Source: Candidatus Endomicrobiellum incisitermitis (lineage in GTDB: Bacteria > Elusimicrobiota > Endomicrobiia > Endomicrobiales > Endomicrobiaceae). From it: a stretch of 64,000 bases of DNA. The notes under the pieces were generated by a model. That model was not told the DNA's origin, made no database searches, and was given only the letters and a program-made list of their open reading frames with translations. Where the stretch lies: assembly GCA_031275795.1 (NCBI GenBank), contig JAISOG010000039.1:40583-104582 (forward strand), given 5' to 3'. A program made the position numbers and the translations under genes. Positions 1 to 64,000 of the stretch are shown in pieces. Each line of letters begins with the position of its first letter. Position 1 is the stretch's first letter.

Positions 1-181
1 TTTGTACAACAACAGCATCATTAAAAAGTTGGCATGCTTTTTGGCGAATAATTTTGCCTTCATATACCAGGAAATCGTTATTTAAACCTGTAAGTTTTGG
101 GATTTTATTTCTTTTGATAAGCCAAGCAAGAGTAGGACAACTTAAATAATTTATAAAAACCGTTTTATTTATATATTCCAT
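1..181 (-). CDS. DUF2779-like protein, N-terminal fragment (cut by window edge)
   Basis: The reverse strand reads an open frame from an ATG at 181 off the window edge, 60 codons without a stop. It begins MEYINKTVFINYLSCP and continues with a TLAWLIKRNK segment. A short start, a single Cys followed by a Trp-Leu pair, then an LF-containing stretch resembles the N-terminus of DUF2779 / TM0106-type RecB-like putative nucleases, whose N-terminal Cys often belongs to an Fe-S cluster. The ATG overlaps the TAA of the PHP gene by one base, so it is probably translationally coupled as the last visible gene of a phoH-PHP operon. The catalytic part lies outside the window, so the family call is tentative. 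Confidence 0.5.
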   Translation of the reverse strand, partial: MEYINKTVFINYLSCPTLAWLIKRNKIPKLTGLNNDFLVYEGKIIRQKACQLFNDAVVVQ

Positions 182-1053
182 TATATCATTAACTTGTTTG
201 ACTGTTTTTGATTTGCCACTTTCAATTCATCTAAGACATAATAAGGCACTTTTATTCTCCCCATAGTGGGAATATCTTTCTTAAATGGCCCATGACAATC
301 GGACCCACCAGTTACAATAAGATTAAATTCTCTTGCTAATGCTAACAATTTCTTCACTAAACCATCTGTATGTTTTACATGCCAAACTTCTATTCCAGCA
401 AGTCCGTTATCAACAAGGTTTTTTAACATATCTTTATCATTATAATGCATATAGTAAGGATGCGCCATAACAGGCAGCCCGCCAACACTTAAAATAAGTT
501 CTATTGCTTCTATAGGACTCATATAATGTTTAGGGACATAGGCAGGTTTGTCATATGACAAATACCTTTGAAAAGCCTCCTGAACACTACCAACAAAACC
601 TTCCATAACTAAAGCTTTAGCAAAGTGAAGTCTTCCTATGGACTGATTTTGTGCATTTTGTATAAAAATTTTATCTTTAAAAACAATATTATGCTCTTTT
701 AATTTATCTAATATTGTCAACGCTCTAGCATAACGTGTTTGCTTAAAAGTTGACAAAATATTTTGAAGTTTTTTAGATTTATAATCTATGAAGTACCCTA
801 AAATATGCATTTCCATTTTTTGCAGGCAATTCTCAACCTGACAAGAAAGTTCTATACCGGGTATAACTTCAATATTATTCTTTTTAGCGACACTTAAAGC
901 TTCATCAATTCCACTCACACAATCATGATCTGTTATACTTATAGCTAACAATTCCACCTTGCTAGCATACTCGATAACTTCTGTTGGTGAAAAAGCACCG
1001 TCGGAATAATTTGTATGAATATGCATATCTATAAACTTATGATCTTGGTTCAT
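181..1053 (-). CDS. PHP-domain metal-dependent phosphoesterase
   Basis: This 290-residue protein belongs to the PHP superfamily of di- or trinuclear metal phosphoesterases (TrpH / 3',5'-nucleotide phosphatase / RNase AM group). The metal-binding motifs appear in order: HIHTNYSDG near residue 11, ITDHD near 40, PGIELSC near 66, PVMAHP near 194 and GGSDCHG near the C-terminus. Length fits stand-alone TrpH-like enzymes, and no polymerase domain is attached. It lies 9 bp downstream of phoH and overlaps the next gene by one base, so the three are likely cotranscribed. Family knowledge suggests hydrolysis of 3'-phosphorylated nucleotides or short RNA 5' ends; the exact substrate cannot be read from sequence. 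Confidence 0.88.
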   Translation of the reverse strand: MNQDHKFIDMHIHTNYSDGAFSPTEVIEYASKVELLAISITDHDCVSGIDEALSVAKKNNIEVIPGIELSCQVENCLQKMEMHILGYFIDYKSKKLQNILSTFKQTRYARALTILDKLKEHNIVFKDKIFIQNAQNQSIGRLHFAKALVMEGFVGSVQEAFQRYLSYDKPAYVPKHYMSPIEAIELILSVGGLPVMAHPYYMHYNDKDMLKNLVDNGLAGIEVWHVKHTDGLVKKLLALAREFNLIVTGGSDCHGPFKKDIPTMGRIKVPYYVLDELKVANQKQSNKLMI

Positions 1054-1062
1054 TTATATCTA

Positions 1063-2364
1063 CTACAATAGCTCTGAAGACAAAGCAGCCAAAGCGCTCC
1101 TTTCACTTTTTGAAAAAGTTATATGCCCAAAAAGTTCTTGACCTTTAAACCTTTCTACTAAATAGCTAAGACCATTTGAAGATGCGTCAAGGTATGGATT
1201 ATCTATTTGATAAGGATCTCCAGTTAAAACTATCTTAGTACCATGCCCAGCACGAGAAGTAATTGTCTTAATTTCGTGAGGAGTCAAATTTTGAGCATCA
1301 TCAATAATAATATACTGTTGTGGTAAAGAACGACCTCTTATATAAGTTAAAGAATCAATCTCTATTTGCCCTGTACTAAAAAGATAGTCAATTTTTTCGT
1401 CTCTTTTTGCATCAGATTGACCCTTGTCCATAAGAAATTCTAAATTATCGTTTATCGCACCCATCCACGCTCCCAGTTTTTCTTCTTTTGAACCAGGCAA
1501 AAATCCAATATCACGTCCCATAGGGATTATAGGTCTAGCTATATAAAGTTTCCTAAAAAGTTTTTCTTCTACAACTTTTTGTAATCCACAAGCAAGAGCA
1601 AGAATTGTTTTTCCAGCGCCAGGCAAACCTATTAACGTTACTAGTTTAATTTCATTACACAGTAACAGCTCTATAGCAAACTTCTGTTCTGTATTTAGTG
1701 GCTTTAGTCCCCAGGGCATAGATTTTTGATGAAAAATTTGGTATAAGACTTTATCTTTCTTTGAATACTTCGTTAAAGCGCTTTTTGAAGAACCAGCCTT
1801 ATCTTTTAAAACAATAAACTCATTAGGATAAAATTCCTCGCCTAAATATAAACTTTCATCTTTATAGAAACTATCTATTTTATCAGCACTAACTTTTATT
1901 TCTCTCCAGCCTGTGTAAAGCTCGTCTATTTTTATTTTAGAAGTTTCATAGTTCTGTGCCGGTATACCTAAAATTTCAGATTTAATTCTTAAATTAACAT
2001 CTTTTGTTATAAAGAATACATTTTCACCTTTTTGTTTCAAACTCAAGGCTATTTGCAATATTTGATTGTCAGCCTTTTGAATTGTAAAATCTGAAGGTAA
2101 ATCTATCTCACGATGGTTCATCTCTATCTTGATAACACCACCTTTCTTAATTTTTACACCATCAGACAATTTGCCATTTACTCTTAAAGAATCAAGTTTT
2201 CTAGATATAAGCCTAGCACTCCGGCCTCTTTCATCATTTAACTTCTTAAAAGAATCTAGTTCTTCAATAACAGTCATTGGAACAACAACTTTGTTATCAT
2301 CAAAAGCAAACATAGCATCTGGATCATACAACAAAACATTGGTGTCTAAAACAAACGTTTTCAT
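1063..2364 (-). CDS. PhoH-family ATPase with N-terminal PIN domain (PhoH2/YlaK type)
   Basis: This is a 433-residue fusion. Residues 1 to about 145 form a PIN ribonuclease domain starting MKTFVLDTNVLL with acidic residues D7, E35, D99 and D122. After a linker, a PhoH ATPase domain carries Walker A GLPGAGKT at 246-253 and a Walker B-like YIIIDDAQNL near 350. The PIN-PhoH architecture is known as PhoH2, reported in other bacteria as an RNA helicase/ribonuclease; activity here is inferred. It heads the minus-strand operon with the PHP and DUF2779-like genes, all compatible with RNA or nucleotide turnover. The ATG at 2364 is preceded by an aaagagga-like ribosome site. Confidence 0.92.
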   Translation of the reverse strand: MKTFVLDTNVLLYDPDAMFAFDDNKVVVPMTVIEELDSFKKLNDERGRSARLISRKLDSLRVNGKLSDGVKIKKGGVIKIEMNHREIDLPSDFTIQKADNQILQIALSLKQKGENVFFITKDVNLRIKSEILGIPAQNYETSKIKIDELYTGWREIKVSADKIDSFYKDESLYLGEEFYPNEFIVLKDKAGSSKSALTKYSKKDKVLYQIFHQKSMPWGLKPLNTEQKFAIELLLCNEIKLVTLIGLPGAGKTILALACGLQKVVEEKLFRKLYIARPIIPMGRDIGFLPGSKEEKLGAWMGAINDNLEFLMDKGQSDAKRDEKIDYLFSTGQIEIDSLTYIRGRSLPQQYIIIDDAQNLTPHEIKTITSRAGHGTKIVLTGDPYQIDNPYLDASSNGLSYLVERFKGQELFGHITFSKSERSALAALSSELL

Positions 2365-2435
2365 ATTTAGTCCTCTTTATATTTCGGATTATTAATTCAT
2401 AACTTGATATTCTATTACAAACATTTCTTTTATCG

Positions 2436-2664
2436 TTACCGTCTAAACCACTTCTTATAACATTTGCTAAAAAATGTCCCCTCAACTTTAGTTAACGCTT
2501 CTTTGGTATTTATAACTCCTAAAGGACTTCCATCATTTAAATCATTTTATGTCTATTATTTTTATTAAATCAGGGTAAGTATCATCTTGGGACAACACAT
2601 CTAAAGCTCTTGCTGACTCTCTTTGGTTTCTACTAAGTCCTGCTGTCTTACATGGTAGAGACAA
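2436..2664 (-). pseudogene. Decayed ORF remnant, function unknown
   Basis: In the 600-bp gap between phoH and glyQ the reverse strand still shows coding-like peptide blocks in broken frames. One runs KTAGLSRNQRESARALDVL and then SQDDTYPDLIKIID before stops. After a frame change, DGSPLGVINTKEALTKVEG leads to a stop near 2436. Continuous, protein-like composition split by a frameshift and stops suggests a decayed gene rather than random sequence. No family is recognised. The rest of the gap (about 2665-2940) is very AT-rich and shows no gene. Confidence 0.4.
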
Positions 2665-3003
2665 TCATGTTTATATCTTCGAAGTAAATTTACTATTTTA
2701 CACATCAAAAATTAAATCATACTATATCGTTTTACTTCAAACACACAAATTTATAATTGTTAGAGTCTATCATAACTTCTTGCAAAATACAAGGTTTTAA
2801 CAACACTACAAAAAAGCTAAACTAATTAAAATTATATGCTGCCAAAAAAATTGTTTCATCTTTTCTTTTCGTAGTTTTTGTGGATTAATCTATAAAACAA
2901 TGTAAAACATTTTAAATTTATGCTCTTGAACAATTTGTACGTACACATAATTTTTTGTTAAAATATGTTTTCAAATTTATTGCATGGTAAGTTAGAGGAC
3001 TAC

Positions 3004-3849
3004 GTGAATTTTCAAGAAATTATTTTTAAACTACAACAATTTTGGACAAAACAAGGTTGTTTGATGTGGCAACCTTACGATTTAGAAAAAGGTGCTGGAA
3101 CATTTAATCCTGCTACTTTCTTGCACGTTCTAGGACCAAAGCCTTGGAATGTAGCTTATGTAGAACCTTCAAGAAGGCCAACTGACGGCAGGTATGGAGA
3201 AAACCCAAACAGGTTACAACATTATTATCAATTCCAAGTACTTATGAAACCTGCTCCTAAAGATATACAAACAATTTATTTGAAAAGTTTAAAAACTATA
3301 GGTCTAGACCCTAAAAAACATGATATAAGATTTGTCGAAGATGATTGGGAGTCACCCACGCTTGGTGCTTGGGGACTTGGATGGGAAGTATGGATTGATG
3401 GCATGGAAGCTACACAATTTACATATTTTCAGCAAGTTGGAGGTATACCACTAAACCCAATATCAGCTGAAATCACCTACGGTATTGAACGTTTGGCAAT
3501 GTATGTACAAAAAAAAGATAGTGTTTACGACTTACAATGGAATGATGAGTTAACATATGGAGACATACATAAGAAAGATGAAGTAGAATGGTCTTGTTAC
3601 AATTTTGAACATGCTGACACTAATATATTAAAGCAACATTTTGCAGATTGGGAAAAAGAAGCACAGAAACTTAGCCAAAAAAATTTGCCACTGCCTGCTT
3701 ATGATGCTGTAATAAAATGTTCTCATTTGTTCAATTTGTTAGACGCTAGAGGAGCGATTTCTGTATCTGAAAGAGTTGGATACATTTTAAGAGTAAGAAC
3801 AATTGCAAAAATAGTTGCTGAAAAATATATACAAACAATATCTAAATAA
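3004..3849 (+). CDS. glyQ: Glycyl-tRNA synthetase alpha subunit
   Basis: This class II aminoacyl-tRNA synthetase subunit holds the active site of the bacterial alpha2-beta2 glycyl-tRNA synthetase. Near-invariant segments are visible: [37 protein letters not shown] and [11 protein letters not shown], then the class II motif 3 region around [11 protein letters not shown]. An ATG at 2965 is in frame, but the family starts at [14 protein letters not shown] at 3004 lies 5 nt after a good GAGGA site (2994-2998), so I choose GTG, giving 281 residues. The ATG would add 13 residues not typical of the family. glyS follows 20 bp later. Confidence 0.96.
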
Positions 3850-3869
3850 CATGTAAATCGGAGCATATA

Positions 3870-5984
3870 ATGAGCATGGCAAATATTCAAACCGCATTGC
3901 TTGAAATAGGCGTAGAAGAAATTCCTACGTCTTATATTGACCATGCTTTAGACCAAATTAAACAGTCTGCAACCGCAACTCTTACAAATTATGGTTTAAA
4001 TTTTAACGACATAAAAACTTACGCTACCCCTAGGAGACTTGTGCTAATTATTGAGGATCTTCATGAAAAAAGTAACGACATAACTGAAGAACTTTTAGGA
4101 CCTTCTATAAAAGCTGCAAAAGATAGTATCGGCAATTTTACAAAAGCAGCGTTAGGATTTGCCACAAAAAATGATACTACAGTAGAAAAACTGCAAACAA
4201 AAGTCACTGAAAAAGGTGAATATCTCTGTTTTACAAAAAAAATTAAAGGTAAAAAAACACAAAAACTTTTAAAAACAATTTTCCCTGAAATTATAAAAAG
4301 TATAAGCTTCCCTAAAAGTATGACTTGGGAGGAAAGTGGCTTTAAATTTGCTAGACCTATAAGAAACATAGTTGCTTTATTTGGCAAAAATATAATTAAC
4401 TTCAAAATTGCAGATGTTACATCTTCTAATTGGACAATAGGCCTTCATTCTTACGATAACAGAAAAATAAAAATAGATTTACCTGAAAACTATCTATCTA
4501 TATTAAAAAACAAATCTGTAATAGTAAATCAAGATGAAAGAAGAAAAGAACTAGAAAGTTCCATTAAATCTTCCATTAACAATATAGGCAACATATTACC
4601 TGACCAAGCACTTATTAACGAAGTAAATTATCTTGTGGAGTATCCTAGTGCAATTTGTTGTTCTTTTGATAATAAGTACCTTAACCTTCCTAAAGAAGTT
4701 TTAACAGTATGTATGAGAAAAAGTCAAAAGTGTTTTGCTGTAAATGACAAAAGTGGAAATTTTTCAAACCATTTTATAGGAATAAAAAATGGTATTTCAA
4801 GATATCAAGACATAGTTAAAGAAGGTTATCAAAAAGTTGTCTCAGCAAGACTTGCTGATGCAGAATTTTTTTATAACAATGACTTAAAAAATGGTTTAGA
4901 AAATAATATTGAAAAGTTAAAAGGTGTTATGTTTCATAAAGAAATAGGAACTGTTTACGAAAAGGTTTTACGTATAAAACAAATTGCCTTGTTCTTGAAC
5001 AAAGAATTCAATTTAAATGTAGACAATGTCTTAATAGAAAAAGCTGCAATGTTGTCCAAAGCAGACTTAGTAAGTGAAATGGTTTTTGAATATCCCCAAC
5101 TGCAAGGTATAATGGGCAAAATTTATGCTTTAAAACTTAAAGAAAGTTTAGAAGTTGCACAAGCATTACAAGAGCACTACTTTCCATTAACTTCTTCCGG
5201 AACTTTACCAACATCTAAACTAGCTTCTATAATATCTATGGCAGACAAAATAGATACTTTAGCAACAAATTTTTCTATAGGTTTAGAACCGTCAGGCTCA
5301 GCAGACCCTTACGGTCTTAGAAGAACAGCCATAGGTTTTATAAGGATAGCTATAGAAATAGTACCATGGGAAGATTTATCGCAAGTAATAAAGCATGTTT
5401 TTGAGTTTATCCCAGATCATATAAAAAATAACATAGCATCAACAAACCTTCAAGATAAATTAACAAACTTTCTATGGCAAAGAATAGAAAGTCTTATTGA
5501 AACTGAAGGATTTGATTCTTCCGAAATTAAAGCTGTTATAAATGAATCAAAAATATATGGAATTAAAAAACTTGCTTCATTAAAATTAAAACTTTTATCT
5601 TTACAAAAAGCAAAACAAAAAGGGGATTTTATTTCTGTTGCTGGCGTGTTTAAAAGAATAAACAATATTTTAAATCAAGCAAAAAAACAAAACATAAACA
5701 TTAAAAGCACAGTAGACAAATCTTTACTTACTGAAGACTCAGAAAAAAATCTCTTTGAAAAAGCCACATTTTCAAAAGATCTAATTGAAAAATACACAAC
5801 AAATAATGATTACGATAAAATATTTGACACAGTCTTAGAACTAAAAACAAGCATTGATTCTTTTTTTGATAAAGTTATGATTATGGTAAATGAAGAAAAT
5901 ATTAAACTTAACAGAATTTCTCTTTTAATGTACATAAAAAATATTTTTTCTGGGTTTATAGATTTTTCTATATTACAGAAATAA
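3870..5984 (+). CDS. glyS: Glycyl-tRNA synthetase beta subunit
   Basis: This 704-residue protein is the beta subunit of heterotetrameric GlyRS, which supplies tRNA recognition and HD/anticodon-binding-like domains. Typical segments are LLEIGVEEIPTSYI at the N-terminus, YATPRRLVL near 50, MTWEESGFKFARPIRN near 150, and the HD-like stretch KAAMLSKADLVSEMVFEYPQ near 390. SADPYGLRRTAIGFIRI near 475 is also diagnostic. Length fits the family (about 690). The start follows a weak site (cggagc) 20 bp after glyQ. An ATG two codons further in (MANIQTALL) is an equally plausible start. Confidence 0.96.
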   Translation: MSMANIQTALLEIGVEEIPTSYIDHALDQIKQSATATLTNYGLNFNDIKTYATPRRLVLIIEDLHEKSNDITEELLGPSIKAAKDSIGNFTKAALGFATKNDTTVEKLQTKVTEKGEYLCFTKKIKGKKTQKLLKTIFPEIIKSISFPKSMTWEESGFKFARPIRNIVALFGKNIINFKIADVTSSNWTIGLHSYDNRKIKIDLPENYLSILKNKSVIVNQDERRKELESSIKSSINNIGNILPDQALINEVNYLVEYPSAICCSFDNKYLNLPKEVLTVCMRKSQKCFAVNDKSGNFSNHFIGIKNGISRYQDIVKEGYQKVVSARLADAEFFYNNDLKNGLENNIEKLKGVMFHKEIGTVYEKVLRIKQIALFLNKEFNLNVDNVLIEKAAMLSKADLVSEMVFEYPQLQGIMGKIYALKLKESLEVAQALQEHYFPLTSSGTLPTSKLASIISMADKIDTLATNFSIGLEPSGSADPYGLRRTAIGFIRIAIEIVPWEDLSQVIKHVFEFIPDHIKNNIASTNLQDKLTNFLWQRIESLIETEGFDSSEIKAVINESKIYGIKKLASLKLKLLSLQKAKQKGDFISVAGVFKRINNILNQAKKQNINIKSTVDKSLLTEDSEKNLFEKATFSKDLIEKYTTNNDYDKIFDTVLELKTSIDSFFDKVMIMVNEENIKLNRISLLMYIKNIFSGFIDFSILQK

Positions 5985-6041
5985 TTTTTCTACAAATATC
6001 GTCAATGTAAGTTGGTTTAATAGAGGTTTATTATAGATGCC

Positions 6042-6218
6042 ATGCTAGATGGTGCAGAAATGTTAGTACTTGTTGACAATAAAGGAAATGCAATATTGCC
6101 AATAGAAATTATTGACAGGCATGACAAACACATAATTTTAACCTATCAGCAGATCTCTACATACATTCCTGCTAATCTAATGCCTGACTTGACCATTTGG
6201 GCAAACACTCCACACTGA
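6042..6218 (+). pseudogene. Short ORF fragment, unknown
   Basis: A 58-codon frame starts MLDGAEMLVLVDNKGNAILP and ends in TIWANTPH before TGA. The frame extends upstream a few codons to a stop at 6021. Composition looks protein-like (a beta-rich DNKGNAILPIEII segment), but there is no ribosome site, no recognisable family, and it lies in a repeat-filled gap between two convergent genes. I read it as a remnant of a larger lost gene; a real small protein cannot be excluded. Confidence 0.3.
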
Positions 6219-6240
6219 TATTAAACAGTATTACTTGAAA

Positions 6241-6468
6241 CAGAAATAGTTAGTTTGGTCTAGTTTAGAACCTTATCATAGTTACCTAAAAAAGCAGCTT
6301 ATGAGCAACAAACATTTAATATTGCAAATTAGCAGTGTCTGAAGCAAAATTCATTTAAGTCTTTCTTGTCCTTTCATTTTGCGAGTTTGCTAATTTGATT
6401 AAATGTTTGTTGCGATTGCTCTAGTAACATAGTTAAGATTCTAAACTGGACCAAACAAACTATTTCTG
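6241..6468. repeat. Large imperfect palindrome, family A copy 1
   Basis: The two ends are inverted repeats of 30 bp (6241-6270 against 6439-6468, 28 of 30 matching by eye), containing TTTGGTCTAGTTTAGAA and its complement. The arms keep pairing inward with small gaps: gcaacaaacatttaat against attaaatgtttgttgc, caaattagc against gctaatttg, and gcaaaat against attttgc. Nearly the whole 228 bp could therefore fold as one hairpin with a short pyrimidine-rich loop. There is no ORF inside. The structure suggests a non-autonomous inverted-repeat element (MITE-like). Confidence 0.85.
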
Positions 6469-6478
6469 TGTCAGTGGA

Positions 6479-6854
6479 TATTGATCTAGTTTAGAACCTT
6501 AACGGAGTTACCTCTAAGAGCATTCTATGAGCAATAAACATTTAATAGTTCAAAAGGGGTCTCTCTAAAAACCCTAATGCCTATAATTGCTGTGAATTTT
6601 TTGACAATGCAAGGCAAAAAACGCAGGGTTTATTGTGTCATAAACACAAGTTTTTTAACGCAGCAGTGTAGAAAAAGGCATAGTAAGGATATGCGTTAAG
6701 GTTTTTAGAGAGACCCTATGCATTGTCTAAAACAAAATTCATTTATGTCTTTCTTGTCTTTTCATTTTGCGAGTTTGCTAAATTGATTAAATGTTTACTT
6801 GCGATTGCTCTTAGTAACGTAGATAAGGTTCTAAACTAGACCAAACAAACTACT
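6479..6854. repeat. Family A palindrome copy 2, interrupted by a nested element
   Basis: The left arm (GATCTAGTTTAGAACC from about 6483) and right arm (gctaa..tgattaaatgttt through TTCTAAACTAGACCAAACAAACTA near 6850) match copy 1. The central part is split at about 6556 and resumes at 6717 after 160 bp of unrelated sequence. The flanks atttaatagttcaaaa and tatgcattgtctaaaacaaaattc align to adjoining positions of copy 1, which supports an insertion rather than a rearrangement. Confidence 0.8.
6557..6716. mobile_element. Nested 160-bp inverted-repeat element (family B)
   Basis: Termini are inverted repeats of about 24 bp. The left end begins gggtctctctaaaaaccc, and the right end is the complement of gggtctctctaaaaacct, continuing taa-gc on both sides. 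The interior contains smaller inverted segments (gtttat-N6-ataaac; tgctg and cagca) and no ORF. It sits inside family A copy 2, so it inserted later. No clear target-site duplication is seen. Size and termini fit a MITE or a deletion derivative of an IS. Confidence 0.7.
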
Positions 6855-6900
6855 ATATGTCAAACATTGTTATAAAAAAGCAAATAAATAAAAATTTTAA

Positions 6901-9510
6901 CTAATTTACAGAGTTTTTCTTAAATTCTAAAGTTTCATTATCTCTTTTTGACACATCCACTGTTACAGTGTCACCTTCCTTAAAATCTCCTGAAATAATT
7001 TTTGAGGAAAGAGGGTTTAATAAATAATTTTGTATTGCTCTTTTTAAAGGTCTTGCACCAAAAGCAGGATCATAACCTTTTAAAGACAAAAAGTCTTTTG
7101 CTTTGTCTGACAACCTTATATTGATTTTTCTTAACAAAAGACGGTCTTGTAATGTTTTAATTTGAATATCTACAATTTTATTTAGTTCATTAGAGTTTAA
7201 GTTTTTAAATATTATTATTTCATCAATCCTATTTAAAAATTCTGGTCTAAAAAAAGCACGCAATTGTTGATTTATATTAATTTTAATCTCTTCATCATCT
7301 TTACCAGGCTGAATATATTGTGAACCTATATTTGAAGTCATAATTACAACAGTATTTTTAAAATCAACTGTTGTACCTTGCCCATCTGTAAGCCTACCAT
7401 CGTCAAACAGCTGAAGCATAATATTAAAAACTTCCGTGTTTGCTTTCTCAATTTCATCAAACAAGACAACACAATAAGGTCTCCTTCTTACAGCTTCTGT
7501 AAGTTGTCCACCTTCTTCAAAACCAACATATCCAGGAGGCGCACCTATGAGCCGCGAAACGCTATGTTTTTCCATGTATTCAGACATATCAATTCTTACT
7601 ATATTTTTTTCATCATCAAACAAAAGTTCCGCTAAAGCTTTTGCAAGTTCTGTTTTACCAACTCCAGTAGGACCCAAAAACAAGAATGAGCCTATAGGTT
7701 TATTTGGGTCAGAAATACCAGAACGTGACCGCCTTAGAGCATTTGATATAGCAACTATTGCTTCATCTTGCCCTATGACTCTATTATGAAGGTTAGTTTC
7801 CATTTTAAGAAGCTTTTGAACTTCGCTTTGCATCATACGGCTAACAGGGACACCTGTCCACTTACTTACAACTTGAGCAATATCATCTTCATCAACTTCT
7901 TCCTTTAACATCTTTTTTTCTTTTTGAAGCTCAAGAAGTTTCTTGTTTTCCTCTTCAAGCTGTTTTTGCATATTTGGAATTTTTCCATAACGAATCTCTG
8001 CAACTAAGTTCAATTCACCATTTCTTTCAGCTTTTTGTTCTTCAATTTTTATGTTTTCTATCTTTTCTTTAAGATGCCTTATTTGGGAAATAGAATCTTT
8101 TTCCTTTTCCCAATGAACTTTCATATCGGCAGCTTCATGTTTTAGCTCATCTATCTCTTTTTCAATATTTAAAAGCCGCTCTTTAGATCCAGGATCAGTT
8201 TCTTTTTTTACAGCTTGTTTTTCTATTTCAAGTTGTCTTATTTTACGTTCAATAGAGTCTAACTCTGTAGGCATAGAATCTATCTCTATCCTAAGCCTAC
8301 TTGCAGATTCATCAATTAAATCTATTGCTTTATCTGGCAAGTGTCTGTCTGTTATATATCGTGCACTTAAAGTTGCAGCTGACACCAATGCAGAATCCTT
8401 TATTTTTACACCATGGTGCACTTCATACTTTTCTTTTATTCCTCTTAAAATCGCTATTGTATCATCGATAGACGGCTCTCCTGCAAAAACAGGTTGAAAA
8501 CGCCTTTCTAAAGCAGCATCCTTTTCAATATATTTTCTATACTCATCTAAAGTCGTAGCTCCAACAAGACGAAGTTCTCCTCTAGCAAGCATTGGCTTTA
8601 ACATATTAGCTGCATCAACTGCACCTTCAGAAGCACCTGCACCCACTATTGTATGTAGCTCGTCTATAAATAAAATTACAGCTCCGTTTGCACTCTCAAT
8701 TTCCTTTAGAACTGCTTTAAGTCTATCTTCAAACTCACCTCTATATTTGGCGCCTGCTATTAATGAACCTAAATCTAAAGCAATAATTTTCTTATGTTTT
8801 AAACTTTCTGGAACATCACCTGAAACTATTCTTTGCGCAAGACCTTCAACTATTGCAGTTTTTCCTACTCCCGGATCCCCAATTATAACAGGATTATTTT
8901 TTGTCCTCCTTGACAAAACTTGTACACATCTACGTATTTCTTCATCTCTACCTATAACCGGGTCTAACTTTCCTTTTTTGGCTAAATCAGTTAAATCCTT
9001 CCCATACTTTTCTAATGCTTGGTACTTATCTTCAGGATTTTGGTCTCTAACACGCTGATCCCCTCTGATACTTACAAGAGCTTTCAAAATAGAATCTTTT
9101 GAAATACCATATTTTTTTAATATCTTAGAAGACTTTTCTGAACCTTCTTCTGCAATTGAAATTAATATATGTTCTGTAGAAACAAACTCGTCTTTCAAAT
9201 TTTTAGCAACCTTTTCTGAATTGTTTAAAATTTTATTTAAAACTGAAGACAAAAAAAGATTACCACCTGAAACTTTAGGTTTCTTTTCGAGTTCAGAAAT
9301 TAACTCGTTAGAAATGTTTGCTAATAACATAGTCTCTTGACCAGTAGCAGCAATTTTTTTAATTATCGCTCCGACTATACCATCTTGCTGTTTAACCAAT
9401 GCATACAATAAATGTTCTGAAGTTATCTCTTGATTTCCATAGTCTAAAGCTATATTTTGAGCGTCTGCTAAAGCTTCTTGAGACTTAACAGTAAACTTAG
9501 AAATATTCAT
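6901..9510 (-). CDS. clpB: ATP-dependent chaperone ClpB (disaggregase)
   Basis: This 869-residue Hsp104-family protein is a hexameric disaggregase that threads aggregated proteins together with DnaK. Domain order is complete. A Clp N-domain pair covers residues 1-150 ([22 protein letters not shown]). NBD1 has GDPGVGKTA near 206 and [14 protein letters not shown]. The coiled-coil M domain spans about 400-530. NBD2 has [14 protein letters not shown] near 610, [10 protein letters not shown] and the sensor GARPLKRAI. The M domain and full length separate it from ClpA and ClpC. The gene follows mfd by 29 bp on the same strand and probably shares its mRNA; no CIRCE operator is seen in the short spacer. 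Confidence 0.97.
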
Positions 9511-9539
9511 TTCTCCTCCTATTAGAAGACTAATAATAA

Positions 9540-12500
9540 CTATTTTTTTGCACTAAACATATTGGACTGTAAGTCTACTAAAAAGTTTTTTATATATTCA
9601 ACTATATTTACGTTATATGTATCTTTTATTAATTTAAAAACATAATGTTTACCAGGAACAAACTCTATTTTATTTGAATAATCATTTATTAACCTTGTAA
9701 TATCTAAATTAGAAAAATCTAAAGTTTTAAAAAAGTATATATATATATACTTAATATCTTCAGAAATTCTTTCTATCCCTATTTTTTGAGCTAAAAGTCT
9801 TAAATTGGTTATATTTAATAACATCTGTGTTTCTTGTGGAATCTTTCCGAAACGATCTAAAAGTTCTAATTTTATACCATCTAATGCTTCTTGACTACTT
9901 GCATCAGAAAGTTTTCTATAAAATAAAATTCTTATATCCTCTTGAGCAATATAATCTTGAGGAATCAACGCATTAATCTGTAAATCTATAACTGTATTTT
10001 CTTGTGTTTCTGTTTTTGCTATGTCCTCATTTCCTTTAAGTTTACTGCCTTCCTCTTTTAAAAGCTTAGAAAACATATCATAACCTATATCTCTTACAAA
10101 ACCGTGCTGGCTTTTAGACAAAATACCACCAGCACCTCTAATTTCTAAATCCTTTAACGCAAGCCTAAACCCAGAACCTAACTCGCTAAAATCTTTCATG
10201 GCCTCAAGCCTTTTAGTTGCTTCATCGCTTAACATTTTATCCTTATACAATAAGTAACAATAAGCCTTTTGTCCATTTCTGCCAATTCTTCCCCTCAACT
10301 GATAAAGCTGTGAAAGACCAAAACTTTCCGCCTCTTCTATTATCATAGTGTTAACTGAAGGGATATCAAGTCCAGACTCTATTATCGTAGTGGCAATCAA
10401 ACCATCTAATTTTAAATTTATAAATTTCCACATTACATTCTCTATGTCTTTAGTGCGCATCTGCCCATCAATAACGCCAAGTCTTAATCCAGAAATAAGT
10501 TTTTCAATAGTGCGCGCTTTTGTTAAAATTGTTTCAACTTTATTATAAACATAAAAAAACTGTCCACTTCTTGATAACTCAGCTTCAATAATAGTTTTTA
10601 CTAAGTTGTCATCATATAATGCAAGGTTTGTCTCTATAGGTAACCGTCCATATGGAGGTGTCTCTATTAAAGACAAATCTCTAAATCCAGACAACGCAGA
10701 AGACAATGTTCGAGGAATTGGAGTTGCTGAAAGTAACAAAATGTCTATATGTTTTTTTAAAGATTTAATTTTTTCTTTTTGTTTTACACCAAACTTATGC
10801 TCTTCATCTATTATTAAAAGCCCTAAATTTTTAAAGTCTACATCTTTCTGCAATAATCTATGAGTACCAACAACTATATCTATTGCACCTTTTTTTAGGT
10901 CTTCTATTGTTTTTTTCTGTGCGTACTTAGACTGAAACTTACTTAAAACAACAACGCGTGTTGGGAAAATAGACAATCTATCAGAAAAAGTATTGTAATG
11001 TTGTTGTGCTAAAACTGTTGTAGGCACAAGCACAGCAACTTGCTTACCATTTGTTACCACCTTAAAAGCTGTGCGTAGCGCAATTTCAGTTTTCCCGTAC
11101 CCAACATCACCACAAATTAGCCTTTCCATGGGATAACTTTTAGAAAAATCATTGTTTATATCTTCTATAGCTTTTAATTGACCTTGAGTTTCCTCATATG
11201 GAAAAGAGTCTTCTAGTTCTTTTTCCCAAGTTGTTTGCTTTTCTAAAGGTAGCCTTTTAACTAAACTTCTCTGCACGTAGAGCTGTAAAAGTTCTTGAGC
11301 AAACTTTGCAACAGCTTCACGTACTCTAGATTTTACTCTTTCCCAAGAAAGAGTATCCATGGAGTACAATTTAGGTTTAACTCCTTCAATGCCAATATAC
11401 TTTTTTACTGTCTTTATCTCTTCAGGAGGGACATAAAGTTTGTCTGAATTTTTATATTCTATACACAAATACTCACTAACACTATTTTGCCTTGAAATTG
11501 TTTTTAGTCCAACGTATCGCCCTATTCCGTATTTTTCGTGTACAACATAGTCCCCTTGCGATATTTCCCAAATCCCTTCTAAACGTCTACCTTCTTTAAC
11601 TTTGGGAAAATTTATAGGCCTTTTTTTATAAAGCATTTGCCTGCTAGAAACAAACAGCGTTTTTAAACTGTCTAAATAAAATCCTTCAGACAAATTACCG
11701 CACAAAAATTCAATATTTTTACAATTTAACTTGCTATCATATAAAATATCTACAATACGCTCTCTTTGGCCATCGTTGGCACAATAAATTTTAATCTTAA
11801 CATTTTGACTTAAGAAATCCTTCAGCAATTTCACAAAAAAGATTGTATCGCCTTGAAAGCCCGTAAAACTTTTATACCCCATATATTTTGATTTCACATT
11901 TAGCGGACTATTAATAAGAAGATCACATTTGTTAAGTTTTTTTTCTTCTTGTTTATCAATTGCATAGTCAAAATATATTATCGTTTCACTTTCTTTATTA
12001 TTGTAAAAGAAATAATCTTTGATAGTAAAACTGGAAGCAGAAATATTTACAGGAAATATCCAAACGTCTTTTAACGTAATATTTGAAAGTTGACTAGCTA
12101 AATCAAAACATCTTAAAGTTTCAATATTATCGTACTCAAAAACAATTCTCACTGGCATATCCAAAGATAATGGCCATACATCTACAATTTCACCTCTAAC
12201 TGCAAACTGCAGTTTTTCTTCTACATAATTTGTTCTTGTATATCCAAAAAAAGATAAAGATAATACAAGTTCGTTTAAAGTATACGATTTTCCTGCAGTG
12301 ATTTTAATGCCTAAATTGTCTTTGGGATTAGAAACTTTTATATTTATTGAATTATCAGTTGCACACACTATAAAATTATTTAACATTTTTATTTTTTCTG
12401 TAGTGACAATTCTTGTTTGCACATCGTCATACGGAAATAAAAAAATGTCGATACTATCTTTAAAAAAACACTTTAAATCATCATAAAAAGAATTTAGTTC

Positions 12501-12623
12501 TTCAGATTTAACAAAAGTGAAAATACGAAGTGTAGAATTGTTTAGACTTTTTACTTGGTTAATATACCTAAACAAAAAATGCGCTTTTGCAGATACGTTA
12601 ACTCCTGACAAATAAGTTATCAT
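9540..12623 (-). CDS. mfd: Transcription-repair coupling factor
   Basis: Mfd removes stalled RNA polymerase and recruits UvrA. The 1027 residues show the UvrB-homology N-terminal region, an RNA-polymerase-interacting CarD-like domain ([19 protein letters not shown] near 355), and RecG-like translocase motifs. These include [14 protein letters not shown] (Walker A) near 505, [14 protein letters not shown] (motif II DEEH), [11 protein letters not shown], and [12 protein letters not shown] (motif VI). The TRCF C-terminal domain follows. It is about 120 residues shorter than E. coli Mfd, mostly in the N-terminal half, as in many small genomes. It probably forms an operon with clpB. The ATG has no strong ribosome site, so the start is less certain than the body. 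Confidence 0.96.
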
Positions 12624-12737
12624 AGCTTATAAAATGAGTTTGTCCTTTTAGTTATAGAGAACTATTAAACCACTAAAGTTAATCTAGATATCTACGGTAC
12701 CAGAGCAATCGCACAGACACTCAAATTTTGTATCAGT

Positions 12738-12811
12738 TCAGTAGTTTTTGGTTGATCTAGTTTAGAACCTTAACTCCGTTACTAGAGCAATCACAATAAA
12801 CAATTAGCAAA
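12738..12811. repeat. Compressed family A copy (palindrome arms almost fused)
   Basis: The left-arm sequence TTGATCTAGTTTAGAACCTTAA-ctccgtta is followed almost directly by agagcaatcacaataaacaattagcaaa, i.e. short shuffled arm pieces without the central loop. It looks like an internally deleted copy. It separates two distal pieces of the larger inverted structure centred on copy 3 (12711-12725 and 12811-12824), so it was probably inserted there or arose by recombination. Confidence 0.5.
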
Positions 12812-12825
12812 CTTCCCTCCACCTC

Positions 12826-13049
12826 ATAGTAGTTAGCTTGGTCTAGTTTAGAATCTTATCGGAGTTACCTCAAAGAGCAGCTTATGAGCAATAAACATTT
12901 AATATTTCAAATTAGCACTGTTTGAAGCAAAATTCACTTATGTCTTTCTTGTCTTTTCATTTTGCGAGTTTGCTAATTTGATTAAATGTTTATTGCGATT
13001 GCTCTTAGTAACGTAGATAAGATACTAAACTGGACCAACAAAACTAATA
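12826..13049. repeat. Family A palindrome copy 3
   Basis: Left arm: agttagcttggtctagtttag then cttatcggagttacctcaaagagc, agcaataaacatttaat and caaattagc. Right arm: gctaatttgattaaatgttt, attgcgattgctcttagtaac and gtagataagatactaaactggacca. The inverted symmetry extends past the usual ends: acttccctccacct (12811-12824) pairs with aggtggaggcaagt (13062-13075). Further out, gcacagacactcaaa (12711-12725) pairs with tttgactgtctgtgc (13075-13089). The element lies between divergent mfd and the DUF4833 gene. Confidence 0.82.
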
Positions 13050-13050
13050 T

Positions 13051-13129
13051 ATGTCAGGGGGAGGTGGAGGCAAGTTTGACTGTCTGTGCAGCGTATTAGC
13101 GGTTGCTTAATGACTAGAAAACTATGCTG
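13051..13129. repeat. Linker module conserved between family A copies
   Basis: This 80-bp stretch, with aggtggagg, tgtctgtgcagcgtatt and agcggttgcttaatga, joins palindrome copies 3 and 4. An alignable version (gaggtggtgg, tgtctatgcggcgtatgagc, ggctgcttaatga) joins palindromes at 28905-28983. It has no credible ORF. Its recurrence at two loci shows that the repeating unit is palindrome plus linker, not the palindrome alone. Confidence 0.65.
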
Positions 13130-13264
13130 GCTTGATCTAGTTTAGAATCTTAACGGAGTTACCTCAAAGAGCGACTTATGAGCAATAAACAGATAAGTCT
13201 TTTTTGTCTTATTATTTTGCAAGTTTGCTAATTTGATTAAATGTTTACTTGCGATTGCTCTTGT
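13130..13264. repeat. Family A copy 4, truncated
   Basis: The left arm (cttgatctagtttagaatc, cggagttacctcaaagagc, agcaataaaca) and inner right arm (tttgcaagtttgctaatttg, attaaatgtttacttgcg) are present. The central loop is shortened and the outer right terminus is missing; similarity stops at gattgctctt around 13264. It is a decayed copy that directly follows the linker module. Confidence 0.72.
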
Positions 13265-13413
13265 AGATTGATAAAAGATTTTTGTCTATCATTCTTTTTC
13301 TTTTATCGCTTTTGAAAGTTAATATAATAAATGTGTATGAGACTAGTTTAATGGTCAATAAAATAAAATATAATTTTGTATAATATGAAAAAATATAAAA
13401 AGGGATATAGAAA

Positions 13414-13911
13414 ATGAAAAAAGCTCTTACTTTGTTTTTAATTTTGTTGTTTGCTGACATTCTTTTATTTGCACAAGACGTAAATATGAATCTTTTTAGA
13501 ATAGAAAGAAATAAAAATAGTAATGTTGTGATGTATGATGTAAGAGTTTTGCCAGATGGTTCTATAGATAAAGAAAATCCAATGGATGCTTATTGGATTA
13601 TGAATGCTGAACAAGGACAACGTGATGAAATTTCTGCTTTTGAAAAAAAAGCTTATGGATATAATATTAAATATAATGATGATGGTTATTATGATTTAGC
13701 TTTAAAAGCAGTTTCAGATAGACCAATGAAAGTTGTAAGTGTTGGTGGGAAATATAAAGCTGAAATTATAATTAATAAAAAAAATGCTTATCTTTCAAGA
13801 GTATATGTTTTTGCAAATGATAGTTTTATACCAAAAGTAGAATATATAATTCTTACTGGTACGGATAAAAAATCTGGTGCTAAAGTGACAGAAAAAATTA
13901 TTACAAAATAA
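13414..13911 (+). CDS. Secreted DUF4833 domain protein
   Basis: This 165-residue protein starts with a typical signal peptide (MKKALTLFLILLFADILLFA, probable cleavage after LFAQ). The mature part has the DUF4833 signature order: LFRIERNKNSNVVMYDV, an ENPMDAYWI segment, a KKAYGYNIKY segment, then beta strands ending in VEYIILTGTDKKSG. It is predicted periplasmic or secreted; the family has no established biochemical function. The ATG follows an aaaggga ribosome site. A TATAAT box at 13379-13384 preceded directly by TG suggests an extended -10 promoter. It lies next to the phasin-like gene and downstream of family A repeats. Confidence 0.75.
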   Translation: MKKALTLFLILLFADILLFAQDVNMNLFRIERNKNSNVVMYDVRVLPDGSIDKENPMDAYWIMNAEQGQRDEISAFEKKAYGYNIKYNDDGYYDLALKAVSDRPMKVVSVGGKYKAEIIINKKNAYLSRVYVFANDSFIPKVEYIILTGTDKKSGAKVTEKIITK

Positions 13912-13988
13912 TTTTAAAAAGTATTTTGTAAATAATATATAATTTCAGATTACATTTGATGGCATTTTTTCAAGGGAGGATTGTAAAA

Positions 13989-14309
13989 ATGGCAAACTTG
14001 AAATCAGTGTTTTATGTCACTGTAGGACTTGCATTAAAAGGTAAAGAAAAGGTTGAAAAAGTCGCTAAAAAGTTTGTAAAAGAAAACAAGATAGAAGAGA
14101 AAGAAGGCAAGAAATTTGTTGATAACGCAATCAAGCATGCTGAAGAAACTAAAAAAGAGTTAGCAAAGAAAATAACAGAGACTGTTAAAAGTACTATAAA
14201 AAAAATGGGACTTATTACCCACAAAGAAGCGCGTAAAATTGCGCAAAGGTTTACTGGTGACAAAGTTAACTTTAAAAAGAGTAAAATCAAATCACGTGTT
14301 AAAAAATAA
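13989..14309 (+). CDS. Phasin-family-like basic helical protein
   Basis: This 106-residue, lysine-rich protein is nearly all helical. A hydrophobic N-terminal segment (SVFYVTVGLALKG) is followed by long amphipathic helices, KKFVDNAIKHAEETKKELA and a C-terminal LITHKEARKIAQRF, ending in a KKSKIKSRVKK tail. This matches small phasin-like (PhaF / PHA-granule regulator-type) proteins, though no polyester genes are nearby, so another scaffold role is possible. An in-frame ATG at 13956 exists, but the ATG at 13989 lies 8 nt after a strong GGAGGA site (13975-13980) and is chosen. It converges with recG. Confidence 0.6.
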   Translation: MANLKSVFYVTVGLALKGKEKVEKVAKKFVKENKIEEKEGKKFVDNAIKHAEETKKELAKKITETVKSTIKKMGLITHKEARKIAQRFTGDKVNFKKSKIKSRVKK

Positions 14310-14327
14310 TTTTTAGATGTAAACTTA

Positions 14328-16433
14328 CTAACCAACATTAATAAATTTTGTTTTACTGGAAAAATGTTTGTTGATAAGATTTTTAAGTGGCAAGTTTTTT
14401 TGTTTTAGAAGATAAGGATCTTCTTTTAAAATATGTTTGGCAATATCTTTACTAATTTCAATTATATCAATATCTGTTGCTAAGTTTCCTGCTTTAAATG
14501 TTGGAAAACCGTGCTGTGTTGTTCCCATTAATTCTCCTGGACCTCTCATTTTTAAATCTTCCTGAGCAACTTGAAATCCATCATTTGTGGACGTCATGAT
14601 GGAAAGTCTTTTATTAGCTTTTTGGCTAGTTGAAGAGCTTATTAAATATGCATACGACTGTTTTGCACTTCTTCCAACTCGTCCTCGTAATTGGTGTAGT
14701 GCAGATAATCCAAACCTTTCAGCGTGTTGGATCACTATAACAGTAGAGTCTGGAACGTCTATGCCAACCTCTATAACAGTGGTTGATACTAAAACATCAA
14801 ACTCTTTATTTTTAAACTTTTGCATTACTAAATTTTTTTCTTTAGGTTTCATTTTCCCGTGCAAAAGACCAACTTTGAAATCTTTAAAATACCCTTTAGA
14901 TAATTTTTCAAAATCTTGTATCGCAGATTTTAAAGTAAGTTTGTCTGACTCTTCTATTATAGGATACACTATATATGCTTGATTACCTTTTTTTAGTTCT
15001 TTAATTATGTTAGAGTATGCTTCGATTTCATCAGTTAAAAAAGTTTTTATAGGCATTCTTCCCTTAGGTAACTGTTTAATTGTTGTTATATCTATTTCTC
15101 CATAAATTGTCATAGCTAGTGCTCTTGGTATTGGCGTGGCAGTCATTATTAAAACATCTGGAGATTTCGCTTTGTATAAGGCAGCAAGTTTTTGTATAAC
15201 TCCAAAACGATGTTGTTCATCAACAATTATTAAAGACAAATTTTTAAATTCTATTGTATCTTCTATTAAAGAATGTGTACCTACAGCAATTTGTATTTGT
15301 CCATTTTTAAGACCTTCTAAAAAATATTCTCTATCTGCTTGTTTGTTTAATGAGGAAGATGTTGCTAAACCTACTGTAACACCTAAATCTTTTATTATGT
15401 TAGCAATTGTAAGGTAATGCTGTTCTGCTAATATTTCTGTAGGGGCAATGACCATTGTTTGATATCCATTTTCTATAGCTAGTAATATGGCGCTTAATGC
15501 AACTATAGTTTTGCCTGAACCGACATCTCCCATGAGCATTCTGTTCATGGTTTTTGTGCTTTGCATATCGGAAAAAATATCGTTTATAGCTTTTTTTTGA
15601 TCTTTTGTAAATTCAAAATTTAAATTGTTTTTAAATGGAGATAACAAAGTTTTTTTTATACTATATTTTTGAACTTTATTGTTTTTTAAGAGATTGTTTC
15701 TTGAAATAAAAAGAGATGTTTGTAAAACTAAAAATTCTTGTAAAGCAAAAGCCTTCCTTGCAAATTCTGCTTCTTGCATTGATTGAGGATGATGTATTTT
15801 TTTTATAGCTTCAGAGATTTTAATTGTATGTTTGCTATAAGAGTCTGGTATCAATTTGGATAAGTCTGGATATAGATCGCTATAAGAATTTAATGTAGTT
15901 TTAATAAATTCTCTTAAAAATTTTTGTTTTAGCCCTTCTGTAGCGGCATATACTGGTACTATCTTTTGAAAATGTAGCGGTGTAGTAAATTCATCTTTTA
16001 CAACTTCATAATCAGTTGCAGTTATTATAATATTACCATAATTTTGTTTAACTTCCCCGTAAATGTATGCAAAAGAACCTTGAACAAATATTCTTTTAAG
16101 ATAAGAGATAGAGTCAACTTTAAATAGTGAGTTTTTATTGCGAAAAAATCTAAGGTATCCGCAAAGTTTGCTATCAAATATTTCTATGTCCAAAACACTT
16201 AATTTTGTAGAGAAGCTTTTTTCATATGAACCCCCTATTTTTACAAGCATGCATCCTTGATTATTACTATAAAGTAAATCTTGCATGGAGACAATGATCG
16301 TTCTATCTTGATAAGAGACTGGGAAAAAAGAAAGGAGATCAAATATAGTATTAATGCCTAACTTGCTAAAGGATTTAGCCCTCTTTGAGGCAACACCTTT
16401 TAAATGTTGTATGGGACTGTCTATATTTAACAT
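14328..16433 (-). CDS. recG: ATP-dependent DNA helicase RecG
   Basis: RecG remodels stalled replication forks and branch-migrates Holliday junctions. The 701 residues include the N-terminal wedge/OB region (SPIQHLKGVASKRAKSFSKL, then an OB-like fold at about 60-160). Helicase motifs follow: LMGDVGSGKTIVA (Walker A near 302), IIVDEQHRFGVIQ (DEQH), MTATPIPRAL, TTVIEVGIDVP and LHQLRGRVGRS. The C-terminal RecG-specific region contains LKMRGPGELMGTTQHG. Length is typical. It lies 15 bp downstream of the membrane-anchored hypothetical gene on the same strand. Confidence 0.97.
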   Translation of the reverse strand: MLNIDSPIQHLKGVASKRAKSFSKLGINTIFDLLSFFPVSYQDRTIIVSMQDLLYSNNQGCMLVKIGGSYEKSFSTKLSVLDIEIFDSKLCGYLRFFRNKNSLFKVDSISYLKRIFVQGSFAYIYGEVKQNYGNIIITATDYEVVKDEFTTPLHFQKIVPVYAATEGLKQKFLREFIKTTLNSYSDLYPDLSKLIPDSYSKHTIKISEAIKKIHHPQSMQEAEFARKAFALQEFLVLQTSLFISRNNLLKNNKVQKYSIKKTLLSPFKNNLNFEFTKDQKKAINDIFSDMQSTKTMNRMLMGDVGSGKTIVALSAILLAIENGYQTMVIAPTEILAEQHYLTIANIIKDLGVTVGLATSSSLNKQADREYFLEGLKNGQIQIAVGTHSLIEDTIEFKNLSLIIVDEQHRFGVIQKLAALYKAKSPDVLIMTATPIPRALAMTIYGEIDITTIKQLPKGRMPIKTFLTDEIEAYSNIIKELKKGNQAYIVYPIIEESDKLTLKSAIQDFEKLSKGYFKDFKVGLLHGKMKPKEKNLVMQKFKNKEFDVLVSTTVIEVGIDVPDSTVIVIQHAERFGLSALHQLRGRVGRSAKQSYAYLISSSTSQKANKRLSIMTSTNDGFQVAQEDLKMRGPGELMGTTQHGFPTFKAGNLATDIDIIEISKDIAKHILKEDPYLLKQKNLPLKNLINKHFSSKTKFINVG

Positions 16434-16448
16434 TTAGTAATTTTAGAA

Positions 16449-17000
16449 TCACTCTTTAATTATTTTTATAGAGTCTATATAATTTTGTGCTATAGTATCG
16501 CTATCATGCAGCTCTTTAGGGTAAATAACATAAAATTGCCAAAAAATGTTGGTATCTTTTACAAGTTGTTCTTTAATCCCGTACACTTTTTCATTTTTTT
16601 GGTAAGTGCCAGTTAATAGCACACCTTCTAAATCGTTTACTTTATTGTTCACTGTTGTATATTGAAAGTTATAATTTTTAAACACTTTAGCGATTCCTGC
16701 TATAGCGCCATCGAAGTTTACTTGAGCAGGATATTTTGCATACACAATGGAATATTCTATTCCTTTAGCCTTTCCAGTATAAAAGTACACTTCTGCATTA
16801 GGGTCTTTTAGTTCTTTTTTTGCTGAGTTTTCATTATCAGCGTTTCTACTTAGTTTAGGAGCAACAACTGATGTTTTTATATTTGCAAAAGTTTGTTCAA
16901 AAACTTTATTTTTATTAGCTTGGAGTTTATTAGAAACATACATAGCTGAAATTACTGCAGCTATAATTGCTACTAAAATTACTAAAGTGTTTCCTTTCAT
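16449..17000 (-). CDS. Membrane-anchored protein of unknown function
   Basis: This 183-residue protein has one N-terminal membrane segment (TLVILVAIIAAVISAMYV, residues 5-22) followed by a linker and an extracytoplasmic alpha/beta domain (residues 70-183). The domain contains AEVYFYTGKAKGIEYSIVYA and NDLEGVLLTGTYQKN. No cysteine lipobox and no known family are recognised. The fold order (TGKAKGIEYSI..., FWQFYVIYP near the end) recalls small periplasmic modules that pack near secretion or envelope complexes, but this is only an impression. It sits upstream of recG in the same direction and diverges from the MATE transporter gene. Confidence 0.6.
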   Translation of the reverse strand: MKGNTLVILVAIIAAVISAMYVSNKLQANKNKVFEQTFANIKTSVVAPKLSRNADNENSAKKELKDPNAEVYFYTGKAKGIEYSIVYAKYPAQVNFDGAIAGIAKVFKNYNFQYTTVNNKVNDLEGVLLTGTYQKNEKVYGIKEQLVKDTNIFWQFYVIYPKELHDSDTIAQNYIDSIKIIKE

Positions 17001-17088
17001 AGTGATTTCTCCCTATATTTTATATAATAAGCTTTTGTGGATAATATACAACAAAAATCAAACAAAATCAAAAGAGTGTTGTTATAAA

Positions 17089-18489
17089 ATGAACATTTTT
17101 AATGTTGTTAAGGAAAGATATAAATGTGCTGGGGGTTATAGGGAGTTTTTGCGTATTGCAGTACCTCTTATAATTTCTACAGGTATAGGAGCTGTTGAAA
17201 TTTTTACTGATAGAGCTTTTCTTTCCTGGTATTCTCAAGAGACTTTTGCCGCTTCTGCTCCTGCGGGTAATATTTACTGGTCGACACTAGCATTTTTTTT
17301 GGGAACACTTTCATATGTAAATATTTTTGTAGCGCAGTATTATGGTAAAAAAGAATATCGTTCAATAGGTCTAGCAATTTGGCAAAGCATTTATCTAACA
17401 TTTATAGCTGCTTTTTTAATTTTTTGTATTTCTTTTTTAGCAGAACCTTTATTTATGAATGTAGGGCATTCTGAAGTTGTTGCATTAGAAGAAATAAAAT
17501 ACTTTAAAGTATTGTCTTATGGTGCATTTTTAGCTATTTCAGAAGCAGTATTTTCTTCTTTTTATTCTGGTCGTGGTAAAACTATAATAGTTTTGATGAT
17601 AGCTATTTTAGGATTAATCGTAAATGTTGTTTTTGATTATTTGCTAATTTTTGGCAAATTTGGTTTCCCTGAAATGGGTATAGCAGGTGCGGGTTGGGCT
17701 ACAAATATATCTTACGTTGTTGTTTGTGTCATATACATAATATTGTTTACGACAAGAAAAAACAATATTGATTATGATACTAGACATATGAAAATAAATT
17801 TAAAGTTTATGAAGAGATTACTTCATTATGGCATACCTAATGGTATAGAATTATTTTTTGATGGCTGTGGTTTTAGTATTTTTATCATTATAGTAGGTAA
17901 TTTAGGCGTTTCAAATCTTGCTGCTAGTAATATTATAGCTTCAATATACAATATAGCTTATATGCCTCTTTTAGGTGCTGGTATGGCTACTTCTGTGATG
18001 GTTGGCAAATATTTAGGTGAAAATAAAGTGTCGTCTGCTAGAGTAAGTGTTAAGTCGGTATTGCATTTGTCGTATGTATATGTAAGTTTACTTGTTCTTG
18101 CAATGAGCTTGTTCCCAGATGCTTTTATCTATCCATTTTCTTATGGTGCCCAAGCAGATTTTATGGGGACTCTAAAACCTGTTGTAAAAAGTTTATTGAT
18201 AATTTTATCGATGTTTTTTGTGTTTGATACAGGAACTGTAATTTTTTCATCTGTTATTAGAGGGGCAGGGGACACATTTTATGTTATGAAAATATTTGTT
18301 TTGTTTTCTTTATTTTTAGAAGTAATACCTGCATACCTTAACGTTGTAGTTTTTAAACAAACTGTATTTGTAGTATGGGGATTCTTTCTCTTTTATGTTG
18401 CAGCATTATGTTTTAGTTTTTATTATAGATACAAGTCTTCTAAGTGGGAAAAAATGCGTGTTATAGAAATGAATGCAATAGATGGGTAA
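17089..18489 (+). CDS. MATE-family multidrug/metabolite efflux transporter
   Basis: This inner-membrane antiporter of about 466 residues has 12 predicted membrane segments. Family features are [26 protein letters not shown] at TM1, a second half starting [21 protein letters not shown], and the small-residue-rich segment [18 protein letters not shown] longer frame begins at 16987, but its first 34 residues have no family resemblance and overlap the divergent gene. The ATG at 17089 puts TM1 at the expected position. Substrate is unknown. It overlaps none of its neighbours but ends 5 bp before the ABC-F gene, so they are probably cotranscribed. Confidence 0.88.
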
Positions 18490-18494
18490 AAAGT

Positions 18495-20375
18495 ATGATT
18501 AAAATTACTGGATTAAATAAGTCTTTTGGCAGTAGAATATTATTTGATGATTTAAATTTAAACATAAATTCAAAAGAGAAAATTGGTCTTGTTGGAAGAA
18601 ATGGACACGGCAAAACATCTTTATTTAAAATGATTTTAAATAAAATGGACTACGATAGTGGGTCCATAAGTATGCCTAAAAATTATAAGTTAGGCTATTT
18701 AGAACAACACATAAATTTTGTTTGTTCAAACGTTTTAGAAGAAGCTTGTATGGCTTTACCTCAAAGTCAAAAAGATGAAGAGTGGAAAGCAGAAAAAATT
18801 CTTTTTGGACTGGGCTTTTCTAAAAACGATATGTATAAAAATCCTTTAGATTTTTCTGGTGGATATAAAATACGTATCAATTTAGCAAAAGTTTTATTGT
18901 CAGATGTTGACATGCTTATGTTAGATGAACCTAATAACTATTTGGATATTGTTGCTATAAGATGGTTAAGTGGATTTTTGCGTTCTTGGCAAGGTGAGTT
19001 AATGCTTATAACTCACGATAGAAATTTTATGGACAGTGTTATTACTCATTGTGCGGCAATACATAGAACAAAAGCAAGGAAAATTGAAGGAACTAGTTGT
19101 AAACTCTATGAACAGATAGCAAAAGAAGAAGAAATATATGAAAAAACAAGATTAAATATTGAAAAAAGAAAAAAGCAAACTGAGTTATTTATAAGGCGTT
19201 TTAGAGCAAAAGCTAGGCTTGCAGGTATGGTTCAATCGCGTATTAAGTCTTTAGAGAAACAAGAAAATTTGGACAAACTCTCAAAAATAGACAACCTTGA
19301 CTTTTCTTTTTCAGGGTTAGATTTTCATGCATTTAAAATGTTAAGTGTTTACAATTTGTCTTTTGGTTATACAAAAGGTTGTAATTTAATACAAAAGTTA
19401 AATTTTGATGTTTTAAAAAAAGACCGTGTATGTGTAATTGGTAAAAATGGTAAAGGGAAATCTACTTTATTAAAATTGCTTGCAGAAAGGTTAACGCCTT
19501 CAGATGGGATTATAAAGAAACATCCTGACTTAAAAACAGCTTATTTTGTGCAATCTGATAGTGCAAATTTAAATCCTAAGAAAACTGTTTATGAAGAGAT
19601 AGTTGGGTCAAATTCAGATTGTTTGCCTCAAAAAGCAAGAAATATCGCTGGTTCTGTAATGTTTAGTGGAGATGACGCTTTAAAGAAAATAGAAGTTTTA
19701 AGTGGTGGTGAAAAAAGTAGAGTTCTTTTAGGAAAAATTTTAGCAAATCCATGTCATTTGTTACTTCTTGATGAACCTACAAATCATCTAGACATTGAGT
19801 CTTCTCAGAGTTTAATAGATGCAATTAATGAGTTTTCAGGGTCTGTTATTATGGTTACTCACAATGAAGAAATTTTACACAGCGTTGCTACAAAACTTAT
19901 AATTTTTGATAGAAACGAAATTTCAGTTTTTGATGGTACATACCAGAATTTTCTTAATACAAAAGGTTGGGAAGATGAAGGTGGAGTATTAGCAAAGAAA
20001 ACTAATACACAAATAGCTTTTAAAAAAGACAAAAATGAAATAAAAAAAGTTAAAGCTAGACTAATACAAGATAGATCTAAAGTTTTAAAACCTTTAGAAG
20101 AAAAAGTTAAAACAATTGAAAAAGATATATTTGATTTGGAAAAGGAATTAAGTTTAAATACAGAACAACTTGTTGTTGCTTCTAGAGAAGGGAATGTTGT
20201 TTTAGTGTCAGAAAGTTCTAAACTTAACAAAATTTTAAAAAGTAAAATAGAAAACTTATATATAGAACTTGATATAAATACTAAAAAGTTAGAAAAAGAG
20301 TCAGATCGTTTTACACGTCTTATAAATGAACTACAAGAAAGCAATATAAATAATAATAAAGTTAAGGATAATTAA
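18495..20375 (+). CDS. ABC-F family ATPase (Uup/YfmR-like ribosome-associated)
   Basis: This soluble 626-residue protein has two ABC domains and no membrane domain. NBD1 has [18 protein letters not shown] and [11 protein letters not shown]. The NBDs are separated by a charged helical linker (about 210-280) with the [15 protein letters not shown] segment. NBD2 has [18 protein letters not shown] and [13 protein letters not shown]-terminal coiled coil (about 530-626) suggests the Uup/YfmR branch, which acts on translating or stalled ribosomes. The Walker B extension of NBD1 has N in place of the usual T. The start at 18495 is where homology begins; an upstream in-frame ATG lies inside the MATE gene. 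Confidence 0.9.
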
Positions 20376-20378
20376 ATT

Positions 20379-22163
20379 ATGAATATTTTTTCTAAATTAA
20401 AACAAAAAATTATAGGTAATATGAGCCCTGATTCAATAAAAAAAATGAAGCGTTTATGGGTAGTGTACGTTTTACCACAATGGAAACTTTTAGCTTTATC
20501 AATGATTTTCATGGGAATATATTCTGTATTAAATGCTTGGTCTGTGAGTTTACTTAAACCTGTTTTTGATAAAGTTTTTATAGAACAAAATAGAGATGTT
20601 TTGTTTACAATTGCAGTTGAAGTCATAATAGCGTTTGGAGCAAAAGGATTTGCACAATATTTTCAGTCTGTTACAATGACTATGCTTGGGGCAAACTTTA
20701 CAAAAAGGTTGCAAGGTGATTTGTATGATAGGTTTATTGCTCAAGATTTAGAATTTTTTCATAAAAATAATTCGGGCAACTTATTAGTTTATTTTATGGG
20801 CGATTTAAATACAATAAGAGATGTAATAATTAATAGCGTTACAACAGTTGTTAGAGATGCGTGTTCTGTTATTTTCTTAATAGTGCTTATGTTTTGGAAA
20901 AGTTTTGATATGGCAGCAGCTATGTTTATATTGTTCCCTATAGGTTTTTATCCAATGGTATATTTTGGAAAAAAAATAAAACAAATTTTTCATAGTCAAC
21001 AAAATTCGTTTGGAAATTTGTATGCAATTTTAGCACAATCTTTTCAGGGGATAAAGATTGTAAAGTCTTATAATATGGAAGCGTTGGAATCTAAAAAAGT
21101 CAGAGGTAGTGCTGAGTCAATAGCTAATATAGAAGTAAAAATGTCAAGAAATAATAATATTTTAAGTCCTTTAATGGAGTTTTTTGGAGGAATTGCAGCA
21201 GCTGGTACGCTTGCTTATGGTGGGTATAGAATTATGCACGGTACTCTTACTACAGGGGATTTTGTGGTGTTTCTTATTGCTATAGTTGCTGCATACCAAC
21301 CAATGAAATCTTTAGCAAACTTAAATTCTCGCGTGCAGATGGGAATAGTAGGTATTGACCGTGTTTTTTCTGTAATAGATAAAAAACCTAAGATAGTTAG
21401 TAAGCCTGACGCCAAAGTTTTTAAAGCTACTAAAGGTATTATAAAAGTGGACAATGTTAAATTTAACTACAGTGAAGATGTCGAAGTGTTGCATGGTATA
21501 AATTTAGAAGTCAAAGAAGGTGAGAAAGTTGCTGTGGTTGGTGCTGCGGGTTCTGGTAAATCTACTTTAATAAATTTAATATTAAGGTTTTATGATGTTA
21601 AAGAAGGAAGCATAAAAATAGATGGGCAAGATATTAGGGATGTAACAATAGAATCTTTAAGAGATAATATTGCTTTTGTTTCTCAAGATGTTGTGCTTTT
21701 TGATGATACAATTAAGAAAAATATATTAATGGGTAAACCTAATGCCACTGATGAAGAAGCTATAAATGCAGCAAAACATGCAGCTGCACATAATTTTATT
21801 ATGAATCAGGATCAAGGGTATGACACAGTTGTTGGAGAACGCGGTGGCAATTTGTCTGGTGGACAAAAACAAATGATATCCATTGCAAGAGCTATGTTAA
21901 AAGATGCGCCAATACTTTTACTTGATGAAGCAACAAGTTCTCTTGATTCAAAGTCTGAACGCATGGTACAAGAAGGTCTTGAAAGGTTAATGAAAGGGAG
22001 AACTTCAATAGTAATAGCTCACAGACTGTCTACTATTATTAATTCAGATAAAATATATGTATTTGAGTCAGGTAATGTTGTAGAGTCAGGTACACATGCA
22101 GAGCTTTTAGCTTTAAATGGCTACTATGCAAATCTCTATAAAATTCAGTTTATGCAGGATTAA
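20379..22163 (+). CDS. msbA: MsbA-like lipid ABC exporter (fused TMD-NBD)
   Basis: This 594-residue half-transporter has a six-helix membrane domain (about 40-330, with the QDLEFFHKNNSGNLL coupling region) and a C-terminal ABC domain. The latter carries GAAGSGKST (Walker A, near 388), FVSQDVVLFDDTI (Q-loop), LSGGQKQMISIARAML (signature), ILLLDEATSSLDSKSE (Walker B) and IAHRLSTI (H-loop). The MsbA family flips lipid A-core or other lipids across the inner membrane. A nearby LOS-type glycosyltransferase is compatible with lipooligosaccharide export, but multidrug export by a homologue is possible. It follows the ABC-F gene by 3 bp. Confidence 0.85.
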   Translation: MNIFSKLKQKIIGNMSPDSIKKMKRLWVVYVLPQWKLLALSMIFMGIYSVLNAWSVSLLKPVFDKVFIEQNRDVLFTIAVEVIIAFGAKGFAQYFQSVTMTMLGANFTKRLQGDLYDRFIAQDLEFFHKNNSGNLLVYFMGDLNTIRDVIINSVTTVVRDACSVIFLIVLMFWKSFDMAAAMFILFPIGFYPMVYFGKKIKQIFHSQQNSFGNLYAILAQSFQGIKIVKSYNMEALESKKVRGSAESIANIEVKMSRNNNILSPLMEFFGGIAAAGTLAYGGYRIMHGTLTTGDFVVFLIAIVAAYQPMKSLANLNSRVQMGIVGIDRVFSVIDKKPKIVSKPDAKVFKATKGIIKVDNVKFNYSEDVEVLHGINLEVKEGEKVAVVGAAGSGKSTLINLILRFYDVKEGSIKIDGQDIRDVTIESLRDNIAFVSQDVVLFDDTIKKNILMGKPNATDEEAINAAKHAAAHNFIMNQDQGYDTVVGERGGNLSGGQKQMISIARAMLKDAPILLLDEATSSLDSKSERMVQEGLERLMKGRTSIVIAHRLSTIINSDKIYVFESGNVVESGTHAELLALNGYYANLYKIQFMQD

Positions 22164-22245
22164 ATAGAAAAGTAATATTTTCTAATGTTATGTTTTTACA
22201 TATTTATTTAAAAATTTATGTCTGCTTTCTTTACTAGCAGAACAT

Positions 22246-23172
22246 TTAATAAAGTTCCAACAACAATCCTCTTTTTTTTACTGCTTTCCAAAATTTAATG
22301 TTTAATAAAAATAAAGGATGAGCAGCCCAATATTTTAAAAATATTTTAGCAAAAGATTTGCTTTTTGTATAAAAAGAGAAATTTAAATTTTCTTCCCAAT
22401 CTGTCATTTTTGCATATTTGATATACAAACTTTTTAGAGGATGTTGACAAAGTGGATTCCAAGGTTTTGATTCTATATAATGAATAATATAATTATATTC
22501 AATATATTTATCTATTTTGTGTTTGTCATATGGGACTTGATTGTAGTTTTTATAATATAGATTCCAATTCGTAGGTAAAAATAATATATTGTGTCCGATT
22601 ACAGCATTTAAAATAGTTTGATCATAGCATTCAATTTTGTCAATGTTCTTTTCAACATATTCTTTCCATTTATCATGGAAGTTAAACTTTCTCAGCTCAT
22701 ATAAGTTTAAAACCATAACACCAGAGTTAAAATAGCGTTGCCCAATTTCAACACAACCAGCTAAATAGTTGTTGATATTGATATTCCATAATTTCGAAAT
22801 ATCTTCGTTAGCTATTATATCACAATCCAAATATATTACTTTTTCAATTTCAGTAGGCAAAAGTTCTGGTATTAGTAACCTATAATAATTGGCTAATGAT
22901 ACAATTTTGGAATCATCTGTTTTAAAGATAGGCAAATCTTTAAATTGTTCTTCATTTACTTCTATGAATTCTATTTCAAAATCTTGAATTTTTTTTAAAG
23001 AAATAAATTTTCTTTTATTTTCATTAGTTAAATGCCCTATTAGAAAAAAAGTTATTTTATAGTTGTTATTTTCTATTTTGTGATTACTTAAAATAGAAGC
23101 AATTGTTGCTCCACAATGCTTCGCATATTTATCATCAACGCCAAATGCTATCTTGATTCCTCTGTTATTCAT
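22246..23172 (-). CDS. Glycosyltransferase family 8 (LOS/LPS type)
   Basis: This 308-residue GT-A-fold, retaining glycosyltransferase uses UDP-sugars. It shows IKIAFGVDDKYAKHCGATIASIL at the N-terminus, the metal-binding DxD (IYLDCDI, D116 and D118), the YFNSGVMVLNL acceptor-site motif and an HYIESKPW motif typical of LgtC/RfaI-type enzymes. The loop between the DxD and YFNSGV motifs is short compared with LgtC. It likely adds a galactose or glucose to a surface glycolipid. It stands alone on the minus strand, convergent with the MsbA-like gene. A small stem (22221-22241, TCTGCT/AGCAGA) lies between the two stops. Confidence 0.88.
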   Translation of the reverse strand: MNNRGIKIAFGVDDKYAKHCGATIASILSNHKIENNNYKITFFLIGHLTNENKRKFISLKKIQDFEIEFIEVNEEQFKDLPIFKTDDSKIVSLANYYRLLIPELLPTEIEKVIYLDCDIIANEDISKLWNININNYLAGCVEIGQRYFNSGVMVLNLYELRKFNFHDKWKEYVEKNIDKIECYDQTILNAVIGHNILFLPTNWNLYYKNYNQVPYDKHKIDKYIEYNYIIHYIESKPWNPLCQHPLKSLYIKYAKMTDWEENLNFSFYTKSKSFAKIFLKYWAAHPLFLLNIKFWKAVKKRGLLLELY

Positions 23173-23193
23173 TTTGTCCTTCTATTTATTAAA

Positions 23194-23289
23194 TTATATA
23201 TAATATATGTGTTCTGTCTTGTCTACATATACTGCATTATCTCTTATCAACTTTTCAAATGTCTGCGTTCCTATAGCTAACTTTCTCAT
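23194..23289 (-). pseudogene. N-terminal remnant of an AAA-ATPase-like / DUF1703-type protein
   Basis: On the reverse strand an ATG at 23289, after a gaggtgtga-like site, encodes MRKLAIGTQTFEKLIRDN then AVYVDKTEHIYYI and a stop. This closely follows the N-terminus of the PF09820 AAA-ATPase-like / PF08011 nuclease family (consensus like LPIGIQ-F--IR--N--YVDKT--I--L). Those proteins are normally about 500 residues; only 31 codons remain. It is best read as a truncated pseudogene of a gene family that is often amplified in gut and symbiont bacteria. Confidence 0.7.
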
Positions 23290-23640
23290 TTCACACCTCT
23301 AAAGTACATATATTTCTCAGTAACTATACCAAATTTTTACTAAAATATCTTTCAAATGATAAATTTGATACCTACATAATGACTTTAATGCAAGTATATC
23401 GGGGCAAAGTGAAATTGGATGTGGGTGCTGTATATTATAGAAACTGGGTTTGTTACCTGTATTGGCTTAATGTTGATCATCATAGTGTAATGGACATGCT
23501 AAGGATTCTGTTGACGCATTCCTTAAGTTTATGTATGCCATTTAGGCATAGAAGTATAGCGTGGATATTAACTTTTGATTGGTGTTGTGTAACATTTGTT
23601 AATTGACTTAAATCTAAAAAAAGGAAGCAGAAATTATTTA
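23290..23640. other. Gene-poor AT-rich stretch
   Basis: I see no supportable gene. A 75-codon plus-strand frame at 23379-23606 has unusual composition (rich in Trp, Cys, His and Leu), no ribosome site and no family resemblance. The slightly higher GC of 23380-23600 could mark a degraded gene. Confidence 0.4.
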
Positions 23641-23650
23641 TATATCTCTC

Positions 23651-23727
23651 TCTTTTAGTTTAGTATCTTAGTAAAGTTATCTTAAAAGCGCAATTTAAGC
23701 GATAAACATTTAATATTGCAAATTTGA
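23651..23727. repeat. Degenerate family A left arm
   Basis: tttagtttagtatctta, aagttatcttaaaagcgcaattt, gcgataaacatttaatattgcaaatt follows the order of the family A left arm (tctagtttagaatctta, gagttacctcaaagagc, agcaataaacatttaatattgcaaatt). The right arm is absent. This is the most diverged copy in the window. Confidence 0.6.
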
Positions 23728-23801
23728 AGGACAAGATCAGAGTTTAAATTGTTTCTTAAAATACTAAAATATTGTATATAGATAATAGTCAATACATTGT
23801 C

Positions 23802-23830
23802 TTGGAAGAAACAATAAAATGTAGTATAAT
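23802..23830 (+). promoter_or_regulatory. Sigma70-type promoter for tRNA-Leu
   Basis: TTGGAA (23802-23807), 17-bp spacer, TATAAT (23825-23830). The predicted start is near 23837, about 17 bp before the mature tRNA, as expected for a tRNA precursor. Confidence 0.7.
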
Positions 23831-23853
23831 ATCTTCATTGTATTTTGTTGCTT

Positions 23854-23939
23854 GGGCGGATGGCGGAACTGGCAGACGCACAGGACTTAAAATCCTGAGG
23901 CTCGCAAGAGCCGTGAGGGTTCAATTCCCTTTCCGCCCA
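23854..23939 (+). tRNA. tRNA-Leu (anticodon TAA)
   Basis: The acceptor strands GGGCGGA and TCCGCCC pair, with discriminator A. The anticodon stem cagga/tcctg encloses loop cttaaaa, giving anticodon TAA. A long variable arm (ggctcgcaagagcc) makes it class II, as expected for tRNA-Leu. The T-arm contains GGTTCAATTCC. CCA is not encoded, so it must be added by a nucleotidyltransferase. Confidence 0.96.
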
Positions 23940-23970
23940 TTGGTTTTTAGATATTTATAATAAATTTGCT

Positions 23971-23998
23971 TTGATTTTAGTTGTATTTTTTGTAAAAT
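23971..23998 (+). promoter_or_regulatory. Possible promoter for the CAT-anticodon tRNA
   Basis: TTGATT (23971-23976), 16-bp spacer, TAAAAT (23993-23998), about 20 bp before the tRNA. In such AT-rich sequence this match could be fortuitous. Confidence 0.4.
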
Positions 23999-24018
23999 AT
24001 TTTTATTGTTTTTTTGAA

Positions 24019-24092
24019 GGGCCTGTAGCTCAGTTGGTTAGAGCACTCGACTCATAATCGAATGGTCGTAGGTTCAAGTCCTACCAGGCCCA
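24019..24092 (+). tRNA. tRNA with CAT anticodon, probably tRNA-Ile2 (lysidine type)
   Basis: The acceptor GGGCCTG pairs with CAGGCCC, discriminator A. The D-arm is gctcagttggttagagc. Anticodon loop ctcataa gives CAT, and the T-arm is gtaggttcaagtcctac. The gactcataatcg anticodon arm followed by tggtcg and ggttcaagtcc resembles tRNA-Ile(CAT), whose C34 is modified by TilS to read AUA, more than elongator or initiator Met. The methionine assignment is not excluded. A terminal anticodon-stem pair (C/A) is mismatched. CCA is not encoded. Confidence 0.85.
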
Positions 24093-24328
24093 ATCCACTG
24101 AACATTTCTTTAGTCTGCAAAAATCTTGTATTGAACATCTCAATTTCAGTCGAAATTTTTTTATGATGTATGATTTGTTAGTTTAATAAATTTATATATC
24201 TAATTTAAAAACATTATAACACCATAAAGTATTTATTAATTTGCTATAATCAAAACGTTTAGTATACTTATTTTGATTTGTATTTTTTATTGTTTTTTTG
24301 TTAATTTATTTTAGTAAATGAGGTATAA

Positions 24329-25039
24329 ATGGAAAATTTGAGACAAGATTTGGAAATGTTATACGAATTGCAAAGTTATGATACTAAAATTGATAATTTA
24401 AAAAAGCAGATACACCAAGCTTTGTTAAGTATTGAAGAAAAAAAGAAAGATTTGCAAAATAAACGTATAGATTTTGAAAGCAAAAAAAAGTCTTTTGTTG
24501 AAATAAATTCTCTAAGGAAAGAGAAAGAGGCTGTTCTTAGTTCTAAAGAAGAGCTAATATCTAAACATTCTCTAGAGTTAAACAAAGTAAAATCTAATGA
24601 AACATATAAAGCGCTTCTTCTGGAGATAGATAAAATAAAAGCAGATAAAAATATAGTTGAAGATGAGATTTTACAACTTATGGACACAATTGACAAAGAA
24701 ATGTTAGTTATTAAAAATTTGGAAAAAGATTTGCAAGATTTTGAGAGTAAAATAAAAAGTGATATTTCAGAAATAGAATCTTTAATTGAAAGTTTAAAAA
24801 AGAAAATAGTTGCAGCAGAAAACAGTAGACAAGAACAGGAATCTAAAGTTAGTAAGTCTATATTTATGCAATACGAAAGATTAAGAGAAGGCCGTGACGG
24901 TGTTGGATTAGTGTTGGTTGATGGAGAAAGTTGTGCTGGTTGTGGTATGATTCTAAGACCACAGCTAATTAATCAAGCTCAGAAAGCTCAAGAACTAGTT
25001 TTCTGTGATAATTGTTCTAGAATATTATTTAAAAGGTGA
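24329..25039 (+). CDS. Coiled-coil protein with C4 zinc ribbon (CT398/zf-RING_7 type)
   Basis: This 236-residue protein consists of a long antiparallel coiled coil (about 1-180, highly charged K/E heptads) and a C-terminal zinc ribbon with CAGCG near 204 and CDNCSRILF at the end (two CxxC knuckles). This is the CT398 / PF02591 family, widespread in bacteria and thought to bind nucleic acid or act as a flagellar or secretion chaperone-like factor; no enzymatic activity is known. The gene stands directly upstream of the RNase P RNA gene, a neighbourhood seen for this family elsewhere. Possible promoter TTGCTA (24241) to TATACT (24263). Confidence 0.85.
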   Translation: MENLRQDLEMLYELQSYDTKIDNLKKQIHQALLSIEEKKKDLQNKRIDFESKKKSFVEINSLRKEKEAVLSSKEELISKHSLELNKVKSNETYKALLLEIDKIKADKNIVEDEILQLMDTIDKEMLVIKNLEKDLQDFESKIKSDISEIESLIESLKKKIVAAENSRQEQESKVSKSIFMQYERLREGRDGVGLVLVDGESCAGCGMILRPQLINQAQKAQELVFCDNCSRILFKR

Positions 25040-25040
25040 A

Positions 25041-25408
25041 ACCTCCTATAAAGATGGACATGCAATCGCTTTATGCTGTAGTTGTTTAATACAGACTTAA
25101 AGAGGAAAGTCCGAACTTTAACTATGTATCATTTATTTATGCATAGTAAACGGTAGCAGGTAATCCCTGTCGCTTGTGAAAGTAGAGGTGCGAACAGAGA
25201 CGCTTTTTGCAGAAATGTAAAAAGTATCCTTACAACAGGATAAGTTTTGCAGTAATGCAAAATATGAAACGGCTAAATCCTTACCGGAAAGCAAGGCTGA
25301 AGGTGGGCCGCTTGATCGTTAAAAGTAATTTTAACGGCAGAAAAATGATTGCACTTTTAATTTATTAAAAGACAGAATTCGGTGTACAGTTCATCTTTAT
25401 TAGGAGGT
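25041..25408 (+). ncRNA. rnpB: RNase P RNA (class A)
   Basis: The catalytic RNA of RNase P, which trims tRNA 5' leaders. The P1 helix is formed by cctcctataaagatg at the 5' end and catctttattaggagg at the 3' end. Conserved blocks follow in order: gaggaaagtccgaac (CR-I), gcaggtaatccctgtcg, gtgcgaacagagac, gaaacggctaaatcc, and the 3' block agacagaattcggtgtacag (CR-V). About 368 nt is normal for class A. The P1 3' strand contains an aggaggt that resembles a ribosome site but is too far from the next ATG to serve it. Confidence 0.94.
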
Positions 25409-25440
25409 ACATTGAATATAGTTTTTAAGGGTGTGACTTT

Positions 25441-25794
25441 ATGGAAATGATTGTTTGTGTAGTTATAGGTTTTTTAGGTGGTTTTTTTGGAGGAGTGTTT
25501 GGTGTAGGTGGAGCAAGTATTTTAATTCCTCTTATGGTTATAGTTTTAAAGATGACTCAGCACCAAGCTCAGGGTACATCTCTTGCGATAATAGTTTTAA
25601 GTTTTTTTTCTATGTTAGTATATTATAAAAAAGGGTATGTAAACCTTACAGTTGCTAGCTTGATAGGGCTAGGTTTTGTAATAGGTGGTTTTTTGGGGGC
25701 AAATGTTGCTGACATGTTACCAGAAAATATTTTAAAAAAATGTTTTGCAGTAGTACTATTATCTACTGCTGTAAAGATATTTATATCCAAGTAA
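25441..25794 (+). CDS. Half-size TauE/SafE (TSUP) membrane permease
   Basis: This 117-residue protein has about four membrane segments. The N-terminal GFLGGFFGGVFGVGGASILIP is the hallmark of TSUP (TauE/SafE) anion permeases, followed by MTQHQAQGTSLAIIVLS and a GGFLGANVADMLPENILKK repeat end. Full-length family members have two such repeats (about 250 residues). This is one repeat with clean ends, and half-size members that would work as dimers are known. No second half is adjacent. Substrate could be sulfite, sulfoacetate or another organic anion. It lies 12 bp before rsmH and probably shares its transcript. Confidence 0.8.
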   Translation: MEMIVCVVIGFLGGFFGGVFGVGGASILIPLMVIVLKMTQHQAQGTSLAIIVLSFFSMLVYYKKGYVNLTVASLIGLGFVIGGFLGANVADMLPENILKKCFAVVLLSTAVKIFISK

Positions 25795-25806
25795 GGTTTA
25801 ATATAA

Positions 25807-26682
25807 ATGTATCATGTTTCTGTAATGCCTTTAGAAGTTTCAAATTGTTTGGTAAATAAATTAGACGGTTTATATGTTGATTGTACTTTTGGTGGTGGTG
25901 GACACACTGCTTATCTTCTTGAGAAATTTCCTAACATAAAAATTATTGCTTTTGACTGTGACGAAGATGCTTATAAACAATTTGTTGAAAATAAAAAATA
26001 TTTTAATAATAGAGTAACTTTTATAAGTGACAACTTTAAAAATATTAAACAAGCTTTATCAAATATAAATGTTTACAAAGTTGATGGCATTTTAGCAGAT
26101 ATAGGTGCTTCATCTAAACAGTTTGACGATTTAACTAGAGGGTTTTCTTTTAATGCTAATGTTTTAGATATGAGAATGGATATTAGAAATCCATTGACAG
26201 CAAAAGAGATAATTAACACTTATTCTAGTAAAGATTTAACAGATATTTTTTATAAGTACGGACAAGAGTATATGGCAAGACAGATTGCAAATGCTATTTA
26301 TGTTAGGAGGCAAAGAGGTATAATAAATACAGCTGTAGAATTACAAGATATAATATGTTCTGTTAAAGGACAATCAAGCAGGATAAACCCTGCTACAAAA
26401 GTGTTTCAAGCGTTAAGAATTTTTGTTAATAAAGAACTTTCAAATTTAGAGCTTTTATTATTGCAAGCTCCAGAAATTTTAAATTCTCAAGGACGTATTG
26501 TAATAATAAGTTTTCATTCTCTAGAAGATAGAATGGTCAAATTAAATTTTAAACAAAATGCACATAATAAAATATATAAACTACTTACGAAAAAGGTTAT
26601 TACAGCTACTTATGAACAAGTAAAAGCAAATCCTAGAAGTAGAAGTGCAAAGATAAGAGCTTGTGAGAAAATTAATGCATAA
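25807..26682 (+). CDS. rsmH: 16S rRNA (cytosine-1402-N4)-methyltransferase
   Basis: RsmH (MraW) methylates C1402 in the P site of 16S rRNA and is the standard first gene of the division/cell-wall cluster. The 291 residues show HVSVMPLEVSNCL, the SAM-binding VDCTFGGGGHTAYLLE (residues 24-39), DGILADIGASSKQFDD, FSFNANVLDMRMD, and NPATKVFQALRIFVNKEL. A RVVISFHSLEDR-like segment (RIVIISFHSLEDRMVK) follows. Its stop overlaps ftsL by 8 bp. The expected mraZ upstream is absent; TauE and rnpB are there instead. Confidence 0.97.
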   Translation: MYHVSVMPLEVSNCLVNKLDGLYVDCTFGGGGHTAYLLEKFPNIKIIAFDCDEDAYKQFVENKKYFNNRVTFISDNFKNIKQALSNINVYKVDGILADIGASSKQFDDLTRGFSFNANVLDMRMDIRNPLTAKEIINTYSSKDLTDIFYKYGQEYMARQIANAIYVRRQRGIINTAVELQDIICSVKGQSSRINPATKVFQALRIFVNKELSNLELLLLQAPEILNSQGRIVIISFHSLEDRMVKLNFKQNAHNKIYKLLTKKVITATYEQVKANPRSRSAKIRACEKINA

Positions 26683-26926
26683 ATCATTCTTTTTTATTTT
26701 ACTTTTAGTTATTAGCTTTTTTGTATATTTGTGGCAACAAAACACTTCAATAAGATTTGCGTATAAGATTAGCGCTTTGCAGACAGAATACAATAATATT
26801 ATTTCTGAAAATGATAATTTGCGGTTAAAAATAAATTCTATGCTTGCCCTTGAGAAGATGTATAAAATAGCTAAAGAAAGAAATTTTGTTGTTGCAGATG
26901 ACCAAAATACTGTATATATTGAGTAA
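26675..26926 (+). CDS. ftsL: FtsL-like division protein
   Basis: This 83-residue single-pass membrane protein has an N-terminal hydrophobic segment (FFFILLLVISFFVYLW), then a short periplasmic coiled coil with a leucine/asparagine heptad pattern (ISALQTEYNNIISENDNLRLKINSM). Size, topology and position between rsmH and the division PBP identify FtsL, which partners FtsB and FtsQ to activate FtsWI. I start at the ATG at 26675, which overlaps rsmH by 8 bp. A GTG four codons upstream is an alternative. Sequence alone is weakly diagnostic; the context carries the call. Confidence 0.8.
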   Translation: MHKSFFFILLLVISFFVYLWQQNTSIRFAYKISALQTEYNNIISENDNLRLKINSMLALEKMYKIAKERNFVVADDQNTVYIE

Positions 26927-26938
26927 TTTAAATATAAA

Positions 26939-28642
26939 ATGAAAAGAAAAAAATCTCTAAATAGAAAGACTGTTCTAGCGTTTATAGTGCTGTCAGTCTT
27001 TTTTGTTTTGTTTGTAAAGCTTATATATATACAAATTTTTTTACATAATAAAATAAGTCACAGTGTAGGCAGGATGGTAAATCGTCAAACTGTAGAAGTT
27101 CCAAAACGTGGCGATATTTTGGATACAAAAGGCAATATACTTGCTACAAGCGTAAAAAAGTATAATATTTTTTTAGATCCTAAAATTATAGAAGATTTTT
27201 CTAATATAAAAAATATTTTATTAAAAAATGGTATACAAGTTAAAGAGAAAAACTTAAGTGATTTTGGAAATAGAGCTTATGTCCCTGTTGCTTATGATGT
27301 AGACTCAAGTGTGGCCAATAATATAAAAATGATGAAGTTGAGAGGTGTTGGTTTTGAAAGTAAATATGTAAGAAAATATCCAGAAGGTAAAATGCTTTCT
27401 AATATTTTAGGTCTAACTGGCCATGATGGTAATGGATTAGAGGGAATAGAAAAAACATGTAACAATTGTCTTTTAGGTAATAGTGTTATAGCAAGTACGT
27501 ACAGAGATGGAAGAGGTTATATAATACAGAATAAAGTTATTGATCAATCCAAAATTTGTGGCCAAAACGTGATTTTAAGTATAGATAGAAATATACAATA
27601 TATAGCAGAACAAGAACTTAGAAAAAGTTTTGAAAAATATCAAGCAAAAATGGCAACATGCATTGTACAAAATCCGAAAACAGGTAGCATTTTAGCTATG
27701 GTGTCTTTACCAGATTTTGACTATTTAGAAAAAATTAAAGATTTAAGAGTTTTAAGAAACACTGCAATTAGTGATATATACGAACCAGGCTCTACATTTA
27801 AGATAGTTACAGTTGCGTCAGCTTTAGAGGAAAATAAAGTGAAACTTTCAGATACTTTTTATTTGGAAAATGGAAAACTTAAAATAGCAGACCACACTAT
27901 AAGAGATGACCATAAAATAGAGGGGAAAGTGTCTTTGAGCAGGGCAATGGAAATGTCTTCTAATATTGCTATGATAAAAATTGCAAAGAAATTGGGGAAC
28001 AATGATTTTTACGAATATATAAGAAAGTTTGGTTTTTATTCTTTAACAGGCATTGATTTGCCTGGTGAAGCCAAAGGTCTTTTGCTAGACGTTAAACATT
28101 GGAACGCTTTAACACTCCCTACGATTTCTTTTGGTCAAGGTATAGGAGTAACTGCTTTACAGATGATAAATGCTTTTACGGCTATTGCAAATGATGGCGT
28201 ACTTTTAAAACCTTCTATAGTTCAGAGAATAGGTAAGTACAATGAAAATGATACTCAAGAAAATTTTCATACTATGGAAATAAGAAGAGTGGTTTCTAAA
28301 GAAACTGCTTATATGATGAAAAAAATATTAAAAAATTCGGTTGATTTTGGGACAGGCAAAAGTGCAAAAGTTGCTGGATACACTGTGGGTGGTAAAACTG
28401 GCACTTCTCAAAAGATAGATCCATTAACTAAAACTTATTCTAAAAAGTTTTATACAGCTTCTTTTTGTGGAATGTTACCAGCCATGGAACCTGAATTTGT
28501 TGTACTTGTGATAATTGACGAACCTAAAGGACAAAGTTATTATGGTTCTTCTGTGGCGTCGCCTGTTTTTTCTTCTATTGCGCAATCTATTGCTCAATAT
28601 TTGGAAATACCTAAAGATGATATTAGTAAAAATAAAATATAA
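26939..28642 (+). CDS. ftsI: Division-specific peptidoglycan transpeptidase (class B PBP, FtsI/PBP3)
   Basis: This 567-residue class B penicillin-binding protein has an N-terminal anchor (TVLAFIVLSVFFVLFVKLIY), a PBP dimerisation/pedestal domain (VPKRGDILDTKGNILATS), and a transpeptidase domain. The catalytic motifs are EPGSTFKIV (SxxK, near 284), MSSNIAMIK (SxN, near 341) and GGKTGTSQK (KTG, near 483). No PASTA repeats follow, unlike sporulation or Gram-positive homologues. It crosslinks septal peptidoglycan with FtsW. It sits 12 bp after ftsL. Downstream the cluster is interrupted by a 740-bp repeat block before murE. Confidence 0.94.
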   Translation: MKRKKSLNRKTVLAFIVLSVFFVLFVKLIYIQIFLHNKISHSVGRMVNRQTVEVPKRGDILDTKGNILATSVKKYNIFLDPKIIEDFSNIKNILLKNGIQVKEKNLSDFGNRAYVPVAYDVDSSVANNIKMMKLRGVGFESKYVRKYPEGKMLSNILGLTGHDGNGLEGIEKTCNNCLLGNSVIASTYRDGRGYIIQNKVIDQSKICGQNVILSIDRNIQYIAEQELRKSFEKYQAKMATCIVQNPKTGSILAMVSLPDFDYLEKIKDLRVLRNTAISDIYEPGSTFKIVTVASALEENKVKLSDTFYLENGKLKIADHTIRDDHKIEGKVSLSRAMEMSSNIAMIKIAKKLGNNDFYEYIRKFGFYSLTGIDLPGEAKGLLLDVKHWNALTLPTISFGQGIGVTALQMINAFTAIANDGVLLKPSIVQRIGKYNENDTQENFHTMEIRRVVSKETAYMMKKILKNSVDFGTGKSAKVAGYTVGGKTGTSQKIDPLTKTYSKKFYTASFCGMLPAMEPEFVVLVIIDEPKGQSYYGSSVASPVFSSIAQSIAQYLEIPKDDISKNKI

Positions 28643-28788
28643 AGAAGATGCCCACCTTTAATTCTTTTACTTTCTGTAGCTTTTAATATAACTTTTTCAT
28701 AGTAACCCTTTTTTTAATTTGTATATTTAAAATCATAAAAATTTTACATAATGTATCTTAATAATTTCCATTTAAAGGAGATCATTAT

Positions 28789-28903
28789 TTTTAAGTCTTT
28801 TTTGTCCTATCATTTTGCGAGTTTGCTAATTTGATTAAATGTTTGTTGCGATTGATCTTAGTAACGTAGATAAGGTCCTAAACTAGACCAAACAAACTAC
28901 TAT
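28789..28903. repeat. Family A right half (left arm missing)
   Basis: ttaagtcttttttgtcctatcattttgcgagtttgc, taatttgattaaatgtttgt, tgcgattgatcttagtaac and taaactagaccaaacaaac match the centre and right arm of family A. The left arm is lost; sequence before about 28789 is unrelated AT-rich DNA just after the ftsI stop. Confidence 0.75.
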
Positions 28904-28904
28904 A

Positions 28905-28983
28905 GGTCATAGTGAGGTGGTGGAGTTTGAGTTGTCTATGCGGCGTATGAGCGGCTGCTTAATGATTTAGGAATTATGCAGGA
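28905..28983. repeat. Linker module, second copy
   Basis: The stretch with gtgaggtggtgg, ttgtctatgcggcgtatgagc and ggctgcttaatga aligns with the linker at 13051-13129 at the same position between two palindromes. I estimate roughly three quarters identity by eye, with a few gaps. Confidence 0.65.
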
Positions 28984-29193
28984 TAGGTCTAGTTTAGAAT
29001 CTTAACGGAGTTACCTCAAAGAGCGGTTTATGAGCTATAAACATTTAATATTGCAAATTAGCATTGTATGAAGCAAAATACATTTAAGTCTTTTTTGTCT
29101 TATCATTTTGCGAGTTTGCTAATTTGATTAAATGTTTGTTGCGATTGATCTTAGTAACGTAGATAAGATCCTAAACTAGACCAAACAAACTAC
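28984..29193. repeat. Family A palindrome, complete copy upstream of murE
   Basis: Both arms are present: ggtctagtttagaatcttaacgg, gagttacctcaaagagcgg and ataaacatttaatattgcaa on the left, against ttgattaaatgtttgttgcg, ttagtaacgtagataagatcc and ctagaccaaacaaacta on the right. The loop is the tcttttttgtcttatc stretch. It is among the best preserved copies and lies between co-directional ftsI and murE. Confidence 0.83.
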
Positions 29194-29200
29194 TGGAGTG

Positions 29201-29285
29201 GGAAAGTTTGCTAATTTGATTAAATGGCTACCTTAGTCAATCACTCTGGTGACGTAGATAAGATTTTAAAACTAGACCAAACTCA
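29201..29285. repeat. Family A right arm, partial
   Basis: aaagtttgctaatttgattaaatgg, then gtgacgtagataagattttaaaactagaccaaac repeats the right arm only, with substitutions in the middle (ctaccttagtcaatcactctgg). It abuts the complete copy, giving three adjacent repeat pieces before the murE promoter region. Confidence 0.65.
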
Positions 29286-29380
29286 AATAATACTGTCAAT
29301 ACGAAAACATGCACAAATACCATAAAAAATACTATAATCAAGAGCAATAAGAAAACTAAATATTTATTGGAATAGAAGAA

Positions 29381-30910
29381 ATGAATTTAAAGGAGCTTTT
29401 ACCAGCTTTTGATATGATTGTTGTTGGTGAAGATGATGTTGATGTTTTGGGTGTTTCTTACGACTCAAGAAAAGTTGAATATGGTTTTGCTTTTTTTGCT
29501 TTACCTGGACATAAAACAAATGGTAGTAAATATATTCATGAAGCTATAAATAATGGCGCGATTGTAATTGTTACGACTGAAAGACAGAAAGATTGCCACA
29601 TAACACAAGTTGTCGTTGTGGATATTTTAAAATTTATGGCAGTTTTTTGTGCTAAATTTTACAACTATCCAGATAGACATTTAAATGTTATAGGTGTAAC
29701 TGGTACTAATGGAAAAACCACTGTTTCTTATATGATAGAAAGTATATTCAAGCAATCTAATGTAGATTGTGCAGTTATGGGTACTGTTAATTATAGATAT
29801 AAAGGAAATATATTAGAGGCACCAAACACAAGTCCTCAATCTTTAGATATTTATAAGTTTATGAGAGATGTTGTAAATAATGGTATAAAAAATATAGTAA
29901 TGGAAGTGTCTTCTCATGCGTTGAGTTTGGGTAGAGTTTATGGCATAGAGTTTGATGTAGCAATTTTTACTAACCTTACACAAGATCATTTAGATTTTCA
30001 TAAAGATATGAAAGGATATTTTAAAGCAAAATCTATGTTATTTGAAAGTTTATGCAAGAACAATAAAACTGTTGAAAAGTATGCCATAATTAATGCTGAC
30101 GATAAATACGGCAAAAAACTTGCAAGTCGTGTTACAAATGCACAGGTCAAGTTTTATTCTACAAGAAAAACTGCAAATTCAGATTTGAAAGCATTAAACA
30201 TACGTGTTGAAAATAATGGGACAAGTTTTGATTTAATTTATAATGAGCTAAAAGGAAAAGTTAGCATTAAACATATTGGACTGCATAATGTTTACAATGC
30301 TCTGGCTTCTTTTGGTGCAGCTGTCTATAGTGGTATTTCTTTTGAAGCAGCAATAAATGGTATAAATAATGCAGCTCAAGCGCCTGGCAGACTTGAAAGA
30401 GTTGATGCTGAAGGTTTAGAGTTTGAGGTTGTAGTAGATTATGCTCATACTGACGATGCATTAAAAAATGTTTTATCTGCAATAAAAAAAGTTAAACCAA
30501 AAAGGATTATTACAGTTTTTGGTTGTGGTGGTGATAGGGACAGAGCTAAAAGACCTGTAATGGGTAAAACTGCAGTTGAAATGAGTGATTTTGTTTTTGT
30601 TACTTCAGATAATCCAAGAACAGAAAACCCGAACAATATTTTATTAGATATAGAAGTTGGTATAAAGAGGTCTTATAAGAATAATTATAAAGTTATAGTA
30701 CATAGGCAAGAAGCTATAAAAGAGGCAGTTTTTATGGCTGCTAAAGGTGATGTTGTCTTAATTGCAGGAAAAGGGCACGAAACTTATCAAGTTATTGGTA
30801 CACAAAAAATACATTTTAGTGATGTAGAAATGGCAAGAAAATATATTGATTTAAGAAAACAAAAAGAAAATGCTCGGTCTCTTGATGCTCAAAAGGAGTT
30901 TGTCTTCTAA
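29381..30910 (+). CDS. murE: UDP-MurNAc-L-Ala-D-Glu:meso-DAP ligase
   Basis: MurE adds the third stem-peptide residue in the cytoplasm. The 509 residues contain the Mur N-domain (VLGVSYDSRKVEYGFAFFALPG), the ATP loop VTGTNGKTTVSY near 108, the carbamylated-Lys region and DHLDFHKDMKGYFKAK. The C-domain motif TSDNPRTENP is also present. The DNPR sequence is the known marker of meso-diaminopimelate specificity, implying Gram-negative-type A1gamma peptidoglycan. It overlaps murF by one base (TAATG). A family A repeat array precedes it, so it probably has its own promoter. Confidence 0.96.
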   Translation: MNLKELLPAFDMIVVGEDDVDVLGVSYDSRKVEYGFAFFALPGHKTNGSKYIHEAINNGAIVIVTTERQKDCHITQVVVVDILKFMAVFCAKFYNYPDRHLNVIGVTGTNGKTTVSYMIESIFKQSNVDCAVMGTVNYRYKGNILEAPNTSPQSLDIYKFMRDVVNNGIKNIVMEVSSHALSLGRVYGIEFDVAIFTNLTQDHLDFHKDMKGYFKAKSMLFESLCKNNKTVEKYAIINADDKYGKKLASRVTNAQVKFYSTRKTANSDLKALNIRVENNGTSFDLIYNELKGKVSIKHIGLHNVYNALASFGAAVYSGISFEAAINGINNAAQAPGRLERVDAEGLEFEVVVDYAHTDDALKNVLSAIKKVKPKRIITVFGCGGDRDRAKRPVMGKTAVEMSDFVFVTSDNPRTENPNNILLDIEVGIKRSYKNNYKVIVHRQEAIKEAVFMAAKGDVVLIAGKGHETYQVIGTQKIHFSDVEMARKYIDLRKQKENARSLDAQKEFVF

Positions 30911-32298
30911 TGGAACCTTGCTATCTTAATGAACTGTTACCTTATGTAAGTATTTCTGGTAAAAATATTTTAGTAAAAGGTGTATCTATAGATTCTAGGA
31001 CTACAGTTAAAGATGATATTTACTTTGCCATTAAAGGAAACCGTTATGATGGGCATGATTTTATAAAAGATGCCGTTTCTAGAGGAGCGTGCGCTGTAAT
31101 ATACTCAAAAGATATGCATTTTGACGAACAAAACGTTGGCAGTTTAAACAAAGTTGCTATGATTAAAACGAAAGATGCTGTTGTCACTCTTGGAGAAATT
31201 GCTAGAGTTTATATTGAAAAATTTAAAAATATTAAAAAAGTTGGCATAACAGGTTCTAACGGAAAAACAACCACAAAAGAGATGTTAAGTTCAATTTTGA
31301 AAACAAAAGTGAAAACTCTTTCAAATAAGGGGAATTTTAATAATAGGATAGGCCTTCCTTTATCTGTATTTAATTTAGATTCATATGTTAACTATGGCGT
31401 TTTTGAAATGGGAACATCTTTTTTTGGTGAAATAAAAATATTATCAAATATTATAAAGCCTGATGTCGGTGTTATTACAAATATAGGTTTTTCTCACATA
31501 GAAGAATTTAAGTCCTTAGAAGGAGTTTTAAGAGAAAAAATAGATTTGTTTTATAATGTAAAAGAAAATGGTGTGTTAGTTGTTAATAATGATGATGAAA
31601 ATTTAAAATATATATCAGATAAAAATTTTAAAAATAAAACAATCATTAGATATTCTTTAAAAACTGCAAGTTCAGATGTTTATGCTAACAATATAAAAAT
31701 GTCACAAAATGGTACTAGTTTTTCTCTTTGTTATAATGAGGAGTCAATAGATATTTTTATTCCAGCTAAAGGTGTTTTTAATGTTTCAAATGCTTTAGCT
31801 GCGGCCTCTTGTGCAATAAGTTTAAATGTGCCATTTGCAAATATTAAAATGGGCTTAGAAAGTTTTATCTCTCCTAAAATGAGAATGGACACTATAACAA
31901 CTTCTAATGCAATTATTTTAATCAATGATTCTTATAATGCAAACCCAAGTTCTACTAAAGCTTCTATTGAAACTATTTTAGAACTATATCCTGACAAAAA
32001 AATTAATCTTGTTTTAGGTGATATGCTTGAATTAGGAGAAAATTCTGATAAATTTCATTTTGAATTAGGCAAATTTATTGATAACAAGAATGTTAACTCT
32101 ATTAGTCTTTTAGGAGATAAGTCTTTAAATGTCGCAAATGCAATAAATAGTAAAAACGTTTTTTATGCTAAAGATAAAGAATCTCTTTTGTTACATTTAA
32201 AAAAGCTTACAGAAAACGATTCTGTCTTTTTATTTAAAGCTTCAAGAGGGATGAAGTTAGAAGAAGTTTACGAAAAATTTTGTGATATCTTACAATAA
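30910..32298 (+). CDS. murF: UDP-MurNAc-tripeptide:D-Ala-D-Ala ligase
   Basis: MurF attaches D-Ala-D-Ala to complete the UDP-MurNAc-pentapeptide. The 462 residues show the N-domain segment VSIDSRTTVKDDIYFAIKG, ATP loop ITGSNGKTTTKEML near 115, NKGNFNNRIGLPLSV, an IGFSHIEEF segment and the C-terminal INDSYNANPSSTKAS. All three Mur domains are present and length is typical. It is translationally coupled to murE (one-base overlap) and lies 15 bp before mraY. Confidence 0.96.
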   Translation: MEPCYLNELLPYVSISGKNILVKGVSIDSRTTVKDDIYFAIKGNRYDGHDFIKDAVSRGACAVIYSKDMHFDEQNVGSLNKVAMIKTKDAVVTLGEIARVYIEKFKNIKKVGITGSNGKTTTKEMLSSILKTKVKTLSNKGNFNNRIGLPLSVFNLDSYVNYGVFEMGTSFFGEIKILSNIIKPDVGVITNIGFSHIEEFKSLEGVLREKIDLFYNVKENGVLVVNNDDENLKYISDKNFKNKTIIRYSLKTASSDVYANNIKMSQNGTSFSLCYNEESIDIFIPAKGVFNVSNALAAASCAISLNVPFANIKMGLESFISPKMRMDTITTSNAIILINDSYNANPSSTKASIETILELYPDKKINLVLGDMLELGENSDKFHFELGKFIDNKNVNSISLLGDKSLNVANAINSKNVFYAKDKESLLLHLKKLTENDSVFLFKASRGMKLEEVYEKFCDILQ

Positions 32299-32313
32299 GA
32301 GGCAAAATATTTA

Positions 32314-33399
32314 ATGCTATACCACATATTTTACAAATTAAATAATGTTTTTACCTCTTTTAACCTTTTTGGTTATATTACATTTAGAGCAGGCGGAGCT
32401 ATTTTAACAAGTCTTTTAGTATGTTTTATATTTGGCCCATATATAATAAAAAAATTAAAAAATTTTAAAATTAAACAAATTGTTAGAGAATATGGTCCTA
32501 TTCAACATTTAAACAAAAATGGTACTCCAACCATGGGAGGTCTTTTAATAATAATATCTGTGGTTATATCAACTTTGTTGTGGGCAAAACTTGACAATAG
32601 GTTTATTATTTGGCTTTTGTGTGGCAGTATATGGTTTGGCTTTTTAGGTTGGTGTGATGACTATTTAAAATTAAAAAAACATAGTTCTGATGGTCTTTCT
32701 GCTAAAGGTAAACTTTTTGGACAAACTGTTTTTGCTGCAACGTTTGCTGCATATTTAAGCTTTTTCCCTTCAAATCCAGACTATGCAACGCTTGTTAATA
32801 TTCCTTTTTTTAAAAGTTTGTTTGTGAACTTTTCTTTCTTTTATATAGTTTTTGTAATAATTACAGTTGTAGGTAGTTCTAACGCTGTTAATTTAACAGA
32901 TGGTCTGGATGGTCTTGCAATAGGCAATATAATAATTGTTGCGTTTGCTCTTGCATTGTTTTCCTATTTTGCAGGTCATATACAAATAGCTAACTACTTA
33001 AAAATAATCCATGTTTCAGGATCAGGTGAAATTGCAATATTTTTGTGCGCTATTTTAGGTTCTGGACTTGGTTTTTTGTGGTATAACTCTCATCCAGCAG
33101 AAGTTTTTATGGGAGATACTGGTAGTTTGTTTTTGGGTGGAATTTTAGGAATGGTAGCAGTGTTTATAAAACAAGAACTTATTTTAGTTTTACTTGGAGG
33201 CATTTTTGTTATGGAAGCTTGTTCTGTACTACTTCAGGTTTTTTATTATAAAAAGACTAAAAAAAGAATTTTTAGAATGGCGCCTATACATCATCACTTT
33301 GAAATGCTTGGACTTTCTGAAACTAAAGTTGTAATAAGGTTTTGGATTGTAGGAATAATACTTGCAATACTTTCTTTTGCTTCTTTGAAATTGAGGTAG
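32314..33399 (+). CDS. mraY: Phospho-MurNAc-pentapeptide translocase
   Basis: This polytopic membrane enzyme of 361 residues, with about 10 membrane segments, transfers phospho-MurNAc-pentapeptide to undecaprenyl phosphate, making lipid I. Diagnostic segments are NKNGTPTMGGLLI near 69, LGWCDDYLKLKK (catalytic DD), NAVNLTDGLDGLAIG near 191, EVFMGDTGSLFLGG and RMAPIHHHFEMLG (HHH motif). A full-length, intact enzyme in the normal cluster position; it starts 15 bp after murF. Confidence 0.97.
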   Translation: MLYHIFYKLNNVFTSFNLFGYITFRAGGAILTSLLVCFIFGPYIIKKLKNFKIKQIVREYGPIQHLNKNGTPTMGGLLIIISVVISTLLWAKLDNRFIIWLLCGSIWFGFLGWCDDYLKLKKHSSDGLSAKGKLFGQTVFAATFAAYLSFFPSNPDYATLVNIPFFKSLFVNFSFFYIVFVIITVVGSSNAVNLTDGLDGLAIGNIIIVAFALALFSYFAGHIQIANYLKIIHVSGSGEIAIFLCAILGSGLGFLWYNSHPAEVFMGDTGSLFLGGILGMVAVFIKQELILVLLGGIFVMEACSVLLQVFYYKKTKKRIFRMAPIHHHFEMLGLSETKVVIRFWIVGIILAILSFASLKLR

Positions 33400-33403
33400 T
33401 TTA

Positions 33404-34723
33404 ATGAAAAATAATATTAGCGTTTTAGGGCTTGGGAAAAGTGGAATTTCTGCAGCAAACCTTGCGGTTAAATTAGGTAACAACGTTTTTGCTAGCGATG
33501 TTGTAAAGACAAAAAAGTTAGAAACTTTAAATAAAAAAGTTTCAGTGGAACTTGGTTGCCATTCTGACAAGATTTTAAATTCAAATATCATTATTAAGAG
33601 TCCCGGATTGTGTCCGGACATTTCTATTTTAAAAAAAGCTCAAAGTAAAAAAATACAAATATTAAGTGAAGTATCTTTTGCACTTTTAAACTCTAAGTAT
33701 AGAAAGATTATAGCGGTTACAGGTACAAATGGAAAAACTACAACTACTGACTTAATTTCTAAGATAATAAAGTCGGAACATAAAAATTCTATTGCTGTTG
33801 GAAATATAGGCGTTCCATTATCGGATAAAGCTTTAAAAACTACAAAAGATACTTATATAACTATGGAGCTTTCAAGTTATCAATTAGAGGATTCGCCTAA
33901 TTTTAAAGCAAATATATCTGTACTTCTAAATATTACTCCAGACCATCTTAACCATCATAAGACGATGAGAGCTTATATAAAATCAAAAGAAAATATATTT
34001 GTTAATCAAAATAAAAACGATTTTTTAGTAGTAAATTATGACGATAAAATATGTGCTAATTTAGCTAAAAAAGCCAAATCGAAAGTAATATTTTTTAGTA
34101 AAAAACCTTTAAAAAATGGAGTGTTTTATAACGATGGAAAAATAGTTATACAAATTGGCAAAAAATACTTCCAAATGGAACCTAGAATTAATATCTTTGG
34201 AATGCATAATGTAGAAAATATCTTGGCTTCAGTTGCAGCTACTTATGTTGCGGGAATACACTTAAAATCTATAGAAAAAATCATTTCAAAATACAAAGGT
34301 GTGCCTCATAGAATAGAGTTTGTAAAAGCTATAAATGGTGTTAGTTACTATAATGATTCAAAAGCTACAAATGTTGATTCTACCAGGGTTGCTCTGGAAT
34401 CTTTTGACAAAAATATTAATCTTATTATGGGTGGCCAAGATAAAGGGTTTCCATATACGCCATTAAAGCAGCTTATAAAGAAAAAAGTAAAAGCAGTATT
34501 CCTTATAGGGAAAGCTTCAAATAAAATTAAGAAGGATTTACGTGGTGCTAGTACTTTTTTTGATTCTAAAAGTTTAGAACAAGCTTTAAAGCAGGTTTAT
34601 ATGAATTCTAAAGACGGCGATATAGTTTTATTTTCTCCTGCTTGCGCCTCTTTTGACAGTTTTACAAATTTTGAAGAAAGAGGCAACATTTTTAAATCTC
34701 TTGTAAATAAGTTAGGTAAATAG
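33404..34723 (+). CDS. murD: UDP-MurNAc-L-alanine:D-glutamate ligase
   Basis: MurD adds D-Glu to UDP-MurNAc-L-Ala. The 439 residues begin with a Rossmann-like domain (ISVLGLGKSGISAANLA), then the ATP loop AVTGTNGKTTTTDLI near 105, LNITPDHLNHHKTM, and NDSKATNVDSTRVAL near 326. The C-domain has LIMGGQDKGFPY and LFSPACASFDSFTNFEERG. All conserved ligase positions are present. It lies 4 bp downstream of mraY and 7 bp before ftsW. Confidence 0.97.
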   Translation: MKNNISVLGLGKSGISAANLAVKLGNNVFASDVVKTKKLETLNKKVSVELGCHSDKILNSNIIIKSPGLCPDISILKKAQSKKIQILSEVSFALLNSKYRKIIAVTGTNGKTTTTDLISKIIKSEHKNSIAVGNIGVPLSDKALKTTKDTYITMELSSYQLEDSPNFKANISVLLNITPDHLNHHKTMRAYIKSKENIFVNQNKNDFLVVNYDDKICANLAKKAKSKVIFFSKKPLKNGVFYNDGKIVIQIGKKYFQMEPRINIFGMHNVENILASVAATYVAGIHLKSIEKIISKYKGVPHRIEFVKAINGVSYYNDSKATNVDSTRVALESFDKNINLIMGGQDKGFPYTPLKQLIKKKVKAVFLIGKASNKIKKDLRGASTFFDSKSLEQALKQVYMNSKDGDIVLFSPACASFDSFTNFEERGNIFKSLVNKLGK

Positions 34724-34730
34724 GTTTTTT

Positions 34731-35831
34731 ATGTTTAAAATCGACTTTTCAAAGTACAACTATACTTTAATAATAATAATTTGTATAGGTATCATTTTTG
34801 GTTCTTTTATGGTATTTTCTTCCAGTGTTATAATGGCTGACATAAAGTGGGCAAGTCCTTACAAGTTTTTTGTTAAGCAGATATTATGGACTTGTTTAGG
34901 TTTTGTTGCTATGTTTATTACAAGTTTTTTAATAGATTATAATTTGTATCAAAAGTATTCTAAACTAATATATTTTTTTACATTGGTCTCTATTGTAGCA
35001 GTTTTATTTGTTGGAGAGTCTAGACTAGGAGCAAAAAGATGGTTGTCTGTATCTTTTTTTACAGTACAGCCATCAGAGCTTGCTAAAATTGCTATGGTTG
35101 TAATGATGGCTGATTTTATATCAAGAAAAAAGGATTTAATAGATAAATGGATAGGTCTTTTTGCTCCTAGCCTACTTGTATTGTTAATGCTTGTCCCAAT
35201 AGCTTTAGAACCGGATTTAGGTACACCTGTTTTAATAACAGGCGTGTGTTTTGCAATGCTTTTTTGTGCTGGCATTAAAATGAAAGCTGTACTGCTAGGT
35301 GTAATAAGTATAATAATTTTAATAGCTGAGGAGATTGTAAGAAAACCTTATAGATTCTTGAGGTTTAAAGATTATCTTGCTTCTTTTATAAATATTGACG
35401 CTTCTTCATACCAAGTAAAACAATCTTTAAACGCGTTAGGATCAGGTGGCTTTTTTGGTAAAGGTATTGGTAAAAGTGAAATAAAACTTATGTATTTACC
35501 GGAAGTGCACACTGATTTTATTTTTCCTGTTATTGGTGAAGAGTTAGGATTTATTGGAGCAAGTCTTGTTATTGTTTTTTTTATGTATATATTTTTTAAA
35601 GGTTTGAAAATGAGTAAATGCATGCCAGACACTTTTTCTAAGTATCTGTGTTTAGGGATAACTTGTTTAATAGTGTTTCAAGCTATTACAAATTTGTCTG
35701 CTACTACGGGTGTTTTTCCTGCAAAGGGGTTGACGCTTCCTTTTATTTCTTTTGGGGGCACGTCCTTGGTTATTAATATGGCAGCTGTTGGCATACTAAT
35801 TAATTTATCACAATATTCTAGGTTAAAATAG
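34731..35831 (+). CDS. ftsW: SEDS peptidoglycan glycosyltransferase FtsW
   Basis: This SEDS-family polymerase of 366 residues, about 10 membrane segments, polymerises lipid II at the septum together with FtsI. Conserved features are RLGAKRWL near 97, FTVQPSELAKIAMV, EPDLGTPVLI (catalytic-region Asp after EPDLG), HTDFIFPVIGEELGF, and the C-terminal PFISFGGTSLVINM. The position between murD and murG favours FtsW over RodA. It is slightly short but complete. Confidence 0.94.
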   Translation: MFKIDFSKYNYTLIIIICIGIIFGSFMVFSSSVIMADIKWASPYKFFVKQILWTCLGFVAMFITSFLIDYNLYQKYSKLIYFFTLVSIVAVLFVGESRLGAKRWLSVSFFTVQPSELAKIAMVVMMADFISRKKDLIDKWIGLFAPSLLVLLMLVPIALEPDLGTPVLITGVCFAMLFCAGIKMKAVLLGVISIIILIAEEIVRKPYRFLRFKDYLASFINIDASSYQVKQSLNALGSGGFFGKGIGKSEIKLMYLPEVHTDFIFPVIGEELGFIGASLVIVFFMYIFFKGLKMSKCMPDTFSKYLCLGITCLIVFQAITNLSATTGVFPAKGLTLPFISFGGTSLVINMAAVGILINLSQYSRLK

Positions 35832-35865
35832 TTATATATAGACATCGTTTATAAGTAAGGATTTC

Positions 35866-36939
35866 ATGAAAAACAAAAATGTAATTATTGCTTCAAGTGG
35901 CACTGGTGGACATATTTACCCTGGCGTTACATTGGCAAAAGAATTTAAAAAGAATGGTTATAATCCAATTTTTTTTATAATTAATAATAAAGTTTCTATT
36001 GAGATTTTAGAAAATAACGGTTTTGAATATATTTTGTTTAATCTTTCTGGCATGCCAAGAAAGATTTCTTTTTCATTTGTTTTGTTTTTAGTTAAGTTAA
36101 AATGGTCGTTACTAAGAGTGTTAAAATATATTTTGATATTAAAACCTGTGGCTGTTGTTGGGACTGGTGGGTGCATGTCTGTGCCTACTATTTTTGTGTC
36201 AAAAATTTTAAAGAGAAAAACTTTTATACATGAACAAAACACTTTGCCAGGTAAAGCTAATATAATTTTAAGTAAGATAGTCGACAAAACTTTTATAAGT
36301 TTTGAGTATTCAAGAAAATATTTTAAAAGCAATAACGTTATATTCTCTGGTTATCCTATAAGAGAAGAAATTTTACGTACATCTAAATTAATGGCATTAA
36401 AAAAATTAAATCTTATGGATAATATTTTTACTGTTTTAGTTTTTGGTGGTAGTTTAGGTGCAATAAAACTTAATGAAGTTGCTTGTAAAACTCTTTTAGA
36501 GGTGTCCAAAAATAAACAGATGCAAGTAATACATATTACTGGTTATAAAAACTATTCTCAAATTTTGAAATTAGCAGAACTAAACAAGAACTATAAAGTT
36601 TTTGAATACATGCATAACATATATGATGCTTATGCTGTGAGTGATATTGTTATATGCCGTTCTGGAGCAGGAACAGTTTTTGAAGTAAAAACTTTAGATA
36701 AGCCTACAGTGTTTATTCCATATCCATATGCGACAGATAACCATCAGTATTGGAACGCAAAAGAAGTAGAAGAAGATAAAAAATTTATAGTTATAGAAGA
36801 AAAAAGTTTAAATGAACAAAATCTAAGTAATGCTATAAAAGTTTTATATTCAAATTTAAATGTAAATAGTCATAACGTTTCTTATAAGTTATCTCAAGAT
36901 TTAATATTTAAGGAAATAGTCCAGTGTATAAAATTCTAA
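35866..36939 (+). CDS. murG: UDP-GlcNAc:lipid I N-acetylglucosaminyltransferase
   Basis: This GT28 peripheral membrane enzyme converts lipid I to lipid II. The 357 residues carry the G-rich loop SSGTGGHIYPGVTLA near 10, a VVGTGGCMSVPTI segment (loop 2), FIHEQNTLPGKAN, VFGGSLGAIKLNE (third G-loop) and a CRSGAGTVFEV segment that binds UDP-GlcNAc, with AGT/E placement as in E. coli. It ends 16 bp inside the surE start region. This is the last cell-wall gene of the cluster here. Confidence 0.96.
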   Translation: MKNKNVIIASSGTGGHIYPGVTLAKEFKKNGYNPIFFIINNKVSIEILENNGFEYILFNLSGMPRKISFSFVLFLVKLKWSLLRVLKYILILKPVAVVGTGGCMSVPTIFVSKILKRKTFIHEQNTLPGKANIILSKIVDKTFISFEYSRKYFKSNNVIFSGYPIREEILRTSKLMALKKLNLMDNIFTVLVFGGSLGAIKLNEVACKTLLEVSKNKQMQVIHITGYKNYSQILKLAELNKNYKVFEYMHNIYDAYAVSDIVICRSGAGTVFEVKTLDKPTVFIPYPYATDNHQYWNAKEVEEDKKFIVIEEKSLNEQNLSNAIKVLYSNLNVNSHNVSYKLSQDLIFKEIVQCIKF

Positions 36940-37676
36940 TTTCTAATGATGATGGTATGAAAGGCCCAGGTCTTTTACCTCTTGTAAAGGAGTTGTCTAA
37001 AATTGCCAAAGTTTATGTAATTGTTCCAAAATATCAAATGTCTGGTGCAGGACATTGCATAACTATTTCAAAATATAAAAAGGTAGAAAAGATAGAAAAA
37101 GATTTTTATGTAATTAAAGGTGGTACGCCTGCTGATTGTGTAAAGTTTGGACTTTGTTCATTTTTAAAAGGTAAAATAGATTTAGTTGTTTCTGGTATAA
37201 ACAATTGTCCTAATTTAGGTCAAGATGTAATTTATTCTGGTACTGTAGGTGCTGCACGGGAAGGAGCATTAAAAGGCATACCATCAATAGCTGTGTCATC
37301 TGGTCAAATGTATGCTAAAGAATACACGCATTCTGCTATTGCTACAAGGCAAATTTGTGGGATAATATTAGACAATAAAGAAAGGTTTCAAAATGTTTGT
37401 TTAAATGTTAACATCCCTAAAGATTATAAAGGTCTAAAGATAGTTCCGTTAGGGCTTAGAGCTTATGATGAAAATATTGAGACAGTTGTAGATAAAAAAG
37501 ATAAAAAGGGTAACTTTTCTTACAAATTTTCAGGCACATATGTTGCTAATGGCGAAAATAAAAACACAGATGTTGACATGATAGACAAAGGATATATCTC
37601 TGTTACTCCGCTACAAATAGACCAAACAAATTTTAATTTATTAAAGAGATTAAAGTTTAAAAATGGAAAAATTTAA
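36924..37676 (+). CDS. surE: 5'/3'-nucleotidase SurE
   Basis: This 250-residue metal-dependent nucleoside monophosphate phosphatase starts MYKILISNDDGMKGPGLLPL with the paired catalytic Asp residues (NDD). It continues with KYQMSGAGHCIT, GGTPADCVKFG, VSGINNCPNLGQDVIYSGTVGAAREG and IPSIAVSS. The start is GTG at 36924, overlapping murG by 16 bp, with an aaggaa ribosome site inside murG. It overlaps uvrB by 14 bp at its 3' end, so murG-surE-uvrB translation is likely coupled. Confidence 0.94.
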   Translation: MYKILISNDDGMKGPGLLPLVKELSKIAKVYVIVPKYQMSGAGHCITISKYKKVEKIEKDFYVIKGGTPADCVKFGLCSFLKGKIDLVVSGINNCPNLGQDVIYSGTVGAAREGALKGIPSIAVSSGQMYAKEYTHSAIATRQICGIILDNKERFQNVCLNVNIPKDYKGLKIVPLGLRAYDENIETVVDKKDKKGNFSYKFSGTYVANGENKNTDVDMIDKGYISVTPLQIDQTNFNLLKRLKFKNGKI

Positions 37677-39696
37677 GTTAGTTTCTAAATTTAAGCCTTC
37701 AGGCGACCAACCACAAGCAATAGAAAAGCTTTATAATAATTATTTAAATGGTAAACAATCTCAAGTTTTGCTTGGCGTTACAGGTTCCGGAAAGACTTTT
37801 GTGATGGCAAATCTTATCGAGAAACTTCAAAAACCGACGTTGATAATGTCGCCAAATAAAATTTTGGCTGCTCAAACTTATGCAGAGTTTAGATCGTTTT
37901 TTCCTAATAATGCTGTAGAGTATTTTATATCATATTATGATTATTATCAGCCGGAGGCTTATATACCCTCAAGTGACACGTATATAGAAAAGGATGCTTC
38001 AATAAATGACCATATAGATAGATTACGCCTTAAAGCTACGACTTCTCTGCTTGAAAGAAAAGATGTTATAGTAGTAGCTTCGGTATCCTGCATATACAAT
38101 TTAGGGTCTCCTAAAGATTATCAAAATATGTGTATTAAAATAGTGGTTGGGGAAGACACGTCCATGGATAATCTTTTAAATGAGCTTATATCTAGCCATT
38201 ATGAAAGGAATAACGTTGAGTTTATTCGTGGAAGGTTTAGAGTCAAAGGTGACACTGTAGAAATTTTTCCTGCTTATCTTGAGATGGCAATAAGAGTTGA
38301 ATTTTTTGGTGATACAATAGAAAGTATAAAAGAGTTTAATCCAATCACCAGAGAAATTATTTCTAAAAAAAAGCAATCTTATATTTATCCTGCAAAGCTT
38401 TTTGTAGTAGGTAAAGAAAAAATTGATAAAGCTATAAAAAGTATAGAGATTGAGTTAGAAGAACGTCTTAGAGTGTTAAAATCTCAAAATAAACTTTTAG
38501 AAGCTCAACGTTTAAAACAGAGAACTAAATATGATATGGAAATGTTGAGAGAAACTGGTTTTTGTAATGGTGTTGAAAATTATTCAAGACATCTTTCTGG
38601 GAATTTGCCAGGAGTTAGACCAACTACATTGATAGACTATTTTTTACAAGAAAATGATGATTTTTTAATGATAGCAGATGAATCTCATATTTTGTTACCT
38701 CAGGTAAGAGGGATGTATGAAGGAGATAGAAGCAGAAAACAAACTCTTGTCGATTTTGGATTTAGACTGCCTTCAGCTCTAGATAATAGACCTATGAAAT
38801 TTAGAGAATTTGAGAGTTTAATAAGAAAGTTTATGATGGTTTCTGCTACGCCAGGAAAGTATGAGCTAGAAAGAAGTAAAGATAATATAGTAGATTTAAT
38901 TATTAGACCTACAGGGTTAGTTGATCCAGAAGTTGTTGTACGATCTATTAATGGTCAAGTACGTGACTTGATGGAAGAGGTTCAAAAAACTGTTAATAAA
39001 AAGCAGAGAGTTTTGATAACCACCTTAACGAAAAAAATGTCAGAAGATTTGACGGTTTTTCTTAAAGAAAAAGGTTTTAGAGTGGAATATTTACATTCTG
39101 AAATAGATGCTTTAACAAGAATAGAGTTACTTAAAAATTTACGTCTTGGGAAGTTTGATGTTTTAGTAGGGATTAATCTTTTAAGAGAAGGTTTAGATTT
39201 ACCAGAAGTTTCGCTAGTTGTGGTTTTAGATGCAGATAAAGAAGGTTTTTTACGCTCTGAATCGACTTTAATACAGATTTGTGGAAGAGCAGCAAGGAAT
39301 GTTGATGGGCGCGTCATATTTTATGCAGATGTTATCACAGGTTCAATGCAAAAAGCATTGACAGAGATGGCCAGGCGTAGAAGAAAGCAATTAGAGTACA
39401 ACAAAAAAAATAATATTAAGCCAAAAACAATAATTAAAGCAGTTCATGAACTTGAAGAGTTTAAAAACTTATCAAAAAAAGAATCCCTTAAATATATGAT
39501 GTCAGAAGAAAAGCTTGATTATAAAATTACCAAAAAGAATATAGACTCGATAATTAAAGATATAGAAATGCAGATGAAAACTGCGGCAGAAAATTTAGAT
39601 TTTGAGTCTGCTACTATTTTAAGAGATAGAATGCTGGAACTTAAAAGTATGAAATCTGATAGTACTGTTGCTAAAATGCCAAAACCTGCTAGATAA
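37663..39696 (+). CDS. uvrB: Excinuclease ABC subunit B
   Basis: UvrB is the damage-verification helicase of nucleotide excision repair. The 677 residues have FKPSGDQPQAIEKL at the start, Walker A GVTGSGKTFVMANL near 38, the beta-hairpin YYDYYQPEAYIP near 92, and IADESHILLPQVRGMY (motif II). A VLVGINLLREGLDLPEV segment, IQICGRAARN (motif VI), and a C-terminal UvrC-binding UVR domain (KDIEMQMKTAAENLDFESA) follow. Complete, with an intact UVR domain; uvrA and uvrC are not in this window, but mfd is. Confidence 0.97.
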   Translation: MEKFKLVSKFKPSGDQPQAIEKLYNNYLNGKQSQVLLGVTGSGKTFVMANLIEKLQKPTLIMSPNKILAAQTYAEFRSFFPNNAVEYFISYYDYYQPEAYIPSSDTYIEKDASINDHIDRLRLKATTSLLERKDVIVVASVSCIYNLGSPKDYQNMCIKIVVGEDTSMDNLLNELISSHYERNNVEFIRGRFRVKGDTVEIFPAYLEMAIRVEFFGDTIESIKEFNPITREIISKKKQSYIYPAKLFVVGKEKIDKAIKSIEIELEERLRVLKSQNKLLEAQRLKQRTKYDMEMLRETGFCNGVENYSRHLSGNLPGVRPTTLIDYFLQENDDFLMIADESHILLPQVRGMYEGDRSRKQTLVDFGFRLPSALDNRPMKFREFESLIRKFMMVSATPGKYELERSKDNIVDLIIRPTGLVDPEVVVRSINGQVRDLMEEVQKTVNKKQRVLITTLTKKMSEDLTVFLKEKGFRVEYLHSEIDALTRIELLKNLRLGKFDVLVGINLLREGLDLPEVSLVVVLDADKEGFLRSESTLIQICGRAARNVDGRVIFYADVITGSMQKALTEMARRRRKQLEYNKKNNIKPKTIIKAVHELEEFKNLSKKESLKYMMSEEKLDYKITKKNIDSIIKDIEMQMKTAAENLDFESATILRDRMLELKSMKSDSTVAKMPKPAR

Positions 39697-39854
39697 GTAT
39701 ATAACTAGCGCGTTTTTGAAAATTATAATATTCTAATGTCTTCAAAAAGATCTCTTAAAAAGTCCAAAATAGTAGAGCTTTATAATCAATTCGTGTTTTG
39801 CAATAAATGCTCTCTTGCGTTGATAAAATTTGTGCGCGGTGAGGAGGTTTAAGA

Positions 39855-40112
39855 TTGGCAGAAATTAAGAAAACACCTCAAGAAAGACATATCGGCAGAA
39901 TGGCTTTGTATAACAGGACTATAATCCAAGCTATCTCTGACAAATTAGATATTTCAAATGGTGAGGCATTGCAAAAATTTTATAATTCCGAGCTTTATAT
40001 CCAGTATTCTGATGAAGATACAAAGGTTTGGCATTTCAGCTGCAAGGCCCTTGCTGACATGCTTGCCTATGAATTACGGCATGGTAAGCTTGTAATACCA
40101 TCTGAGGTGTAA
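39855..40112 (+). CDS. DUF3791-like small protein, first of a pair
   Basis: This 85-residue protein starts with TTG at 39855, supported by a strong GAGGAGG site at 39841-39847. Its middle (IIQAISDKLDISNGEALQKFYN) and the following SELYIQYSDEDTKVWHFSC-KALADML segment resemble proteins that accompany DUF3791/DUF3990 genes. DUF3990 proteins are related to ADP-ribosyltransferases, and the small partners are suspected antitoxins. No DUF3990 gene follows here. The 3-bp spacing to the next small gene indicates one transcript. Confidence 0.55.
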   Translation: MAEIKKTPQERHIGRMALYNRTIIQAISDKLDISNGEALQKFYNSELYIQYSDEDTKVWHFSCKALADMLAYELRHGKLVIPSEV

Positions 40113-40115
40113 ATT

Positions 40116-40331
40116 TTGAAAAATTACAATAACATTGAATTCGTTACATTTTGCATAGAGATTTATGGAGGGGCAAAAGATATTAGTGGCAGGGAAGCTT
40201 ACGAAAAATTAAATTCAACAGGTGCATTAGATTATATAGATGAATGTTACGAAGGGTTGCATGTAGAAACCAATGATGGGATAGTTTGGAATATTGATGA
40301 ATTTATTAATAACAATCAAGTTACTGTTTAA
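40116..40331 (+). CDS. DUF3791-like small protein, second of a pair
   Basis: This 71-residue protein has the DUF3791 layout: EFVTFCIEIYGGAKDISGREAYEKL, then STGALDYIDECYEGLHVE and a C-terminal WNIDEFINNNQ. DUF3791 proteins are short helical proteins found beside DUF3990 (ADP-ribosyltransferase-like) proteins. It lies 3 bp downstream of the other small gene; both are plus strand. No toxin-like partner is visible in the following 400 bp, so the pair may be what remains of a larger addiction or effector module. Confidence 0.65.
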   Translation: MKNYNNIEFVTFCIEIYGGAKDISGREAYEKLNSTGALDYIDECYEGLHVETNDGIVWNIDEFINNNQVTV

Positions 40332-40717
40332 TTCTATGTGTGTATTCACCTTTGCAGCATAAGTTTATTAGAGCCAATGCTCGCGTTTCCATAGGTTGGC
40401 ATAGTGTTTCTTCTGAACGAAAAATCCTTGTAAAATAAGGCATTTTATAGGTTGGACTGAATTGTTGCGAAAAATAAATCCCAAAGGCGTAGTCAAACAC
40501 TCTATACATTGTTTTAGGTCTGAATCGACCTCTTCCCATGTTTAGCATGAACTAATTTGAAAGACTATTTGGAAATTGGTGTAATTAATCTATCATGCTG
40601 ATATTAAAAATTTTACAAAAATTCAAAAATGCAACCTTAAGATGTAAATTTACTGAAAAAAATTACAGCTTTGGTGATACATATATTTTATGATAGAAAT
40701 TTGATTTATGACGAGGC
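40332..40717. other. Gap without a supportable gene
   Basis: Between the DUF3791-like gene and the next promoter I see no convincing gene. A reverse-strand frame (40321-40548) encodes a basic, aromatic-rich peptide with no ribosome site and no family. The slightly higher GC of 40330-40560 suggests decayed coding DNA, possibly the missing partner of the preceding gene pair; this is only a guess. Confidence 0.4.
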
Positions 40718-40746
40718 TTGACATGTTTTTGGATTTGTGTTACAAT
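40718..40746 (+). promoter_or_regulatory. Near-perfect sigma70 promoter, start codon at predicted TSS
   Basis: TTGACA (40718-40723), exactly 17 bp, TACAAT (40741-40746): -35 perfect, -10 five of six. The ATG of the next gene is at 40755, only 8 bp after the -10 box, so transcription would begin within 0-2 bases of the start codon, giving a leaderless or nearly leaderless mRNA. Confidence 0.75.
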
Positions 40747-40754
40747 CTGAAAAA

Positions 40755-41060
40755 ATGAAATCTATTGAATTGATATTAACTATTTCAGTTATTGTTTTAA
40801 CTATCTCTGTAGTTATTGGAGTAGTTTGTTTTGTTTTAACATTGATCAATATAAGGAAAGCGGTAGTACAAATTGAAATAGTAGCTAATAAAATTAATAT
40901 TGAACTTGATCTTATAAATAAGGTTTCTTATAAAGTTGCTTCGATAACTGAAAAGGTTTCATCTCCATTTGTTTCAATGATTTCTCTTCTTTTTTATGCT
41001 GTCTCTAGTATTAATAAAAAGAAAAAACAAGCGCAAGGAGAAAAAAATGAGCGACAATAA
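40755..41060 (+). CDS. Small membrane protein, DUF948-like
   Basis: This 101-residue protein has one N-terminal membrane segment (LTISVIVLTISVVIGVVCFVLTLINI) then an amphipathic helix (KINIELDLINKVSYKVASITEKV) and a basic tail. This layout is that of DUF948 / YtxG-like proteins, which are often paired with a YtxH protein, as here. Function is unknown; stress or envelope roles are suspected in Firmicutes. A GTG 18 bp upstream overlaps the -10 box, so ATG 40755 is the start. No ribosome site is possible if the promoter is used as predicted. The 3' end overlaps the next gene by 14 bp. Confidence 0.65.
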   Translation: MKSIELILTISVIVLTISVVIGVVCFVLTLINIRKAVVQIEIVANKINIELDLINKVSYKVASITEKVSSPFVSMISLLFYAVSSINKKKKQAQGEKNERQ

Positions 41061-41331
41061 AGATACATTCTTTGCTTTTCTTTTAGGTGGAATAGTTGGT
41101 GCAGCTATTGGTATTTTATATGCTCCTAAATCCGGGAAAGAAACTAGAAAAAATATTAAGAGATTAAGTGAAGATATTGTTGACAATATGAATGATTTTA
41201 GTGAGGATATTGCTAAAACTGGAAAGAGAATTTATGAAGAAGGTCGTGAAAAAGTTTTGTCCGGCAAAGATAAAATAAGTGAAGCTTTTGACGCTGGTAA
41301 AAAGGCTTTTGAAAAATGTAGTAAAAGTTAG
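41047..41331 (+). CDS. YtxH-like membrane-associated protein
   Basis: This 94-residue protein shows the YtxH signature: a glycine-rich membrane segment followed by a proline-lysine turn (FAFLLGGIVGAAIGILYAPKS, trimmed, then GKETRKNI). A long charged amphipathic helix (LSEDIVDNMNDFSEDIAKT, EAFDAGKKAFEK) follows. The start is ATG 41047 after an aaggag site; an ATG 51 bp upstream lies inside the previous gene. The 14-bp overlap with the DUF948-like gene signals translational coupling. The paired family occurrence supports both calls. Biochemical role unknown. Confidence 0.8.
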   Translation: MSDNKDTFFAFLLGGIVGAAIGILYAPKSGKETRKNIKRLSEDIVDNMNDFSEDIAKTGKRIYEEGREKVLSGKDKISEAFDAGKKAFEKCSKS

Positions 41332-41345
41332 TTTAAGTATTTTAT

Positions 41346-41418
41346 GCTGAGGTAGCTCAGTTGGTAGAGCACAGGTCTGAAAAACCTGGTGTCGACAGTT
41401 CGATTCTGTCCCTCAGCA
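41346..41418 (+). tRNA. tRNA-Phe (anticodon GAA)
   Basis: The acceptor GCTGAGG pairs with CCTCAGC, discriminator A. D-arm gctcagttggtagagc, anticodon stem caggt/acctg with loop ctgaaaa (anticodon GAA), T-arm acagttcgattctgt. CCA is not encoded. Lies 13 bp before tRNA-Thr, 14 bp after the YtxH gene; probably cotranscribed with the neighbours. Confidence 0.96.
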
Positions 41419-41431
41419 TATTTCTATTTGT

Positions 41432-41504
41432 GCCGATGTAGCTCAGTTGGTAGAGCAATTGCTTCGTAAGCAATGGGTCGGAGGTTCAAATCCTCTCATC
41501 GGCT
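41432..41504 (+). tRNA. tRNA-Thr (anticodon CGT)
   Basis: The acceptor GCCGATG pairs with CATCGGC, discriminator T. The anticodon stem ttgct/agcaa carries loop tcgta- with anticodon CGT, and the T-arm is gaggttcaaatcctc. CCA is not encoded. Followed after about 20 bp by a hairpin terminator. Confidence 0.95.
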
Positions 41505-41526
41505 TTTATATGATTAAAGTAAAATT

Positions 41527-41553
41527 CTTCGCCTATTATGGCGAGGTTTTTTT
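41527..41553 (+). terminator. Rho-independent terminator after the tRNA pair
   Basis: The stem cttcgcc (41527-41533) pairs with ggcgagg (41540-41546), with one G-T pair, over a 6-nt loop, followed by a run of seven T. It ends the tRNA-Phe/tRNA-Thr transcript. Confidence 0.85.
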
Positions 41554-41655
41554 ATTTAATTTTAAAATCCATGAAATTTTTTAAAAAAAATTTTTAGTTC
41601 TTTGTTTTATATATGAATTTGTTAAAACAATAATGAAATAGGTCCTTTAGGTTAA

Positions 41656-41708
41656 TTGACAAAACTATGTGTATGTTGTAGTATTGTTTGCAATACAACA
41701 TATAGTGT
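41656..41708 (+). promoter_or_regulatory. nrdR-nrdJ promoter with candidate NrdR boxes
   Basis: TTGACA (41656-41661), 17 bp, TAGTAT (41679-41684). ACAACATATAGTGT at 41695-41708 fits the NrdR-box consensus (ACACWATATCTTGT in reverse) with one mismatch. A weaker partner, TATGTGTATGTTGT, lies at 41666-41679 over the spacer. Paired boxes overlapping the promoter are the usual NrdR arrangement, but the spacing here (29 bp start to start) is slightly off the usual three helical turns. Confidence 0.6.
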
Positions 41709-41736
41709 TTTGTTAAACTAAAAGTAAGGAAAAAAT

Positions 41737-42210
41737 ATGAAATGTCCTTTTTGTGGTAGTATTGATGACCAAGTACTAGATTCTCGCCCCGTAGAGCACA
41801 CATCAGCTGTGAGAAGGCGTAGGGAATGTTCTAGCTGCAAAAAAAGGTACACTACTTTTGAACGTCCGGAAGAATTAATGATCATGGTTGTTAAGTCAAA
41901 TAGGTCTAGAGAGCCTTTTGATAGGAAAAAAGTTTGGGTGGGTATAGATAGAGCTTGTAAAAAATGTCAAATTTCTGCCGAAACTATAGATAAACTTGTA
42001 AGTGAAATAGAAAATGAGATACTTAGTGAATATATAATGGAAATTCCGTCTACAATTATAGGTGAAAAAGTTTTAGAAAAGCTTTGGGACATTGATTTAG
42101 TACCATATATAAGATTTGCATCTGTTTATAGAAAATTTACTGATATAGATACTTTTATGAAAGAATTAAAAAAATTAAAAAAAGAACATGGCAAAAGGCA
42201 AAAAATATAG
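41737..42210 (+). CDS. nrdR: Transcriptional repressor of ribonucleotide reductase genes
   Basis: This 157-residue protein has an N-terminal zinc ribbon (MKCPFCGS..., ECSSCKKRYTTFER; CxxC pairs at 3/6 and 31/34) and an ATP-cone domain (about 49-139: IMVVKSNRSREPFDRKKV). NrdR senses ATP/dATP and represses nrd genes. It lies directly upstream of nrdJ with a shared promoter that carries a candidate NrdR box, so it probably autoregulates and controls the B12-dependent reductase. Confidence 0.96.
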   Translation: MKCPFCGSIDDQVLDSRPVEHTSAVRRRRECSSCKKRYTTFERPEELMIMVVKSNRSREPFDRKKVWVGIDRACKKCQISAETIDKLVSEIENEILSEYIMEIPSTIIGEKVLEKLWDIDLVPYIRFASVYRKFTDIDTFMKELKKLKKEHGKRQKI

Positions 42211-42246
42211 AAATATAATGGTTTAAGTACTTAAGGGAGTTTTTCG

Positions 42247-44526
42247 ATGGCAAACAGTAAATTAAATGATTTGTTAAACTACAAAGTAACGTTAGAAAAA
42301 AATGCTTTAACAGTTTTACAAAAACGTTATTTAAAAAAAGATGAGAAAGGAAATATAATTGAAACTCCTGAAGATTTATTTTTTAGAGTTGCCTACAACA
42401 TTGCTAAAGCAGATACTAACTATGATAAAAATGCTGATATTAATGTAACTGTAAAAGAATTTTATTTTGCAATGGCAAATCTAGATTTTTTACCAAATTC
42501 TCCGACGTTGATGAATGCAGGTAGACATTTACAGCAATTGTCTGCATGTTTTGTTTTGCCAATAGAAGATTCTATGGATTCTATTTTTGAAACTTTAAAA
42601 AATACTGCTCTTATACATAAATCTGGAGGAGGAACAGGCTTTTCTTTTTCCAGACTTCGCCCTAACAAGGATGTTGTAAAAACTACTTGCGGTGTCTCTT
42701 CAGGGCCGGTATCTTTTATACACGTTTTTAACTCTGCCACAGAAGCTATAAAGCAAGGTGGTACTAGACGTGGAGCAAATATGGGTATGCTTCGTATAGA
42801 TCATCCTGATATTTTAGAGTTTATATCTTGTAAAGATAAAAATGATAGTTTAAATAACTTCAATATATCTGTTGCTATAACAAAAGAGTTTATGGATGCG
42901 TTAGAAAGTAATACAGATTATAATCTGTATAATCCAAGAAATGGCGAAATTTCGGGTGTTTTAAGTGCAAGAGCGGTTTTTAATAAAGTTGTTGAGCAAT
43001 CTTGGAAAAATGGTGAGCCAGGTGTAGTTTTTATCGATACTATAAATGATAAAAATCCTACTCCAAAAATAGGTAAAATAGAAGCTACAAATCCTTGTGG
43101 TGAGCAACCTTTACTTCCTTATGAATCTTGTAACTTAGGTTCTATTAATTTGGGACATTTTGTAACTAATAAAGATGTTGATTGGATAAAATTAGAAAAA
43201 AGAATTAAAACTGCTGTCCATTTCTTAGATAATGTTATAGATATGAATAATTATCCCATAGAAAAAATAGACGAAGTTACTCGTTCTAATAGAAAGATAG
43301 GTCTTGGTGTGATGGGCTGGGCTGATATGCTTTTGAGTTTAGGGATTGCTTATGGTAGCAAAGATTCTTTAAATTTAGCAGAAAAAGTTATGGGCTTTAT
43401 TCAAAGTAAATCTCATCTTTTTTCGCAGGAGTTAGCAACGAAAAGAGGAGCTTTTATAAATTTTAAGAATAGTGTTTATTCAGATGGAAAACTTATGAGA
43501 AATGCTACAACTACTACTATAGCTCCAACAGGAACAATTGGTATTATTGCTTCTGCTTCAGGGGGTATAGAACCTATTTTTGCGCTTGTTTACAAAAGAG
43601 CACAATGTTTAGATAATGAAGAAATGTATGAAATTAACCCATATTTTGAAAAAATAGCAAAAGAAAAAGGCTTTTATTCTAAAGAACTTATGGATAAGAT
43701 TGCTCAAAAAGGGAGTATTCAAGATTTTGTTGAAATTCCTGAAGATATAAGAAAAATATTTATTACATCACATGATATTTCTCCGGAAAGTCATGTGAAG
43801 ATGCAAGCTGCTTTTCAGAAATTTACAGATAATGCTGTTTCAAAGACTGTAAACTTTCCAAATAGTGCTACAAAAGAAGATGTAAGAAAAGTGTATATTC
43901 TTTCTTATAAAATGGGATGTAAAGGTGTTACTGTTTATCGCGACGGAAGTAGAGAAGTACAAGTTTTAAATATTGCAAATAAAAAAGATGGACTACAATC
44001 AACAAAGGAAGCAAAGCCTAGGGTTCGTCCAAATAGAACAGTTGGTTTTACGTTTCTTATGCGTACTGGATGTGGGAAAATGTATGTGACAGTAAACGAA
44101 GATGATGATGGTGTGTGTGAAGTATTTACTCAACTTGGAAAGTCTGGAGGTTGTACATCTTCACAAGCAGAAGCTATAAGTCGTTTAATTTCTTTAGCAT
44201 TGAGTTCTGGTGTTGATCAACAAACAATTATAGAGCAAATAAAAGGAATAAGATGCCCTTCTCCTACACTTGCAGAAAGTGGGGCTATTTTGTCTTGCGC
44301 AGATGCAGTTGCAAAAGCGTTAGAAGCTTATAATAAAGAAAAAATGTCACCGGATTTATTTACGCAAGAAACAGTGTCTAACTCTTTAAAAGAAAAACAA
44401 TATTCTTATGACCCTGATGCAAATATGTCTGGTGCTTGTCCACAATGTCCTGAATGTGGAGAGATGTTGACTTTTTCTGAAGGCTGTGTGGTTTGTAGAG
44501 AATGTGGATATTCTAAGTGTTTTTAA
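42247..44526 (+). CDS. nrdJ: Adenosylcobalamin-dependent ribonucleotide reductase (class II)
   Basis: NrdJ makes deoxyribonucleotides using coenzyme B12 as radical generator, independent of oxygen. The 759 residues contain FLPNSPTLMNAGR, a SACFVLPIEDSM segment, GGGTGFSFSRLRP, the active-site NPCGEQPLLPYESCNLGSINLG (trimmed to motif NPCGEQ-CNLGSINL), and TTTIAPTGTIGIIAS. The TSCPD domain (LMRTGCGKMYVTVNED) follows near 600. A C-terminal zinc-ribbon-like cysteine cluster (CPQCPECGEML, CRECGYSKC) probably rereduces the active site. There is no N-terminal ATP cone. The ribosome site is aagggag before the ATG. It depends on B12 supply: see the CobO/Btu block 11 kb downstream. Confidence 0.96.
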   Translation: MANSKLNDLLNYKVTLEKNALTVLQKRYLKKDEKGNIIETPEDLFFRVAYNIAKADTNYDKNADINVTVKEFYFAMANLDFLPNSPTLMNAGRHLQQLSACFVLPIEDSMDSIFETLKNTALIHKSGGGTGFSFSRLRPNKDVVKTTCGVSSGPVSFIHVFNSATEAIKQGGTRRGANMGMLRIDHPDILEFISCKDKNDSLNNFNISVAITKEFMDALESNTDYNLYNPRNGEISGVLSARAVFNKVVEQSWKNGEPGVVFIDTINDKNPTPKIGKIEATNPCGEQPLLPYESCNLGSINLGHFVTNKDVDWIKLEKRIKTAVHFLDNVIDMNNYPIEKIDEVTRSNRKIGLGVMGWADMLLSLGIAYGSKDSLNLAEKVMGFIQSKSHLFSQELATKRGAFINFKNSVYSDGKLMRNATTTTIAPTGTIGIIASASGGIEPIFALVYKRAQCLDNEEMYEINPYFEKIAKEKGFYSKELMDKIAQKGSIQDFVEIPEDIRKIFITSHDISPESHVKMQAAFQKFTDNAVSKTVNFPNSATKEDVRKVYILSYKMGCKGVTVYRDGSREVQVLNIANKKDGLQSTKEAKPRVRPNRTVGFTFLMRTGCGKMYVTVNEDDDGVCEVFTQLGKSGGCTSSQAEAISRLISLALSSGVDQQTIIEQIKGIRCPSPTLAESGAILSCADAVAKALEAYNKEKMSPDLFTQETVSNSLKEKQYSYDPDANMSGACPQCPECGEMLTFSEGCVVCRECGYSKCF

Positions 44527-44535
44527 GAGGATATA

Positions 44536-45084
44536 ATGGTTAAAAATGATAAATGGATAAAAAAGATGGCTTTAGAACAAGGTTTAATAGAACCTTTTGA
44601 GCCAAATCAAGTTAGAGAAGGAAACATTTCTTTTGGAACTTCTTCGTATGGGTATGATATGCGTGTTTCAAATGAGTTTATGATTATGAACAGAAATGTT
44701 AATATTCTTGATCCTAAAAATGCTGTAGATATATTTAACCCTGTTGTAGTTGAAGACTTTATAGAAATACCTCCAGATTCTACTGTTTTAGGTAAAACAG
44801 TAGAATACTTTAGAATACCTAGGGACATTGTCACAATAGCGTTTGGAAAGTCAACTTATGCAAGATGTGGCATTTTTGTAAATATTACTCCTTTTGAGCC
44901 ACAATGGGAAGGATATGCTACGCTTTCTATAGCAAACACAACGATTTTGCCAGTAAAAGTTTATGCTAATGAAGGAATAGCGCAAGTATTATTTTTACAA
45001 GCAAGTGAGACTTGCGAAGTTTCCTATGCAGATAGAAAAGGTAAGTATCAGGCTCAAAAAACTATAACCCAGGCAAAAATTTGA
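44536..45084 (+). CDS. dcd: dCTP deaminase
   Basis: This enzyme of 182 residues deaminates dCTP to dUTP, feeding dTMP synthesis. Typical motifs are [66 protein letters not shown] (read as [10 protein letters not shown] and WEGYATLSI, containing the catalytic Glu and substrate-binding Arg/Ser) and [10 protein letters not shown]. It sits 9 bp after nrdJ in what looks like a deoxynucleotide operon. The AQ-ending C-terminus is intact. Bifunctional dCTP deaminase/dUTPase is possible and not distinguishable by eye. Confidence 0.93.
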
Positions 45085-45120
45085 TACAATGTAATGGCCT
45101 ACTAAATGTAGAGGATGACA

Positions 45121-46650
45121 ATGATTTTAATATTAAATTTTGGTTCACAATATACACAATTAATTGCAAGGCGTATAAGAGAAGAAAAAGTTTATTGCCA
45201 CATATATCCAGGAAATGAGTCCTTAGATTTCTTGTTAGATTTAAATAATGTGGTGGGTATAATTCTTTCAGGGGGCTATAGTAGTGTTTATTCTAAAAAT
45301 GCTCCTTGGCCAGATCAAAAAATTTGGCAATTAGGTGTACCTATTTTGGGTATTTGTTATGGTATGCAGCTTATTGCACAACATTTCGGTGGTAGAGTTG
45401 CTCCATCAAAACACAGAGAGTTTGGTCTTGCAAAGGTTGACATAAATTGCGACTCTTGTTTATTTGATGGTTTGAGTTCAAAAGAAGTTATGTGGATGAG
45501 TCATGGTGACAAACTCTCAAAAATGCCAAAAGATTTTAAAGTTACTGCAAAATCTGACAATTCCCCTTATGCAGCTATTGAAAATATTTCAAAAAATATT
45601 TATGGCGTACAGTTTCATCCAGAAGTAAAACATTCTCTAAACGGTAGAAAAATTATCCAAAACTTTATATTTAAAATTTGTGGTTCAAAGCCGGATTGGA
45701 CTATTAAGTCTTACATAGTAGATGAAGTTAAAAAAATTAAAGAACAAGTTGGGAAAAGTAAAGTTTTATGTGCTTTGTCTGGTGGGGTAGATTCTTCAGT
45801 TGCAGCATTTATGTTGCATAAAGCTATAGGAAAGCAACTTTTTTGTATTTATGTTGATCATGGGCTTCAAAGGCTTGGGGAAACCCAAAGAGTAAAAAAG
45901 GTTTTTGGGAAAATGTTTGGTAAGAATCTTAAAATTGTTGATGCAAGAAAAATATTTTTATCAAAACTTAAAGATGTAATTGACCCTGAGCAGAAAAGAA
46001 AAATTATAGGTAAAACATTTATAGATGTTTTTGAGAAAGAATCTAAAAAACTTAAAGGTATAGATTTTTTACTTCAGGGTACAATCTATCCTGACATTAT
46101 AGAGAGTGTTTCTATAAAAGGTACAAAGTTGCCGATTAAGAGTCACCATAATGTTGGTGGTCTTCCAGAAAAAATGAAAATGAAACTAATAGAACCTTTA
46201 AAATTTTTGTTTAAAGATGAGGTTAGACTATTAGGACTAGAACTTAAAATTCCTGTAGAAATTATAAATAGACAACCTTTCCCTGGCCCAGGTTTAGCTG
46301 TAAGAACTGTGGGTGAAATAACTCAAGAAAAGTTAAATATCTTAAAAGAGGCAGACAATATAGTAGTAGAAGAAATTATAAATGCTGGTCTTTATGATAG
46401 GATTTGGCAATCATTTGCAGTAATATTACCTGTCAAAACTGTTGGAGTAATGGGTGATGCTAGAACTTATGAATATGTTATAGCTATAAGAGCTGTAAGT
46501 TCTGATGATGCGATGACTGCAGATTGGATAAAGTTACCTTATGAGTTACTTGGAAGAATGTCTTCAAGAATTATCAATGAAGTTAAAGGTGTTAACAGAG
46601 TAGTTTATGATATCTCTAATAAACCACCAGCGACAATAGAATGGGAATAA
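45121..46650 (+). CDS. guaA: GMP synthase (glutamine-hydrolysing)
   Basis: GuaA converts XMP to GMP. The 509 residues contain an N-terminal class I glutamine amidotransferase (MILILNFGSQYTQLIAR, GICYGMQLIAQ nucleophile Cys near 80, VQFHPEV catalytic His), the PP-loop ATP pyrophosphatase (CALSGGVDSSVAAFM near 218), and the C-terminal dimerisation domain (VGEITQEKLNILKEAD). An ATG at 45115 overlaps the GAGGA site, so I use ATG 45121, 5 nt after GAGGA. A TACAAT box at 45085-45090 suggests it can be transcribed separately from dcd. Confidence 0.96.
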   Translation: MILILNFGSQYTQLIARRIREEKVYCHIYPGNESLDFLLDLNNVVGIILSGGYSSVYSKNAPWPDQKIWQLGVPILGICYGMQLIAQHFGGRVAPSKHREFGLAKVDINCDSCLFDGLSSKEVMWMSHGDKLSKMPKDFKVTAKSDNSPYAAIENISKNIYGVQFHPEVKHSLNGRKIIQNFIFKICGSKPDWTIKSYIVDEVKKIKEQVGKSKVLCALSGGVDSSVAAFMLHKAIGKQLFCIYVDHGLQRLGETQRVKKVFGKMFGKNLKIVDARKIFLSKLKDVIDPEQKRKIIGKTFIDVFEKESKKLKGIDFLLQGTIYPDIIESVSIKGTKLPIKSHHNVGGLPEKMKMKLIEPLKFLFKDEVRLLGLELKIPVEIINRQPFPGPGLAVRTVGEITQEKLNILKEADNIVVEEIINAGLYDRIWQSFAVILPVKTVGVMGDARTYEYVIAIRAVSSDDAMTADWIKLPYELLGRMSSRIINEVKGVNRVVYDISNKPPATIEWE

Positions 46651-47513
46651 TGAAAAATTTAGTTTACTGCTTTATAGTGTTTGTTCCATTGTTTTTTGCT
46701 TGTGCGTATGATAATAAAGCTAAAACAGATTCCATACAGATAAAAGGATCTGATACTATTGTAAATCTTATACAGGTTTTGGCTGAAAACTTTGTACAAT
46801 CTCATCCAAATTTAAATATTAGTGTTACGGGCGGTGGTTCCGGCACAGGATTTGCTTCCTTAATAAATAAGACTTGTAATATTGCTATGTCTTCTAGAGA
46901 AATAGAAGAAAAAGAAGTTGCTTTAGCTAAACAAAGTAATGTTGAACCTATAGGTTTTAAAGTAGGTTTAGATGGGCTTGTTGTTATTGTTAATAAAAAT
47001 AACCCTGTAAGCAAATTAACTTTAGCAGAACTTAGAAACATTTTTATGGCAAAAATTACAAATTGGAAAGAAGTGGGTGGTCAAGATAAAACAATAGTTG
47101 TTCTTTCACGAGAAAGTAATTCTGGCACTCATATGTTTTTTAAGGAACGTGTTATAAGAAATAATGATATAAATTCTTCTGACGAGTTTACTATACATTC
47201 TTTAATGATGTCCTCATCTCAAGCTGTGTATGATGAAGTTTTACAAAACCCTAATGCTTTAGGATATGTAGGTATGGGTTTTGTTAATAATAAAATAAAG
47301 GTAATATCTGTTTCTTTAGATAAAGACAATAAATATGTTTATCCAACAGCAAATACAATTATTGATAACTCTTATCCAATTTCTAGGCCTCTATATTTGT
47401 ACACTGATGGAAAACCTAAAGGTTTAGTAGAAATGTTTATTGATTATGCTTTATCTAATGAAGGTCAAAAAGTTGTTATTGATACAGATTTTGTCCCGCT
47501 TAAGAAGAATTAA
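46650..47513 (+). CDS. pstS: Phosphate-binding lipoprotein PstS
   Basis: This 287-residue periplasmic phosphate receptor has a lipoprotein signal peptide (MKNLVYCFIVFVPLFFAC, lipobox Cys near 18). The PstS fold follows: IQIKGSDTIVNLIQVLAENF, ISVTGGGSGTGFASLI (phosphate-binding Ser/Thr loop), AMSSREIEEKE, VVLSRESNSGTHMFF. The start codon overlaps the guaA TAA (TAATG), so it is translationally coupled; an in-frame ATG at 46641 lies inside guaA. First gene of pstS-pstC-pstA-pstB1-pstB2-phoU. Confidence 0.93.
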   Translation: MKNLVYCFIVFVPLFFACAYDNKAKTDSIQIKGSDTIVNLIQVLAENFVQSHPNLNISVTGGGSGTGFASLINKTCNIAMSSREIEEKEVALAKQSNVEPIGFKVGLDGLVVIVNKNNPVSKLTLAELRNIFMAKITNWKEVGGQDKTIVVLSRESNSGTHMFFKERVIRNNDINSSDEFTIHSLMMSSSQAVYDEVLQNPNALGYVGMGFVNNKIKVISVSLDKDNKYVYPTANTIIDNSYPISRPLYLYTDGKPKGLVEMFIDYALSNEGQKVVIDTDFVPLKKN

Positions 47514-47524
47514 TAGGATTTAAA

Positions 47525-48394
47525 ATGAGAAAGTCTTTAGATTATATAATTGAAACAATAATTTTTATATGTGGTATGTTATCAATAGTTTTTGTTGTTT
47601 TAATCTTTTCATTTTTACTTAAAGAAGGTTTATCTTTTTTTAAGGATTTTAGTTTTATAAAATTTATTACAAACCAATTTTGGTATCCAAACTCTAAAGT
47701 CCCGTCTTTTGGTATACTGCCTTTAATATGTGGTTCAGTTTTGGTTACATTGGGCGCTTGTTTAATAGCTGTTCCAATTGGTGTGATGTCTGCTCTCTTT
47801 ATAGCTGAAATTGCACCTAAAGGTGTTAGGGATATATTAAAATCTCTAGTTGAACTTATGGCTGCAATCCCTAGTGTTGTTATTGGCTTTGTTGGAATGG
47901 TAACAATAGTACCTTTAGTTAAAAATATTTTTAATCTTCCAACAGGACTTAGTGCTTTTTCTGGCTCTATAATGCTTGGTTTTATGGCTGTTCCTACAAT
48001 TGTTACTATATCTGAAGATGCTATAAGATCTGTACCTTGGCAATATAAAGAGGGTGCTCTTGCCTTAGGTGCTACAAAGTGGCAAGCACTAAGAAGGATA
48101 GTATTAAAAGCTGCAATGCCTGGAATAATAGCCGCTATAATGCTTGGAATAGGTAGAGTAATAGGAGAAACAATGGCTGTTATGATGATAACAGGGAATG
48201 CTGCTCATATACCACACTCAATTTTTGACCCAATAAGAACAATGACTTCCACAATAGCTTCAGAAATGGGTGAAACTGTACGTGGTGGTATGCATTACAA
48301 GTCTTTATTTGCAATAGGACTAGTGCTTTTTTTAATTACTTTTATAGTAAATTTTATAGCAGATTTATTTTTAGGTAAAAATAAAAATTTATGA
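47525..48394 (+). CDS. pstC: Phosphate ABC transporter permease PstC
   Basis: This 289-residue membrane permease has six membrane segments. N-terminal FSFLLKEGLSFF, the FGILPLICGSVLVTLGACLIAVPIG region, MAAIPSVVIGFVGM, and the cytoplasmic EAA-like coupling loop GALALGATKWQALRRIVLKAAMPG followed by GRVIGETMAVMMITG are typical of PstC. Its ATG lies 11 bp after pstS, and it overlaps pstA by 4 bp (ATGA). It pairs with PstA as a heterodimeric channel. Confidence 0.94.
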   Translation: MRKSLDYIIETIIFICGMLSIVFVVLIFSFLLKEGLSFFKDFSFIKFITNQFWYPNSKVPSFGILPLICGSVLVTLGACLIAVPIGVMSALFIAEIAPKGVRDILKSLVELMAAIPSVVIGFVGMVTIVPLVKNIFNLPTGLSAFSGSIMLGFMAVPTIVTISEDAIRSVPWQYKEGALALGATKWQALRRIVLKAAMPGIIAAIMLGIGRVIGETMAVMMITGNAAHIPHSIFDPIRTMTSTIASEMGETVRGGMHYKSLFAIGLVLFLITFIVNFIADLFLGKNKNL

Positions 48395-49245
48395 TAAAAC
48401 TTAATCCTAAATTGTCTCAAAAACTTTCATATACAGTTCTTTTTATGGCAACAATGTTAGCTATTATTCCAGTTTTGGTAATTATATTTTTGATTATAAA
48501 AAATGGGGCTTCTTCTATAAGTTGGGAATTTTTAACTTCTATGCCAAGAAACGGTATGCGTGCTGGTGGTATACTTCCTGCAATAGTAGGTACTTTTTCT
48601 ATAGTTCTATGTGCAATAATTATTACTCTTCCCATAGGTGTTTGTGCTGCAATTTATTTGAACGAATATGCAAAAGATAATCTTCTTACTAGGATAATCA
48701 AACTTGCAATTGTAAATTTAGCAGGAGTACCTTCTGTAGTTTATGGTCTTTTTGGGCTTGGAATTTTTGTTATGTTTTTAGAACTGGGCGTTTCTATTAT
48801 AGCTGGAGCTTTAACGTTATCTATAATGGAACTTCCTGTTATTATAACTACTGCTAGAAGTGCTTTAAATAGTGTGCCTCAATCTTTTAGAGAAGCAAGT
48901 TTATCTTTAGGTGTGAGTCGTTGGCAGACTATTAGATATGTTGTACTTCCTAATGCGCTCCCTGGGATTTTAACAGGAGCAATTCTTAGCATTGCAAGGA
49001 TTTCTGGAGAAACTGCACCTATACTTTTTACTGCAGCAGTTTTTTATGTACCTAATCTACCAAGCTCAATATTTGACCAAGTAATGACTTTGCCTTACCA
49101 TTTGTATATTGTTTCAACACAAATACCTAATATGCCAAAGAATATTATATATGGTACGGCTTTAGTTTTAATGATGATGGTTTTAACTATGAGTTTTGTT
49201 GCAATTTTTGCACGAGTTTATTTTAGGAAACATAGAAAATGGTAG
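48391..49245 (+). CDS. pstA: Phosphate ABC transporter permease PstA
   Basis: This 284-residue permease partner of PstC has about six membrane segments. Typical stretches are GGILPAIVGTFSIVLCAI, LPIGVCAAIYLNEYA, NLAGVPSVVYGLFGLG, and the coupling loop EASLSLGVSRWQTIRYVVLPNALPG followed by ISRISGETAPILFTAAV-like residues (IARISGETAPILF). It overlaps pstC by 4 bp upstream and the first pstB by 7 bp downstream, so the complex is made from one mRNA with coupled translation. Confidence 0.94.
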   Translation: MIKLNPKLSQKLSYTVLFMATMLAIIPVLVIIFLIIKNGASSISWEFLTSMPRNGMRAGGILPAIVGTFSIVLCAIIITLPIGVCAAIYLNEYAKDNLLTRIIKLAIVNLAGVPSVVYGLFGLGIFVMFLELGVSIIAGALTLSIMELPVIITTARSALNSVPQSFREASLSLGVSRWQTIRYVVLPNALPGILTGAILSIARISGETAPILFTAAVFYVPNLPSSIFDQVMTLPYHLYIVSTQIPNMPKNIIYGTALVLMMMVLTMSFVAIFARVYFRKHRKW

Positions 49246-49991
49246 ATAAAATTCAAGTAAAAAATTTAAGTTGTTATTATAACAAAAAGTGCGTTTTGGA
49301 CTCTTTGACCATTAACGTTGTAAAAAATGAAATTTTGAGTGTAATAGGACCTGCAAATAGTGGTAAAACGACATTTTTAAGAACTTTAAACAGAATGAGT
49401 GATTTGGAGGTGTCATTTAAAAGAACAGGCGACGTGTTTCTTAACGAAGAAAATATTTTTTATATGAATATGGAATTTTTAAGAAAGCGGGTGAGTATGC
49501 TTTTTGCTATGCCTATTCCTCTTCCTATGAGTATATATAACAATATTACATATGCTCCTAAAAGACTTGAATTAGTTAATAAAAAGTCTGATATGGATAT
49601 TCTTGTAGAGCAATCTTTAAAAGATGCGTCCTTATGGAATGATGTTAAAGACAGATTACATACATCAGCTATGAAAATGTCTGGAGGACAACAGCAAAGG
49701 CTTTGTATAGCAAGGATTCTTGCTATTAATCCTGAAGTTATTCTTTTTGATGAGCCTTGTTCTGGTTTAGACCCTATATCTACTGCAAAAGTTGAAGAGT
49801 CTATGTTAGAATTGAAACGGAAGTATACTATATTGCTTGTAACAAATAATGTAAAACAGGCTTCTCGTGTTAGTGACAGGACTGCTTTTTTTCTTATGGG
49901 AAAACTTATAGAAGTTGATAAGACAGAAAAATTATTTATTTCACCAAAAGAAAAACAAACGGAAGATTATATAACAGGAAGATTTGGCTAA
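49239..49991 (+). CDS. pstB1: PstB-type ATPase 1 (Q-loop and H-loop residues replaced)
   Basis: This 250-residue phosphate-importer ATPase has Walker A GPANSGKTT (37-45), intact signature MSGGQQQRLCIAR (147-159), and Walker B ILFDEPCSGLDP with D171 and E172. The Q-loop glutamine expected after VxMLF is Ala (A90, LFAMPIPLP), and the H-loop histidine is Asn (N203, VTNNVKQ). PstB is normally a homodimer; here a second PstB follows with the opposite pattern. This points to a heterodimer in which this subunit supplies the working signature. The gene overlaps pstA by 7 bp and abuts pstB2 (TAATG). Confidence 0.9.
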   Translation: MVDKIQVKNLSCYYNKKCVLDSLTINVVKNEILSVIGPANSGKTTFLRTLNRMSDLEVSFKRTGDVFLNEENIFYMNMEFLRKRVSMLFAMPIPLPMSIYNNITYAPKRLELVNKKSDMDILVEQSLKDASLWNDVKDRLHTSAMKMSGGQQQRLCIARILAINPEVILFDEPCSGLDPISTAKVEESMLELKRKYTILLVTNNVKQASRVSDRTAFFLMGKLIEVDKTEKLFISPKEKQTEDYITGRFG

Positions 49992-50746
49992 TGTCAAAAA
50001 TTGAAATAAGAAATTTTAATCTTTATTACGCTAACTTTCATGCTCTTAAAGATATAAGTATATCTATAGAAGAAAAGAGAATTACAGCTATGATAGGTCC
50101 GTCTGGTTGTGGAAAATCTACGTTGTTGAGGTCTATAAATAGGATTAATGATACAATAGAAGGAGTAAAAACAGTAGGGGAGATAAATATAGAAGGTATA
50201 AATATTTACAATGATAATATTGATGTTGATTTTTTGCGTAGAAATGTTGGTATGGTTTTTCAGAGGCCTAACCCATTTCCAATTTCAATTTATGAAAACG
50301 TTGCTTTTGGTTTAAGGGTTAACAGAATTGCATCAAGTAAAGAAATTACTGACCAAACAGTTGAAAAGAGTTTAAAGTCTGTCTTGTTGTGGGATAACAT
50401 GAAAGATAAGTTGCATAAATCAGCGCTTACTTTAACGTTAGAACAGCAACAGAGGCTTTGTATAGCAAGAGCCATTGCTGTTGCTCCTCATATTATTTTG
50501 TTAGATGAGCCTTGTTCTTCTTTAGATCCTGTTGCTACAAGGAAAATAGAAGAATTGATGATACAATTGAAAGATGAGTATACGATTGTAATAGTTACTC
50601 ATAACATGCAACAGGCTGCTAGGATTTCTCAGGATACAGCGTTTATGCTTTTAGGCAAACTTATAGAATTTAGTAAAACTGACGAAATTTTTACAAATCC
50701 GTCTAAAAAAGAAACAGATGATTATGTAAGTGGTAGATTTGGATAA
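49991..50746 (+). CDS. pstB2: PstB-type ATPase 2 (signature motif lost)
   Basis: This 251-residue PstB homologue, closely related to its upstream neighbour, has Walker A GPSGCGKST (36-44), Q-loop Q91 (MVFQRPNPFP), Walker B ILLDEPCSSLDP with D172 and E173, and H-loop H204 (VTHNMQQAA). In place of LSGGQQQ it has LTLEQQQRLCIAR (148-160), so the signature SGG is TLE. It would need the intact signature of PstB1 across the dimer to make a competent ATP site. It follows pstB1 with a one-base overlap and precedes phoU by 41 bp. Confidence 0.9.
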   Translation: MSKIEIRNFNLYYANFHALKDISISIEEKRITAMIGPSGCGKSTLLRSINRINDTIEGVKTVGEINIEGINIYNDNIDVDFLRRNVGMVFQRPNPFPISIYENVAFGLRVNRIASSKEITDQTVEKSLKSVLLWDNMKDKLHKSALTLTLEQQQRLCIARAIAVAPHIILLDEPCSSLDPVATRKIEELMIQLKDEYTIVIVTHNMQQAARISQDTAFMLLGKLIEFSKTDEIFTNPSKKETDDYVSGRFG

Positions 50747-50787
50747 TTTGGCAGTTGAATTAAAATGTCTTAGTTTAGGAGATATTT

Positions 50788-51453
50788 ATGCGTCATTTTG
50801 ATATTGAAATGAACGATTTGCAAAATCGTCTTCTTGATATGGCTAGTCTTGTTCAAGAGATGATTAGGGCTGCTACTGGAGAACTTTCAGGGAAGGACTC
50901 AAAACAAGTAGAAAAGGTGTATTCTTTAGAAAAAAAAGTTAATATACAAGAAATAGTTATAGATGATAAATGTTTAAAACTTATAGCATTAAACCAACCA
51001 GTTGGTACTGATCTAAGGTTTATTACTTCCGCTATGAGAATTAATAGTGATCTTGAGAGAATGGGTGATGAAGCTGTAAATATTAGCAGAATGGCTAAAG
51101 ATTTAATAAGATATAAAGAATTGAAACCTTTTGAGGATATTTCAAAGATGGTGTTATGTGTTGAGAATATGGTTGTAGAATCTATTAAAGCATTTAACAC
51201 AAGTGATACTGATCTTGCTCTTTTAGTACTTAAAAAAGATGACGAAGTCGATAAATTAAGAGATAAAGTTATTGACGATATTAAAAATATAATGGTAAGT
51301 TCTTCAAGTCCTGAGGTTATTCAAAAAGCTGTAGATTTAATTTTTGTTGCAAAAAGCATCGAAAGAATTGGTGACCATGCTACAAATATTTGTGAAGACA
51401 TTATTTTTATGGTGCATGGTAAGGATATACGCCATCCTAAGACAAATAGTTAA
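50788..51453 (+). CDS. phoU: Phosphate-signalling regulator PhoU
   Basis: This 221-residue all-helical protein is made of two PhoU three-helix repeats. Metal-binding motif stretches are RMNSDLERMGDEAVNISR-like (MRINSDLERMGDEAVNI) near 90 and KSIERIGDHATNICEDI near 190, each with the E/DxxxD pattern. PhoU links the Pst transporter to the PhoR/PhoB sensor system and limits phosphate uptake. No phoR or phoB is visible in the window. The ribosome site is taggaga before the ATG. Last gene of the pst operon. Confidence 0.95.
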   Translation: MRHFDIEMNDLQNRLLDMASLVQEMIRAATGELSGKDSKQVEKVYSLEKKVNIQEIVIDDKCLKLIALNQPVGTDLRFITSAMRINSDLERMGDEAVNISRMAKDLIRYKELKPFEDISKMVLCVENMVVESIKAFNTSDTDLALLVLKKDDEVDKLRDKVIDDIKNIMVSSSSPEVIQKAVDLIFVAKSIERIGDHATNICEDIIFMVHGKDIRHPKTNS

Positions 51454-51479
51454 AATAAATAATGACATTGGAGTAAACG

Positions 51480-52757
51480 ATGAGTCATTTTAAAGTAATA
51501 ATATGTTTATCGTTGGTGTTTGTTTTATTTGTTTCTTGTGGGAAAAGTGTTATAAGTTCTGAAGTTGATATTACTGTTTGGCATTGGATGCCTGAGAAAC
51601 AAAAAACTTTTGAAAATCTTGCAAAAAAATATTTACAGGAAACTGGCATAAGAGTAGTTTTTAAAAAATATTATCCAAAAGATGTTTACCGAAACAAAGT
51701 ACTAATAGCTCAAACTTCTAACGAACTCCCAGAAATTTTTAATCCTTTAGCAGGTAAAAGAGAAGTTGCTTCATTCATACAAGAGGGTGTTGTTGCTAAC
51801 CTTTCTAAAGATTTAAATGAAGGTGCTTGGAGAGAAATATTTTTTTCAGAAGCATTATTAAAAGATTATTATGAAAGTAAAAATGAATGGAATATAGAAC
51901 CTGGAATTTATAGTGTTCCATTAGATATGCAATCTTTGATGATTTTTTACAACAAAGACTTATTCGTTAAAGCAGGTCTTAACCCTCAAAAACATCCTGC
52001 TACCTGGCAAGAATTTATTGAGATTGGAAAAAAATTAAATAAAGCAAACATAAAGCCTTTTGTTAGTGGGTTTGGTCAAGGTTGGTTTATTGGATCTTTT
52101 GCTAAATTTTATGAAATGTCTATTTTGGGTGAAAATGGTGTTTTACAAACAATAAACGGTAACTTGCCATATACAAATGAAAAATGGATTACTATATTTA
52201 ATCTTTTTAAAGATATGCAAAATAATAATTTTTTTACGCCAACTATAATGAATATGACTAACAATGAAGCAGAAAAAGAGTTCTCTTTAGGGAAAGTTGC
52301 AATGATATTTGGCGGTTCGTGGGCATTACCTATGTATGTAGAAGATAAAAAGAAAATTAACTTAGGTGTTTTTTTGCCACCGCCAGTTTCTAAAAAAGTT
52401 GATGTTAAAAGTTTTATTGATGGAAGGACATATTTTTATGTAAACCAAGCTAGTGATAATAAACAAAAAGCTATAGATTTTTTAAAATGGCTAACCCAGC
52501 AACCACAGCAAATTTTACTTGCTAAAGAAACGTTAAGTATTCCTGCTAATAAAAAAATAAATAAAGGATTACCTAAAATAGTAAATGTTTTTTATGAGAA
52601 TATGAAAGATGTTTATCCTCCTTTGGCAAAGCAAGAAAGTTGGCAAGTGACTAATTGTTTTAATACGAATTTACAAGCTATTGTAGTTGGTGTGAAGTCT
52701 CCTAGTGAAGCTGCTAGAGATGTGCAGGTAGAAAAGGAAAAACAATTAAAAAATTGA
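51480..52757 (+). CDS. Sugar-type ABC substrate-binding lipoprotein (orphan)
   Basis: This 425-residue extracytoplasmic solute-binding protein, family 1, has a lipoprotein signal (VIICLSLVFVLFVSCGKS, Cys near 20). It continues with ITVWHWMPEKQKTFENLAKKY (family 1 N-terminal strand-helix) and IPLDMQSLMIFYNKDLFVKAGL-type segment, read as YSVPLDMQSLMIFYNKDLF. HPATWQEFIEIGKKL and a C-terminal AAIDFLKWLTQ-like segment follow. It probably binds an oligosaccharide or other sugar. No cognate permease or ATPase genes are adjacent, so it may share a transporter encoded elsewhere. It follows phoU by 26 bp. Confidence 0.88.
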   Translation: MSHFKVIICLSLVFVLFVSCGKSVISSEVDITVWHWMPEKQKTFENLAKKYLQETGIRVVFKKYYPKDVYRNKVLIAQTSNELPEIFNPLAGKREVASFIQEGVVANLSKDLNEGAWREIFFSEALLKDYYESKNEWNIEPGIYSVPLDMQSLMIFYNKDLFVKAGLNPQKHPATWQEFIEIGKKLNKANIKPFVSGFGQGWFIGSFAKFYEMSILGENGVLQTINGNLPYTNEKWITIFNLFKDMQNNNFFTPTIMNMTNNEAEKEFSLGKVAMIFGGSWALPMYVEDKKKINLGVFLPPPVSKKVDVKSFIDGRTYFYVNQASDNKQKAIDFLKWLTQQPQQILLAKETLSIPANKKINKGLPKIVNVFYENMKDVYPPLAKQESWQVTNCFNTNLQAIVVGVKSPSEAARDVQVEKEKQLKN

Positions 52758-52775
52758 AAGGAAAATTATTTTTTT

Positions 52776-53390
52776 ATGTCTGATAAAATCATAATTTTTG
52801 ATTTAGGCAATGTTATATTTAAATTTGATTTATTCAAGTTTATTAAAGCTTATGTAAAAAAAATTCCTAATTATAAGGCATCAGACTTTAATATGTTAGA
52901 TTCTGTTTATTTGGAACTTGCCTACTCATATGAGAAAGGGGACATGTCTTCTTTAGATTTTTATGATACACTTGCAAAAAAAACACATTATAGCGGCACA
53001 TATAATGAATTTAGAGTTTTGTGGAACAATATATTTGAACTTATTCCTGAAACAGTGGACGTAATATCTGCTTTATATGGTAAATATTGTTTGGGGATAC
53101 TTTCAAATACTAATGAACTTCATTTTAATTTTTTAAAAGAACGCTATCCTCAAGTTTTTTCTTTATTTGATCAAATTTTTCTTTCTTATCAAATTCACAT
53201 GCGCAAGCCAGAACACGAAATATTTAAACATGTAATAAAACATTATAATGTTTGTCCATCAAGTATATTCTTTTCAGATGACTTAGAAAATAATGTTTTT
53301 GCAGCGCAAAAAAATGGTATAAAAGCATATGTCTATACAAATACGGCAGAACTTATAAAGCAACTTAAGCAGGAACAAATTAAAATATGA
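52776..53390 (+). CDS. HAD-superfamily phosphatase (YihX-like)
   Basis: This 204-residue HAD hydrolase has motif I IIFDLGNVIFKFD (nucleophile D9; the second position is Gly, as in the YihX group), motif II LGILSNTNE, motif III around MRKPEHEIF and motif IV FFSDDLENNVFAAQ. YihX-type enzymes dephosphorylate alpha-D-glucose-1-phosphate and similar sugar phosphates. That would fit the nearby glucan phosphorylase, which makes glucose-1-phosphate, but specificity is inferred. It overlaps the GGQ-protein gene by 4 bp. Confidence 0.85.
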   Translation: MSDKIIIFDLGNVIFKFDLFKFIKAYVKKIPNYKASDFNMLDSVYLELAYSYEKGDMSSLDFYDTLAKKTHYSGTYNEFRVLWNNIFELIPETVDVISALYGKYCLGILSNTNELHFNFLKERYPQVFSLFDQIFLSYQIHMRKPEHEIFKHVIKHYNVCPSSIFFSDDLENNVFAAQKNGIKAYVYTNTAELIKQLKQEQIKI

Positions 53391-53797
53391 TAGATTTTGG
53401 TGTAACATTAAAAAAGCAAAGTGAACTTGAAAAAAAGTTTGAAAAATATAACATTAAAGAGTCTGACATTGAAGAAAAGTTTATAAGATCTTCTGGTAAA
53501 GGTGGACAAAATGTAAATAAAGTTTCAACAGCTGTTTATTTAAAACATGTCCCATCTGGAGTAGAAGTAAAATGTTCTAAAGAAAGATCCCAAAGAATAA
53601 ATAGATTTTTTGCAAGGCGGTTGTTAGTTGAAAAAATAGAGGAACAAATTTTAGGTATTATCTCTTCTAAGCGTAAAGAAATAGAAAAAATACGTCAACA
53701 AAAAAGAAAACGCTCTAAACGAGCAAAAGAAAAAATTTTGCTGTCTAAAAAGAGAATTTCTATCAAAAAAAAGACAAGAGAAAAAATAATTTATTAA
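53387..53797 (+). CDS. GGQ-domain release-factor-like protein (ribosome rescue?)
   Basis: This 136-residue protein has a short N-terminus, then a class I release-factor catalytic core, SSGKGGQNVNKVSTAVYLKH with GGQ at 39-41, and a very basic C-terminal tail (QQKRKRSKRAKEK, then KKRISIKKKTREK). There is no codon-recognition domain. This is the ArfB / C12orf65 / prfH-neighbour type, which hydrolyses peptidyl-tRNA on stalled ribosomes. The basic tail would enter the empty mRNA channel. Start codon overlaps the HAD gene (ATGATAG) and radC follows 5 bp after its stop. Confidence 0.85.
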   Translation: MIDFGVTLKKQSELEKKFEKYNIKESDIEEKFIRSSGKGGQNVNKVSTAVYLKHVPSGVEVKCSKERSQRINRFFARRLLVEKIEEQILGIISSKRKEIEKIRQQKRKRSKRAKEKILLSKKRISIKKKTREKIIY

Positions 53798-53802
53798 AAA
53801 GT

Positions 53803-54486
53803 ATGAACAATACTAATTTACATTATGTAGGCCATAGAAGAAGGTTGAAAGATAAATTTTATTTAAATGGGTTACATGCTTTGGCAGATTACGAAGTCTT
53901 AGAACTAATTTTGACGTATGTTATTATAAGAAAAGATGTAAAAGTTTTAGCTAAAGAGCTGATTTCTAATTTTGGAAGTTTGAAGCAAGTTGTTGATGCA
54001 AATGTTGAGGATTTAAAAAAGATTAAAGGCATTTCTGAAAATGTTGCCATCTTTATATTATTTTTAAAAAAGTTTGCTTCTTTGTATTGTTCCTTAGATA
54101 TAAAAGAGAAAAATGTTTTAGACTCTCCACAAAAAGTGTATAGTTATTTAATGTCAACCATAGGTACAGAGCAAGTTGAAAAAATCTATATTTTAAATTT
54201 AAATTCTAAAAATGAAATTTTGTCTTGTTTAGAAATAGAGAGTGGAACTGTAAATAAAACTTATTTAAACACTAGAAAGATTGCAGAAATTGCTTTAAAA
54301 CACAATGCAGTATCTGTTATAATAGCTCATAATCATCCTTCAGGGATTCTTGCTCCATCTAAAAATGACATAGATTCTACTTGCAGTATAAAAAGATCTT
54401 TAGGGATTATAGATATTTTTTTAGTAGACCATATAATAGTTACAAACAATAAATATTTCAGCTTTAAAGAGCATAATTTACTATGA
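53803..54486 (+). CDS. radC: RadC family JAB1/MPN-domain protein
   Basis: This 227-residue protein has an N-terminal helix-hairpin-helix-type region (HYVGHRRRLKDKFYLNG, LADYEVLELILTYVI, NVEDLKKIKGIS). A C-terminal JAMM metalloprotease-like domain follows, with glutamate in EIESGTVN and the HxH...D motif in IAHNHPSGILAPSKND. RadC is linked historically to DNA repair, but its role remains unsettled. The short N-terminus is standard. It follows the release-factor-like gene closely. The JAMM metal-binding residues are intact. Confidence 0.92.
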   Translation: MNNTNLHYVGHRRRLKDKFYLNGLHALADYEVLELILTYVIIRKDVKVLAKELISNFGSLKQVVDANVEDLKKIKGISENVAIFILFLKKFASLYCSLDIKEKNVLDSPQKVYSYLMSTIGTEQVEKIYILNLNSKNEILSCLEIESGTVNKTYLNTRKIAEIALKHNAVSVIIAHNHPSGILAPSKNDIDSTCSIKRSLGIIDIFLVDHIIVTNNKYFSFKEHNLL

Positions 54487-54591
54487 TTATTATGTTGCTA
54501 TGTAATGAAAATTGCTACATTGTCAAAGTAACATGTGTACGTGTCTCTATGCACTATAAGAACCGTGTTTATACGGTAAAAGGAGAGCAAG

Positions 54592-54870
54592 ATGATAAAA
54601 CATGTTGAAGGCTCAAATGACAGACATTTGGTTTTTCTTTACACATTGAGTACTTGTGTTTGGTGTAAAAAAACAAAACAATTTTTGCTTGATATGAGTG
54701 TTAAATACAATTATATTGATGTAGATTTGCTTGAAAGTGCTCAGCAAGACAAGATTATGTCGGAAATTTCTGCAGTTAATCCTAAAGGTGGGTTTCCTAC
54801 AATAGTTATAGATAAAACAAAAATAATAGTTGGTTATCAGCCTGAATCAATAAAAGAAACGTTAGGATAA
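54592..54870 (+). CDS. Glutaredoxin-like thiol-disulfide protein
   Basis: This 92-residue thioredoxin-fold protein has CVWC (Cys 22 and Cys 25) after a beta strand (HLVFLYTLS), the cis-Pro loop GGFPTIVID and the IVGYQPESIKE helix. The vertebrate-style CPYC is not conserved. The aaggagagc ribosome site lies 5 nt before the ATG. It starts a run of redox and cobalamin genes; 6 bp separates it from the FTR/rubredoxin gene, and this pairing suggests that glutaredoxin is the partner of that reductase. Confidence 0.9.
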   Translation: MIKHVEGSNDRHLVFLYTLSTCVWCKKTKQFLLDMSVKYNYIDVDLLESAQQDKIMSEISAVNPKGGFPTIVIDKTKIIVGYQPESIKETLG

Positions 54871-54876
54871 AATATT

Positions 54877-55359
54877 ATGAGCAATATAAAATCACCGCAA
54901 GAATTGCGAGTTTTTTTAGAGAAAAATGCTAAAGATAAGAACTACTATTTAAATCGAGATGTTGCTTTTGTTGACGCTTTGTTGGAAGGCCTAATAAAAA
55001 ATTTAAATCGTTATGGATATTCTTCTTGTCCATGTAGGTTGTCTACGGGCAACTATGAGTTAGATTCAGATCTTATATGTCCTTGTGTTTATATGGAAAG
55101 TGATGTGCAAAAGTATGGGTCTTGTTTTTGCGCTTTGTATGTGTCTAAAGATGTTTATGAAAATAAAAAAGTAATTTCATCTATCCCCGAGAGTCGTCCA
55201 AGAGACAAAATTTTTGATGTTACTTATTCTCAAGTTAATAATGATTCTCAGTCTAATGCGAAGGAATGGAAATGCTCTGTTTGTGGGTACAAACATTTAG
55301 GCGATCACCCTCCAGAAAAGTGCCCTAAGTGTGGAGCATCAAAAAAATTTTTTAAGTAG
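54877..55359 (+). CDS. Ferredoxin-thioredoxin reductase catalytic domain fused to rubredoxin
   Basis: This 160-residue protein combines two redox modules. Residues 1-100 form the FTR catalytic (beta) domain with CPCR (C51, C53), CPC (C68, C70) and CFC (C83, C85), the set that binds the 4Fe-4S cluster next to the redox disulfide. Residues 131-160 form a rubredoxin-like iron site (C133, C136, C149, C152; WKCSVCGYKH, PPEKCPKCGA). Rubredoxin may replace ferredoxin as electron donor. The neighbouring glutaredoxin is a likely target. It is in the glutaredoxin operon, 10 bp ahead of the CobO gene. Confidence 0.9.
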   Translation: MSNIKSPQELRVFLEKNAKDKNYYLNRDVAFVDALLEGLIKNLNRYGYSSCPCRLSTGNYELDSDLICPCVYMESDVQKYGSCFCALYVSKDVYENKKVISSIPESRPRDKIFDVTYSQVNNDSQSNAKEWKCSVCGYKHLGDHPPEKCPKCGASKKFFK

Positions 55360-55369
55360 ATTATTTTTT

Positions 55370-55885
55370 ATGATAATAGTAAATACTGGAAATGGTAAAG
55401 GTAAAACAACTGCAGCGATTGGACAAGTTGTGCGTGCTTTGGGGCATAATTTAAAAGTGTGCATAATACAATTGTTTAAAAGTAGTGAGTTTTATGGAGA
55501 GCAAAATATTTTAAGAAATTTGGAAGGTTTAGATTTTTTTTATTTTGCAAAGGAGCACCCGTATTTTAATCATAATTTAAGTTTAAATGTTGTGCTAGAA
55601 CAATGTTTAGAAGCGCTAGATAAAATAAGAGAAATTTTAAAAGATAATAAAAAGTACGATTTAATAGTTTTAGAAGAGTTTAATGTAGCTTTAAGAGATA
55701 AATTTATAGATGTTAACATTTTTCTAAAATTGATAGAAGAACTGTCTTGTAATTCCAATATTATTGTTACAGGTAGGGGGGCTCCTACACAGCTAATAGA
55801 AGTTGCTGATTTGGTTACTGAAATGAAAGAAGTTAAACATCCATATAGCGTTGGCGCTAAAGTGCAAAAAGGTATAGAGTACTAA
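55370..55885 (+). CDS. cobO: Cob(I)alamin / cobyrinate adenosyltransferase (CobO/BtuR type)
   Basis: This 171-residue enzyme transfers the adenosyl group of ATP to reduced cobalt corrinoids, making adenosylcobalamin or its precursor. N-terminal P-loop IIVNTGNGKGKTTAAIGQVVRALG, IIQLFKSSEFYGEQ, YDLIVLEEFN, and TEMKEVKHPYSVGAKVQKGIEY at the end are typical. Start is ATG 55370; an ATG at 55331 would lie in the preceding gene. It lies directly before the btuFCD-like genes, so salvaged B12 would be adenosylated for NrdJ. Salvage rather than synthesis is inferred, since no other cob genes are seen. Confidence 0.92.
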   Translation: MIIVNTGNGKGKTTAAIGQVVRALGHNLKVCIIQLFKSSEFYGEQNILRNLEGLDFFYFAKEHPYFNHNLSLNVVLEQCLEALDKIREILKDNKKYDLIVLEEFNVALRDKFIDVNIFLKLIEELSCNSNIIVTGRGAPTQLIEVADLVTEMKEVKHPYSVGAKVQKGIEY

Positions 55886-55894
55886 TTTAGAAAT

Positions 55895-56734
55895 ATGACT
55901 AGAAAAATATTTTTTATTATCTCTATATTATTTTTATTTTTTAGCAAACCTTTCTGTAAAGAGTATAAAAGGATTATATCTTTATCTCCGTCTGTAACGG
56001 AGAGTTTATATGAATTAGGTATGGAATCTTTTGTCAAAGGCATAACAATAGATTCTAAAAAGGGTAGTTTTGGCAAAGAAGTTATAGGAAGTTTACTAGA
56101 ACAAGATATAGAAAAAATAATTTATCTTAAGCCAGACTTAATTATTGCCTCTAAAGATGGTAATATTCAAAAGATGGTTGACACATTAAGACAGTATAAT
56201 TATACTGGTTTTGATATTTATGTAGTGGATTTAGCTAAAAGTTTTGACGATATTTGTACTAATTTCTTAAAGTTGGCAGAAAAGTTGGGGAAATTAGGAG
56301 ATGCTGAAAATATAATTGAGCAAGCAAAAAGATCTGTCGAAGAGTCTTGCAATAAAATAGTTGATTATAAGGATTTAAAACTATTTTGGCAAATAGGAGC
56401 AACTCCTTTATATACTGCAGGAAATAAGAGTTTTATAAACGACTATAACTATTACACAAAAACTAAAAATTTGTATGAAGATATAAATTTGAGATATTTT
56501 CCTGTAAATATTGAAGATGTTCTTGAACGTAACCCAGATATTATAATAATTATTAATATGGGATATTCTGGTATTAAAGAAAAAAAAGTTTGGGGAAAAT
56601 ATAAATTGTTAAACGCTGTAAAAAATAATAAAGTTTTTATTTTAGATGAACAAGATTTGTTTATGTTAACGCCTTTAACGTTTTCGCAAAGTGTAGAAGT
56701 TCTTATTAAAGTTATATACGAAGGTATTAACTGA
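55895..56734 (+). CDS. btuF: Corrinoid (or Fe-siderophore) ABC binding protein, BtuF-like
   Basis: This 279-residue periplasmic binding protein has a cleavable signal peptide (IFFIISILFLFFSKPFC). The BtuF/FhuD fold is recognised by KRIISLSPSVTESLYELG, a PDLIIASKDG segment and RNPDIIIIINMG. FhuD/BtuF family members share these, so iron complexes are an alternative ligand. Position between CobO-type adenosyltransferase and BtuC/BtuD supports corrinoid uptake. It abuts btuC (ends TGATG, one base overlap). Confidence 0.85.
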   Translation: MTRKIFFIISILFLFFSKPFCKEYKRIISLSPSVTESLYELGMESFVKGITIDSKKGSFGKEVIGSLLEQDIEKIIYLKPDLIIASKDGNIQKMVDTLRQYNYTGFDIYVVDLAKSFDDICTNFLKLAEKLGKLGDAENIIEQAKRSVEESCNKIVDYKDLKLFWQIGATPLYTAGNKSFINDYNYYTKTKNLYEDINLRYFPVNIEDVLERNPDIIIIINMGYSGIKEKKVWGKYKLLNAVKNNKVFILDEQDLFMLTPLTFSQSVEVLIKVIYEGIN

Positions 56735-57735
56735 TGCTTTTTAATAGAAAAATAATGGTCATTTTTGTATGTTTATTTCTTTTATTAGTGCTTTCAATTT
56801 TAGTTTCGCTTTGGCTTGGAACAATTAATATATCTGTACTTGATGTAGTGGGCTCTTTTATTGGCAATGACGACATAGATTTACGTAAAATGATTTTTTA
56901 TGTTCGTTTACCTAGAGTTGTAATGGCTGTCATGGCAGGTGCAGCTTTAGCAGTCAGTGGTTGCGTTTTTCAAGTTATCCTTAAAAATCCGTTAGCAGAC
57001 CCATTTACCTTAGGTATTTCTGGTGGTGCTGCTTTTGGTACTGCAATAGCCTTTCTGTCAGGCTTGTTTACCATAACATCCATTTTTTTTGTTCCTTTAT
57101 TGGCTTTAGCTGGAGTTTTTGTATCTGTTTTTATAGTTTATGTGTTAAGTTCTTATAAGAATTTTAACTCTAATTCTATGATTTTGTCGGGAGTTGTTGT
57201 AAGTTATATTTTTTCTTCTATCGTAATGCTTCTATACATTTTAGCACCTTCTGGAAGTGTGCATACAGCTCTTGTGTGGCTTATGGGTAGTCTTTCTTAT
57301 GTGGACATTAAGATCCTTCCATTTGCTTCTATTTTAATTTGTGCAGGCGTATTGTTTTTGACTTTTTGTGGAAATACTTTGAATTTAATAGCTTTAGGTG
57401 GAGAAAAATGTAGAACACTTGGTGTGAACATAAATCTAACTATAAAAATATTGTTTATTATAGCTTCAATTCTAACCGCTGTGACTGTTAGTATATGTGG
57501 TATTATAGGTTTTGTAGGTCTTATGATACCGCACATAATGAGAAAATTTGTAGGTGTAAATAATACAGTTTTAATACCAGCATGTGCACTTTCTGGAGCG
57601 GTTTTCCTTTTAGTTTGTGATACTACAGCTAGAATTGTGGTTTTACCTATACAGGTGCCAGTTGGAGTTGTAACAAGCATTGTAGGTGGAATATTTTTTG
57701 TGTTTTTGCTTGTTGGAGTTGAAAGAAAAATATAA
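56734..57735 (+). CDS. btuC: Corrinoid ABC importer permease, BtuC-like
   Basis: This 333-residue permease of the FecCD/BtuC family has about 10 membrane segments. Typical motifs are YVRLPRVVMAVMAGAALAVSGCVFQVILKNPLADPFTLGISGGAAFGTA (read as RLPRVVMAVMAGAAL and NPLADPFTLGISGGA), ALGGEKCRTLGV, and the C-terminal GFVGLMIPHIMRKFVG with the coupling helix. Iron-siderophore permeases look the same; the gene order argues for corrinoid. One-base overlaps on both sides (TGATG, TAATG) couple it to btuF and btuD. Confidence 0.85.
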   Translation: MLFNRKIMVIFVCLFLLLVLSILVSLWLGTINISVLDVVGSFIGNDDIDLRKMIFYVRLPRVVMAVMAGAALAVSGCVFQVILKNPLADPFTLGISGGAAFGTAIAFLSGLFTITSIFFVPLLALAGVFVSVFIVYVLSSYKNFNSNSMILSGVVVSYIFSSIVMLLYILAPSGSVHTALVWLMGSLSYVDIKILPFASILICAGVLFLTFCGNTLNLIALGGEKCRTLGVNINLTIKILFIIASILTAVTVSICGIIGFVGLMIPHIMRKFVGVNNTVLIPACALSGAVFLLVCDTTARIVVLPIQVPVGVVTSIVGGIFFVFLLVGVERKI

Positions 57736-58511
57736 TGATAAAAGTAGAAAATATATCTGCAGGATACTTGAAAAAACAAGTATTAAAAAATATTACCCTC
57801 AACATAGAAAAAAATAATTTTTTTGGAATTATTGGTAAAAATGGTGTTGGTAAAAGTACGTTGTTAAAGGTTATAGCTAAACTACTTAAGCCTTATAGTG
57901 GTGATGTACTTATAAATTTTGAGAATATAAATTCATTTTCAAAAAAAACTTTTGCGCATAAAGTTTCCTTTTTGCCTCAATATGTGGACACCTCATGTGG
58001 TTTGTTTGTAAAAGATTTTGTTATGTTTGGAAGATATCCATATATGAATATATTTAGAATTCCTGTAAAAGAAGATTATATAGTAGTAAATAAAGTTATA
58101 GACTTTTTAAAAATATCGCATATTGCAAATAAAAAAATAAATGAACTTTCTGATGGCCAAAGGCAAATAGTTCTAATAGCTCAAGTATTAGCTCAAGAAA
58201 CTGATATTATTTTATTTGACGAACCTACATCTCACTTAGATATAGGCAGACAAAATACTGTTTTAGAAATTTTAAGAGACTTGAGTATAAAATTTAACAA
58301 AACTATTATATTAAGCTTGCATGATTTAAATTTAGCTAGTGAATTTTGTGATACAATAGCTTTGATGGAAAATGGAACTATCTATGATTGTGGAACGCCA
58401 AAAGAAGTTTTAAGTGCAAAAAATATAGAAAAGATTTATAATATTAAAGTTATTGTAAGTGAAAATCCAATTTCAAAAAAAGTAGTTGTATTTCCTATAA
58501 CTAAAAAGTAG
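57735..58511 (+). CDS. btuD: Corrinoid ABC importer ATPase, BtuD-like
   Basis: This 258-residue ABC ATPase has Walker A GKNGVGKST, FLPQYVDTS (Q-loop), LSDGQRQIVLIAQVLAQ (LSDGQ signature), Walker B IILFDEPTSHLD and SLHDLNLAS (H-loop). This fits the FecE/BtuD family. It is the third and last gene of the import cassette. A tiny lipoprotein frame follows 4 bp later. Confidence 0.86.
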   Translation: MIKVENISAGYLKKQVLKNITLNIEKNNFFGIIGKNGVGKSTLLKVIAKLLKPYSGDVLINFENINSFSKKTFAHKVSFLPQYVDTSCGLFVKDFVMFGRYPYMNIFRIPVKEDYIVVNKVIDFLKISHIANKKINELSDGQRQIVLIAQVLAQETDIILFDEPTSHLDIGRQNTVLEILRDLSIKFNKTIILSLHDLNLASEFCDTIALMENGTIYDCGTPKEVLSAKNIEKIYNIKVIVSENPISKKVVVFPITKK

Positions 58512-58515
58512 TACA

Positions 58516-58638
58516 ATGAGAAAAATAATGTTTTTGTGTTTTTTTATTGTTTGTTGTGTAAATGTAGCTTGCAGTAATGAGTTTTTGAAAATATGTCACA
58601 ACATGTATTTAGATAAAATTGATTTATTGAAAGCTTGA
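58516..58638 (+). CDS. Tiny putative lipoprotein (40 codons), possibly truncated
   Basis: The frame encodes MRKIMFLCFFIVCCVNVAC then SNEFLKICHNMYLDKIDLLKA. The first 19 residues form a lipoprotein-type signal with a VNVAC lipobox; the mature part is only 21 residues. It begins 4 bp after the btuD stop with no strong ribosome site, possibly translated by coupling. It could be a genuine small lipoprotein tied to corrinoid uptake, or the N-terminal stub of a lost lipoprotein gene. No family is recognised. Confidence 0.45.
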   Translation: MRKIMFLCFFIVCCVNVACSNEFLKICHNMYLDKIDLLKA

Positions 58639-58781
58639 TTACTAAAAGACCAATATTGTAGATTCAAGCTAGGAGTAGGATAAGTTTAGCAAGTTGTTTT
58701 AATTTTTATTAAAAAATTGGTTATGTTCTATATCTAAAATCTTACTATTAGTAAATAAAAATTTCTTTTAAAGGAGTTAGT

Positions 58782-61379
58782 ATGGACTTGGATTTGTTTA
58801 ATGAAAAACAAGAAACTTATATTGTTAATAATGCAAAGACTTTTATAGCAATACCTGATTTACCTAAATCTTTACAACCTTTAATTGATATTGCCAATAA
58901 TATGTGGTGGTGTTGGAATAGTGATGCAGTAGAACTTTTTAGAAGAATGGATAGAGATTTGTGGGAAGAAACTTATCATAGCCCAAAAGCACTTTTTGAA
59001 AAAATTTCTCAAGAAAAGTTAGTTGAGTTGTCGCAAGATGATAGTTTTATTTCTCAAATTGAAAGAGTTAAAAATTCTCTTGATAAGTATATGACTATGC
59101 GTACATGGTATGACCAGGAGTGTGTAGATTATTCTAATTTTAAGTTTGCTTACTTTTCTACGGAGTATGCTATACATGAAAGTCTCCCCATTTATTCAGG
59201 AGGGCTTGGAATACTTTCTGGAGACCACTTAAAATCTGCAAGTGATATGGGGTTGCCACTTATTGGAGTTGGTCTTTTGTATAAGTATGGCTACTTTAAA
59301 CAATTGTTAAGTATTGATGGGCTTCAACAAGAGGAACACGTTAAAAATAATTTTTTGCATATGCCTTTACAAGTTCTCAAAAATGAAGACGGAACAGATT
59401 TAATAGTAGAAATAGAGGCTAATATAGAAAAAATTTACGCTAAAGTTTGGAAAATTCAAATTGGTAGGGTACCTCTTTATTTACTAGATACATATTTAGA
59501 TAAAAATTCTAATGACATAAAAAATATTACAGGCCAGCTTTATGGCGGGGATAGAGATATGCGTATTCGCCAAGAACTTGTTTTAGGTGTTGGGGGAATA
59601 AAACTATTAAAAGCTTTAAATATAGAACCTAACGTTATACACATAAATGAAGGTCACTCTGCGTTTTTGCTTTTAGAAAAAATTAGACAATATGTTAAAG
59701 ATTTTGGTCTTTCTTTTGATGCGGCTTTTGGCGTGGTAAAGAGTACAAGTGTATTTACAACTCATACACCGGTACCAGCTGGGAATGAAGTTTTTTCAAA
59801 TGAGTTGTTTTTAAAATATTTTGACAAACTTTATAAAGAAATTGGGATTACAAAAGAACAACTTTTACAATTAGGAACTTTTCCTACAAAAGATTACAGT
59901 AACTTAAAAGATTTTTCTATGACAGTTCTTGCTTTAAAAACTGCAAACAAAGCTAATGGTGTAAGTAGACTGCACTCAACAGTTTCTAGAAATATGTGGC
60001 AAGGTATTTGGGCAGGCCTTCCTAGAAAAGAAATTCCAATCACTTACATAACAAATGGCATACATACTAACACTTGGCTTTCTTATGAGTTTTCTGGACT
60101 TTTTGACAGGTATCTTGGAGACGCTTGGAGAGACGAGCCTGCAAATCATGCTATTTGGAGTAGGGTTTTACATATACCTGATGCGGAGTTGTGGAGGAGT
60201 CACGAAAGAAGAAGGGAACGTTTAGTTTCTTTTGCAAGAGCACGGTTGTGCCGTCAACTTAAAAGGAATGGTGCTTCACAGAAAGTGTTAAGTTATGCTG
60301 ATGAAGTTTTAGATCCAGACGCTCTTACAATTGGATTTGCTCGGAGATTTGCAACTTATAAAAGAGGAAATCTAATATTTAAAGATTTGCAAAGAATAAA
60401 AAAAATTCTTACTAATAAAAAATTTCCTGTTCAAATAATTATTGCCGGTAAAGCGCACCCTCAAGACAATGCTGGGAAAGCTATAATACAAAGTATAATA
60501 GAATTGTCTAAAGATCCAGATCTTATACATAAAATAGTGTTTTTAGAAGAGTACGATGTAAATGTTGCTCACTATTTAGTGCAGGGTGCAGATATTTGGC
60601 TTAACAATCCCTTAAGACCAGAAGAAGCTTCTGGTACAAGTGGTATGAAAGCTGCAGTAAATGGAGTTATAAATTTTAGTGTTTTAGATGGATGGTGGTG
60701 TGAAGGATATAACGGTAACAACGGCTGGACTATAGGTTCTATAAATTATTATACAGATAGAGCTTATCAAGATGAAGTTGAAAGTAATGACATCTATGAA
60801 GTTTTAGAAAAAGAGATTATTCCACTCTTTTTTACAAGAGGGCAGGACGGTATACCTAGAGGCTGGATAGAAAAGATGAAATTTTCTATGCAGAGTATAG
60901 GTTCAGTATTTAATACTAATAGAATGATTGAGGAATATACAAGAAAATTTTATATACCAACCTCTATACAACATAATAAGTTAGTACAAAACAATTTTGA
61001 ACTAGCAAACAAAAAAGCTCAGTGGTTAAAAAATGTATACGCTAATTGGACTAATGTTAAAATAATTTCCTGTAGTGATAATATGTCTAAGGGAGTAAAA
61101 ATATCAAGTGAGGTTATTATTACGGCTAAAGTGTATTTAGGTGAACTTTCTCTTGAGGATATCATTGTGCAAGTATATAGTGGTTATATAGACACAAACA
61201 ACGCTATAAGTAGCCCTGTAGTAAATGAAATGTATTTAGTTAATAAAGATGAAAATAATTATATTTTTGAAACTAAGACCGTAATTGACAAAGTTGGTAA
61301 ATGCGGCTATACAATAAGAATTTTGCCTCAATACAATGGGGAAATTCAGTATATACCTGAAATAATTAAATGGATGTAA
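58782..61379 (+). CDS. glgP: Alpha-glucan phosphorylase with N-terminal DUF3417
   Basis: This 865-residue phosphorylase releases glucose-1-phosphate from glycogen or maltodextrin. The N-terminal DUF3417 module (IANNMWWCWNSDAVELFRRMD) precedes the catalytic domain. Key motifs are FAYFSTEYAIHESLPIYSGGLGILSGDH (read as STEYAIHE and YSGGLGILSGDH), INEGHSAFLLLE, FTTHTPVPAGNE, ITNGIHTNTWL, the RRFATYKRGNLI Arg/Lys cluster and the PLP-lysine EEASGTSGMKAAVNG. This is the short (Thermotoga-type, TIGR02094) subfamily. A good aaaggag site precedes the ATG. The HAD phosphatase and sugar-binding protein nearby may act on its product or substrate. Confidence 0.93.
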   Translation: MDLDLFNEKQETYIVNNAKTFIAIPDLPKSLQPLIDIANNMWWCWNSDAVELFRRMDRDLWEETYHSPKALFEKISQEKLVELSQDDSFISQIERVKNSLDKYMTMRTWYDQECVDYSNFKFAYFSTEYAIHESLPIYSGGLGILSGDHLKSASDMGLPLIGVGLLYKYGYFKQLLSIDGLQQEEHVKNNFLHMPLQVLKNEDGTDLIVEIEANIEKIYAKVWKIQIGRVPLYLLDTYLDKNSNDIKNITGQLYGGDRDMRIRQELVLGVGGIKLLKALNIEPNVIHINEGHSAFLLLEKIRQYVKDFGLSFDAAFGVVKSTSVFTTHTPVPAGNEVFSNELFLKYFDKLYKEIGITKEQLLQLGTFPTKDYSNLKDFSMTVLALKTANKANGVSRLHSTVSRNMWQGIWAGLPRKEIPITYITNGIHTNTWLSYEFSGLFDRYLGDAWRDEPANHAIWSRVLHIPDAELWRSHERRRERLVSFARARLCRQLKRNGASQKVLSYADEVLDPDALTIGFARRFATYKRGNLIFKDLQRIKKILTNKKFPVQIIIAGKAHPQDNAGKAIIQSIIELSKDPDLIHKIVFLEEYDVNVAHYLVQGADIWLNNPLRPEEASGTSGMKAAVNGVINFSVLDGWWCEGYNGNNGWTIGSINYYTDRAYQDEVESNDIYEVLEKEIIPLFFTRGQDGIPRGWIEKMKFSMQSIGSVFNTNRMIEEYTRKFYIPTSIQHNKLVQNNFELANKKAQWLKNVYANWTNVKIISCSDNMSKGVKISSEVIITAKVYLGELSLEDIIVQVYSGYIDTNNAISSPVVNEMYLVNKDENNYIFETKTVIDKVGKCGYTIRILPQYNGEIQYIPEIIKWM

Positions 61380-61385
61380 AAATCA

Positions 61386-62024
61386 ATGAGTTACGATTTT
61401 TTAATTTTTGATTTAGACGGAACTTTAGTAGATTCTCAAAATGATTTAACAAATGTTGTAAATTTAATCAGAGCTGACTATGGTTTAAAGCCATTAACCG
61501 TAGAACAAGTTAAGGCTTGTTTGGGCAGTGGAGTCAATACTCTTATGGAGCAAATTGTCCCTTTAAAGCAGGTAAACAATCAAGATTTAGTTAAAAAATT
61601 TAGCTTTTATTATGACAAGCATTTAACAGATTTTACAGTTTTGTATGATGGTGTTAAAGAAATGTTAGACATTTTAAAAAGTAAAAAGAAAGCTATACTT
61701 TCAAATAAACCTCAAAATTTTTGTAAAAAAATTGCATTTAGACTAGCAATTGCAGACTATTTTGTAAAAATTTGGGGAGGAGACACTTTGGAAGTGAAAA
61801 AACCAGATCCAAAAACAATATTTAGTTTGGTTGAAGCTACAAATTCTGATATTAAAAAAACTGTTATGATAGGGGATAGTGCTAACGATTTTTTAGTGTC
61901 TAAACGAGCTGGCATAGACTCTATTGCTGTGTCTTATGGTTATGCTACAAAAGAGCAAACAGACTTTTATAAACCTACTTTTATAGTAAATTCTTTTAAA
62001 GATTTAATTAATATTATTTTGTAA
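61386..62024 (+). CDS. HAD phosphatase, phosphoglycolate-phosphatase-like
   Basis: This 212-residue HAD enzyme has motif I IFDLDGTLVDSQND (both catalytic Asp), a helical cap (about 15-80), motif II AILSNKPQNF, motif III KKPDPKTIF and motif IV VMIGDSANDFLVSKRAG. This matches Gph (phosphoglycolate) and related PpaX-type enzymes; the substrate remains open. It starts 6 bp after glgP and converges with the following minus-strand gene (11-bp tail overlap). Confidence 0.88.
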   Translation: MSYDFLIFDLDGTLVDSQNDLTNVVNLIRADYGLKPLTVEQVKACLGSGVNTLMEQIVPLKQVNNQDLVKKFSFYYDKHLTDFTVLYDGVKEMLDILKSKKKAILSNKPQNFCKKIAFRLAIADYFVKIWGGDTLEVKKPDPKTIFSLVEATNSDIKKTVMIGDSANDFLVSKRAGIDSIAVSYGYATKEQTDFYKPTFIVNSFKDLINIIL

Positions 62025-63027
62025 TTTTTATAATAATTCCACAAAGTGTATTTTTGTCTTTAATTGCGAGTGCTGTTATTGTAAAACCTTGGAAATGTTC
62101 TGTAACTTTATCATTTAAATTTTGATTTAAAAGAGAAACCATGTTTATAATGGTTGTATTTGACGAACTTTCAAAAATGTGCTTATTTAGTGTGAAATTT
62201 TCTTTTAAGAAAATTTTAGTCTCGTCATAAGCATACACAATTTGTTTAAACGAATCCAAAATTATTAAAGTTAAACTCTTATCTTTATTATGCTCGTTTA
62301 GGTATTCAATAATTTTGCTTAAACTTTTATTTTCTTGTAGGAGAGTTTGTATTTTTTGTGCTTCTTTGTCTTTTTGTTTTATGAAAATGTCTGTAATATC
62401 GTTGTAATTGTCATCATTATGGTCTTTTAAATATTGACTTTCTAAATATTTTTTTGTTCTGTTAAATGGTAGAAGTATTATTAATTTTGCAAGAAAGTAA
62501 AAAACTACAATTGTTAATATAGTTATGCTTGTCATTATAGTATAATACTTTATCTGCCAATATTTTGCGTTTTCTAGTGCTTTTTTTATAGACATAGTGC
62601 AACATAATGTATAATCTAACGTCAATGGTTGTGATATTAATAAAATCTCAGGATTGGTAGTTTTTTGAAGACTATACATTTTTTGTGTTATAGCTATATT
62701 ATAAATTTGAGAAATTTTTTCTGTGTTCCATTGACTTGTATTGTTATGAATAAGCACTTTCTGTTTTGAATCTAATATGAAGCAAGATGTAATATTTTCT
62801 AATTTTGCAAGATTTTCAATGTTTGTAATAAGATTTATATCATCTGAATTCTCAAGCGCTTTGTTAAAATAAGGTAATAATGTAGTTATTTGCGCTTTTA
62901 CTTTTTCTGTTTCTAAAAATTCTAATTCTTTTGCTTTGCTTTTTGAAAGAAAATTAGTTAATGTATAAAAAATTCCACATAAAATTATAAGTAAGAAAAG
63001 TGATAAAAATATAATATTTTTCTTCAT
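62014..63027 (-). CDS. Membrane protein with extracytoplasmic sensor-like region, no output domain
   Basis: This 337-residue protein has two membrane segments (IIFLSLFLLIILCGIFYTL near 5-24, and ITILTIVVFYFLAKLIILL near 167-185) flanking an extracytoplasmic region of about 140 residues. This contains a PAS/Cache-like segment (SCFILDSKQKVLIHNN). The cytoplasmic part is a charged coiled coil (IFIKQKDKEAQKIQTLL) followed by a PAS-like fold (LTLIILDSFKQIVYAYDE). There is no histidine kinase, GGDEF or methyl-accepting domain. It may be a sensor subunit that acts through a separate partner. Tail-to-tail overlap (11 bp) with the gph-like gene. Confidence 0.7.
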   Translation of the reverse strand: MKKNIIFLSLFLLIILCGIFYTLTNFLSKSKAKELEFLETEKVKAQITTLLPYFNKALENSDDINLITNIENLAKLENITSCFILDSKQKVLIHNNTSQWNTEKISQIYNIAITQKMYSLQKTTNPEILLISQPLTLDYTLCCTMSIKKALENAKYWQIKYYTIMTSITILTIVVFYFLAKLIILLPFNRTKKYLESQYLKDHNDDNYNDITDIFIKQKDKEAQKIQTLLQENKSLSKIIEYLNEHNKDKSLTLIILDSFKQIVYAYDETKIFLKENFTLNKHIFESSSNTTIINMVSLLNQNLNDKVTEHFQGFTITALAIKDKNTLCGIIIKITK

Positions 63028-63050
63028 AGAGGGAATTATATCATAAAAAT

Positions 63051-63347
63051 ATGAGAATTAATATTGAGATAAAAGTAGCTGAAACTTTTTTTAGTAAGTT
63101 CTTGGGTTTTATGTTTAAAAAAAATGTAAACTATGCATTGTTATTTAAAAATTGTAGGTCAATACACACCTTTTTTATGAGATTTAATTTGGACATAGTT
63201 TTTTTAGATAAAGAAAATAAAGTTATTAAAGTTGTTAGAAATGTTAAACCTTTTAGAGTTGTGCTTCCAATAAAAAACTCATTTTCTATTCTTGAAATTC
63301 CATCAAACATAGAAAATCTTACAAATATTGAAAGTATTGATTTTTAA
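63051..63347 (+). CDS. DUF192 domain protein
   Basis: This 98-residue protein has the DUF192 pattern: KVAETFFSKFLGFMFKKNV, LLFKNCRSIHTFFMRFNLDIVFLDKENKVIK (read as CRSIHTFFMRFNLDIVFLD, where families usually have the WMxxxxxPLDxxF motif) and VLPIKNSFSILEIP. The family is typically secreted with a signal peptide; none is present here, and it is shorter than usual. Function unknown. It starts 23 bp from the divergent sensor-like gene; the two share a short promoter region. The ATG has a weak site. Confidence 0.78.
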   Translation: MRINIEIKVAETFFSKFLGFMFKKNVNYALLFKNCRSIHTFFMRFNLDIVFLDKENKVIKVVRNVKPFRVVLPIKNSFSILEIPSNIENLTNIESIDF

Positions 63348-63671
63348 ATAGTTAGGTTTTGATGAGCAGTAATATCTTGACTTGAAAAGTTTTTTAATCT
63401 AGTTGCTTAATGCTTCAAAAGTCTAATATGTTATGAACGCGTACAAGCTGTTGACTAAATCTGCATCTTTATATATTATCAATTATACACAATCTAAATT
63501 TTCAGTGATGTGCTAATCAGCTCAACTCAGTGCAACTAAAAGCAGCTAAATTCAATTTAAAACAAATCAAGTTAATATCCTGATATATTATAAAGCAATA
63601 TTGGACATTTTAGATAAAGATACCAGTTGTAAAGGTTTGAAACAATAAACAATAAGTAAAAGGATAGCACA
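63348..63671. other. Intergenic stretch before the last gene
   Basis: About 320 bp of AT-rich sequence with a low-complexity ctcaactcagtgcaac-type stretch near 63520-63560. I see no ORF, hairpin terminator or repeat of the family A type. An aaaagga ribosome site lies at 63658-63664 just before the final gene. Confidence 0.5.
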
Positions 63672-64000
63672 ATGTATAAGATACTAGGGTATAAGAAAGT
63701 TGTAAGTGTGATAATAATGATAAGTATAATGGTGAGTGTATGTAAAGATATAGCGTATGGGAAGGGAGAAGAAGAAAATATAGTAGGGAATGAGGAAGTT
63801 ATTGATAAAGATATAAGAGATATATTAACTGAGGGGCCAATAATAGCCAGTGAATATGGGAAAGTAACAAAAGTAAGAGAAAATGGATTAAGAGGAGAGT
63901 TGGTAGTACAGATACAGGATTTGCACAGTCATGAGGGAGTGCAAAGGAATATAGAGAAGATAATAGAGGTGTTAAGTGAGAAGTATAGAGTAAGAGGGAT
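63672..64000 (+). CDS. Secreted protein, N-terminal part (cut by window end)
   Basis: An open frame begins MYKILGYKKVVSVIIMIS and continues with IMVSVCKDIAYG, a signal-peptide-like start. The frame is open at the window end (109 codons). Later it has LVVQIQDLHSHEGVQRNIEK, an IQDxH motif that recalls the IQDAH motif in uncharacterised secreted proteins of Omnitrophica-like bacteria, from memory only. Codon use differs from all neighbours: Ile is almost only ATA, many GGG, GAG and GTG codons, and the coding strand is strongly purine-rich. Ribosome site aaagga is 8 bp upstream. Function unknown. Confidence 0.65.
   Translation, partial: MYKILGYKKVVSVIIMISIMVSVCKDIAYGKGEEENIVGNEEVIDKDIRDILTEGPIIASEYGKVTKVRENGLRGELVVQIQDLHSHEGVQRNIEKIIEVLSEKYRVRG

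Follow-up and report, generated by a model that had tools for sequence, protein, structure and literature searches.

The DUF948-like gene at 40755–41060 of the window (the whole 64,000-nucleotide stretch of Candidatus Endomicrobiellum incisitermitis DNA analysed here) raises the question of how translation begins at an ATG positioned directly behind a near-consensus promoter. The initial annotation suggested that the mRNA is leaderless, and we have examined the sequence context of the start codon, its conservation in relatives, and the occurrence of the same layout elsewhere in the genome and the phylum.

A promoter adjoining a start codon

The features of the promoter and first gene are as follows.

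40718–40723, + strand: −35 hexamer TTGACA, seen in the sequence; exact TTGACA in each of the 19 genus orthologues whose start could be placed
40738–40739, + strand: extended −10 dinucleotide TG, seen in the sequence; same position in most orthologues
40741–40746, + strand: −10 hexamer TACAAT, seen in the sequence; TATAAT, TAAAAT, TAGAAT and similar in orthologues
40747–40754, + strand: 8-bp spacer between the −10 and the start codon; 6–9 bp long in 19 orthologues, with bases not conserved
40755–41060, + strand: DUF948-like small membrane protein of 101 residues with a predicted leaderless ATG start (open reading frame, profile search and orthologue alignment)

TTGACA and TACAAT are separated by 17 bp and lie where the initial annotation placed them, with the extended −10 TG in addition. 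The start codon occupies 40755–40757, and the 8 bp between it and the −10 box fall within the ~6–9 bp spacing of TA-led genes. No Shine-Dalgarno sequence is seen upstream of this ATG or upstream of the start codon in any genus orthologue, so that both the spacing and the missing ribosome site were correctly described. Transcription from sigma-70 promoters usually starts ~6–9 bp past the −10, and the RNA would thus be expected to begin at approximately 40752–40755, with a leader of 0–3 nt; because the 3′ end of the spacer is AAAAA, the transcription start of this gene may fall anywhere within ~4 nt. An Rfam search of the region matched only the tRNAs and no RNA-family 5′ region, and a structured 5′ region was rejected because the predicted folding of the first 60 nt is no more favourable than that of shuffled sequences.

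The further proposal that this is the strongest promoter match in the window stands only in part. Five sites score 11/12 (40718+, 56178+, 19874+, 17914−, and 56392−), and it is the TG extension, present at 40718 alone, that sets this one apart from the four others. Dinucleotide-shuffled windows contain a mean of 4.5 sites at 11/12, and TTGACA-N17-TATAAT with no more than one mismatch is observed three times in the window against 1.7 expected. We therefore rejected the motif score alone as evidence, since chance yields equal scores, and the case rests instead on the position of the 40718 promoter before the gene and on its conservation, both of which exceed chance.

Conservation of the promoter-to-start distance

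The DUF948-like protein can be aligned in 20 genomes of the Endomicrobium genus, several of the relatives being represented by incomplete genomes. Comparison of the promoter-to-start distance in relatives, a check proposed with the initial annotation, bore out its expectation: in 19 of the 20 orthologues a promoter composed of TTGACA and a TANNNT-type −10 (one is TAAAAC) ends 6–9 bp before the start codon, with no Shine-Dalgarno sequence. The distance is 8 bp in seven of these, 7 bp in nine, 6 bp in one, and 9 bp in two, and the start codon is ATG in 17 and GTG in two. Eighteen of the promoters were listed by script; the script chose a different pair at L014, where TTGACA-N17-TAGCAT-N8-ATG was identified by eye. 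Protein identity among these orthologues falls to 34–40%, and sequence identity drops to background in the spacer between the −10 and the start codon as well as 5′ of the −35. The spacer bases vary between most lineages (e.g. CTGAAAAA, TCTCTCT, TTTTTCC, and GTTCGACT), and their divergence at constant length indicates that it is the distance that is kept and not the sequence.

These comparisons bear on two other explanations. One is that the gene is read from a longer transcript initiated at an unseen promoter further upstream, the near-consensus promoter then having a secondary role or matching only by chance; the 386 bp upstream, which are poor in genes, would accommodate this, and matches this good are expected by chance in such an A+T-rich window. 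However, the 19 genus orthologues retain the promoter and its spacing from the start codon but not the upstream sequence, and a longer transcript would still present no Shine-Dalgarno sequence before the ATG, so that we consider this explanation improbable, although an additional leadered transcript may arise from an upstream promoter. The other is that the annotated ATG is wrong and that translation starts at GTG 40737 or at a TTG at codon 5, both of which are in frame. But GTG 40737 lies between the −35 and the −10, would be absent from the transcript of this promoter, and is not conserved; downstream in-frame starts with a Shine-Dalgarno sequence are limited among the genus orthologues to two, at codon 71 of L016 and within the rearranged L018; and the alignment shows conserved N-terminal residues from the ATG onward. 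Internal and upstream start codons were rejected on these grounds, as either not conserved or lacking a Shine-Dalgarno sequence, and misannotation of the start is very improbable indeed.

The twentieth genus orthologue, L018 (G021:C92), lacks the homologous N-terminus. The homologous promoter is missing as well, and unrelated sequence lies 5′ of the remaining gene, perhaps reflecting an insertion or an assembly break. Separately, in several relatives (L006–L011) the promoter spacer carries GGGGAGG (or similar) followed by TTTATGTTATAA between the −35 and the −10, an arrangement resembling a Shine-Dalgarno sequence with a two-codon ORF but which is possibly a coincidence.

Outside of the genus the arrangement is different. 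None of six aligned DUF948-like orthologues has a leaderless-type promoter, and in five of the six (L019, L020, L023, L027, and L028) a purine-rich Shine-Dalgarno-like run precedes the start codon, as identified by script or by eye; the sixth, L030, has only a G-rich run before the start. The simplest reading of these sequences is that a change from Shine-Dalgarno-led to leaderless initiation occurred no later than the base of the Endomicrobium genus.

The predicted operon and its tRNAs

Downstream of the first gene are the following features.

41035–41040, + strand: Shine-Dalgarno sequence AAGGAG of the YtxH gene, seen in the sequence within the 3′ end of the DUF948-like gene
41047–41331, + strand: YtxH-family protein of 94 residues (open reading frame and profile search), with a 14-nt overlap with the DUF948-like gene
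41345–41419, + strand: tRNA-Phe (GAA), with Rfam among the evidence
41432–41504, + strand: tRNA-Thr (CGT), with Rfam among the evidence
41527–41546, + strand: intrinsic terminator-like hairpin with a T run, seen in the sequence; probable operon end

The description of the locus as a membrane-protein/YtxH unit leading into tRNA-Phe and tRNA-Thr is sound, in that both tRNAs are real and YtxH (PF12732) passes the Pfam cut-off with 69.5 bits against a gathering threshold of 37.5 (E = 3.4e-19). The assignment of the first gene is weaker. The window protein scores 12.1 bits against DUF948 (PF06103), for which the gathering threshold is 37.2 (E = 0.23), and the orthologues tested do better, with a best score of 32.4 bits and E-values down to 1e-7; because these too are below the Pfam cut-off, we refer to the gene as 'DUF948-like'. 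The initial annotation also had leaderless translation affecting the operon, and this can be retained for the first gene but not for YtxH, which has its own AAGGAG. A purine-rich Shine-Dalgarno-like run precedes YtxH in nearly all relatives, so that the DUF948-like gene appears to be the sole member of the unit to have changed its way of starting.

The tRNAs suggest a further explanation, in which the strong promoter serves them and the leaderless first gene is incidental, its protein being little translated. tRNA operons are often driven by strong promoters, and the linkage of tRNA-Phe and tRNA-Thr to the operon both inside and outside of the genus is in keeping with this. Nonetheless, the first gene shows conservation at the protein level, a tRNA promoter has no need of the conserved 6–9 bp distance, and the same layout is present in four other families that lack this operon. 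We regard this explanation as unlikely, and it is compatible with leaderless translation of the first gene rather than exclusive of it.

In nearly all of the genus orthologues tRNA-Phe is directly 3′ of the operon, mostly together with tRNA-Thr, and the DUF948-like/YtxH/tRNA-Phe/tRNA-Thr linkage (loci L002–L028) extends past the genus, to several orthologues from other orders and classes of Elusimicrobiota. NrdR, encoded beside the operon, has 97–76% identity to the NrdR proteins of termite-gut Endomicrobium and Candidatus Endomicrobiellum, which assigns the window to a genome of Endomicrobium type within the Elusimicrobiota. Between uvrB and the promoter, ~1 kb (39697–40717) contains only small candidate ORFs (39855–40112 and 40116–40331).

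Recurrence of the layout in the genome and the phylum

A search for other leaderless operons, also proposed with the initial annotation, shows that this gene is one of a class. An exact pattern search of the same genome gives 25 promoter-ATG pairs at 4–10 bp, which include seven further real genes: those for SecG, an M23 peptidase, DprA, PBP1A, a DUF4015 putative glycosyl hydrolase, a Rep_3 replication initiator, and a ZapB-like protein. Across sampled genome stretches totalling 460 kb, with gene starts taken from simple ORF calling, promoters scoring at least 11/12 occur at 2.0 per position at 6–9 bp from the start codon versus ~0.13 at other distances up to 80, and the 6–9 bp excess comprises seven distinct genes (Poisson P ~1e-6). 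A promoter threshold of 9/12 blurs this peak, and the size of the leaderless class is therefore not estimable from weak promoters. The Rep_3 gene is of a plasmid type, with its promoter 8 bp before the ATG (L127; G000:C28:6703–6742), and secG (L118; G000:C13:32316–32357) has two consecutive ATGs, 6 and 9 bp past the −10, of which close relatives keep the first.

Orthologues within the genus share the leaderless layout for secG (20/23), the M23 peptidase (12/12), dprA (14/14), and pbp1A (19/25); outside of the genus it is found for secG (5/7), the M23 peptidase (4/15), and pbp1A (2/5), and for no dprA, where the outside group includes a broken genus copy (L230). In several Endomicrobium genomes (L230 in G019, as well as G007, G012, G001, and G015) dprA appears either to be interrupted by stop codons or to be a fragment.

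A pyrimidine precedes the start codon at 71 of 95 leaderless-type starts in five families, versus 30 of 77 Shine-Dalgarno-led starts in this genome. RNA polymerase prefers to start at a purine preceded by a pyrimidine, and the bias suggests that transcription of many of these genes begins on the purine of the start codon itself.

With this geometry kept in 19 of 20 orthologues, the Shine-Dalgarno sequence absent, alternative starts unsupported, and a peak of strong promoters at the same distance in the genome sample, the sequence comparisons support the proposal of the initial annotation, and leaderless translation is the best explanation for the DUF948-like gene and is very probable. The promoter at 40718–40746 would be the main promoter of a unit of four co-transcribed genes (DUF948-like, YtxH, tRNA-Phe, and tRNA-Thr) followed by the terminator. 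RNA polymerase would initiate on the first base of the ATG or no more than ~3 nt ahead of it, such that the 5′ end of the mRNA is essentially the start codon, and the ribosome and initiator tRNA would recognize this 5′-terminal AUG. YtxH would be translated from its own overlapping Shine-Dalgarno sequence, and the two tRNAs would be cut from the 3′ part of the transcript.

An excess of the promoter/ATG layout is supported phylum-wide. Among 60 Elusimicrobiota genomes, exact TTGACA/TANAAT promoters are paired with an ATG 399 times at 6–9 bp versus 158 times at 16–19 bp, these being counts of promoter-ATG pairs in which the ATGs are not individually confirmed as gene starts; reversed-pattern controls give 17 and 22, respectively. 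More pairs are at 6–9 bp than at 16–19 bp in 47 of the genomes, and fewer in nine. In the genome samples, G025 lacks a distance peak when the stronger promoter threshold is applied, and the peaks of G044 and G059 are weak, although the exact-consensus count over the 60 genomes shows the excess.

Actinobacteria, Deinococcus-Thermus, and other groups are well known to have leaderless genes (PMC3160421, PMC12340547). TA-led genes have a −10 box TANNNT whose first T is ~12 bp from the start codon and no Shine-Dalgarno sequence, and are expected to lack a 5′ leader (Zheng et al. 2011, PMC3160421); the DUF948-like gene is alike in all three respects. That survey does not name Elusimicrobia among the groups with leaderless genes, although its 'Other Bacteria' (8/20 genomes) might hold one. 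The −10-motif genes of Deinococcus-Thermus mostly lack a classical −35 and comprise about one third of genes (PMC12340547), whereas the Endomicrobium class is a small fraction of genes and has a near-perfect TTGACA, such promoters being those that our search targeted. In open-access full text we found no paper in which Endomicrobium is combined with leaderless genes, or an 'Endomicrobi-' name with transcription start sites, and passages of papers that combine 'leaderless' and 'Elusimicrobi-' contain no report of leaderless genes for the phylum. The extension to Elusimicrobiota appears to be unreported.

A broader reading, which we offer as speculative and doubtful, is that leaderless genes with full −35/−10 promoters form a phylum-wide class enriched for envelope and secretion genes (putatively SecG, PBP1A, the M23 peptidase, and DUF948-like/YtxH) and putatively co-regulating them, e.g. 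by way of ribosome or initiation-factor state. The leaderless reading of the DUF948-like gene and its counterparts would place the Elusimicrobiota, whose RNA has received very little study, among the phyla that conserve a set of leaderless genes. It offers specific orthologous genes in which switches between Shine-Dalgarno-led and leaderless initiation may be traced, and a practical rule by which the start codons of Elusimicrobiota genomes can be corrected.
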